Notes under the pieces: generated by a model | What the model was told of the DNA's origin: nothing | What the model saw: only the letters and a program-made list of their open reading frames with translations | Databases searched by the model: none | Assembly: GCA_022566355.1 (NCBI GenBank) | Contig: JADFJB010000030.1 | Span: 1-38,487 of the forward strand | DNA from: a candidate division KSB1 bacterium | Lineage (GTDB): Bacteria > Zhuqueibacterota > JdFR-76 > DREG01 | Direction: 5' to 3' | Length of the DNA: 38,487 bases | Made by a program: the position numbers and the translations under genes | Part shown: positions 1 through 38,487 of the stretch, piece by piece | Position numbering within the stretch: the first letter of the stretch is position 1 | Layout of the letters: the number at the start of each line of letters is the position of its first letter

Positions 1-2
1 AC

Positions 3-1253
3 GGTGACCAGGTTAATTACCTGCCTGTTACCTCTTGGCTTATGCCTGTAGTCGAATTGCAGGGGAAACACCTGGTTACTATCGAAGGATTGAATCAAAA
101 AGCGCTCTCCCCTATTCAACAGGTGGTTATTGATGAAGGAGCGACCCAGTGTGGATTTTGCACTCCAGGTATCGTGGTATCGATAACCGGCCTGTTATTA
201 GATGAGACAAAACTTGTGGACGAAGAAGGGATGAAATATGCACTGAGTGGCAATTTGTGCCGTTGTACCGGCTACCGCTCACTCAAAAACGGAGCAACAT
301 CTTTATCTACTTTGCTGCAGCAAAATCAAACCCCGAAAAGCAGGATCGAGGCTCTTATTGATTTCAATATTATTCCCGATTATTTTCAGAAAATTCCGGC
401 AAAATTGCAAAAGTTAGCGAAACAAGTTCAAAGAAATAGAAAATCTCAAGTTGAATATTGGATCGCCGGCGGGACCGATCTCTATGTTCAAGTTGGCGAG
501 GATGTTCCGGATGCTGAAGTCATAGCGCTAAATCTCAATACCAACATGAAAGGTATTAACAGAAAAAATGGCAATTTACACATAGGCGGTTTGACCACTT
601 TTGAGCAATTTGCCGATTCATCCGAAATTCAGAAAATAATTCCAAATATCAAAGAATTTATGTTTTTGAATGCTTCCTGGCAGATTCGAAATCGCGCTAC
701 TTTGAGTGGGAACATCATCAATGCTTCACCTATTGGCGACATGACAAGTCTGCTTTTAGCAATGGACGTCTCTTTAGTTTTAGAGAATGGTTCTAAATCT
801 CGAATAATCCTATTGAAAGAATTCTTCAAGGATTACAAAATAATAAATAAAACCAGTGATGAAATCCTGACAGGAATTATTCTCCCTGTTCCCCCGCCAT
901 CCAGCAAAATAAATTTTGAAAAAGTTTCAAAACGCAAAACCCTGGATATTGCCAGTGTCAACAGTTCTATCCAATTACATTGTAAAAATGGATTTATCGA
1001 GTATGCTAGCGTTTCCATGGGCGGCGTTTCTCCTGTGCCATTATTTTTGCAAGAGACGTCCAATTTCCTGACAGCTATGCCAGTTACGGTAGACACGATT
1101 CTGAGTGCAATTGATATCGTGCAAGACGAAATCTCACCCATTAGCGATATTCGCGGTTCTGCAGACTACAAAAGATTATTAGCGAGGCAGTTAATGATTG
1201 CTCATTTCACGACACTTTTCCCGGAAAATGTAACTGTCAAGGAATTTTTATGA
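3..1253 (+). CDS. xdhA: Xanthine dehydrogenase-type small subunit ([2Fe-2S] plus FAD domains), 5' truncated by window
   Basis: This is the iron-sulfur/flavin subunit of a cytoplasmic molybdenum hydroxylase. It passes electrons from the molybdenum site through two [2Fe-2S] clusters to FAD. The open frame runs in from the window start, so the ATG at 42 is internal. Visible are the second cluster motifs QCGFCTPG and NLCRCTGY, a FAD-binding segment with AGGTDL, and the flavoprotein C-terminal domain with RKTLDIASVNSS. The N-terminal plant-type ferredoxin domain is mostly outside the window, but its tail (VTSWLMP, then VTIEGL) is visible. Trp at 36-38 stands where relatives carry the fourth cysteine ligand (usually NSCL or NACL). 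The stop overlaps the next start (ATGA at 1250-1253), so the two subunits are translationally coupled. Family assignment is firm; the substrate is inferred from the partner subunit. Confidence 0.9.
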   Translation, partial: GDQVNYLPVTSWLMPVVELQGKHLVTIEGLNQKALSPIQQVVIDEGATQCGFCTPGIVVSITGLLLDETKLVDEEGMKYALSGNLCRCTGYRSLKNGATSLSTLLQQNQTPKSRIEALIDFNIIPDYFQKIPAKLQKLAKQVQRNRKSQVEYWIAGGTDLYVQVGEDVPDAEVIALNLNTNMKGINRKNGNLHIGGLTTFEQFADSSEIQKIIPNIKEFMFLNASWQIRNRATLSGNIINASPIGDMTSLLLAMDVSLVLENGSKSRIILLKEFFKDYKIINKTSDEILTGIILPVPPPSSKINFEKVSKRKTLDIASVNSSIQLHCKNGFIEYASVSMGGVSPVPLFLQETSNFLTAMPVTVDTILSAIDIVQDEISPISDIRGSADYKRLLARQLMIAHFTTLFPENVTVKEFL

Positions 1254-3559
1254 AACATATTGATGCAGAAAACCATGTACGTGGGACTTCACAATACATA
1301 GATGATATTCCACAACCCGCCGATCTCCTTTTTGCAGCGGTATTTTCCTCGCCAGTGGCTCATGGCATCATAAAAAAACTAGATGTAAAAAATGCGCTAA
1401 AAATGAAGGGTGTCGAAGCTGTATTCACCGCCAAGGATATTCCCGGTGAAAATCAAATCGGACCGATCATTCAAGACGAAGAATTGTTGGTGGAAAAAAC
1501 GGTCCATTTCCAAGGTGAGCCCATTGCCATTGTTGTGGCAAAATCACAAGCTTTAGCGAGAAAAGCCGTTAAAGCAATTGTTGCAGAAATATCTGAACTT
1601 CCGGCCATTACCGATCCTCGCGATGCGTTTGCCAAGGGTGAACTCATCGCTCCCCCGCGCACTTTTTCCATGGGTAATGTTGATGAAACCTGGGACAAAT
1701 GTGATCTTGTTGTTGCAGGCAAATGTGAAATGGGTGGGCAGGAACATGTATACCTGGAAACCCAAAGAGCACGAGCCATACCATTAGAAGAAAATGGCAT
1801 TCGAATTTATTCTTCAACCCAAAGTCCGTATGCAGTGCAGCGAATTACCGGCAATGTGTTGGGTCTTCCCTATCATAAAATAGAAGTTGAAGTAAAACGG
1901 CTTGGCGGCGGATTTGGTGGCAAAGAAGACCAGGCAACTCAATGGTCATGCATGGTTGCGTTGGCAGCATTTCATCTGCAAAAACCAGTTGAAATTGTAC
2001 TCAATAGAATGGAAGATGTTAAAATGACCGGCAAGCGGCATCCTTATTCTTCTGATTTTAAGATAGGTCTATCCAAAGAGGGTAAAATTCTTGCATATGA
2101 AGCAAAGCACTATCAGAATTCCGGTGCAGCAGCCGATTTGTCGACTCCTGTTTTGGAACGAACTTTATTTCACAGTACTAATGCATATTTCATTCCCAAT
2201 GTCCGGGTATTTGCTGCTTGCTGTAGAACCAACCTGCCACCGAACACAGCCTTTCGAGGGTTTGGCGGACCACAAGGGATGTTCGTGCTTGAAGCTGCAA
2301 TCGCTAAGGCAGCGGAAAAATCTGGGCTACCAAGAGAAGAAATACAAGCTAAAAACCTGTTGCAAGATGGCGATTCTTTTTATTATGGCCAGGTAGCAGA
2401 AAACTCCCTTGCCCGAAAAACCTGGCAAGAAGCAGTTAACACTTTTGATTTTTTAAAGATCAAAAAACAGGTGGACAATTTTAATCAAGATCATTTTGAT
2501 GTAAAAAAAGGTGTTGCAATAATGCCGGTGTGCTTCGGCATTTCATTTACCGCAACATTTATGAACCAGGGCAGTTCTTTGGTGCATGTTTACACGGATG
2601 GTAGTGTCAGCGTATCCACGGGTGGTATAGAAATGGGACAGGGGCTTAACACGAATATGGTAAAAATTGCTGCCAGAACGTTTGGTATCTACGAAAATCG
2701 CATCAAAATTGAACCAACAAATACTACCAGGATTGCGAATATGTCGCCAAGTGCCGCAAGTGCTACGACTGATATAAATGGCAACGCCACGATTTTGGCA
2801 GTCAATCAAATCATGGATGGTCTAAAAGCAATTGCTGTCAAAGAACTTGGCGAAAATGATGAAGAGAAAATTTCTGTTAAAGATGAAACCATTCTTTATG
2901 GCGGCAAGAAAACATCATTAACTTGGTCCAAACTCGTGCAAGCTGCTTATTTGTCTCGGACAAAACTCTCTGCCCATGCCTTTTACGCAACCCCCAATAT
3001 TCATTTTGATCGAGACAAAGAAAAAGGCCGACCGTTTGCTTATCACGTTTTCGGTACAGCAATAACCGAAGTTACGGTAGACTGTTTACGGGGAAGGTAT
3101 GATATCGACTCCGTTAAAATCGTACATGATTTAGGCCGGCCTGTAAACGAATTAACCGACCGCGGTCAGATAGAAGGCGGCCTGGCCCAGGGACTCGGTT
3201 GGATGACTATAGAGGATTTACAATTTGACCAGGACGGCAAACTGCTGTCAAACGCGCTTTCTACTTATAAAGCACCTGATGTTTATTTTATGCCTGACGA
3301 TCTTCAAGTTAGACTTTTGGAGAATGTTGATAATAAACCCGGACCTTATGGCTCAAAAGCAGTAGGAGAACCCCCACTCATGTATGGGATAGGTGTATTT
3401 TATGCGATTCGCTACGCCATGAGAGCCTATAGGCCAGATTTGGAATTTGAGTTTCATGCGCCCCTAACACCCGAAAGAGTACTGATGGAATTGTATAAGG
3501 ACAAGATAACAAACTGGATTAAAAAATCTAAAGCTATGGATAAAAAAGAGACCTCTTAA
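1250..3559 (+). CDS. xdhB: Xanthine dehydrogenase-type molybdopterin-binding large subunit
   Basis: This is the catalytic molybdenum-cofactor subunit that pairs with the preceding gene. At 769 residues it has the usual length of a free-standing XdhB. Three residues known to be catalytic in xanthine oxidase/dehydrogenase can be placed: Glu226 in GGGFGGKE (bovine Glu802), Arg336 in AFRGFGGPQGM (bovine Arg880) and Glu707 in VGEPP (bovine Glu1261). MGQGLNTNMVKIAARTFG and YGSKAVGEPP are further cofactor-binding motifs. Presence of both the substrate Glu and the Arg favours a purine (hypoxanthine/xanthine) substrate over an aldehyde or CO. No XdhC-type cofactor insertion gene lies in the window. 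The gene ends tail to tail with the next minus-strand gene; the two stop codons overlap in a TTAA. Confidence 0.93.
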   Translation: MKHIDAENHVRGTSQYIDDIPQPADLLFAAVFSSPVAHGIIKKLDVKNALKMKGVEAVFTAKDIPGENQIGPIIQDEELLVEKTVHFQGEPIAIVVAKSQALARKAVKAIVAEISELPAITDPRDAFAKGELIAPPRTFSMGNVDETWDKCDLVVAGKCEMGGQEHVYLETQRARAIPLEENGIRIYSSTQSPYAVQRITGNVLGLPYHKIEVEVKRLGGGFGGKEDQATQWSCMVALAAFHLQKPVEIVLNRMEDVKMTGKRHPYSSDFKIGLSKEGKILAYEAKHYQNSGAAADLSTPVLERTLFHSTNAYFIPNVRVFAACCRTNLPPNTAFRGFGGPQGMFVLEAAIAKAAEKSGLPREEIQAKNLLQDGDSFYYGQVAENSLARKTWQEAVNTFDFLKIKKQVDNFNQDHFDVKKGVAIMPVCFGISFTATFMNQGSSLVHVYTDGSVSVSTGGIEMGQGLNTNMVKIAARTFGIYENRIKIEPTNTTRIANMSPSAASATTDINGNATILAVNQIMDGLKAIAVKELGENDEEKISVKDETILYGGKKTSLTWSKLVQAAYLSRTKLSAHAFYATPNIHFDRDKEKGRPFAYHVFGTAITEVTVDCLRGRYDIDSVKIVHDLGRPVNELTDRGQIEGGLAQGLGWMTIEDLQFDQDGKLLSNALSTYKAPDVYFMPDDLQVRLLENVDNKPGPYGSKAVGEPPLMYGIGVFYAIRYAMRAYRPDLEFEFHAPLTPERVLMELYKDKITNWIKKSKAMDKKETS

Positions 3560-5949
3560 TTCCCTGCAAATAATCTGCGGCTCATAATTGCGAGAACCGG
3601 AAAACAGTACGCCCCCGCCGCCAGGATCATCACCCAAATAAATCCAATTTCGATTGCGATCAATATAGCCAGCACTGTACTCACGACCGAAACTGAACTA
3701 TTGATTCCCCAAGCCCACGGCACTCCCTTTCTGTCGTTTTTAGCAACCAGTTGTAAACCTAAAGGGAATGGGAAACCCATCAAGAAAGCCAATGGTGCAA
3801 TAAACAGAAATCCAACCAAGAGTTTGACGTTAAACTTCAGAGTGATTGTACTTAATAAAACAGGCGTGAGAAGCACTGCATACAATACTAAAATCATGAT
3901 CACAAATCCAAAAATGATTAATAGTACTTTCCTGGTTAATTTTAGCTTCGAAGATACATAACTCCCAATTCCGGAACAGGTCAACATAGCAGAAATCACT
4001 ATTGCAGCCGAATAGATTGCATTATCGAAATAGAGCAGAAATTTTTGAATTAATACAATTTCAACAAAAATATAACCCAATCCAATCCCACCGAAATAAA
4101 GAAAGATGGGAATCTTGCTTCCTTGCTTCAGGCTGATTTTAAAAAGCGGCAGAATGATTAGAAAAAGCGCAAAAACAGTTATTTGAATAAACGTTACAAT
4201 AATTATCAAATAACCAAGCTCGAAAAAAGGAATTGATTGAAATCCGAATATTTTTCCAATTTTTGGAAGACTTTGTAACTTTATGAACTGTGAAAAATAA
4301 GGTCTTTGGTCTGTAGCTGGTTTTATATTAAAATCATAATTAGCATAGAATTCCTTTCTATTCGATGAAAATAATTCATCAATATAGCGAAAAAACTGGT
4401 CGTCTTGTAGAGTATTGAATTGTGCGCGTTCTTCCGGTCGAATATTCGGAAGCAAAACCGGATCGAATGACATTTCCTGACAAAAATCTCTTGTATGTTT
4501 GATCTCTGCAACATTTATCTCTGATTTCTTAATGACAAAAGTAATTGTTGACCAGCTTCTTACGGCAACAATGTGGTTTATTGATTTTTCAATACCAAAA
4601 TCTTCCAAAACTTCAATAATTGTCGACAAAATCTTCAAAGGATTGAGAATTGGATAATCCATATAACATGAGACACTTATCACTCCGGATGGAGTGAGTT
4701 TATTCCACATTTCAGAAAATGCCTCTTTTGTTAGAAGGTATTGTTCCTGAACTGCAAATATTCCAGAGGTTCCTCCAAAAGCGCCAATCATGGGCAAAAT
4801 GATTAAATCGAATTCTGATAGATCGCTAAGCAAAAAAGTCCGTGGGGAGACATTATGTATGGATAATGACGGGTGGTAGAATAAAGAATCCATTTCAAAG
4901 GCAAGTTCGTTTCTTAGCAATGAAATCATTTCCGGATTGGCTTCCACTGCAGCGATATGTTTTGGGCCATGAATTACAGAATGAAAAACATCGATTCCGG
5001 CACCACTTTGCAAAACCAGAATTCTGTTTCTTGGTTTCAAAACAAAGGGAAGTTCTTTGGTAGAATACGCCATCATAGAAGTTGTGTCTGTCCTTTGCGT
5101 TGAGATTATAGCACCGTACCAATTACCATTGTTGAATACTGCTTTAGAACTTGGCACATCGTTTAGATAATTTAAGCTTAAACCAGGTGCATATCGCAGC
5201 GCTGGTGATGAAACAACCTGCAACTGGCCAAACGGACTGTTTCTCTCCAAATCAACTTTTGCATAAGGGAGGTTTAGAGATTTGCTAATGCTTTTGAACT
5301 GGGAAGGTTCTATCTTTGGTGTATAAACCAGGCTTATGTAAAGAATTATAATGGAGAACAAAACTAACCCATTCCAAAAAAAACTCCTGAACCTGGGGAT
5401 AACAATTATACTGGCAACAACTGCCAGAACCGCTATAATTGCCGGGAGTTCATTAGGCTCAAAAAACCATAAAAGAACCAGTGCAGCTATTCCACCTAAG
5501 CCAGATCCAACCATGTTTACAAAATATATTTTTCCGATACTTTCAACATATTTTATGAAAATTAAACCAATGGCCAATGCGCCCAAAAAAAATGGCAGAA
5601 AAATCAACAAGTAGGTAAACAGAAGTCGAAAGATATGGGAGGAATCTGCAAACAACAAGTAAGTGTCGAATCGAAAAATAGACATTTGCGAAATACCTAT
5701 AACCATCGCCATTGTAATACCGCAGCCTGCCATTAAAATAGCTAAAGACTTTTCAATCCTCTGTAGAAACCAATCCTTGGAAATTGATAAAAGTGTTCCA
5801 GCCGCACCGAATCCCAATAATGCGACTGAGATAACCATATAAGCAAAGTGATACCACTGAGCGATCGAAAGAACCTGCATGAGAGTTAATTGGAAAGCGA
5901 TAATTGCAGCAGAAAGAAAACCGAGTGCGACAAGGATTCGATTTCGCAT
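3556..5949 (-). CDS. Polytopic membrane protein with spermidine-synthase-like methyltransferase-fold domain
   Basis: A 797-residue integral membrane protein in three parts: about six or seven hydrophobic segments (residues 5-215), a soluble Rossmann domain (about 230-560), and about six more membrane segments to the C-terminus. The soluble part carries a SAM-type nucleotide loop (VLQSGAGIDVFHSVIHG) followed by an acidic strand end (AAVEANPEM), the pattern of the spermine/spermidine synthase superfamily. Real spermidine synthases have a catalytic Asp in a VDSSDP-like loop. Here the equivalent strand reads FDLIILPMIGAFGG, so aminopropyl transfer is doubtful. Such membrane-fused synthase-like proteins are widespread and mostly uncharacterised. 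It lies 41 bases upstream of the pcm-like gene in the opposite sense of reading (pcm first, this gene second), probably one minus-strand unit. Confidence 0.8.
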   Translation of the reverse strand: MRNRILVALGFLSAAIIAFQLTLMQVLSIAQWYHFAYMVISVALLGFGAAGTLLSISKDWFLQRIEKSLAILMAGCGITMAMVIGISQMSIFRFDTYLLFADSSHIFRLLFTYLLIFLPFFLGALAIGLIFIKYVESIGKIYFVNMVGSGLGGIAALVLLWFFEPNELPAIIAVLAVVASIIVIPRFRSFFWNGLVLFSIIILYISLVYTPKIEPSQFKSISKSLNLPYAKVDLERNSPFGQLQVVSSPALRYAPGLSLNYLNDVPSSKAVFNNGNWYGAIISTQRTDTTSMMAYSTKELPFVLKPRNRILVLQSGAGIDVFHSVIHGPKHIAAVEANPEMISLLRNELAFEMDSLFYHPSLSIHNVSPRTFLLSDLSEFDLIILPMIGAFGGTSGIFAVQEQYLLTKEAFSEMWNKLTPSGVISVSCYMDYPILNPLKILSTIIEVLEDFGIEKSINHIVAVRSWSTITFVIKKSEINVAEIKHTRDFCQEMSFDPVLLPNIRPEERAQFNTLQDDQFFRYIDELFSSNRKEFYANYDFNIKPATDQRPYFSQFIKLQSLPKIGKIFGFQSIPFFELGYLIIIVTFIQITVFALFLIILPLFKISLKQGSKIPIFLYFGGIGLGYIFVEIVLIQKFLLYFDNAIYSAAIVISAMLTCSGIGSYVSSKLKLTRKVLLIIFGFVIMILVLYAVLLTPVLLSTITLKFNVKLLVGFLFIAPLAFLMGFPFPLGLQLVAKNDRKGVPWAWGINSSVSVVSTVLAILIAIEIGFIWVMILAAGAYCFPVLAIMSRRLFAGN

Positions 5950-5990
5950 GTAACTATTCGAGTGAGAGTGACAAAGGAATACTAATTTCG

Positions 5991-6686
5991 TTATTTGTTT
6001 TTGCTTCGGCGAAACGGGACAAACCGAACCGGAAAGAGGCTTTTTGTGGTAACTTTATCGCCATTTTTCTCAACCAGCATAAGCATTTGTGTCATAAATG
6101 GCGATCCGACGGGAATGATTATCCTGCCGCCATCTTTTAACTGCTTAATTAATGGAGGTGGAATAAATTCTGCAGCAGCCGTAACAACAATTGCATCAAA
6201 TGGGGCGTGTTCACTCCAACCAAAATATCCATCGGCTATCTTAACCTGAACGTTTTTGTAATCCAAACTTGCTAGGCGTTTTGAAGCCTTTTGTCCCAAT
6301 TCCGGAATAATTTCAATGGTGTAGACTGAATCGATAATTTCAGCTAATACTGCCGATTGATATCCAGAACCACAACCAATTTCCAGCACCTTAGATTTTG
6401 GTGTGGGATTGACCATTTGCGTCATATATGCGACAATATAAGGTTGGGAAATCGTTTGTCCATAACCAATTGGCAAGGGTCCATCCTCATAAGCGTTTTC
6501 GATAAATCTATTTGGTACAAACAAGTGTCTCTTAACCGAACGCATCGCTTTTAGTGTTGCAGAATCAACGATTCCCCTTTTTTCAATTTGATCCTTTACC
6601 ATTCTTTCCCTTTTAACAAGGAACGATTCTTGGTTATTTACCAATGCTGGAAACAAGAAAAAGTAGAGTAGAATAAATTTAAACAT
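5991..6686 (-). CDS. pcm: Protein-L-isoaspartate O-methyltransferase with signal-like N-terminus
   Basis: It methylates L-isoaspartyl residues of damaged proteins with SAM and so starts their repair. The family motifs are clear: MVKDQIEKRGI near the start, a VPNRFIENAYEDGPLPIGYGQTIS-like region with the characteristic QTISQP substrate loop, and the SAM loop VLEIGCGSGYQSAVLAE. At 231 residues it is slightly longer than the cytosolic enzyme because of a hydrophobic N-terminus (MFKFILLYFFLFPALVNN, residues 1-18) that looks like a signal peptide or anchor. Periplasmic Pcm is odd because SAM is cytosolic. The gene is divergent from the phosphofructokinase and is followed after 41 bases by the synthase-like membrane protein, likely co-transcribed. 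Confidence 0.92.
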   Translation of the reverse strand: MFKFILLYFFLFPALVNNQESFLVKRERMVKDQIEKRGIVDSATLKAMRSVKRHLFVPNRFIENAYEDGPLPIGYGQTISQPYIVAYMTQMVNPTPKSKVLEIGCGSGYQSAVLAEIIDSVYTIEIIPELGQKASKRLASLDYKNVQVKIADGYFGWSEHAPFDAIVVTAAAEFIPPPLIKQLKDGGRIIIPVGSPFMTQMLMLVEKNGDKVTTKSLFPVRFVPFRRSKNK

Positions 6687-6855
6687 ATCAAAATCTAAAG
6701 TCTTTGAAATGAAAAATATTTTATGTGAATTAAACTACTGAACTTAAGATACTAAATCAAATTGGAATTTCGATTCTATATTTAATTCAATCAATTTTTT
6801 ATGAGAAGATTTCTAATTCTTTCTTTCATTTAGAAACAAAGAAGTTTATATTAAT

Positions 6856-6897
6856 TATAATGAATATGAATGATTTTACAAGAAATCAATAAAGGAG
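6856..6897 (+). promoter_or_regulatory. Possible -10 box and ribosome binding site of the phosphofructokinase gene
   Basis: A perfect TATAAT lies at 6856-6861 in the very A+T-rich gap between the divergent genes. No good -35 box is seen 17 bases upstream (GAAACA). The AAAGGAG at 6891-6897 is a good Shine-Dalgarno sequence and fixes the downstream start at 6909. An ATG at 6902 in another frame ends after six codons and is ignored. Confidence 0.4.
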
Positions 6898-6908
6898 CAA
6901 CATGGGTT

Positions 6909-8108
6909 ATGTCAAAATATAAAGGTACTATCGGAATTTTAACGGGAGGTGGTGATGTGCCCGGTTTGAATCCAGCAATCCGTGCTGTCACTTTTCGCGC
7001 AATACGTGAGGGCTACAGGGTGTTAGGAATTCGAAGAGGATGGGCAGGATTGGTAGACTACATACCCGATAGAGATGCGGATAACAGCAATAACATACAA
7101 GTTCTTACAGAGGATATTGTCAATAGAGCTGGACGTACCGGAGGTACATTTCTACACACGTCACGTACCCGTCCCAGCCATCTGCCAAGAACAATCGTTC
7201 CTGAACATCTAAGAGATAAATACAAAGAAGAAATAAACGATATTACTCCCGAAATATTAAAAAATTTAGACTACCTGGAAATTGATTATCTAATACCTAT
7301 CGGTGGGGATGACACCCTTAGCTATGGTGGACGGCTCCACGAAGAGGGTATTAAAGTTGTTGCGATCCCCAAAACAATGGATAATGATGTTCCGGGGACG
7401 GATTACTGTATCGGATTTAGCACATGTGTTACCAGGACAATTGAACTGACCCATAAACTTCGAACAACTGCCGGCTCGCATGAACGATTCCTGGTCCTTG
7501 AAGTATTTGGCCGTTATGCAGGCTATTCTGCCCTATTGCCAACATTGGCAGGCGCTGCAGACCGATGCGTAATTCCTGAATTCCCTATCCATATTGAACA
7601 TCTGGCTGAACTGCTTAGCCGAGACAGGAAACTACATCCAAGTAATTATGCTGTGGTCCTGGTTTCGGAAGGTGCAAAGTTGATTGACGACACAGAGATG
7701 ACGTTTGAACAAGATGAAGAAGACCAATATGGTCACCGAAAGTTAGGTGGATTTGGCGATAAAGTTGCAGAAAAATTAAAAAAGATTTCGCCAGAATTCA
7801 ACAATGGAAAACGAGTGAACATAATAAACCAAAGACTCGGTTACTTGGTTCGATGCGGTGAACCTGATGCCATGGATTCAATTGTTCCGATGGCTTTCGG
7901 AAACTTAGCTTTGGATTTAATTTTGTCCAATACTTTCGGTCGTTTAATCTGTCTTCGAAATGGTGTTTATGACAGTGTGCCAATTAATGTAATCACAGGC
8001 CGAAAAAAAGTTGTTGACATAGAAAAATACTATAATTCCGAACGATTACGCCCAAAATACAAGACTTTTCTAAGGCAACCTTTGCTGATTATAACCAGCG
8101 ATGTTTAG
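6909..8108 (+). CDS. pfp: 6-phosphofructokinase, pyrophosphate-type active-site signature
   Basis: It phosphorylates fructose 6-phosphate at C1 in glycolysis (reversibly if pyrophosphate is the donor). The start at 6909 (399 residues) is chosen because GGAG lies 11 bases upstream; an in-frame ATG at 6870 has no ribosome site. Motifs in order are GGGDVPGLNPAIRAV (donor loop), IGGDDT (residues 132-136), PKTMDND with catalytic base Asp158, and GRYAGYSALLP. ATP-dependent enzymes of the E. coli type have Gly at the second position after GGD and before TMDND (GGDG, PGTIDND). This protein has Asp135 and Lys155, the pair typical of PPi-dependent enzymes and of some mixed group members. It is therefore more likely PPi- than ATP-dependent, but donor choice cannot be proved from sequence. 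The DMT transporter follows after 14 bases. Confidence 0.88.
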   Translation: MSKYKGTIGILTGGGDVPGLNPAIRAVTFRAIREGYRVLGIRRGWAGLVDYIPDRDADNSNNIQVLTEDIVNRAGRTGGTFLHTSRTRPSHLPRTIVPEHLRDKYKEEINDITPEILKNLDYLEIDYLIPIGGDDTLSYGGRLHEEGIKVVAIPKTMDNDVPGTDYCIGFSTCVTRTIELTHKLRTTAGSHERFLVLEVFGRYAGYSALLPTLAGAADRCVIPEFPIHIEHLAELLSRDRKLHPSNYAVVLVSEGAKLIDDTEMTFEQDEEDQYGHRKLGGFGDKVAEKLKKISPEFNNGKRVNIINQRLGYLVRCGEPDAMDSIVPMAFGNLALDLILSNTFGRLICLRNGVYDSVPINVITGRKKVVDIEKYYNSERLRPKYKTFLRQPLLIITSDV

Positions 8109-8122
8109 ACAATCTCAATCAT

Positions 8123-9025
8123 TTGATTAAAACCAATCAATTTCTATATCCGCTTGCAACAGGTTTCTTTTTCGCCGGAAGTTTTATTGCTGCCAAATTT
8201 GCTACATTAGAACTAGAGCCGCTAACAATAACGCTTTTGCGGTATGTCGTTGCATTACTATTTTTATCCATCCTGGCTTTTTACAACAAATCCTCTTCAC
8301 TAAAGATCAAAAGAAGAGATTTGTTGGGTTTAATACTTCTCGGACTCTTTGGAATTGTCGGATATCACTATTTTTTCTTTTTAAGCTTGAAATACACAGG
8401 GGTGACAAATACGGCAATACTTAATGCTTCCAGTCCTATAATTACCGGGTTAATTGCAACTGTTTTTATCAGTGAAAGATTATCAAGAAAAAATCATTGG
8501 GGAATTTTCATAACTTTTGTCAGCGTGGTATTATTGCTGATAAAAGGAAATATCGAAAACCTGTTAGCTCTCACAATAAATGTTGGTGACGGCTTGATGC
8601 TACTCGCTGTCATCAACTGGGCAATCTATTCAATCATAATTAAAATAATGGTGAAAAGATATAGTAGTTTTACCTTAACATTTTACGCAACTTTGTTTGG
8701 AGTAGTAATTCTATTCTTCTTAGCAACCACAGAAAATTATTCCGCACAAATCAATTCAATTTCTCTTTCTTCCATTATCTCTATCCTCTACATGGGTGTA
8801 TGCGCATCTGGTTTGGGCTATCTCTTTTATAACATGAGTATCAGTCAGATAGGCCCCACAAAAACTGCTAGCTTTACCTATAGCATTGTTCCAATTTTCG
8901 TTTCAATATTCGGATGGATTATTTTCCGGGAATCGATTACATGTATTATGATTATCACAATGTTGCTGATCATTTTAGGCCTGTGGCTAATGTTGGACAA
9001 CAATAACAACCAGTTAAAAACTTAA
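8123..9025 (+). CDS. DMT-superfamily transporter with two EamA domains
   Basis: A 300-residue inner-membrane protein with about ten hydrophobic segments forming two EamA repeats (roughly residues 5-140 and 150-290). Family hallmarks are the early FFAGSFIAAKFA segment, LNASSPIITGLIATVFISE at the end of the first repeat and SIVPIFVSIFGWIIF in the second. Such proteins export small metabolites (amino acids, nucleosides or drugs); the substrate cannot be read from the sequence. No ATG fits the N-terminus, so the start is taken as TTG at 8123, 14 bases after the phosphofructokinase stop. Without a clear Shine-Dalgarno sequence, translation may be coupled to that gene. Confidence 0.85.
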   Translation: MIKTNQFLYPLATGFFFAGSFIAAKFATLELEPLTITLLRYVVALLFLSILAFYNKSSSLKIKRRDLLGLILLGLFGIVGYHYFFFLSLKYTGVTNTAILNASSPIITGLIATVFISERLSRKNHWGIFITFVSVVLLLIKGNIENLLALTINVGDGLMLLAVINWAIYSIIIKIMVKRYSSFTLTFYATLFGVVILFFLATTENYSAQINSISLSSIISILYMGVCASGLGYLFYNMSISQIGPTKTASFTYSIVPIFVSIFGWIIFRESITCIMIITMLLIILGLWLMLDNNNNQLKT

Positions 9026-9372
9026 GCCCCTGGCCATCAATACTTAACTAGCTAAACGATTTTTAATTATCACCTTTTCGTTGGTATTGTTTTGCTCAAC
9101 ATCACCTAGATATTGTTTTCACAATTCTAAAACTAAATTTCAAATTAAAAATAATTTTTCTATTTCAAACCAAAACTAAAACTTCTCCTGAAACATGATT
9201 CGATTTCATCTGTCCAATTGGTTTGTAAAGAGTATAAGTATAGTTTGCTTTGTTTTTCATCCTTCATGAACATATTTAACAAGACAATGTGTGAAATTTT
9301 GAATTTGAATCAAATAAACATCTATTTCGTAAACAACCATTATGAGTTATCATAATCAAAGGAGATTTTAAA
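9026..9372. other. 347-base A+T-rich intergenic stretch
   Basis: I see no coding frame, RNA or convincing repeat here. The last bases hold a good ribosome binding site (AAAGGAG at 9358-9364) for the next gene. A TATAAG-like element lies near 9234, too weak to call a promoter. Confidence 0.4.
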
Positions 9373-9918
9373 ATGCCTGATGAAAGTAAAAGGTTAGCTT
9401 TAGGGACAAGAAAAATTGCAGTGGGTGTTTCTTTAATTGTTCTTGGCGTTGTGTTTTTAGCTGGAGAATTATTAAATATTAATATCTGGCCGTTTGGATG
9501 GCCAATTTTCATTCTGTTGCCTGGTATGTTGATATTGGCTTTTTCTTTGGTAACCAAGGGGCAAACGGGTGAACCGTTAGCCATTTGTGGTAGCATTTTA
9601 ACATTGTTAGGATTCCTTTTCCTTTACCAAAATACCACAAACCATTGGCAAAGCTGGGCTTATGCCTGGGCTTTGGTAGGCCCAACAGCCGTGGGTTTAG
9701 GCCAATTAATGTATGGCACAATAGCCGATCAGGATAAACTGGTAGAAACTGGAAGACGTTTGGCATTAACAGGCGGGATCATCTTTGTTGTTGGTTTGGT
9801 CTTTTTTGAACTCATCATTGGTATTAGCGGGTTTGCGCTTGGCAGTTTCGGTTGGGCTTTATTACTGATTGGATTAGGTTCACTGTTGATTTATCACGCC
9901 CTGAGGAAAAACAAGTAG
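9373..9918 (+). CDS. Small polytopic membrane protein of unknown function (LiaI/DUF5668-like look)
   Basis: A 181-residue protein with about six hydrophobic helices: residues 15-34, 38-58, 68-84, 93-112, 125-147 and 154-174. The early pattern of a glycine-rich helix, then NINIWPFGWPIFILLPGMLIL, is reminiscent of LiaI-LiaF/DUF5668 membrane segments, in which a short W-P-F-like turn connects helix pairs. No soluble domain or catalytic motif is visible. The start is well supported by AAAGGAG eight bases upstream. It stands alone between the transporter and a broken response regulator. The function is not recognised. Confidence 0.75.
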   Translation: MPDESKRLALGTRKIAVGVSLIVLGVVFLAGELLNINIWPFGWPIFILLPGMLILAFSLVTKGQTGEPLAICGSILTLLGFLFLYQNTTNHWQSWAYAWALVGPTAVGLGQLMYGTIADQDKLVETGRRLALTGGIIFVVGLVFFELIIGISGFALGSFGWALLLIGLGSLLIYHALRKNK

Positions 9919-9931
9919 CCCCAAACATTAT

Positions 9932-10306
9932 TTATTCGTAGAAATCCAATAAACTACCATTAGCAGTTGCAAACTCAGCACTTTGAATCGGCTTTCCAAA
10001 CGTCATGGAGGCCCCAAATAATCTGGCTGTTTTGAGATGCCTATGAGGTGTTATAAAACGGCTTCCAACGGAAATGGCAACAATCTTTAAATTTGGATAG
10101 TTACTGTGAAGTTCTCATATTAATTCTAAGCCTTCCTTTTCGGGTATGAGTAAATCTGTAATTAAAAGATCAGGTGTTCTTTTCTTAATGGTTCTGACAG
10201 CTTTATCACCACCCTGGACTGCATCAACTTGATAGCCTTCTCGATCTAACAGGTGATGAATCATTGACCAAACATGGATATCGTCATCAACTATTCAGTA
10301 AATCAA
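9932..10306 (-). pseudogene. Single-domain response regulator interrupted by two in-frame UGA codons
   Basis: Translating this stretch on the minus strand gives a complete 124-codon receiver domain: TTG start at 10304-10306, the acidic triplet IVDDD, phospho-acceptor Asp51 in LLITDLLIPEKEG, Ser79 in VAISVGS, Lys105 in FGKPI, and a TAA stop at 9932-9934. Two TGA codons break the frame, codon 4 (10295-10297) and codon 64 (10115-10117). Both fit single C-to-T changes of CGA (Arg): receiver domains commonly have Arg at the second site (GLELIRELH). No frameshift is seen and all signature residues are intact, so inactivation looks recent, unless the codons are read through. TGA is used as a normal stop elsewhere in the window. 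A degenerate start further upstream is blocked by TAG. Confidence 0.82.
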
Positions 10307-10510
10307 GGTCTAATATTTAAAGTTGGTAATTTTTATTGATGAACTTCAGCAAAATGACATCTTCGAATTAACCCTGATTTTAAGAGAAATCTTTATCAGT
10401 TAGTTCACTAAATTCAAAACTTGAATTTGGAATATTTCAATTACATATTGATACCTTAAATTGAATGACTAGGAACTCGTTCAAAACAAGTCAACTGCTG
10501 GAATAAAAAG

Positions 10511-10999
10511 ATGGTAAACCAAAATAAGATTACTGATAATCAACCGGATCATGCACAAGTCATGATTCCACCTCCCGTTATTTATTTAGGGTTAATTCTT
10601 TTGGGATGGCTGATAAATAAGATTATACCATTGACAATTTCATCAACCATCTGGTTAAAATGGATAGGTGTACTCTTCATTCTAATTGCCACAATAATTA
10701 TTGCATTAAGTCGGCGAGAATTCATCAAAGTAAATACATCCATTCGCCCAGATAAGTCCACAACAGCAATAATAAGCACCGGGCCTTATAAGATTAGCCG
10801 GAATCCATTGTACATATCTTTAACTTTATTTCATGTTGCTATAAGTATTGTATTGAACAATCTTTGGATTCTTTTTATGGTTATCCCGGCGATCATCATG
10901 ATCGTTTTTGGAGTAATTACAAAAGAAGAAAAATATTTGGAGAATAAATTTGGTCAACAATACCTTGACTATAAATCGTCAGTTAGAAGATGGTTTTAA
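10511..10999 (+). CDS. Isoprenylcysteine carboxyl methyltransferase-family membrane protein
   Basis: A 162-residue protein with four hydrophobic helices (about residues 20-38, 46-66, 96-116 and 118-136) and the family's conserved C-terminal half: TGPYKISRNPLYISLTL (related to the RHPxY motif that binds SAM in ICMT and PEMT enzymes), an EEKYLENKFGQQYLDYK stretch with the EE pair, and the end SVRRWF. Bacterial members of this fold methylate small or lipid substrates; the actual substrate is unknown. The start at 10511 lies in a poor ribosome-site context. It is a single gene flanked by A+T-rich gaps. Confidence 0.85.
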   Translation: MVNQNKITDNQPDHAQVMIPPPVIYLGLILLGWLINKIIPLTISSTIWLKWIGVLFILIATIIIALSRREFIKVNTSIRPDKSTTAIISTGPYKISRNPLYISLTLFHVAISIVLNNLWILFMVIPAIIMIVFGVITKEEKYLENKFGQQYLDYKSSVRRWF

Positions 11000-11138
11000 A
11001 TGTTACATCTTAAATTCGTATTTACCATCAACTTAATTAAATATTAAACTAAGAAAACAGTCGATATCGCATAAGTATCTTAATCCTAATCGATTTGTAG
11101 GGCACATTTAACATTAACATGGTGAAAGTCAAATCAAA

Positions 11139-11909
11139 ATGAAAGTTACAGTTTGTGAGTTGCATAATGATTCAGAGCTCTTAAGAAGAGACTGGAACCT
11201 CCTCACAGACCATGTGCAATCTGAAAAAAGCGAGATTGTTTTACTCCCGGAAATGCCCTTCTATTCCTGGATTGCATGGGAAAAAAAATTCGACCCTCAA
11301 ATATGGCAAGCAGCAATTGACGCGCATAATGAATGGCATAAAAAACTGACTAACTTATCCCCTGCCCTTGTCATAGGCACTCGTCCTGTAAATAATAATG
11401 GAAAACGCTTGAATGAAGGGTTTATTTGGGATGCTGAAAATGGCTATCAATCGGTCCATCACAAATATTACTTACCGGATGAAAACTGTTTTTGGGAAGC
11501 ATCCTGGTATGAACGTGGCAATTTGAATTTTAAGTCTTTTCAATCTAAAAAAGTCAAATTCGGAATGATGATTTGTACGGAGATGTGGTTCACCGAACAT
11601 GCAAGAGCTTTTGCCAAAGATGGTGTTCATATTTTGGTCAGTCCCAGGGCAACCGATGTTTCTACAATCGATAAATGGCTGGCGGGTGGACGCGCTGCCG
11701 CCGTCATGTCCGGTGCATATTGTATTTCTTCAAATCGATGTGGAATTGATCATAATGGCATGCCCTGGGCCGGTAATGGCTGGATTATTGATCCTGACGG
11801 GAAAATATTAGCAACTACTTCAGAAAAAGAACCAAATATTACTTTGGACATCGAATTGGAAATTGCAGAAAATGCTAAAACCACATATCCCAGATATGTG
11901 CTGGAATAA
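11139..11909 (+). CDS. Carbon-nitrogen hydrolase (nitrilase superfamily)
   Basis: A cytoplasmic amidase/nitrilase-fold enzyme of 256 residues. The Glu-Lys-Cys triad of the superfamily is intact: Glu38 in VLLPEMPFY, Lys109 in HHKYYLPDE and Cys146 in GMMICTEMWF. These enzymes hydrolyse C-N bonds of amides or nitriles. The LxPDE after the lysine and the CTEMWF nucleophile elbow place it among amidase-like rather than glutaminase-domain members, but the substrate cannot be told. The start at 11139 is followed directly by a good first beta-strand (MKVTVCEL). A YfiT/DinB-like gene follows after 27 bases, so the two probably form an operon. Confidence 0.88.
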   Translation: MKVTVCELHNDSELLRRDWNLLTDHVQSEKSEIVLLPEMPFYSWIAWEKKFDPQIWQAAIDAHNEWHKKLTNLSPALVIGTRPVNNNGKRLNEGFIWDAENGYQSVHHKYYLPDENCFWEASWYERGNLNFKSFQSKKVKFGMMICTEMWFTEHARAFAKDGVHILVSPRATDVSTIDKWLAGGRAAAVMSGAYCISSNRCGIDHNGMPWAGNGWIIDPDGKILATTSEKEPNITLDIELEIAENAKTTYPRYVLE

Positions 11910-11936
11910 AGAAATCAGGATTATTTTGGAGAAAAT

Positions 11937-12464
11937 ATGGAAAATCTTAGCTATCCAATAGGGCAATTCGAAATTGATAAAGATATTACAACAGAAAAGC
12001 GCGTTAAATGGATTGAAGAAATTGAGAAGGCGCCGACCCAGCTTAATAATGCGGTTGATGGATTAACTACAGAACAGATAGATACTCCTTATCGTCCTGG
12101 TGGATGGACTGTACGTCAGGTTGTGCACCACCTGCCGGACAGCCATTTGAATGCCTATCTGCGATTTAAATTAACAGTTACCGAAGATGAACCAACCATC
12201 CGGACATATGATCAAGACCAGTGGGCTGAAATTCTTGATGCAAAAACAGCGCCCATCGAGATGTCACTCAACTTGCTGGAATCCCTGCATAAGCGATGGG
12301 TATTTTTTTTAAAGTCATTAACAGAAGATGATTTTGCACTTAAATTCATTCATCCGGAAATAGGTAAACTCAATTTAAGTGACCTGCTGAGTCTTTACGC
12401 CTGGCATGGACGTCACCATATTGCTCATATTAATTCGCTTCGAGAAAGGATGGGATGGCAATAA
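11937..12464 (+). CDS. YfiT-like DinB-fold metal-dependent protein (putative hydrolase/thiol transferase)
   Basis: A 175-residue protein of the DinB four-helix fold, closest in look to YfiT/BstA proteins. The N-terminus LSYPIGQFEID is typical of YfiT. Metal-binding histidines are visible in RQVVHHLPDSH (about residues 60-70) and in WHGRHHIAHI (about 156-163). YfiT of Bacillus binds a divalent metal, and BstA homologues transfer bacillithiol to electrophiles, so a detoxification or thiol-conjugation role is possible; nothing here proves it. It lies 27 bases after the nitrilase-family gene with GGAG at the right distance before the ATG (ggagaaaatATG), which supports both the start and an operon. 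Confidence 0.85.
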   Translation: MENLSYPIGQFEIDKDITTEKRVKWIEEIEKAPTQLNNAVDGLTTEQIDTPYRPGGWTVRQVVHHLPDSHLNAYLRFKLTVTEDEPTIRTYDQDQWAEILDAKTAPIEMSLNLLESLHKRWVFFLKSLTEDDFALKFIHPEIGKLNLSDLLSLYAWHGRHHIAHINSLRERMGWQ

Positions 12465-12557
12465 TCACATATGAGTGGTAATTCAAACAATCATAGTTTA
12501 GTTTTAAATTATCAAATTATTTGCCGGAAAAATGAACAGTCAATATAAAGGGTTTCA

Positions 12558-13781
12558 ATGAACTCGAATGGTCAATTAGCAGAGTTAATTCAATTAATGC
12601 CTAAAACAGATATTCATCTTCACCTCGATGGTTCAATTCGCTTAAATACGTTAATTGAATTTGCTAAAAAGGATAAAATCAAACTGCCCAGCTATACAGT
12701 TGCAGGCATGAACAAACTTGTTTTTAAAGATAACTATAACAATTTGGAGGAATATTTAAAAACTTTTGGATATTCTTGCGCGGTAATGCAGAATCCCGAA
12801 TTTTTAGAGCAAATTGCTTATGAACTTGCACAAGACAATCAAAACGAAGGCGTTCGATATATAGAGGTACGATTCGCACCTCAGCTTCATATCAATAAAA
12901 GCATGGATATGCAGAGGGTAATCTCCAGTGTAAACAATGGGCTTCTAAAAGCTCAAAATGAATATAACCAAAGACCCGGAGTTCGATCAGGAGATGAACC
13001 GCCTTTTTATTACGCAATTATTGTCAGTGCTCTGCGATCATTTGGATCGTACTCAGAATATTATGCCAATTTTCTAAATTCACTGTTATATATGGATATG
13101 AAAACCATAACCGGTTTATGTTCTCTGGAATTGGCTAAAGGAGCCGTAAAAATCAGAGATTCGCTTGGGATCCCGATAGTCGGTTTAGACCTTGCAGGTG
13201 CAGAAAAAGGCAATCCGGCAAAGGATCATCGGCGAGCCTTTCAATTCGCACATGAAAATTTCATGGCTAAAACCGTACACGCTGGAGAAGCATATGGGCC
13301 CACTTCCATTTTTCAAGCTATCACTGAATTACATGCAGACCGGATTGGTCATGGATTTTACTTTTTTGATACTTCAAAAATTGAAGATAAAAAGATCGTG
13401 GATAAAAAAAAATATATCGAAGAGATTAGTCAATATCTTGCCGATCGCCGAGTCACTATAGAGATATGTTTAACTAGCAATTTGCAAACCATTCCCGCAT
13501 TAAAAAACATTAAGAGGCATACATTCAAAAAAATGTTAGACCATAATTTGAGTACATCGATTTGTACGGATAATCGGACTGTTAGCAAAACCACTGTTAC
13601 CAAAGAATTAATATTGGCATGGGAACATTTTAACTTAACTCCCAAAACCTTGCGAAATATTATCATATATGGTTTTAAAAGAAGTTTTTTTCCGGGTAGT
13701 TATGGTAATAAACGCAAGTACGTTCGCCAGTGTATTGATTATTATGAAAAAATAGTAGCCAATACGCCATTGGCAATATAG
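12558..13781 (+). CDS. add: Adenosine deaminase family protein
   Basis: It hydrolyses adenosine (or a related purine nucleoside) to inosine and ammonia. Metal ligands and catalytic residues follow the family order: His20 and His22 in TDIHLHLDGS, a GLDLAGAE segment, His241 and Glu244 in HAGEAYG, IGHGF, and Asp338 in CTDNRTVS. The usual TDD is TDN here (Asn339), as also seen in some Firmicutes-type family members. At 407 residues it is longer than the E. coli enzyme (about 330); insertions lie in the middle (PGVRSGDEPPFYYAI) and after the IGHGF motif. Upstream ribosome site is weak (AAAGGG about 10 bases before ATG). With xanthine dehydrogenase at the window start it suggests purine salvage or breakdown. 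Confidence 0.88.
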   Translation: MNSNGQLAELIQLMPKTDIHLHLDGSIRLNTLIEFAKKDKIKLPSYTVAGMNKLVFKDNYNNLEEYLKTFGYSCAVMQNPEFLEQIAYELAQDNQNEGVRYIEVRFAPQLHINKSMDMQRVISSVNNGLLKAQNEYNQRPGVRSGDEPPFYYAIIVSALRSFGSYSEYYANFLNSLLYMDMKTITGLCSLELAKGAVKIRDSLGIPIVGLDLAGAEKGNPAKDHRRAFQFAHENFMAKTVHAGEAYGPTSIFQAITELHADRIGHGFYFFDTSKIEDKKIVDKKKYIEEISQYLADRRVTIEICLTSNLQTIPALKNIKRHTFKKMLDHNLSTSICTDNRTVSKTTVTKELILAWEHFNLTPKTLRNIIIYGFKRSFFPGSYGNKRKYVRQCIDYYEKIVANTPLAI

Positions 13782-13813
13782 TTGCGGAATTTTAGAAAAT
13801 TGTGAAGTAATGT

Positions 13814-15130
13814 CTATGGAACCGGTAATCTAAAACGAAACACACTCCCCTGGTTCATTTCACTTTCTACATCAATTGACGATTTATGGGCTTCAAGAAT
13901 TGCCTTGACTGTGGCTAATCCCAGCCCTAAACCTGCAGATTTGAATTCATAATTTCCTGACGAATGTTTTAATAAATCCCCAACTTCATAGAACTTTTCA
14001 AAAATGCAGGGAATTTGATTTTTTGGAATGCCGATGCCCTCATCCTTAACGGAAAATTCAACTTGCCCGCAGGTTCTTTTTGCAGTGAGAGTAATTGATT
14101 TTCCATCAGGTGAAAACCGAATAGCATTGGAAATGAGGTTCTTCAAAACAACCAATAACAAGGTTGAATCTGCATTCACTAGTTCTACTTTTTCATCCAC
14201 AAAAATAGATAAATCTTGATTTCGTTGATCGGCAATTTGCTGAAATTGAAGTTTCGTTTTGTCCAAAAGTAACCTAACATTGATATTTTTCCGGTTCAAC
14301 TTTAGTTTTTCTTCCGTAACTTGCGCAACATCTCTTATTTGAGAAATCAAACTATCCAATTTTTTAACACCGGTTATTAACGTATGAGAAATTTGGGTTT
14401 TATCCAACCCATCAAGTATATCCATCGTTAACATTTCCGATGCATTTTGAATTAAATTTAAGGGTGTTCTAAACTCATGGCTGATGATGGAAATGATTTC
14501 TTTTTTTCGCCAATCGATAATTGCCAATTGTTTTGATTTGGATTTAGCGTCTTCGTAAAGGTTTGCATTTTCAATGGCCATCGCAACCTGGTGAGAAAAT
14601 TGTTCGACAAAATTCAAATCGGTTTTACAAAAGGATTGCTCCCCTTCTTTGTTTAAAGCTTGGATAGCGCCTATTATTTTTTTGCCACGAACCAACAAGG
14701 GTGTGCAAATTATACTTGTTGTACAAAAATTGCCTTCTTCGTCTATGTCTGAAAAAAAACGAGGATCTTTTTTAACATTTGCAATAAGGAGAGATTCTTG
14801 CTTATCAATAACCCAACCGACAAGGCCACTGTTGGACGGCATTTTTTTTCCTTCTAGGCGCACACTTTCTGCTCCCTTCAGCGCCCAAAAAGTTAATTCA
14901 TCTGTAGAGTGTGTTAATAAAAATACCGTAACCGCTTCCGCATTGATTTCAGATTGTAGCTGTTCGATAGCTAAGCTTATCACTTCATGTGTATCCAGCG
15001 AGGAATTTAATAAAATTGGCAAAAGAGCCAAAAATTCCAAACGCTCTCTGCTTATTGATGCAATCTTCGGTAAATTGAATTTTACATCCAGGTCTTGATC
15101 TTCTAATTTCATAAACTGCCTCTTAATCAA
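13814..15130 (-). CDS. GAF-domain sensor histidine kinase
   Basis: A 438-residue soluble kinase. Residues about 25-190 form a GAF sensor domain (NSSLDTHEVISLAIEQL at its start, SNSGLVGWVID and GKKIIGAIQALNKEG inside). Then come a dimerisation helix with the phospho-acceptor His218 in IISHEFRTPLNLI and a HATPase domain with NLISNAIRFSPDGKS (N box), VKDEGIGIP (G1) and GLGLGLATVKAILEAH (G2). No membrane segment is present, so it senses a cytoplasmic signal. No intact response regulator lies next to it; the broken receiver gene at 9932-10306 is the only one in the window. It is convergent with adenosine deaminase (32 bases between stops). Confidence 0.93.
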   Translation of the reverse strand: MIKRQFMKLEDQDLDVKFNLPKIASISRERLEFLALLPILLNSSLDTHEVISLAIEQLQSEINAEAVTVFLLTHSTDELTFWALKGAESVRLEGKKMPSNSGLVGWVIDKQESLLIANVKKDPRFFSDIDEEGNFCTTSIICTPLLVRGKKIIGAIQALNKEGEQSFCKTDLNFVEQFSHQVAMAIENANLYEDAKSKSKQLAIIDWRKKEIISIISHEFRTPLNLIQNASEMLTMDILDGLDKTQISHTLITGVKKLDSLISQIRDVAQVTEEKLKLNRKNINVRLLLDKTKLQFQQIADQRNQDLSIFVDEKVELVNADSTLLLVVLKNLISNAIRFSPDGKSITLTAKRTCGQVEFSVKDEGIGIPKNQIPCIFEKFYEVGDLLKHSSGNYEFKSAGLGLGLATVKAILEAHKSSIDVESEMNQGSVFRFRLPVP

Positions 15131-15211
15131 AAAATAGAACTTGTAAGTTTATCGGCAAATTTGGTTTTGATCCATAGATTTTGTTAGAAGAAATGAAAGA
15201 ATTAGAAGGCT

Positions 15212-15637
15212 TTATTCGTCCGTGGAAGAGATATTCTTTCTTAGCCTTTTGGTTTCTCCCCTTTGGCGTTTTTCTTGCAATCTACGCCATTTTGATACGA
15301 GTGTCGGTTTGGTTTTCTTTCTCACTTTAGGAATTTCACTCGCCTTTTGAATCAGGTTTTTCAAACGATTTATGGCATCTCGACGATTTTTATCCTGGCT
15401 ACGATATCTTCGTGCATCAATAATCAGGATTCCGCCGGTTGTCATTCTTTTACCGGCTAGCCGAATTAATCTTTCGCGAACCTCATCCGGTAATGCTGCT
15501 GAATTCTTTGCATCAAAACGAAGCTGTACAGCAGTAGCAACTTTGTTGACATTTTGACCGCCCGGCCCAGACGAGCGAATGAAATCAAATTCGATCTCAT
15601 TTTCAGGGATAGAAATTGTTGGAGTTATCTCAATCAT
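15212..15637 (-). CDS. arfB: ArfB-like peptidyl-tRNA hydrolase (ribosome rescue)
   Basis: A 141-residue release-factor-like protein that frees stalled ribosomes by hydrolysing peptidyl-tRNA. The GGQ catalytic motif sits at residues 26-28 in RSSGPGGQNVNKVATAVQL, the classic context, and the protein lacks the codon-recognition domain of release factors. The lysine/arginine-rich tail (KWRRLQEKRQRGETKRLRKN) matches the ArfB tail that enters the mRNA channel. The ATG at 15637 is preferred over a GTG at 15652 because family members begin just before the ISIPENE strand. Upstream of it (higher coordinates) is a 157-base gap without features. No tmRNA was found in the window. Confidence 0.93.
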   Translation of the reverse strand: MIEITPTISIPENEIEFDFIRSSGPGGQNVNKVATAVQLRFDAKNSAALPDEVRERLIRLAGKRMTTGGILIIDARRYRSQDKNRRDAINRLKNLIQKASEIPKVRKKTKPTLVSKWRRLQEKRQRGETKRLRKNISSTDE

Positions 15638-15809
15638 AAATAAGATTAACACAAATCAGTCAAAAAGAGCACTAAATCATTTAATTTAAATATTGAATAA
15701 TGATATCGGTAATTCAACCACAATATTTATTACCGCGTATTCTTTTCCCCATATAAGTTTAGTATATAAGGAGATCTATGCTAGCAAGTGAAATTCCCAG
15801 TATGGTTAC

Positions 15810-18221
15810 TCATTCATATTTAAGCGCATTTACTGGATTCGTTAGAGCAGCCTTGATTGATTGATAACTAATCGTCAGCCATGCGACTAAACAAACAATG
15901 CCGCCAGCTAAGATAAATGTAGGCAGTTTAATTCCACTTGTGTAAGCAAAATTTTCCAACCATTTGGTCATCACAAAATAAGATATGGGTGCAGCGATAA
16001 AAAATGATATTGCGATGAGCTTGGTAAATTCTTTTGAAAGCAGGATGACAATATTGGATACGGACGCGCCAAGGGCTTTTCGAATTCCAATTTCTTTGGT
16101 ACGCTGCTCGGCTGAGAATGAAGTCAGTCCGAACAATCCAAGACAGGCGACGAATATGCCAAGGATCGTGAATATTGTGAATATTTTTCCAACACGCTGA
16201 TCGGTTTTATATAACTGGTCGAAATCATTATCAAGAAAAGTGTATTCAAAAGGCTGGTTAGGAGCAAGCACAGCCCATTTCTGCTCGATATCTGCAATTG
16301 TACCAGGAATGTCATCGCTGTTAATTTTAGCAACTACAAACCTTGGTCCTGAAGCTAAGCGAAGAATAGCTGGTTTAATAACTTCGTGCAGCGATTCAAA
16401 ATGAAAATCTTTCATGACGCCAATCACTTCACCAACAGATGCGCCTTCCGGATCTGGTTCAATTATTGATTTTCCTATTGCTTCTGTCCAGCCAAATTTC
16501 TTCACTGCAGCTTCATTGATAATATAAGCTGAAGAATCTGTAGGAAAGTCTTTAGAAAAACTACGGCCGGCAACCATTTCGATGCTTAATGTTTCTATAA
16601 AATCAAAACCTACCGAAAATGTGCTAAGTAGGTAAGCTTCAGATTGTGGGACATCTGGCAATTGAAACGCATTTGTGTCAGGTAGTTTCCCTGGTAAATG
16701 ATAAGTTGCTGTCGTTACATTGATATTCGGCAGCTGCTTCAATTGGTTTTCAAATATATCCAGTTGATTGCCTAAAGCTGATGCCCTGTGAATCACAACA
16801 ACCTGATCTTTTTCAAATCCCAAATTTTTATTCCTCATATAATCTAACTGGTCACCTACAACCAACGTACTGATAATTAATCCGACAGAGATTATGAATT
16901 GGAATACTACAAGTCCACTCCGTAACGAAGAACTTTTCATTCCGGTGGTCAATTTTCCTCTTAATACGTTTATGGGTTTAAAAGATGCCAGAAAAAATGC
17001 AGGGTAACTGCCAGCCACAACACCTACAAATAATGTAATGATTAAAATTCCTAATGAAAGATAGGTGTCACCCAAATAACTCATTTCGATTTCTTTAGCT
17101 GCCAGGTTATTAAATCCGGGCAAAAATAACTTCACCAGAAAAATCCCGATGATCATTGCCATCGCACTCAACAAAATCGATTCTACCAAAAACTGTGCGA
17201 TCAATTGCGTTTGATTTGAACCTACAACTTTACGCAGACCGACTTCTTTTGCACGATTAGCAGAGCGCGCTGTGGCCAGATTCATAAAGTTAATACAAGC
17301 GAGAATCAGAATAAAAAATGCGATTAAAGCGAATATTGTCACGTAATCCGCATTCCCGGTTGGTTCAAATTCTCCGGTCAAGTGAGAATATAAATGAATA
17401 TCTTTTACAGGTTGAAGGGAGTAATTGTATTCTCCACCCTGTTCTAGAAAATCATCAAAACTTACTCCCATGGCTTGTTCAATTTGCGGTGCCACATATT
17501 TTCGAATCAATTCTGGAAATTTGTTATTCAGCTGTTCTGCTGAAGCATTTTCTTGCAGTACAATATAGGTATGCAAACTATTTTGGATCCAAATCGTACT
17601 GTTATGGTCATCCAGCGAAACAAATGATGCCAGGAAGTCAAAATGAAAATGAGAATTAGACGGAATATTTTCTGACACGCCGGTGACCTTATAATCCGTC
17701 GTGTTATTGAATGTTAGTGTCTTCCCTATCGGATCCTCATCACCGAAATATTTCAAAGCCGTTGCTTCCGGAATCACTACTGAATTTGGAGCTGTAAGTG
17801 CTGTTTTGGCATTCCCCCTAAGTAACGGAAGAGTAAATACGTCAAAATAAGTTGAGTCAGCATAAAATACTCGATTTTCATTAAAATATTTATCGCCACG
17901 ACTTACGAGAACAGTTCTAGACATCTGTCTTAAGCGTAAAGCAAATTCGACTTCAGGATATTCATTGATTAGGGCAGCAGCCATAGGTCTGCAGGTACTG
18001 GTTACATTGATATCGCTACCTGCTAAACGACCGTGTAAAGTTACACGATATATTCGATCTATATTTTTATGGTAGCGATCGTAACTAAGCTCATCTTTTA
18101 CATATAAAAGAATAAGTAAACAACAGGCCATACCAATCGCAAGACCTGCGACATTAATCAACGAATAGACTTTGTGTTTTAGTAAATTTCGCAATGCAAT
18201 TTTTATATAATTTTTGATCAC
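15810..18221 (-). CDS. FtsX/MacB-type ABC transporter permease (paralogue 1)
   Basis: An 803-residue permease with two MacB periplasmic-core domains and two FtsX membrane units. The N-terminal helix carries the signature INVAGLAIGMACCLLIL; three helices follow about residues 285-425 (with the ARSANRAKEVGLRKVVGS coupling motif), another periplasmic domain from about 440 to 660, and three helices at the end (EQRTKEIGIRKALGAS). Such duplicated permeases export lipoproteins, peptides or antibiotics or work as mechanical transducers, with a separate ATPase; none is adjacent. The GTG start at 18219-18221 directly follows a TAA in frame, so it cannot lie further upstream. The gene next to it (18417-20849) is a paralogue in the same direction. 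Confidence 0.9.
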   Translation of the reverse strand: MIKNYIKIALRNLLKHKVYSLINVAGLAIGMACCLLILLYVKDELSYDRYHKNIDRIYRVTLHGRLAGSDINVTSTCRPMAAALINEYPEVEFALRLRQMSRTVLVSRGDKYFNENRVFYADSTYFDVFTLPLLRGNAKTALTAPNSVVIPEATALKYFGDEDPIGKTLTFNNTTDYKVTGVSENIPSNSHFHFDFLASFVSLDDHNSTIWIQNSLHTYIVLQENASAEQLNNKFPELIRKYVAPQIEQAMGVSFDDFLEQGGEYNYSLQPVKDIHLYSHLTGEFEPTGNADYVTIFALIAFFILILACINFMNLATARSANRAKEVGLRKVVGSNQTQLIAQFLVESILLSAMAMIIGIFLVKLFLPGFNNLAAKEIEMSYLGDTYLSLGILIITLFVGVVAGSYPAFFLASFKPINVLRGKLTTGMKSSSLRSGLVVFQFIISVGLIISTLVVGDQLDYMRNKNLGFEKDQVVVIHRASALGNQLDIFENQLKQLPNINVTTATYHLPGKLPDTNAFQLPDVPQSEAYLLSTFSVGFDFIETLSIEMVAGRSFSKDFPTDSSAYIINEAAVKKFGWTEAIGKSIIEPDPEGASVGEVIGVMKDFHFESLHEVIKPAILRLASGPRFVVAKINSDDIPGTIADIEQKWAVLAPNQPFEYTFLDNDFDQLYKTDQRVGKIFTIFTILGIFVACLGLFGLTSFSAEQRTKEIGIRKALGASVSNIVILLSKEFTKLIAISFFIAAPISYFVMTKWLENFAYTSGIKLPTFILAGGIVCLVAWLTISYQSIKAALTNPVNALKYE

Positions 18222-18363
18222 TTATTTACCATTCGATTTATATTTTCTTTTCATTTGAATTATTCTATACGACAGCTTTGTGGTTGAAATGTTGCTTGAA
18301 AATAGCTTTTAAAAAACCGATTGTTTCCAGACTGTTTATAATCCGTAATTCTATATTAATCTT

Positions 18364-18399
18364 AAAAAAACAAACTTCAATTTGATAGAAAGTTTGTTT
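18364..18399 (-). terminator. Rho-independent terminator after the second permease gene
   Basis: Just downstream of the stop of the minus-strand permease, a 10-bp perfect inverted repeat (18368-18377 with 18390-18399, AAACAAACTT) encloses a 12-base loop. On the minus strand it is followed by a run of seven T (18364-18370, partly inside the stem). The stem is A+T-rich, so termination may be partial. Its position between the two permease genes suggests separate transcription of the downstream one. Confidence 0.65.
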
Positions 18400-18416
18400 C
18401 TAGTTTTAGCAAATAA

Positions 18417-20849
18417 TTATTCATACTTCAATGCCTCAACTGGATTTGCCAGCGCAGCTTTAAAGGATTGGTAACTTACAGTCAAGAGCGCAATGACAAG
18501 AGAAATCAATCCGGATAAAATAAAAGTATCAATGCCAATATTGGTTTGATAGGCAAAATTATCCAACCATTTGCGCATGATTAGAAATGCCAGCGGCCAG
18601 GCGATCACATTCGCAACGAGTATTAATTTGACAAATTCGAGAGACAACAGCCCGACTATGCTTCCGATGGACGCTCCCATAACCCTGCGTATGCCAATTT
18701 CTTTGGTGCGTTGTTCGGCGGTAAATGCAGCTAATCCTAACAAACCAAGACAGGCTATCAATATAGCCAGGGTGGAAAAAGCAATAAATACTTTACCGCG
18801 CTGGATTTCCGAACGGTACAATTCATCAAAATCTTCATCTAAAAAAGAGTACTCAAAGGGATGATTTGGATAAACTTTGTGCCATTTTTCTTCAATGAAA
18901 ATTAAGGTAGAGGCAATATTTTCAGGATTGATTCGAATAATAAGATTGATAAAAGGATCGGGACTTGGCGCTAGATGAATAAGTAACGGTTCGATTCTCT
19001 GATGCAGGGAACGAACATGAAAATCTTTTACAACACCAATGACTCTTCCTTTTTTAAAATTACCCATTTGAATTCGTTTATCAAGCGGAGAATCGCTCCA
19101 ACCGAGTTGTTGAACTGCCGTTTCGTTAATGATGAATGCCTCCATCGTATCGGTTGCAAATGAAATCGAAAAATCCCTTCCTTGGACTATTTCTATCCCG
19201 AGCGTTTTGATAAAATCATGTTCGATAATAAGTTGCTCGATGGAAATATTGTCACCTGCCGGAATACCTTCTGGATGAATCAGGTTAATGCTAATTAATC
19301 CTCCAGGTACGCTGTTTGAAGCCGAGACAAACGAAACATTGGAATTTTGAAATAATTCACTTTTATAGGCCATATAATTAAAACGAGTTGGCGGATCAAC
19401 CATTGGGATTACAATGACCTGCTCTTTATCAAATCCTAAACGTTTATCCTGAATATATTCTAATTGACTATATACAATGCCAGTGCCGATGATAAACAGT
19501 ATTGATAGTGTAAACTGGACAACCACTAGAAATTGTCTAAGACGACTATTGGAAGCGCCGGCTTTTAGGGATCCCTTAAGCACCGTTGCCGGCCGAAAAG
19601 CCGACAAAAAGAAAGCAGGATAGCTGCCAGCAACAACACCGACCAGTAATACAAGCCCGGTTAATCCCAAAATAAATAAAAAAGAAAAACTGAGATGTAA
19701 CTCTTTCATAGCTATTGTGTTAAAAATCGGCAACAGAAGGTACAATAATCCAATAGCCAGTACTAATGATAGAAACGAAAGGAAAATGCACTCGCCTAAA
19801 AATTGTATAATGATTTGCTTTCGATCGGAGCCGACAACTTTTCTCAGGCCTACTTCCTTGGCTCGATTAGCAGAACGGGCAGTTGCGAGGTTCATAAAAT
19901 TGACGCAAGCGATCAACAAGATAAAAAGTGAGATTGCTGAAAAAATATAGACGTAGCTAATATCGCTGTTCGCTGCAATTTCAGCGTCGAGATTAGAGCG
20001 TAAATGGATTTCCTCCAATGGTTGTAGATACGGCTGTAATTTGATGCCAAGGTTTTTAATGATATCGCCTAAATACTTATTTAAAAAACCGGGCATCATT
20101 GCTTCAAATTCAGAAACAGTATAATTCTCATCTAATTGCAGGTAAGTATAAACATCAATATTCAAAGCAAAATTACTCATATCCGAGAGATTACCGCCAT
20201 AAATAAAAGCGCCCTGCTTGTTTGCCGGGCCTTCGAGTGTCGCAAAAGAGCCGAGGAAATCAAATTTTATGTGTGAGTTTCGCGGTGTATTTTTTACAAT
20301 ACCTGTGATAGTGAAATCATACACCAAATCAGCCGAGATTACTTTACCGACGGGATCATTATTTCCAAAATATTTCTTGGCCATTGCTTCGCTGATAACC
20401 ACAGTATTTGGAGCTGTCAAAGCTGTAGCAGGATTGCCATGGATCAGTTCAAAATCAAACACTTCAAATACAGATGCATCGGCAAAATAAAATCCTTTTT
20501 CATAAAATTTCTTGCCCTCATAAGTTATAAGCCATCTGCTCAAAGGTGTTTTAAATCGCACAGCATTCAAAACACCCGGATAGTCTTTTACTAAAACCGG
20601 TCCCCAGGGTGATCCTGAACGGGCTGTATTGATTTTTTGGCTGGTATTCGAAGCGTACCCTTCAAGGGCTAACCGATAAATATTATCCGAATTTGTATGA
20701 TATTTATCATAGCTAAACTCATCCTGAACATAAAGAAAAATCAATAAACAGCATGCCATTCCAATAGCCAAACCAAAAATATTGATGAAAGAATAACTTT
20801 TGTGCCGCTGTAGATTTCGAATTGCGATCAGTATATAATTCTTAAACAT
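18417..20849 (-). CDS. FtsX/MacB-type ABC transporter permease (paralogue 2)
   Basis: An 810-residue permease with the same layout as its neighbour: N-terminal helix with INIFGLAIGMACCLLIF, periplasmic domain, three helices with ARSANRAKEVGLRKVVGS, second periplasmic domain, three helices with EQRTKEIGIRRVMGAS, and the same ending (NPVEALKYE here, NPVNALKYE in the neighbour). The shared order and motifs show an old tandem duplication. The ATG at 20849 is preferred over a GTG two codons earlier because GGAG lies five bases before the ATG and would touch the GTG. Substrate and partner ATPase are unknown; the YbbA-like ATPase at 24154 belongs to a different permease. Confidence 0.9.
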   Translation of the reverse strand: MFKNYILIAIRNLQRHKSYSFINIFGLAIGMACCLLIFLYVQDEFSYDKYHTNSDNIYRLALEGYASNTSQKINTARSGSPWGPVLVKDYPGVLNAVRFKTPLSRWLITYEGKKFYEKGFYFADASVFEVFDFELIHGNPATALTAPNTVVISEAMAKKYFGNNDPVGKVISADLVYDFTITGIVKNTPRNSHIKFDFLGSFATLEGPANKQGAFIYGGNLSDMSNFALNIDVYTYLQLDENYTVSEFEAMMPGFLNKYLGDIIKNLGIKLQPYLQPLEEIHLRSNLDAEIAANSDISYVYIFSAISLFILLIACVNFMNLATARSANRAKEVGLRKVVGSDRKQIIIQFLGECIFLSFLSLVLAIGLLYLLLPIFNTIAMKELHLSFSFLFILGLTGLVLLVGVVAGSYPAFFLSAFRPATVLKGSLKAGASNSRLRQFLVVVQFTLSILFIIGTGIVYSQLEYIQDKRLGFDKEQVIVIPMVDPPTRFNYMAYKSELFQNSNVSFVSASNSVPGGLISINLIHPEGIPAGDNISIEQLIIEHDFIKTLGIEIVQGRDFSISFATDTMEAFIINETAVQQLGWSDSPLDKRIQMGNFKKGRVIGVVKDFHVRSLHQRIEPLLIHLAPSPDPFINLIIRINPENIASTLIFIEEKWHKVYPNHPFEYSFLDEDFDELYRSEIQRGKVFIAFSTLAILIACLGLLGLAAFTAEQRTKEIGIRRVMGASIGSIVGLLSLEFVKLILVANVIAWPLAFLIMRKWLDNFAYQTNIGIDTFILSGLISLVIALLTVSYQSFKAALANPVEALKYE

Positions 20850-20968
20850 TAGCACTCCAACAATAAATAATTATGATCGATGAAACAAAAATGAAGATAC
20901 GGAAGAAAATGGCGAATGGTAACAAATTATCATTCGCTGGGAGATCAATAAAAAAGTGGCGTATCAAA

Positions 20969-21961
20969 TCAAAGCTGGTGTTTTACAACGATTCTGCCAC
21001 GAACCTTTCCTTTCAGGATCAGATCGATCTGATCGTCCAATTGTTCTAACGTGCATTCCTGGACTATTTCATCAAACGAATTAATTTTCCAATCTCCAGC
21101 CAGGTGGTCCCAAATTTTCAGCCGGCTTTCCATCGGGCACCAGGCTGAATCGATGCCAAGAAGCTTAACACCACGCAGTATAAATGGAAATACCGTAGTA
21201 TTTAACTCATGCGAAGCCACTAACCCACAAACTGCAACTGCCCCGCGATGTTTGGTAGCTTTTAGCGCAGATGCCAGGTAATTGCCGCCGACTGTATCTA
21301 CCACACCGGCCCAGCGAGATTTTAACAATGGGTCCTTACTTTTATCCAATATTTCATCGCGGTGAATTAACTGTTTTGCGCCCAATTGTTCGAGAAATCC
21401 TTTTTGATCGAGTTTTCCCGTCGCCGCTACAACATTGTAACCTGATTTTGAGAGTATCGCAACAGCCAGGCAACCTACACCGCCCGTTGCCCCGGTTACC
21501 AATATCTCGCCATTTTCAGGGACAATATCCACCTTCTCAAAATTGAACAAGCATTGGCCCGCTGTAAATCCGGCTGTCCCATAACTCATACACTCTTTTA
21601 AAGACAGTTTGTTGGGTTTTTTTACGACCCAATCAACGGGTACTCGAATATATTCTCCGTATCCACCATCCGTATTGCTGCCTAATTCATAACCCGTAAC
21701 GATTACTTCATCACCAATTCGGAACTTCTGTCCATCACCTTCTGTTACGATTCCAGCGGCGTCGACACCGGGTGTATGAGGATATTTTTTTGTAACCCCT
21801 TTATTGCCAATGGCAGAAAGAGCATCTTTATAGTTCAGTGAAGAATATTTAACTTGAATCAAAACCTCCCCGGGAGGAAGATCATGGATATCTTTTTCTT
21901 CAATTCCACGCAAAAATTGATGATCTGATGTTTCTCTGACGACGAGAGCTTTAAACTTCAT
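20969..21961 (-). CDS. AcuI/YhdH-family NADPH-dependent acryloyl-CoA reductase-like oxidoreductase
   Basis: A 330-residue zinc-free medium-chain dehydrogenase/reductase. The start KFKALVVRE, then SSLNYKDALSAIG, PHTPGVDAAGIV and a TDGGYGEYIRVP segment, match the YhdH/AcuI subfamily, whose studied members reduce acryloyl-CoA to propionyl-CoA with NADPH. The nucleotide-binding turn VTGATGGVGCLAV is near residue 152. The zinc ligands of classical alcohol dehydrogenases are absent. Actual substrate is inferred from the subfamily only. A 107-base gap separates it from the permease genes. Confidence 0.9.
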   Translation of the reverse strand: MKFKALVVRETSDHQFLRGIEEKDIHDLPPGEVLIQVKYSSLNYKDALSAIGNKGVTKKYPHTPGVDAAGIVTEGDGQKFRIGDEVIVTGYELGSNTDGGYGEYIRVPVDWVVKKPNKLSLKECMSYGTAGFTAGQCLFNFEKVDIVPENGEILVTGATGGVGCLAVAILSKSGYNVVAATGKLDQKGFLEQLGAKQLIHRDEILDKSKDPLLKSRWAGVVDTVGGNYLASALKATKHRGAVAVCGLVASHELNTTVFPFILRGVKLLGIDSAWCPMESRLKIWDHLAGDWKINSFDEIVQECTLEQLDDQIDLILKGKVRGRIVVKHQL

Positions 21962-22034
21962 AAAGTACTTTATTTGTGGTTATAAGAGACTTTGAAAAAT
22001 TAATAGAATGACCATTTCTATAAAACAAAGCAAG

Positions 22035-22112
22035 GAGAAATCTTGTCTCAAATCATGTCATATTTAGAACTGGATCATTAAGATTTCTCGTCGTAAACTC
22101 CTCGAAATGACA
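22035..22112. repeat. Intergenic inverted-repeat element with 10-bp arms
   Basis: GAGAAATCTT at 22035-22044 and AAGATTTCTC at 22080-22089 form a perfect 10-bp inverted repeat, followed by GTCGTAAACTCCTCGAAATGACA. Dispersed repeats ending in a similar TGTCATTTCGAG...GAGAAATCTT pattern are familiar from many bacterial genomes. With only one copy in the window I cannot prove that it is a family. Confidence 0.5.
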
Positions 22113-22203
22113 TTCAGCAAGAAAGTTAACTATATGAAATTACAATAAGATCTGATTTATAAGTTTTAAAGTTTTTTTAGTTTCACGTCTGCCGTCTTAC
22201 GTT

Positions 22204-23268
22204 TCACGTTTCTACATCTTCCCATACCACCCCGGCATATTCCAGAATAAAGTCGGAGCCAAATACAAGAGACGGCGTTTGAAATCCTGGCTTAACCTGA
22301 CCCTCGAAGATTCTTCGTACTGCGGACAAGGCGGTCATTGCTGTTAAGGTATAAGCTTCAGGAGTTTCCAGCCTGGAAATGATCGTATTCCCCTCTTCAT
22401 CTTCTACCTGACCCCAGATAAACGAACGACCATTTTTACGAAATTCATCAGTTGGCCCGGGAGGGCCTGATTCGATTCGTCTCTTCATTAAATATTGAAG
22501 TGGTGCAGCGCTCAACAACCATCCTAAAAGCCGGGTTGCTTTCATACCACGATGAACCGAATTAGAAACTGCCGCGTAGACTTCAATATTTGGAATTCCG
22601 GTTGTATAATAAGCTGTTGACACATCCCCCCATGGTATGGTCACTGTTAATTGCGGCCCTTGTCCAAAATCGATCATCTTGCTTTTCCAGGCTGCCGGGA
22701 CTTTGGTCAAAATGCCATCTTTTCTAATCAAGCCACCTTGGTTTATGTTCTCTACCATGGTAGTGGCAGTACCTCGCGAAAGATGAAGCCCACCCGAGTT
22801 ATATAGAGCCATGGTCAAGCGATTGGCTTCAGGTAAGGAATTTTTGAGATATGAAGCCATACAATCCGTTGGTACCACATCAAAACCAACTCCTGGGAGT
22901 AACATCACACCAGTTTCTTTTGCCTCTTCGTCCCGGGCAGCTATTGCCTCAAAAACTGCCGCTTCTCCTGTTATATCAATGTAATGAGTTTTGGTTTGGA
23001 TACATGCATCAACCATCTGTTTAGAGGTATGAGCAAAAGGACCGGCACAATGAAGTACGACATCTACATATTCAAGGGCTTGATGCAATGCCTCGGTCAT
23101 TTCTAATGAAAATGCATTATGCTCAAAACCAAATCCTCTGGCTTGAATAGAAATTTTTTCTATGCTTCTGCCTGCCAATACCGGGTCTAATCCCTGCTCT
23201 GCAGCTAATTGTACAATTAAATTTCCGGTATATCCGTTTGATCCATAAATAAGAAAGTTTTCAGGCAT
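22204..23268 (-). CDS. Saccharopine dehydrogenase-like / trans-acting enoyl reductase-like NAD(P)-binding protein
   Basis: A 354-residue oxidoreductase-like protein. The N-terminal Rossmann fold starts at once (FLIYGSNGYTGNLIVQLA, residues 5-22; glycines at 9, 12 and 15). The segments VLAGRSIEKI, VVLHCAGPFAHTSKQMVDAC and HYIDITGE are typical of the saccharopine dehydrogenase NADP-binding family, including membrane trans-enoyl reductases, rather than of true lysine-pathway enzymes. LLPGVGFDVVPTDCMA follows. The substrate is unknown. It lies 79 bases after the start of no other gene; the esterase gene upstream reads in the same direction and may be co-transcribed. Confidence 0.82.
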   Translation of the reverse strand: MPENFLIYGSNGYTGNLIVQLAAEQGLDPVLAGRSIEKISIQARGFGFEHNAFSLEMTEALHQALEYVDVVLHCAGPFAHTSKQMVDACIQTKTHYIDITGEAAVFEAIAARDEEAKETGVMLLPGVGFDVVPTDCMASYLKNSLPEANRLTMALYNSGGLHLSRGTATTMVENINQGGLIRKDGILTKVPAAWKSKMIDFGQGPQLTVTIPWGDVSTAYYTTGIPNIEVYAAVSNSVHRGMKATRLLGWLLSAAPLQYLMKRRIESGPPGPTDEFRKNGRSFIWGQVEDEEGNTIISRLETPEAYTLTAMTALSAVRRIFEGQVKPGFQTPSLVFGSDFILEYAGVVWEDVET

Positions 23269-23347
23269 TATTCCTCTATATTGATTTTTGCTTAATTATA
23301 AGAAAAACAATAAATTATTATTAAATAATTGTATATTTATCTAATTT

Positions 23348-24034
23348 TTATTTCTTATTTTTAGCATCGACCTGATCTGGTTTCAATCCGTTTAATTCAA
23401 CCAAAATAGGTTTGAGTTCTTTCCATACATTTTCCGCTACGATCTTATGCCCTTCTATCGTTGGATGAATGCGATCCGGAAGATTCAATTCAGTAATCCC
23501 CCCCACATCTTTTAATAAAAAAGGGATTAATTCGGCTTTATTATTTTTCGCTAACTCAGTAAAAAGTGCTTGAAATTTATGGCTATATCGCTCACCCATA
23601 TTCGGTGGCACCTTCATGCCAGCAATTAAAACTCTTGCCATAGGGTATTTTATTTTGGTTTTGTCGATAATTGCCTGCAAATTTTTCCTGGTTTCATCAA
23701 GAGAAATACCTCTGAGCCCATCGTTTCCTCCAAGTTCAAGCACTAATACATCGATGGATTGGCGAAATAGCCATTGGATCCTGCGCAATCCACCGGCCGA
23801 TGTGTCACCGCTTAATCCGGCATTAACCACTTTGAATTTCCATCCAAGTGTATCAATTTTCTGTTGAATCAAAGAGGGAAAGGCCTGGGAGGGTTCCAAT
23901 CCGTAGCCAGCCGACAGACTATTACCTAAAAACAAAATTGTTTTACGCTGGGCATCACATTCATCGCATAAGATTACCGAACATCCAAAAATGAAAATGC
24001 TAACTGCTATTATTTTTTTTACTTTCCTAAACAC
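23348..24034 (-). CDS. tesA: TesA-like SGNH (GDSL) esterase/lysophospholipase, exported
   Basis: A 228-residue SGNH hydrolase of the TesA/arylesterase type. Residues 1-29 form a signal peptide (hydrophobic core VSIFIFGCSVIL). Block I reads FLGNSLSAGYGL with nucleophile Ser39; the usual GDSL Asp is Asn38, a known variant. Block III is LELGGNDGLRG and block V DRIHPTIEGH carries the catalytic Asp and His. It probably hydrolyses thioesters or lysophospholipids in the periplasm. It is divergent from the YbbA/YbbP-like pair across 119 bases, exactly the tesA/ybbA/ybbP order of E. coli, which strengthens both assignments. Confidence 0.9.
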   Translation of the reverse strand: MFRKVKKIIAVSIFIFGCSVILCDECDAQRKTILFLGNSLSAGYGLEPSQAFPSLIQQKIDTLGWKFKVVNAGLSGDTSAGGLRRIQWLFRQSIDVLVLELGGNDGLRGISLDETRKNLQAIIDKTKIKYPMARVLIAGMKVPPNMGERYSHKFQALFTELAKNNKAELIPFLLKDVGGITELNLPDRIHPTIEGHKIVAENVWKELKPILVELNGLKPDQVDAKNKK

Positions 24035-24153
24035 CAGGTTTTAATCCTTTGTTTGCAACTATTAATAACAATTAACGTTATTTATTGCAAAATAATTTTT
24101 TATATTTACATTTAACTCATAAAATCCTTTAGAATAATTATTTCAAATACCTT
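24035..24153. promoter_or_regulatory. Shared control region between divergent tesA-like and ybbA-like genes
   Basis: This 119-base, very A+T-rich gap must hold promoters for both directions. TTTACA near 24104 with TAGAAT near 24130 could serve the plus strand, but the spacing is about 19 bases; I call no individual site. Confidence 0.3.
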
Positions 24154-24855
24154 ATGGATATGATTCTACAAGTTCAAAACTTAACCAAATCATATCAAAG
24201 TGGAGAACGTACTTTAACGGTTTTAAATGATATTTCGTTGGAGATTTCGGCTGGATCAACAACTGCGATTGTCGGACCTTCCGGAAGCGGGAAAACCACT
24301 TTGATCGGACTTTGTGCAGGTTTAGACCAGCCTACTTCCGGTTCAATAAAACTACATGGAGTTTTATTAGAGGAACTTAGCGAAGATGAACGTGCAAAAA
24401 TGCGCAATCAATTTGTCGGTTTCATTTTTCAAAATTTTCAATTGATCCCAACTCTTTCTGCCATCGAAAATGTTATGGTTCCTCTCGAATTGCGAGGGGA
24501 GAACCATGTATATGACCAGGCTGCGGATTTATTGAACCAAGTTGAACTGGGAGATCGATTGAATCATTACCCGGTTCAATTATCGGGCGGAGAGCAGCAA
24601 AGAGTGGCTATTGCCAGAGCGTTTATTAACCGTCCAAAGATTCTTTTTGCAGATGAACCAACCGGAAATCTGGATACCGAAACCAGCGAAAATATTTCAA
24701 ATTTAATGTTCCACCTTAACCAGGAAATTGGCACTACCTTAGTATTGGTTACTCATAACCTGGAGCTGGCGAAAAGAGCGCAACGAAACATTCATTTGAA
24801 AGGTGGCTCCCTGGCTTCGGATGAGATAATTCAGGAGCAGACAACTCATTTTTAG
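24154..24855 (+). CDS. ybbA: ABC transporter ATP-binding protein, YbbA/LolD type
   Basis: A 233-residue ATPase that drives the permease encoded next to it. It has Walker A GPSGSGKTT (residues 41-49), a Q-loop GFIFQNFQLIPTL, the signature LSGGEQQRVAIARAF, Walker B ILFADEPTGNLD and the switch His in VLVTHNLELA. The wording matches the MacB/LolD/YbbA class, which works in extraction of lipids or lipoproteins or in mechanotransmission rather than classical transport. A second in-frame ATG is at 24160; the first is kept. The permease begins 29 bases downstream, so one operon. Confidence 0.92.
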   Translation: MDMILQVQNLTKSYQSGERTLTVLNDISLEISAGSTTAIVGPSGSGKTTLIGLCAGLDQPTSGSIKLHGVLLEELSEDERAKMRNQFVGFIFQNFQLIPTLSAIENVMVPLELRGENHVYDQAADLLNQVELGDRLNHYPVQLSGGEQQRVAIARAFINRPKILFADEPTGNLDTETSENISNLMFHLNQEIGTTLVLVTHNLELAKRAQRNIHLKGGSLASDEIIQEQTTHF

Positions 24856-24884
24856 TTTTAACAAACCGATTTTCTTTTGAGTTT

Positions 24885-27428
24885 ATGAATTCTCCAAATA
24901 ACAAATACTGGATATGGAAAATGGCCTGGCGGGACAGTCGGACCCACCGCAAGCGCCTATTTTTGTTTATGTCTTCGATCATCCTTGGAATTGCCGCACT
25001 TGTTGCCATCACTTCCCTCAGTAAAAATGTAGAGCAGGCTGTCAATGACCAATCAAAAGATCTGCTTGGGGCGGATTTGCTTATCAATAGCCAACATGCA
25101 TTTACAGAACAGGAAATTCAGCTTTTGGATTCTCTCGGTGGTGATCAATCTAAAATCACCAGTTTCACTTCCATGATCTATTTTCCCAAGAATGGTGGCA
25201 CGCGGTTAGTCAGGGTCCGATCACTTAAGGGTGATTTCCCTTATTATGGCAGCTTCGAGACGGTTCCTCCGGAAGCAGCCACTAATTTTAGATATAGCAC
25301 AAGCGCCTTACTGGAAGAAGCCTTAATGCTGCAATTTGACATAACAGTCGGTGATTCCGTGCAGATTGGTGCATTTACATTTCAGGTTGCAGGTGCATTA
25401 ATTAAAATTCCCGGGGAGGCTGCCTTAAACTCAATTTTTGCCCCGCGTGTTTATATTCCAATGGAATATCTGGAAAAAACCCGGCTTATTCAGCCAGGCA
25501 GTTTAGCTTACTATCAAATATTCTTTAAATTTGCGAATGAAACAGACATCGAACAATTAATCGACACAATTCAACCTCAACTCACCAAATACAGGTTAAG
25601 AAGCGAAACCGTAGAATCCCGCAAAGAAAATCTTGGCCAGGCATTTAAAAACTTTTACCAATTCCTTAATTTAATCGGTTTTATAGCTTTGTTATTGGGC
25701 TGTATCGGGGTTGTAAGTGCAGTTAACGTTTATATCAGACAAAAGTTGGATACTATCGCTATTCTCCGCTGCCTGGGTGCAAGTACAAAGCAGTCTTTCT
25801 TAATTTACTTAATTCAAGCCGGCTCAATGGGATTAGTAGGTGCAATGATCGGCACATTTCTAGGCGTTTTTATTCAGACGATTTTACCAAAAATTTTCGG
25901 AAACTTAATACCTGTTGACATTGAATTTAAGATCTCTCTGGCAGCAGTTTTACAAGGAGTTACGATTGGATTCGGAATGGCAATGCTATTTGCACTCATT
26001 CCACTTATTTCCGTTCGTAAGATATCTCCTCTTCTAACCTTGCGTTCTTCATTTGAAGAAACAAACCCTGTGCGAAAAGATTGGCTGCGTTTTTGGATCT
26101 ATGCAACGATTGCGATTGCAATCACTGCTTTTAGTATTTTAAATACAAAAGAATTCTACGTTGGCGTTGGCTTTGCAGTCGCTTTATTTGTTGCATTTGG
26201 ATTACTGGTTGGATTATCGAAACTTGTTATGAAACTCACTCGGAAATATTTTCCAAAATCCTGGCGTTATGTTTGGCGCCAAAGTTTTGCCAATTTATAT
26301 CGACCCAATAACCAAACATTAACAATGATTTTGTCATTAGGGCTTGGAACTTTTTTAATTTCCACCCTTTTCCTTATCCATGATACCCTTATAAATGAAG
26401 TCGAATTAACCAGTTCCGGCAATAAACCCAATATGGTGTTGTGGGATATCCAGACCGACCAAATTAAAGATCTTGAAGATCTGGTACGATCAAATGGGTT
26501 GACCATTGTAGAGATTACTCCGATAGTGACTATGCGAATTGCAGAAGTAAAGGGCAGGACCTACGAAGAGATTCGCAACGATTCGACTTCGACAATTTCG
26601 AAATGGGCATTACGACGTGAATTCCGTTCCACCTACCGAGATCGCCTTACTGATGCCGAGACTTTATTAGAGGGTCAATTTCGTGGAATCGTTGAGGATC
26701 CTTCTGATACTATCTTTGTTTCTTTGGAAGCGGATATTGCAGAGGATCTGGAAGTAAACCTGGGAGATGAAATTGTTTTCGATGTGCAGGGAGTGCCAAT
26801 TCGGACAGTTGTCGGCAGTGTTAGAAAAGTGGATTGGCGTCGCATTCGAACAAATTTTTTCATTATATTTCCTACCGGTGTCCTCGAAGATGCTCCACAA
26901 ATTCATGCACTGGTAACTCGTGTGGAAGATCCTCAGAAATCAGCTGATTTCCAGCGAGCTCTTGTGCAAGCCTTTCCCAATATTTCCGTTATCGATCTTG
27001 CCTTGATTTTATCTACACTGGATTCCGTTTTAAGCAAGATTGGTTTTGTGATCCGGTTTATGGCTTCATTCAGTATTTTTACGGGATTAACCGTTCTTCT
27101 TGGGGCCGTCAGTACAGGCCGCTATCAACGAATTCAAGAAAGTGTTTTACTCCGTACCTTGGGTGCCAGCAAATCGCAGATCATCAAAATTACAGTGCTG
27201 GAGTATTTCTACCTGGGCTCGTTGGCTGTTATTACAGGACTACTATTATCTTTGGCAGGGAGCTGGGCATTGACCAAGTTTGTATTCAATGCGCCATTTC
27301 TACCCTCTTTCTTACCGCTTATTATCATCGCAATTGTTGTGATCGGATTGACAATTTTACTGGGAATGCTAAACAGTAAGGGGGTAGTTGATCGTCCGCC
27401 GTTGGAAGTGTTGAGAGTTGAGGTGTGA
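24885..27428 (+). CDS. ybbP: YbbP-like ABC transporter permease (two FtsX domains)
   Basis: An 847-residue inner-membrane permease. The N-terminal helix (FLFMSSIILGIAALVAITS, residues 26-44) is followed by a MacB-like periplasmic domain, an FtsX block of helices (about residues 255-375; LRCLGASTKQSF coupling motif), two more helices near 405-440, one near 485-505, another periplasmic domain and a final FtsX block (LRTLGASKSQI). This larger topology is that of YbbP. E. coli YbbAP with TesA has been connected with hydrophobic-compound or lipid handling; the same gene trio here supports a shared role, still inferred. The end sequence RPPLEVLRVEV is typical of the family. Confidence 0.9.
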   Translation: MNSPNNKYWIWKMAWRDSRTHRKRLFLFMSSIILGIAALVAITSLSKNVEQAVNDQSKDLLGADLLINSQHAFTEQEIQLLDSLGGDQSKITSFTSMIYFPKNGGTRLVRVRSLKGDFPYYGSFETVPPEAATNFRYSTSALLEEALMLQFDITVGDSVQIGAFTFQVAGALIKIPGEAALNSIFAPRVYIPMEYLEKTRLIQPGSLAYYQIFFKFANETDIEQLIDTIQPQLTKYRLRSETVESRKENLGQAFKNFYQFLNLIGFIALLLGCIGVVSAVNVYIRQKLDTIAILRCLGASTKQSFLIYLIQAGSMGLVGAMIGTFLGVFIQTILPKIFGNLIPVDIEFKISLAAVLQGVTIGFGMAMLFALIPLISVRKISPLLTLRSSFEETNPVRKDWLRFWIYATIAIAITAFSILNTKEFYVGVGFAVALFVAFGLLVGLSKLVMKLTRKYFPKSWRYVWRQSFANLYRPNNQTLTMILSLGLGTFLISTLFLIHDTLINEVELTSSGNKPNMVLWDIQTDQIKDLEDLVRSNGLTIVEITPIVTMRIAEVKGRTYEEIRNDSTSTISKWALRREFRSTYRDRLTDAETLLEGQFRGIVEDPSDTIFVSLEADIAEDLEVNLGDEIVFDVQGVPIRTVVGSVRKVDWRRIRTNFFIIFPTGVLEDAPQIHALVTRVEDPQKSADFQRALVQAFPNISVIDLALILSTLDSVLSKIGFVIRFMASFSIFTGLTVLLGAVSTGRYQRIQESVLLRTLGASKSQIIKITVLEYFYLGSLAVITGLLLSLAGSWALTKFVFNAPFLPSFLPLIIIAIVVIGLTILLGMLNSKGVVDRPPLEVLRVEV

Positions 27429-27589
27429 TTGAGTGTATTAGCACTAAGAGCCTCAAACAAGATTATCTTTCGGTGAATTGATTTAACTTTCCCGTTTAAG
27501 TATTCCAACATTCCCAACAATACGACTGATGATAGTACGGTTCATTCTAGCATTAATAACATAATTTCATAGCACGTAAAAACAGCCTA

Positions 27590-27685
27590 TCCTTAGAGCG
27601 GGTGACGGGACTCGAACCCGTGCGTTTTACATAACGTGGGAGCCAGACACGCGGAATTTTTCCACTGAAATAGCTAAACTAAGGA
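27590..27685 (-). ncRNA. tRNA-Gly-like 3' fragment within a 96-base dyad
   Basis: On the minus strand there is a perfect T arm (27605-27621: ACGGG, TTCGAGT, CCCGT) followed by CACCCGCT, the acceptor 3' side usual in tRNA-Gly. Upstream lie a D-arm-like ATTTCAGTGGAAAAAT and GGCTCCCAC, which reads like a CCC anticodon loop, but the anticodon stem does not pair and no GCGGGTG 5' acceptor strand exists. Instead TCCTTAG (27679-27685 on the plus strand as CTAAGGA) pairs with CTAAGGA (27590-27596) around the whole block. I take it as a decayed or partial tRNA, possibly an attachment-site scar; a functional tRNA is unlikely. Confidence 0.5.
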
Positions 27686-27721
27686 AATCAAGGCTTGCCC
27701 AATCACGAAACCTTAAAAAAC

Positions 27722-27900
27722 GCAAATGAGTAAGCGTCGCCTGCACGCAAAGTTAGGTAATCGTTTTTTCTCTGAGTTTTCGTCAAAACCGAGCACGGCT
27801 GAGTGTAAGTGCTACCAGTTCTTTACCGCAAAAGGCTCAAGCACACCTTTTGCAATGGCACTTCTTCCTATATCTCCCCGGAGCGTATGGGAGATGGATT
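27722..27900. other. Hairpin-rich non-coding stretch, possible structured RNA
   Basis: Several stable stems follow one another: GCGT/ACGC (27734-27748), GTTTT/AAAAC (27776-27789), an outer AAGTGC/GCACTT (27807-27812 with 27858-27863) enclosing an 8-bp perfect GCAAAAGG/CCTTTTGC (27828-27835 with 27846-27853), and ATCTCCC/GGGAGAT close to 27873-27898. A 74-codon plus-strand frame crosses all of them but has no family look. The orientation would be minus if it belongs with the tRNA-like block. tmRNA was considered and rejected for lack of its 5' end and tag. Remaining bases 27429-27589 and 27901-28050 show nothing recognisable. Confidence 0.35.
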
Positions 27901-28050
27901 TCCCAATTATTATATTATTTTTCATTCAAAATAATCTGCCGGAATTCTGAGGAAGTTACCACTAATCGATCGTTATTAAAGCAGTAACTAAGTATATAAA
28001 AAACATAATTACTGTAACCTATTAAAATTGTACTTATCAATATTATTAAA

Positions 28051-28126
28051 TCTCCCCTACCCCCTCCTTAAACAAGGAGGGGAAATTCCTCCCCTTGATA
28101 AGGGGAGGTTAGAAGGGGTAATTGAG
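28051..28126. repeat. Double-hairpin palindromic repeat
   Basis: Two adjacent perfect 9-bp hairpins, CCCCTCCTT/AAGGAGGGG (28061-28082, loop 4) and CCTCCCCTT/AAGGGGAGG (28088-28108, loop 3), are nested within outer arms TACCCC (28058-28063) and GGGGTA (28115-28120). Such C-run/G-run elements are common as dispersed intergenic repeats. It lies downstream of the large exported protein's stop and could also act as a transcript end. Confidence 0.7.
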
Positions 28127-28227
28127 ATAAACAAATGACTACAGCTTCTAGGCTCCGTTTAAAAATACGTCACTGAATTTATGAAACAGACCACTAATTA
28201 AGCCGACGGCCATTTTACTTAACTCAA

Positions 28228-31203
28228 TCAAAGTATCTTCAATGAAATCATAAATTCCTTTGAAACGCTTTCATCCCTCTCAAAAGCAAAAGCATATCCA
28301 AGTGAGAACGTTGATCTAAAATGTGAAAACAAGACTAGTCTAAAATCTAACTGCCCACCAAGGTTAATAAGCGTTCTGCTACCCTCTTTGCGATCAAAAT
28401 TTGTCCTAATACCCATCGAAAAAACTGAAATTCGTGTCCAATTAAAGTAGAGAGCTGGAAAACCAAAACGACGAAATCTAATTGGAGGCAAATTCCATTC
28501 AAGTATCACTTTGCCATAATTTTTAGCGCCAATGGCATTGAGTTCCACACCTGGAAAGCTATAATATTCTCTATAACGTTTTATGGATAAATAATCAGCC
28601 CAGTTGTTCCCAAAGCCACCAAAAAAGAAATTCGCAAAAGGATCATCTCTGTCTCCAAAAGAATAGCCAACAGAGGTTCTCACCCAGATTGAAGTATAAT
28701 TAATCGGAAGCGGGATGCCATAATCGAAGTTCGTGTATATACGTGGGAAGTTCTTTTTATTAACAAAATTATTGTGGGTTATAATCTGCCATTTAAGACC
28801 CTTATCATAATCGACGGCCCCAAGAGATGACTGTTGATATTGATAATTCAACTTTAAATTGATAGACAACAACTTATCAAATGTTGCTACTACATTCTGA
28901 AAATCTGGTAACGTTTCTAAATTCCCATAACCACTTATACGAAGACTCAGATCCATAGCTTTGGGTTGATCGTATAGTAATGTTTTTTTATATTGCAGCC
29001 CTACAGAATAGCCTCTGCGACTTGTTTTAGTTGGACCAAACAAATCATAGAAATCGGCACCATTATAGGTTGCCATTAATTTCAACTGCAAGTGTTGTAA
29101 ATTAATCCCTACGTGTATCCTTTCTTCTTCAGGCAGATCGGTATCAGGGGAATACGAAGTAGTAATATCAAAGCCGGATAATCCGAGTCGATCAGAGAAA
29201 TCAAGGCGAATCCCAACAGCGGCAAAATCTTTGAACCCCTCAACAATTGGGTAGGCAGAAGTAAGTTCTATATTTCTTATTGTACTATAATTACCAGACG
29301 AAGTAGTAAGTGAATCGATGTTAATTAGTGCAGGCGATTTAAGCGTCCAACTTTTAACAATGGGATGATTTTTGGCTATTTCGTTTCCCAAGAATCTAAT
29401 GGCGCTAACATGCTCCGGCGGCTGAATTGGCACTGCGACCGGGACAAATCCTTTTCCGGTATATCGAAATGCGATCAGTCCAACACTTGAGATAGGGACG
29501 GGCCTAAATAAACCGGTTTCGCAATTGCTCAATATTTCCATAGCGTCGGTTTCAAAGTCGTAACGATAAATATTAGAGACACCGCTGTAATAAGAGGAGC
29601 CGTAGAGGTGTTTGCCATCTTGCGAAAAAACAAAGCCGGCGGGTGAACTGTTTTCAAAATCAAAAATAACCTCATAAGGGGGTTCGTCGTTGGCGGCATC
29701 CCCATTCAGTAGTTTTTCTACATGCATTTTAATGAGTTTTTGTCTGCCACTAACTTCAACCAGGGCTGCTGTAATAGTTGAACCATCCGGCGAGATATCT
29801 ATATCAAAAATATCCCTTCCATAAGGAAAGGTGTAGATTTGATTCCACTTCTTATATGGATAAGGAATGCGTACCAGTGTAGATATTCCATTAAAGTGCC
29901 GTACACCCCAAATTGATTTGTCTGCTTCATTAAATGCCAGGTCTCCCGTTCTCGCATTTTTTATGAGTCTCTTCGATTTGCGTGTTTTAATGTCCAAAGC
30001 ATTCAAATCTCGCCAGCGATTATTATCGGTTGTATAGAATAAGGTACCGCTGGATCTATCGTAGGCCAATGAGGCTACATCATATATAGCAGATCCCTTT
30101 ATATTACATAACTTTTCAATCGCACCAGATTCGATATCGATGGAAGCGATATGAGCAATTTGTCCTGGATAGTTTATTGCTGCGTAGATTTTCCTTTCTG
30201 CTGAATCGTAATATGCACGAGATACCGAACCCAGGGCTCTGCGCGATATTGGAAGAAAAGGAGTCGTGGGATGCAATCGAATTGAATCAAGATTTGCCTG
30301 TTGCCATTGATGTTCCCACGCGATCCATCGAGACCATTCTTCATCCAGTGAAACTCCATAGACATGCTTAAATTGCGCAGCAAAATATCTTTTACTACCA
30401 GGTTCACGGGAAACCCATTTTAATAGTTTTTCCGGTCCATATTGATTCGAAAGATAACTCATGAAACGGGTTCCATAAAGATAAGAGTTTGCACCTACCT
30501 GAAAATCAATCGTCGTTCCCTCCGATTCCAAGCCGACGACGTCATAAATGTAACTGCGGTCGCGAACCATGGTTCTGAACACCATTTCATCATATGCGCT
30601 AAGCGCACGACCCAATCCGCCGGCCATCCAGGTCTCCAGGAAAACCGCAATCCCTTCATGATACCAACGTGGAGAATACCAGCGCGGAGTAGTCAAATAA
30701 CTATAAAGAATGGACATAGGGTTCTCTGCGGTAGGAGCAACCTTTCCTAAGAAAAGTGAACGAAAAAAATTGTCCGCCCCGGCAGCCTTGTCGCCGACAA
30801 CAATATGAACTAACTCATGATTCATCATCCAATTCATTCTTTCATTGGAGGGCATGGTCCCAAATGCATAGCTGAAGGGTGCAATTCCAACATGAATGAG
30901 ATTGTTGGGAAGAGGTTTTGCTCCGGCATTTCCATAATCACCAAAATCTTGCAGCAGGACAGTAACTTTCTCGGAAGGTGTGTAATTAAAGAGATTGCTG
31001 TGGAAGTTTAAAGCATTTTCAAAACAACGGGCTAAGTGAGGCACTATGTATTCGTGTGCTTTTGTGTAGTAGATTAGCCTTAAGTTTTTTGTTTGTAGTG
31101 AATTTAATTGAGCATAAAGTACAGACGAAGATAAAAAGAGCATTATCTGTAAAATTGCGAATAATTTGTGACTGGATAAAGTTCTTCTTGTCTCGTAATT
31201 CAT
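28228..31203 (-). CDS. Exported zinc-peptidase-like / beta-propeller / beta-barrel fusion protein
   Basis: A 991-residue protein with a signal peptide (about residues 1-31, ending SVLYAQ). Residues about 35-300 look like a peptidase MA-type zinc metallopeptidase: HELVH (129-133) gives the HExxH motif and the Glu of WYHEGIAVFLE, about 50 residues later, fits the third ligand. Residues about 310-640 contain repeats with aromatic/Asp strands (DIDISPDGSTITAALVE, FVFSQDGKHLYGSSYY) like a TolB/WD40-type propeller. The remainder, with alternating aromatic strands and an end in FMISLKIL, reads as an outer-membrane beta-barrel. Thus it probably sits in the outer membrane with the peptidase in the periplasm or outside. 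Substrate unknown. Domain borders are estimates. Confidence 0.78.
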   Translation of the reverse strand: MNYETRRTLSSHKLFAILQIMLFLSSSVLYAQLNSLQTKNLRLIYYTKAHEYIVPHLARCFENALNFHSNLFNYTPSEKVTVLLQDFGDYGNAGAKPLPNNLIHVGIAPFSYAFGTMPSNERMNWMMNHELVHIVVGDKAAGADNFFRSLFLGKVAPTAENPMSILYSYLTTPRWYSPRWYHEGIAVFLETWMAGGLGRALSAYDEMVFRTMVRDRSYIYDVVGLESEGTTIDFQVGANSYLYGTRFMSYLSNQYGPEKLLKWVSREPGSKRYFAAQFKHVYGVSLDEEWSRWIAWEHQWQQANLDSIRLHPTTPFLPISRRALGSVSRAYYDSAERKIYAAINYPGQIAHIASIDIESGAIEKLCNIKGSAIYDVASLAYDRSSGTLFYTTDNNRWRDLNALDIKTRKSKRLIKNARTGDLAFNEADKSIWGVRHFNGISTLVRIPYPYKKWNQIYTFPYGRDIFDIDISPDGSTITAALVEVSGRQKLIKMHVEKLLNGDAANDEPPYEVIFDFENSSPAGFVFSQDGKHLYGSSYYSGVSNIYRYDFETDAMEILSNCETGLFRPVPISSVGLIAFRYTGKGFVPVAVPIQPPEHVSAIRFLGNEIAKNHPIVKSWTLKSPALINIDSLTTSSGNYSTIRNIELTSAYPIVEGFKDFAAVGIRLDFSDRLGLSGFDITTSYSPDTDLPEEERIHVGINLQHLQLKLMATYNGADFYDLFGPTKTSRRGYSVGLQYKKTLLYDQPKAMDLSLRISGYGNLETLPDFQNVVATFDKLLSINLKLNYQYQQSSLGAVDYDKGLKWQIITHNNFVNKKNFPRIYTNFDYGIPLPINYTSIWVRTSVGYSFGDRDDPFANFFFGGFGNNWADYLSIKRYREYYSFPGVELNAIGAKNYGKVILEWNLPPIRFRRFGFPALYFNWTRISVFSMGIRTNFDRKEGSRTLINLGGQLDFRLVLFSHFRSTFSLGYAFAFERDESVSKEFMISLKIL

Positions 31204-31315
31204 AAGATTAGAATTTTGTTCTATTCTAGCAGATCAATGATGAGAAATAAATTTCACAAACCTCTATTGGGGGATATCCAAAAATCTGTGTTGACAGGGT
31301 ATGTCTAATACAAAT

Positions 31316-31351
31316 AAGGAGATACCATAGTTCTGACTATGGCATCTCCTT
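31316..31351 (-). terminator. Strong hairpin terminator ending the CHAT/repeat-protein operon
   Basis: A 16-bp stem with one mismatch (31316-31331 with 31336-31351, AAGGAGATACCATAGT against ACTATGGCATCTCCTT) closes a 4-base loop TCTG, 75 bases after the stop of the repeat protein. On the minus strand it is followed by TTATTTG, so it fits a rho-independent terminator for that operon; its symmetry could also stop plus-strand transcripts. Confidence 0.8.
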
Positions 31352-31426
31352 TATCAAGGAAATCTACTTATTCTGTATTTGCAAAGGATGCACAATACAA
31401 ATTTTATTCTGGCAATAAACAAAACT

Positions 31427-32407
31427 CTACTTTGCTGTCAGCTCTCTCAACCCTTCTTCTGCCATCAGTGTTTGAAACTCATCGTTCTTCAACAAATTGC
31501 TCCAGGCCACCGCGTAACGGCTATCGGCCATCAGTTTCGCATAGTCTTGGTTGGCTAGCACATTACTCCATGCCACTGCATAGCGGGAATCGGCCATCAG
31601 TTCACGATATTTATCATTGGCCAGCAAATTGCTCCATGCCAATGCATACCGGCTATCCGCCATCAACTCACGAAGGTTATCATCGGCCAGCATGTTGCTC
31701 CAAGCCACCGCATAACGACTATCAGCCATTAACTTACGAAAATTGGTATCATTTAGCAGCTGGCTAAAATCCTGGTTCTCCAGCAAGTTACTCCATGCTA
31801 CAGCGTAGCGGCTATCGGCCGTCAGCTCTGTAAACTTGGATTCTGCAATCTGTTGACGCAGGTTCTCATCGGATCGCAAGTCGCTCCATGCCACCGCGTA
31901 ACGGCTATCTGCCATCAAATTACGAAACTTGTCGTCCGCCAGCAGATTACTCCACGCCATCGCGTAACGGCTATCGGCCATCATTTCACGAGATTTATCA
32001 TTGGCCAGCAAGTCGCTCCATGCCACCGCGTACCGGCTATCTGCCATCAACTCACGAGTTTTATCATCGGCCAGGATGTTGCTCCAAGCCACCGCATAAC
32101 GACTGTCAGCCATTAACTTACGGAAATCGGAATTCTTTAGCAACTCCTGAACCTTGTCACTTTGCAGCAAGTTCTGAAGCTCTGGATTTTTCAGTAGCAC
32201 ATCCTGATAGTTCATCTGTTCAGCCTGATATTTTTTTGCTTTTTCAACTCCACGAACGTCTCCGCGACTGGTTCCCGAAAAATACTCATCAGATGGTGTG
32301 GGGCCCTTATACGAAAAATACCCAATAAAAATGACAGCCACAACCGCAACTCCAATTAGGAGTTTCCCCTTTCCACTACTAAATAAGTTTTGTTGTTTCT
32401 TTTCCAT
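31427..32407 (-). CDS. Membrane-anchored protein of nine 22-residue ADSRYAVAWS repeats (unknown function)
   Basis: I do not recognise this 326-residue protein. Residues 1-14 are short and basic, 15-33 form one membrane helix (KLLIGVAVVAVIFIGYFSY), and 34-90 are a polar linker. Then nine copies of a unit around LMADSRYAVAWSNLL follow, with the Arg of each at 103, 125, 147, 169, 200, 231, 253, 275 and 297. The topology predicts the repeats outside the cytoplasm. Each unit resembles two short amphipathic helices separated by acidic turns (LADDK, LANDK). A very strong ribosome site (AGGGAGGT, four bases before ATG) and only 39 bases after the CHAT-protein stop indicate one operon in which this protein may be made in excess. 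It could be a partner, scaffold or substrate of the CHAT protein; this is inference. Confidence 0.8.
   Translation of the reverse strand: MEKKQQNLFSSGKGKLLIGVAVVAVIFIGYFSYKGPTPSDEYFSGTSRGDVRGVEKAKKYQAEQMNYQDVLLKNPELQNLLQSDKVQELLKNSDFRKLMADSRYAVAWSNILADDKTRELMADSRYAVAWSDLLANDKSREMMADSRYAMAWSNLLADDKFRNLMADSRYAVAWSDLRSDENLRQQIAESKFTELTADSRYAVAWSNLLENQDFSQLLNDTNFRKLMADSRYAVAWSNMLADDNLRELMADSRYALAWSNLLANDKYRELMADSRYAVAWSNVLANQDYAKLMADSRYAVAWSNLLKNDEFQTLMAEEGLRELTAK
31478..32125. repeat. 66-bp tandem repeats inside the repeat-protein gene
   Basis: The DNA encoding the nine repeats has a 66-bp period with strongly conserved bases (on the plus strand a core near GCGTAACGGCTATCGGCCAT recurs). Two spacings are 93 bp instead of 66. 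A larger repeat of 384 bp relates the first four units with their lead-in to the last four. Coding units are in phase throughout. Confidence 0.85.
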
Positions 32408-32446
32408 AGTTACCTCCCTAAGGTAAGTTTAATGAATAAAATGTAA

Positions 32447-35400
32447 TTAACGAAAAAGAGACTTCCTCTTAATGATCAAAGTCGTAGCTATTACCAATAA
32501 GGTCACAATACCGATTAACCAGGTATTAAGGGTAAGGGCAGGACGTGTAGTTAGATCCAGCGGCTGCCAATCCCCGATTAAAATAAATGGCGCCCAATAA
32601 TAAGGGCTGCCTTTAGAAGCTCTGAGGTAATCGACTTTCGCCCTCCGCAAGGCATGCTTCTTGTTAAAACCCGATTTCATGTACTTATAAAAGTCCCTCA
32701 TTATGATTGCGGTTGCCTTATCGTCCACATTCCACAAACTCACCACCAGACTCGGTACACCGGCAAATAGAAAAGCTCGGGAAATGCCAATAAGGCCTTC
32801 GCCTTTTCGAGGTTTGCCTAATGCCGTATTACAGGCGCTTAGAACCACCAAATCGGCGTTCAAATTCATATTAAATACTTCATAAGTTTGTAGATAGCCG
32901 TCCTCTTCCGACTTGTCATTCTGAGTTAACACGATTTTTGAATAGAGAGGCTGGTTATCATTAGGCACGAAGTGGGTCGCGAGATGTAGGATGCGATAAT
33001 CCGTGGCTTTGAGCTTGAAATTTTCTTCTGTGGCTCGATTGCCAGTAAAGATATTATTGCTTAAGCCACGTAACACTCTACCAATGGCTTTGACCTCTGT
33101 TTCTGAGTCTGGTAATGAGAACAGACTTTCCCTTTTAACCCTGCCACCAGTAATGGACTCTTTCGAGGCCAAAAGTTCCCCTTGCTCTGGTTCAACCGGT
33201 TGTGGGCCAAAATCAGGATTGCCCATAGCCAGAATTCCTTTGTTGGGTTTTCTCAGTGTCTGCAAACCCGGTTCCAATAGACTTGCAGAAGAGACATAGG
33301 AAACATCAAATTTTTCCAACAAGAATTTGGCGTTCTCGTAGTCGTAAGGGCTTTCAACGCCGGTAGTATCGAACACCAACATTTCAAAAGGCAAATAGAA
33401 TAGGATGTCATCTGGCACGATGATCAGTTCTTTAGTATCTTGCAGCCATTTCTCGACCGGTTTGATAAGGACTTCATACAGAGCATGGGCAGAGAAGATA
33501 GAAAAATCGGCCGGTTGTGGGGTAAAGGTTTGTTCGCGGGCTTGTTCACCGGAGTTTTGAAATCCAAAAATGGGGCTCAGATCAGCTAACATTGTCTGGA
33601 GTCCTTCTCGATCTACAGCCACTTGGGAGTAAACTAAGGTATCGATGGTAATCACAAAAACAGACATTTTTTCTGGCCCCAAAATATATTCAACGACAGC
33701 TTGGCCATCATCCAAAATTCGGTGCTGGAGGTCATCAAGCCCCAATATTTCAGGAGATGTAAGCTGATAGTACGTGCGGTGCTTATTTTTAAAATCTTCC
33801 ATGATGGCGACTTTTTTTAGTTCCAAATCCGTGATTTTTTGATCTAACGAAAAAATTTTGTCTTTGTTTCTTGCAGTTTTTGAAAGTTCTTTAGAAAGTT
33901 CTGTATGTGCGGATTCATGTTGGGATGTGATTTGCTGCAACTGCGCTTTCAGTGTGTCTGAAAGCAACTCACTGAAAAGGTTTCGGCCTTGCGATAGGAT
34001 GCCCAGCATCGTTTTAGCCTTATATTTTTCGGCATAAATAAATGCGTCTTTATATTTTCCACTATGGGCTAAAAGTTGAACGATAGATGGATAGGCTTCA
34101 TATTTGTCCTCTAAATAATTGTTTCGTAGGGACTCTATGTCCAGGCTGTTTCTGACAGAATCATATATGGCAATAGCATTTACATAATGAGTGATGGCTC
34201 TTTGCAAGTCACCTTGTTTTTCATAGCATGAACCGAGTCCTGCCTGGGTTTCCCAAATGATTTGCACATCTTTGGTTTCAATGCCAATTTCAAGTGCTTC
34301 ATACAGATAATTGACCGCCGCTGAATCATTTCCTAAATCTTGATTCAGTGTACCAAGATTTCTTAGAATATAACCCTCCAGATACTTGTCTCCAATTTCT
34401 TTGGCGATTCTTAACGCATTATTTTGATATGCTATAGCTTTATCGTAATCACTTCTTTTTTGATATACCTCAGCCATGTTGGAAAGAACAAGACTTTCTT
34501 CATACTTTAATTTGTTTTTCTTTGCACTTTCCAGGGCCTCTCGATAATATTTTAGAGCTTGCTGGGGCTTTCCCCCCTGATCTTTGTAAACATTGCCAAT
34601 ATTATTTAACATTTGAACTTCACTAAACTTATTGCCGGTTTTTTTTGCTAATTGTAATGCTTCTATAAAATATTTCAGGGCTTTTGGGAAATTTGCGGAC
34701 ATAGCATAAACAGCTGCAATGTTTTGTAAACATGTCGCCTCTCTACTTTTGGATCCGATCTCTTGCGCGTGCTTTAAAGCCTCATTGAGATGATACAAAG
34801 CTTTAAAATAATCCCCTTGAACTAAATAAGCATTGCCAATCATCATGGTTGCATACGAAATAGCTTCAATGTCGTCAATTCTATCTGCTACTTTAAGCAA
34901 CTCTTCGCTAGTTGCGAGAACTTTGTCATATCTAGCCGTGCGAAAAAGACTGTAAATCATTGATTGGTATGCCAGAGTGAGCTCCGGATCAAGTTCGATT
35001 GACTTCGTAAGTATTCGTAATGCTTCATCCCATTCATACTTTCTTATATGGATATTGGCCAAACCGTAATAAGCACAGGCATTTTTCGGATCTGCTTGAA
35101 TGAGTTCACCAAAGTATTGAATCGCCGAATTTAAATCCTCTTTTGTTCTGTAAACCTCTGGCAGTCCGCCAGGATACTTGTATGCGTCGGCAAATTTTGC
35201 ATCAAGTTCGATAGATTTTTTAAATTTTTCTATTGCATGTTCGTAGTCTTGTCTTTTGAAGTCAATTTTGGCCAATGCATATAACGCATAAGGATTTTTG
35301 GGATTCTCTGTGAGCAAATTTTCAAAGTAGTTCTGGCCCGCTTCGAGATTATTTGTGAAGAAATAGACCTCTGCAATCTTTTTGTAAGCTTTATGGAAAT

Positions 35401-35602
35401 CAGGATGCTCGGAGATTAGCTGTTGAAATTCAATAATAGCCTGATCATATTCATCTTCACTCATTAGTTTGAGAATATTCACATAGCGTTCATGCAACTG
35501 CTGTGGAACTTGAGGCAGGAGGTGGGAACAAAAAAAAGCAATCAGGAAGATGCAACTATTGACCGCCACAAGTTTATGTTTTGGAAATAGCATAATGCTC
35601 AT
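32447..35602 (-). CDS. Exported TPR-CHAT cysteine-protease-like protein with C-terminal membrane anchor
   Basis: A 1051-residue protein. Residues 1-31 are a signal peptide (core VNSCIFLIAFFCSHLL). About ten to twelve TPR units fill residues 35-520 (for example NPKNPYALYALAKIDFKRQ, YFKALYHLNEALKHA). A helical linker with KYKAKTMLGILSQGR leads to a CHAT domain (about 690-1010), a caspase/separase-like fold. The His/Cys dyad is intact: His877 in ILHLATHF and Cys924 in VVLSACNTALGK, followed by GEGLIGISRAFLFAGVPSLV and SLWNVDDKAT. A hydrophobic helix near 1027-1046 and the end KRKSLFR anchor it with the protease on the periplasmic side. ATG at 35602 has GGAG seven bases ahead. Targets of such proteins are mostly unknown; the adjacent repeat protein is the obvious candidate. 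Confidence 0.9.
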   Translation of the reverse strand: MSIMLFPKHKLVAVNSCIFLIAFFCSHLLPQVPQQLHERYVNILKLMSEDEYDQAIIEFQQLISEHPDFHKAYKKIAEVYFFTNNLEAGQNYFENLLTENPKNPYALYALAKIDFKRQDYEHAIEKFKKSIELDAKFADAYKYPGGLPEVYRTKEDLNSAIQYFGELIQADPKNACAYYGLANIHIRKYEWDEALRILTKSIELDPELTLAYQSMIYSLFRTARYDKVLATSEELLKVADRIDDIEAISYATMMIGNAYLVQGDYFKALYHLNEALKHAQEIGSKSREATCLQNIAAVYAMSANFPKALKYFIEALQLAKKTGNKFSEVQMLNNIGNVYKDQGGKPQQALKYYREALESAKKNKLKYEESLVLSNMAEVYQKRSDYDKAIAYQNNALRIAKEIGDKYLEGYILRNLGTLNQDLGNDSAAVNYLYEALEIGIETKDVQIIWETQAGLGSCYEKQGDLQRAITHYVNAIAIYDSVRNSLDIESLRNNYLEDKYEAYPSIVQLLAHSGKYKDAFIYAEKYKAKTMLGILSQGRNLFSELLSDTLKAQLQQITSQHESAHTELSKELSKTARNKDKIFSLDQKITDLELKKVAIMEDFKNKHRTYYQLTSPEILGLDDLQHRILDDGQAVVEYILGPEKMSVFVITIDTLVYSQVAVDREGLQTMLADLSPIFGFQNSGEQAREQTFTPQPADFSIFSAHALYEVLIKPVEKWLQDTKELIIVPDDILFYLPFEMLVFDTTGVESPYDYENAKFLLEKFDVSYVSSASLLEPGLQTLRKPNKGILAMGNPDFGPQPVEPEQGELLASKESITGGRVKRESLFSLPDSETEVKAIGRVLRGLSNNIFTGNRATEENFKLKATDYRILHLATHFVPNDNQPLYSKIVLTQNDKSEEDGYLQTYEVFNMNLNADLVVLSACNTALGKPRKGEGLIGISRAFLFAGVPSLVVSLWNVDDKATAIIMRDFYKYMKSGFNKKHALRRAKVDYLRASKGSPYYWAPFILIGDWQPLDLTTRPALTLNTWLIGIVTLLVIATTLIIKRKSLFR

Positions 35603-35670
35603 GACATTTCTCCGCGCAAAGTATACGTCAGATTCTTAGTTCGAATCGCGTTAAGCTAAAATACTGCGTT

Positions 35671-36139
35671 ACTCCCTAGTGTTAGTTTAATTAACAAAAA
35701 AAAGACATCCTCTTAATGATCAAAGTCGTTGCTAATACTAAAAAGGTCACAATACCGATTAACCAGGTATTAAGGGCAGGACGGGCAGTTAGATCCAGCG
35801 GCTGCCAATCCCTGATTTAAAATAATAATATGGGCTGCCCTTAGGAGCCTTGAGGTAATCGACTTTCGCCCTCCGCAAGGCATGTTTCTTGTTAAAACCC
35901 GCTTTCATATACTTATAAAAGTCCCTCATTATGATTGCGGTTGCCTTATCGTCCACATTCCACAAACTCACCACCAGAGTCGGTACACCGGCAAATAGAA
36001 AAGCTCGGGAAATGCCAATAAGGCCTGATCATATCATCTTCACTTTGAGAATATTCACATAGCAGCTTCATGCAACTGCTGTCGGAACTTGAGGCAGGAG
36101 GTGGGAACAAAGGGAAACAATCAGGAAGATGCAACTACT
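35671..36139 (-). pseudogene. Relic second copy of the TPR-CHAT gene with internal deletion
   Basis: Bases 35671-36026 repeat, at about nine bases in ten, the 3' end of the CHAT gene and its trailer (32413-32798), including SLWNVDDKAT and the C-terminal helix, but with small indels that shift the frame. At 36023-36026 the copy jumps from the CHAT part to the gene's 5' part (equivalent to 35439 onwards, up to about 35560), at a GCCT present at both ancestral positions. So about 2.6 kb was lost between 4-bp microhomologies. The copy begins at the Shine-Dalgarno region of the downstream gene, so the duplicated unit once reached at least that far. No intact product can be made. Confidence 0.88.
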
Positions 36140-36400
36140 ATTAACAGCTTGCCAACCAAAAAAAGGTGGCCATTTTATTCAAGCAAAACGTCCAAGTTCA
36201 GTTGCGTGAGCGTACCCAAAACCAACAACGCTGGAACAACCAAAAACCGTTATCGGAGCAATCGACTTCCGCAACGCGTGCCAGCCCACGTCAACTGCAA
36301 CGCTTATTCGTTAGGCCGCCGGCCGGTTTGAATTGTCTCTTCTAGCAACTGGCACACAACTTCCGTGCTTGATTTAAGGTCACCGGACAGCACTACGCAT
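36140..36400. other. Non-coding stretch with higher G+C and an attC-like core site
   Basis: Bases 36150-36335 are visibly richer in G+C than the flanks and have no convincing gene on either strand. A GTTAGGC heptamer (36310-36316) preceded by GCAACGCTTATTC resembles one end of an integron attC site, but no matching second core at the usual distance is evident. The rest up to 36400 shows nothing. Confidence 0.3.
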
Positions 36401-36505
36401 TTATTTATTCTTGTCTCTTTTCAATTTTCGTTTTTCCTTTGGCTTAAGCTTGGCCTTTTTTTGTTGCTCCCTTCTGCCTTTATCTTTTTTTCCCTTATCA
36501 CCCAT
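36401..36505 (-). CDS. Small lysine-rich protein, 34 residues (MGDKGKKDKG type)
   Basis: A very short gene encoding 34 residues, over 40 percent Lys/Arg, starting MGDKGKKDKGRREQQ and ending KRKLKRDKNK, with TAA at 36401-36403. The ribosome site is excellent (AAGGAG with GGAG at 36514-36517, eight bases before ATG). Similar tiny proteins starting MGDKGKKDKGKREQQKK occur, from memory, in many unrelated bacteria as conserved hypotheticals; their role is not known. The charge pattern suggests nucleic acid or ribosome binding, which is an inference. The gene stands alone, in the same direction as its neighbours. Confidence 0.75.
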   Translation of the reverse strand: MGDKGKKDKGRREQQKKAKLKPKEKRKLKRDKNK

Positions 36506-36688
36506 ATCTATTTCTCCTTACTTATTGTAATTACTTTAAGCTTATCAGCTAATAAGTTATTTTATAGAGTTTCTTGATAACATCTCAAAGTTATAAGATA
36601 TTTACTGACTCGCAAGAGAAACTTAACTTCTTACACAGGAATTAACTGCATAACAACCCCACCACTTTGTCTTTGTTTTAAAACTGTC

Positions 36689-36723
36689 ATTCCCGTCCCG
36701 CCTGGGGCGGGATTATCGGGAAT
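36689..36723. repeat. REP-like palindromic hairpin
   Basis: Outer arms ATTCCCG (36689-36695) and CGGGAAT (36717-36723) enclose an inner 7-bp stem TCCCGCC (36696-36702) / GGCGGGA (36706-36712). It is preceded by TGTC, the usual start of dispersed TGTCATTCCCG elements in bacteria. Confidence 0.7.
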
Positions 36724-36767
36724 CTTGTTATATCAGGCCCATAGATCCCCGATTAAAATCAGGCAGT

Positions 36768-36882
36768 CCGAGAACCGGTCTTGTCACTCCTGCAAGCTTT
36801 AATCAGAGTCCATTTTGTGCTTAACTAATGAAAATAGACCTCCGATTAAAGCACTCGGGGGTGACAGTTTTGGGGTTCTCGG
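36768..36882. repeat. 115-bp imperfect inverted repeat
   Basis: The left arm (36768-36817) and right arm (36832-36882) pair over nearly their whole length with scattered mismatches: CCGAGAACC with GGTTCTCGG at the ends, TGTCAC with GTGACA, and AGCTTTAATCAGAG with CTCCGATTAAAGC inside. The loop is about 14 bases. GGTTCTCGGAT from its right end (36874-36884) recurs at 36918-36928. It could be a miniature transposon or the remains of one; no gene lies inside. It lies just past the stop of the GHMP kinase. Confidence 0.7.
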
Positions 36883-36940
36883 ATAACCTGAAAACATTCG
36901 AAAATAATATTTTTTGTGGTTCTCGGATGCTATCCAATCA

Positions 36941-38020
36941 TTAAACAATTCTCGCTCCCGGGTCAACTTTAACGGAAAATCCAGCCGCTCCTACATCCCT
37001 TAACGCTTCAATCACATGATCTTCTTTTCCAGGTGCAAGTACCACGATAGTTCCGCCGCCACCCGAACCATTGATTTTAGCGCCAAGTGCGCCATTAGAA
37101 AGTACAACTTCTATCATTTTATCTATTTTTGGAACTGTAATCTTTAGCAGATCGCGAAGAATTTCGTGATGCTGGTTCATTAGCTTACCGATTTTTGCCA
37201 AGTTAATTTTCTTTTTTCGAAATTCAAATAGTGCCTGTTTGGTAAAAAAATGGTTTAAGACAGCAGCTTTGAAATATCCGGAGATAGTATCAGGTAGTTC
37301 TTTTAGATATTGCATCATAGATTCAGGTGTTATATGCGATAATTGAATTCCTGGATTTTTTCTTTTTAAGATTTCCATGGCTCCAAATACCTTTTCCTTT
37401 GTTCCGGCCAATACCTGGAGTGTCTTTTTCTCCACTTTGGAATCACCAACAATCAATCCGTCTAACTCTTTGGTTAAGAATTCAATTTTATAATTACCAT
37501 ATGTCTGGATATGGATAACATTTCCCTTACTTATGGTGAATTGATCCATCAGTCCTCCAGGTTCTCCGTGCTCTTTGACTTCTGCTGTAAATGCAGCACG
37601 AGCTAGCAGATCAGAATCTATTGGCACATCAGCACCAAATAATTTTAACAAAAGCTGTCCCCATGCAACCGTCAAAGCGCTGGAACTTGAGGCGCCCGCG
37701 CTTATTGGTATCTCACCACGAATTTCTATGTCGTATCCACAACTAGGAATACATCCATATCGTTTGAGCACCCGCAACATCGATCCGAAATAATCTCGCT
37801 TTTGTAGCGCATGAAAAGGCTCATGAATCCAAATTTCCCTGGACTGACAAATATCTGGCATATGGATTCTAAAAAACTCAGCATTGTTTTTCTCGGCGGT
37901 TATCCAAAGGTATTTGCTAATTGCGGCAGCAATAACCGGTAATTCCAAATAATCCTGGTGTTCACCAAAGAGACAAACTCTTCCGGGAGCTTGTGATATA
38001 ACTTTTGAACTCTTAGTCAC
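36941..38020 (-). CDS. GHMP-family sugar kinase, galactokinase-like
   Basis: A 359-residue small-molecule kinase. The N-terminal motif is APGRVCLFGEHQDY (residues 11-24); in galactokinases the Glu and Asp of GEHxDY bind the sugar. The ATP loop ISAGASSSSALTVAWG (near 110-125) and LMDQFTISKG (near 155; the Asp aligns with the galactokinase catalytic base in GIMDQ) follow, and the C-terminal motif INGSGGGGTIVVL is near 325. These features favour a sugar 1-kinase (galactose, arabinose, uronate or amino sugar) over a mevalonate kinase, although automated labels may differ. No pathway partner is seen next to it. The IS element lies upstream, about 145 bases before the start, and may affect its promoter. 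Confidence 0.82.
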   Translation of the reverse strand: MTKSSKVISQAPGRVCLFGEHQDYLELPVIAAAISKYLWITAEKNNAEFFRIHMPDICQSREIWIHEPFHALQKRDYFGSMLRVLKRYGCIPSCGYDIEIRGEIPISAGASSSSALTVAWGQLLLKLFGADVPIDSDLLARAAFTAEVKEHGEPGGLMDQFTISKGNVIHIQTYGNYKIEFLTKELDGLIVGDSKVEKKTLQVLAGTKEKVFGAMEILKRKNPGIQLSHITPESMMQYLKELPDTISGYFKAAVLNHFFTKQALFEFRKKKINLAKIGKLMNQHHEILRDLLKITVPKIDKMIEVVLSNGALGAKINGSGGGGTIVVLAPGKEDHVIEALRDVGAAGFSVKVDPGARIV

Positions 38021-38165
38021 TTAGTATCACATTAGTTTAGATAAAATGAAGGATTTGAGAAATAATTTTTTGGATTCTTTACCTGATCTACTGCTGAGTT
38101 CTGTTGATATGAATAGTGGTAAAGGACGAAAAACGACGGGATAAACTTTTTCATTAATAATTAAA
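38021..38165. other. Gap between kinase start and insertion sequence
   Basis: This short A+T-rich stretch should hold the kinase promoter. No clear box, repeat or coding frame is visible. Confidence 0.3.
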
Positions 38166-38487
38166 CCTAGATAATTCATAAAAAAAGCTGTTTTCATTTA
38201 CAAGGTATTGTTTTATATTTAGTTAAGCAATAACAAAAATAATAACAAAGTTCGAGAAACAGCTATGGAAGAATATATACTAAACAACTGATGCTTTTTA
38301 CAGAAATTTCTAGCAAAAAGGTTGAAGTTGACTTTGACGGCGGTGAGGTCAGTTCGGATGCAGGCGTCCTTTTTCTTCGTGAAACTGAATCCGATATTGG
38401 TATTATTAATAAAGTTACCGGAGCCATTGTTGATAACCGACATCCAAGTTATGTCAAACATGAGGTTGTTGATCTTTTAACCCAACG
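38166..38487 (+). mobile_element. Left end of an IS1380-family insertion sequence (cut by window)
   Basis: The transposase reading frame at 38291 identifies the element. The left boundary is placed by eye at CCTAGATAATTCAT (38166), which has the look of a terminal repeat but cannot be matched because the right end is outside the window. An internal inverted repeat AGCTGTTT (38186-38193) / AAACAGCT (38257-38264) lies in the leader. Confidence 0.6.
38291..38487 (+). CDS. IS1380-family transposase, N-terminal part (3' truncated by window)
   Basis: The open frame starts MLFTEISSKKVEVDFDGG and continues with EVSSDAGVLFLRETE, IVDNRHPSYVKHEVVDLL and TQR at the window edge. The DFDGG(E)(V/I)SSD.G...LLRE start followed by a D-P/H-P..V.H...DLL..R segment is typical of IS1380-family DDE transposases, which cut and paste the element. 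The catalytic residues lie beyond the window, so whether the copy is intact cannot be judged. No strong ribosome site is seen before the ATG. A frame on the opposite strand over the same bases is a shadow. Confidence 0.82.
   Translation, partial: MLFTEISSKKVEVDFDGGEVSSDAGVLFLRETESDIGIINKVTGAIVDNRHPSYVKHEVVDLLTQ

Follow-up and report, generated by a model that had tools for sequence, protein, structure and literature searches.

The open reading frame at positions 31,427-32,407 (minus strand) of the window, by which we mean the whole 38,487-nucleotide stretch of candidate division KSB1 DNA analyzed here, encodes a 326-residue protein that belongs to a previously unrecognised family of membrane-anchored repeat proteins, whose genes precede that of a large predicted outer-membrane partner. 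We consider it about an even chance (probability near 0.5) that the protein is an anchored periplasmic arm that pairs with this partner and stands under, and reports to, a dedicated sigma-factor circuit. In the gene cluster, which is conserved in at least five phyla, the repeat arm changes freely, the outer-membrane partner is conserved and the sigma promoter is near-private. The cluster seems to be an undescribed, self-contained stress-signalling unit; a search of the open literature returned nothing on this cassette, and neither Pfam nor NCBIfam holds a model for the repeat-arm family. The family, the swapping of repeats, the gene order, the fusion to an anti-sigma domain, the promoter motif and the selection on repeat units can all be read from the sequences themselves.

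Conserved anchor and variable tail

The window protein has one N-terminal membrane helix, a family signature and helical repeats that continue to its final residue. The helix (KLLIGVAVVAVIFIGYF) was predicted by hydropathy at residues 14-32 (32,312-32,368, minus strand), a position conserved across the family, and the signature region, defined from family alignments, spans residues 45-70 (GTSRGDVRGVEKAKKYQAEQMNYQDV; 32,198-32,275, minus strand). Relatives share this build, namely the membrane helix, the signature GTIGGVKKAEKY...DVxLxD..iQ.LLQ.D and a lineage-specific repeat tail, with the consensus after the helix reading G[TS]I.GVxKAeKY, then DVxLxd and then iQ.lLQ.d. Across phyla only residues 45-70 and the LL..QSD segment that follows them can be aligned. 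The family profile matched the window protein with an E-value of 3.2e-34, the protein itself being part of the alignment. A contig scan with the whole repeat protein, in which the search patterns lay mostly inside the repeats, returned no relatives.

Family members were found in KSB1, Acidobacteriota, Gemmatimonadota, Latescibacterota and Bacteroidota, including 16 of the 82 genomes of the window's phylum and 11 of the 395 genomes of the phylum to which a Cyclobacteriaceae record (G083) belongs. The same genome carries a paralogue on contig C47 (G000:C47, loci L002/L030), which is 43% identical to the window protein at the N terminus and has a tail made purely of 9-residue repeats (ANASFREAL). 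Tail periods among relatives are 9/18, 11, 12 and 22 (9+13) residues, and tail lengths range about 4-fold, from 148 to 628 residues; several arrays run to the end of a contig, and lengths read from draft genomes may therefore be incorrect. Two members (L079 and L082), both with the partner gene downstream, show no evident tandem repeat in the tail, which indicates that repetition is not essential to the family. Periods of 9, 11, 12, 9+13 and none form a natural series with which to ask which of length, helicity and sequence matters to a periplasmic arm. In a Latescibacterota member (L055, 3537-4445) the repeats VVLPDADGGKR have a non-helical look, with helical modules of the usual kind on either side of them. 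The C47 cassette also contains a 146-residue gene (L030, 7378-7818) with the same kind of anchor (MRRRILFIIAGVV...GATGTFS) and no repeats, which lies between the anti-sigma and repeat genes, directly behind the second sigma promoter.

Matches of the repeats to Pfam and NCBIfam models (Ig_VWDE, GerD, DUF5419, thymidine kinase and others) appear to be artefacts of the repetitive sequence, and for the main ones no single stretch passes alone. The STI1-HOP_DP model (PF17830) was considered separately, since the tail could be a chaperone-like, STI1/DP-related array, with unfolded outer-membrane proteins or membrane helices as its periplasmic clients. The short helices of the window protein do begin with NP/DP-type caps (NPEF/DPxF), and the model was matched with E-values of 2.9e-6 by the window protein and 1.4e-3 by the paralogue. 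The scores (27.5 and 18.9 bits, respectively), however, fall below the curated cut-off of 29.1 bits, other repeats match unrelated families equally well, and the window tail differs in being a pure tandem array with lineage-specific units. A sequence-based search of solved structures with the repeat protein and the family profile as queries gave no convincing match either, and we judge the chaperone reading very unlikely.

Layout of the array and selection on its units

The nine ADSRYAVAW units occupy residues 100-315 (31,463-32,110, minus strand), with ADSRY motifs starting at residues 100, 122, 144, 166, 197, 228, 250, 272 and 294. The mirror-like spacing of 22, 22, 22, 31, 31, 22, 22 and 22 residues reported in the sequence-only reading was confirmed in the translation. 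Cutting at the hydrophobic pair ahead of each helix start delimits two module types, of 9 residues (LLANDKYRE type) and 13 residues (LMADSRYAVAWSN type), such that 22 equals 9+13 and 31 equals 9+9+13. The longer spacings correspond to an extra 9-residue module behind unit 4 (residues 188-196; 31,820-31,846, minus strand) and another behind unit 5 (residues 219-227; 31,727-31,753, minus strand), and the C-terminus closes with two 9-residue modules. A single-sequence AlphaFold model shows 7-residue helices followed by 11-residue ones, at a confidence (pLDDT 44) too low to establish a solenoid.

That reading had attributed the 4+1+4 layout to the duplication of a 128-residue block. Both diagonals that it predicted, at 66 and 384 bp, are present and far above chance (DNA identity of 60% at offset 66 and 75% at offset 384; protein identity of 64% at offset 128), and TRF detected two 66-bp arrays in the gene. 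The best segment on the 384-bp diagonal, however, is only 150 bp long: residues 96-145 (copy A; 31,973-32,122, minus strand) match residues 224-273 (copy B; 31,589-31,738, minus strand) with 91% identity, which pairs the end of the lead-in and units 1-2 with units 6-7. Along the rest of units 2-4 identity drops to 65%, the level found between any two units (70 ± 6%). The figure of 384 bp is thus how far apart the copies lie, and not the length of a block. Units 1-4 and 6-9 had been expected to pair in order, and the unit matrix shows reciprocal best pairs for 1-6 (92%) and 2-7 (88%), but not for 3-8 (68%) or 4-9 (65%), which are no closer than random units; the nearest relative of unit 3 is unit 9 (77%) and that of unit 4 is unit 2 (79%). 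The proposed repetition of an ELTA ending is seen in the protein, with LTADSR behind unit 4 and LTAK at the C-terminal end, whereas the DNA there is only 61% identical over 36 nt. What survives of the two supposed halves, each a linker, four units and ELTA, is a segmental copy that covers the lead-in and two units. The unit matrix and the segment scan rule out the block duplication as the source of the layout; since the 91% identity is confined to 150 bp, a single copy of 150-170 bp explains the spacing only in part, and the remainder must come from separate unit gains.

The likeness of the units points to constraint on the protein. Pairwise comparison of the nine window units gave a dS of about 1.6, a dN of 0.22 and a dN/dS of 0.14 per 22-mer, while the 13-residue module gave 0.04 and the C47 array 0.05, all values that rest on short units and near-saturated dS. 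Codons agree at identical residues with a frequency of 0.47, only slightly above the 0.38 predicted from codon usage. Synonymous differences amount to 1/13 in the pair 1-6 and 4/13.5 in the pair 2-7. With these two pairs as exceptions, low dN/dS at saturated synonymous sites indicates that the units are alike because of selection on the protein and not because they were copied recently, which runs counter to how tandem arrays are usually interpreted. The suggestion that a long regular array is itself selected stands insofar as the units are alike in amino acids, but the number, length and type of repeats vary among relatives.

Between lineages the arrays turn over fast. In two Acidobacteriota whose partner genes share 97.1% identity, changes affect 78 of 421 residues (199 of 1263 bases) of the array and 2 of 90 positions of the anchor; this divergence implies rapid turnover between lineages with a uniform unit inside each. 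Among the differences between the arrays of loci L051 and L052, which accrued over a short divergence time, are 15 Ser to Ala substitutions (TCC to GCC in 11 cases), and the changes between these arrays cluster mostly at one phase of the 9-mer.

Turnover of this kind, independent of sequence, would suit a passive spacer comparable to TolA domain II, in which extended length alone is selected and the repeats arise by slippage and homogenisation. The repeat tract of E. coli tolA offers a precedent, as its copy number varies and it works over 2-39 copies, with stress-dependent effects (PMC3477136). Neither slippage nor a pure length constraint, however, predicts the strong purifying selection seen among units within a genome (dN/dS of 0.04-0.15 at saturated synonymous distance), and the protein lacks both domain III and the SHLS motif of TolA; a passive spacer is accordingly an unlikely explanation. 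Lineage-specific tandem-repeat proteins in general likewise show tandem duplication and unit turnover, and the present family differs from them in its conserved anchor, its invariant partner gene and its low dN/dS at saturated dS.

Partner gene and sigma cassette

The partner gene (28,228-31,203, minus strand) encodes a predicted outer-membrane protein of 991 residues with a signal peptide, a HELVH zinc-peptidase-like domain, a TolB-like propeller and a C-terminal beta-barrel. A partner of about 1000 residues is the next gene downstream in all 31 loci with a readable flank (13 from KSB1, 8 from other phyla and 10 of 10 from a later scan), and for the strongest partner homologues the repeat gene lies upstream in every case where that flank is present. 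A more divergent partner branch, represented by G040, lacks the repeat gene, and G058 has too little upstream sequence to judge its presence. The window partner is 67% identical to that of C47, and the partner tree places it beside the latter and two other KSB1 sequences with moderate support (90/95). Fold comparison, which covered the propeller, gave TolB as the best match (Z up to 22.8, rmsd of 2.6 over 242 residues; Foldseek E of about 1e-8), and the C-terminal barrel has about 16 strands in a model with a pLDDT of 73. In one locus (L033, about 10058, G035) a single in-frame TAG interrupts the partner gene while the rest of the cassette is intact; this may represent a pseudogene, a sequencing error or recoding.

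The peptidase-like domain of the partner carries a zinc peptidase MA signature, with HELVH at residue 129 and HEGIAVFLE at residue 182, although its Pfam score is below the cut-off; all 15 partner homologues have HExxH, with the EG..E segment conserved as well. This raises the alternative that the tail is a proteolytic substrate of the HExxH domain, of PrsW or of the window's CHAT protein, so that cutting it would signal or free peptides and identical units would be identical cleavage or peptide units. Three protease-type genes surround the repeat gene, selection keeps the units identical, and KR recurs in nearly every L055 unit. No cleavage-like motif is common to the lineages, however, the units differing fully among them, two members have no repeats, and the CHAT gene adjoins the repeat gene only in the window, all of which makes a substrate role rather improbable.

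Most loci begin with genes for RsbW, an ECF sigma factor and an anti-sigma factor, a cluster seen in KSB1, Acidobacteriota, Gemmatimonadota, Latescibacterota and several genomes of the G083 phylum; some clusters include SpoIIE phosphatases, and PrsW lies behind the partner gene in most loci. Pfam names the ECF, RsbW-type ATPase, SpoIIE and PrsW proteins. The anti-sigma gene matched no Pfam family, and we identified it from three features: a position following the sigma gene, one membrane helix and likeness between loci. In five loci (L044, L083, L084, L085 and L086) the anti-sigma N-terminal domain, the membrane helix and the repeat tail form one open reading frame and a separate anti-sigma gene is missing. 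One of these, L044, comes from the window's own phylum; as the two fused groups belong to different phyla, the sequences suggest that the fusion arose at least twice.

The pattern CCAAC-17-TGTA was found upstream of 11 of 23 sigma genes, against 3-5 in shuffled sequences. The full motif, ACCAACTTTTT-N-ATTGTA, lies 3-13 bases ahead of most sigma start codons and recurs ahead of the repeat operon in about 11 loci, mostly 38-87 bases upstream, two fused genes with a distance of 38 bases being among them. The exact pattern occurs twice in the window's 4.6-Mb genome, both times in the C47 cassette, and other genomes have 0-5 matches against 0-3 for a reversed control. With so few matches outside the cassette, the sigma factor looks nearly private to the cluster.

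The copy in the window is a second one in its genome; it no longer has the sigma promoter and follows a TPR-CHAT gene, while the C47 copy adjoins an ECF gene. The best promoter-matrix score in the window was 8.6, compared with up to 12.9 in shuffles and at least 20 at known sites. The repeat gene is flanked by the partner gene and by the TPR-CHAT protease-like gene (32,447-35,602, minus strand; a signal-peptide-like N terminus and a C-terminal membrane helix), the latter 39 bp upstream. A terminator-like hairpin of 16 pairs (31,316-31,351, minus strand; a consensus match only) separates the repeat and partner genes. The CHAT protease was discarded as a conserved partner in a Craspase-like pair because the relatives read lack a CHAT gene at this place and other CHAT genes occur elsewhere in the genome. 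Just upstream of the intact TPR-CHAT gene, a degraded CHAT-domain fragment with an in-frame stop (35,825-36,031, minus strand) is the remnant of a tandem copy.

Proposed role of the arm

The reading that we prefer, an anchored arm paired with the outer-membrane partner, draws on gene order, fusion and fold similarity for the periplasmic location, spanning, binding and sensing that it supposes. The inner membrane would anchor the protein, whose 9- and 13-residue modules, with helices of 7 and 11 residues, would form a periplasmic arm that works as a pair with the peptidase-propeller-barrel protein of the adjacent gene. The arm probably reaches from the inner toward the outer membrane and holds or senses its partner there. 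In most relatives the pair would be the output of a dedicated ECF-sigma circuit comprising the anti-sigma factor, the RsbW-like ATPase and the intramembrane protease PrsW, and the arm probably signals to the sigma factor by way of the anti-sigma domain, with which some lineages have it fused. Between lineages its exact sequence would matter little, provided that the periodic helical build and the anchor are retained; the roughly 4-fold range of tail lengths argues against a strict ruler. Counting against the arm are the lack of a conserved C-terminal domain to bind the outer membrane, the missing sigma promoter and the hairpin ahead of the partner gene in the window copy, five Bacteroidota loci without sigma or anti-sigma genes nearby, and the two tails without a clear repeat.

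TolA also has an N-terminal membrane helix followed by a long helical, repetitive region with variable copy number, its domain II being poorly conserved in sequence (PMC12204202), and the partner of the repeat protein carries a TolB-like propeller. The helical region of TolA spans the periplasm; the helices of the window protein are those of the low-confidence model described above. SHLS is absent from its membrane helix and from the entire family alignment, a C-terminal domain III (about 100 residues) is missing, as the repeat modules reach residue 325 of 326, and no C terminus common to the relatives was found. The partner propeller is moreover fused to a peptidase-like domain and a barrel, and the repeat gene stands in an ECF sigma/PrsW context. 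Because SHLS and domain III are missing, we do not take the repeat protein for a TolA, which may nevertheless, by analogy, be the nearest thing that it works like.

The neighbourhood of an ECF sigma factor, a single-pass anti-sigma factor and PrsW, together with the fusion of the anti-sigma domain to the repeat arm in five genomes, recalls the RsiW-type anti-sigma factor that PrsW cuts in Bacillus. The window protein differs in having no anti-sigma domain, with only 13 residues ahead of its membrane helix, and in not lying beside an ECF sigma gene, and the cassette adds an outer-membrane partner and a repeat tail. A possible, more specific form of the arm reading, which we think rather less likely than not, is a previously undescribed trans-envelope circuit in which the arm physically engages the partner. 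If this contact were lost or the arm cut, PrsW and the anti-sigma factor would pass on the signal, and the sigma factor so released would act chiefly on its own gene and on the arm-partner-PrsW operon, with an arm that is replaced wholesale between lineages and kept uniform inside each. The stand-alone anti-sigma protein of the C47 cassette (L030, 6490-7272) has a short motif behind its membrane helix that recalls the GTIGG of the repeat protein and reads YGTMI, SGAMI or TGTLA in relatives, so that an old kinship between the two membrane proteins is possible.
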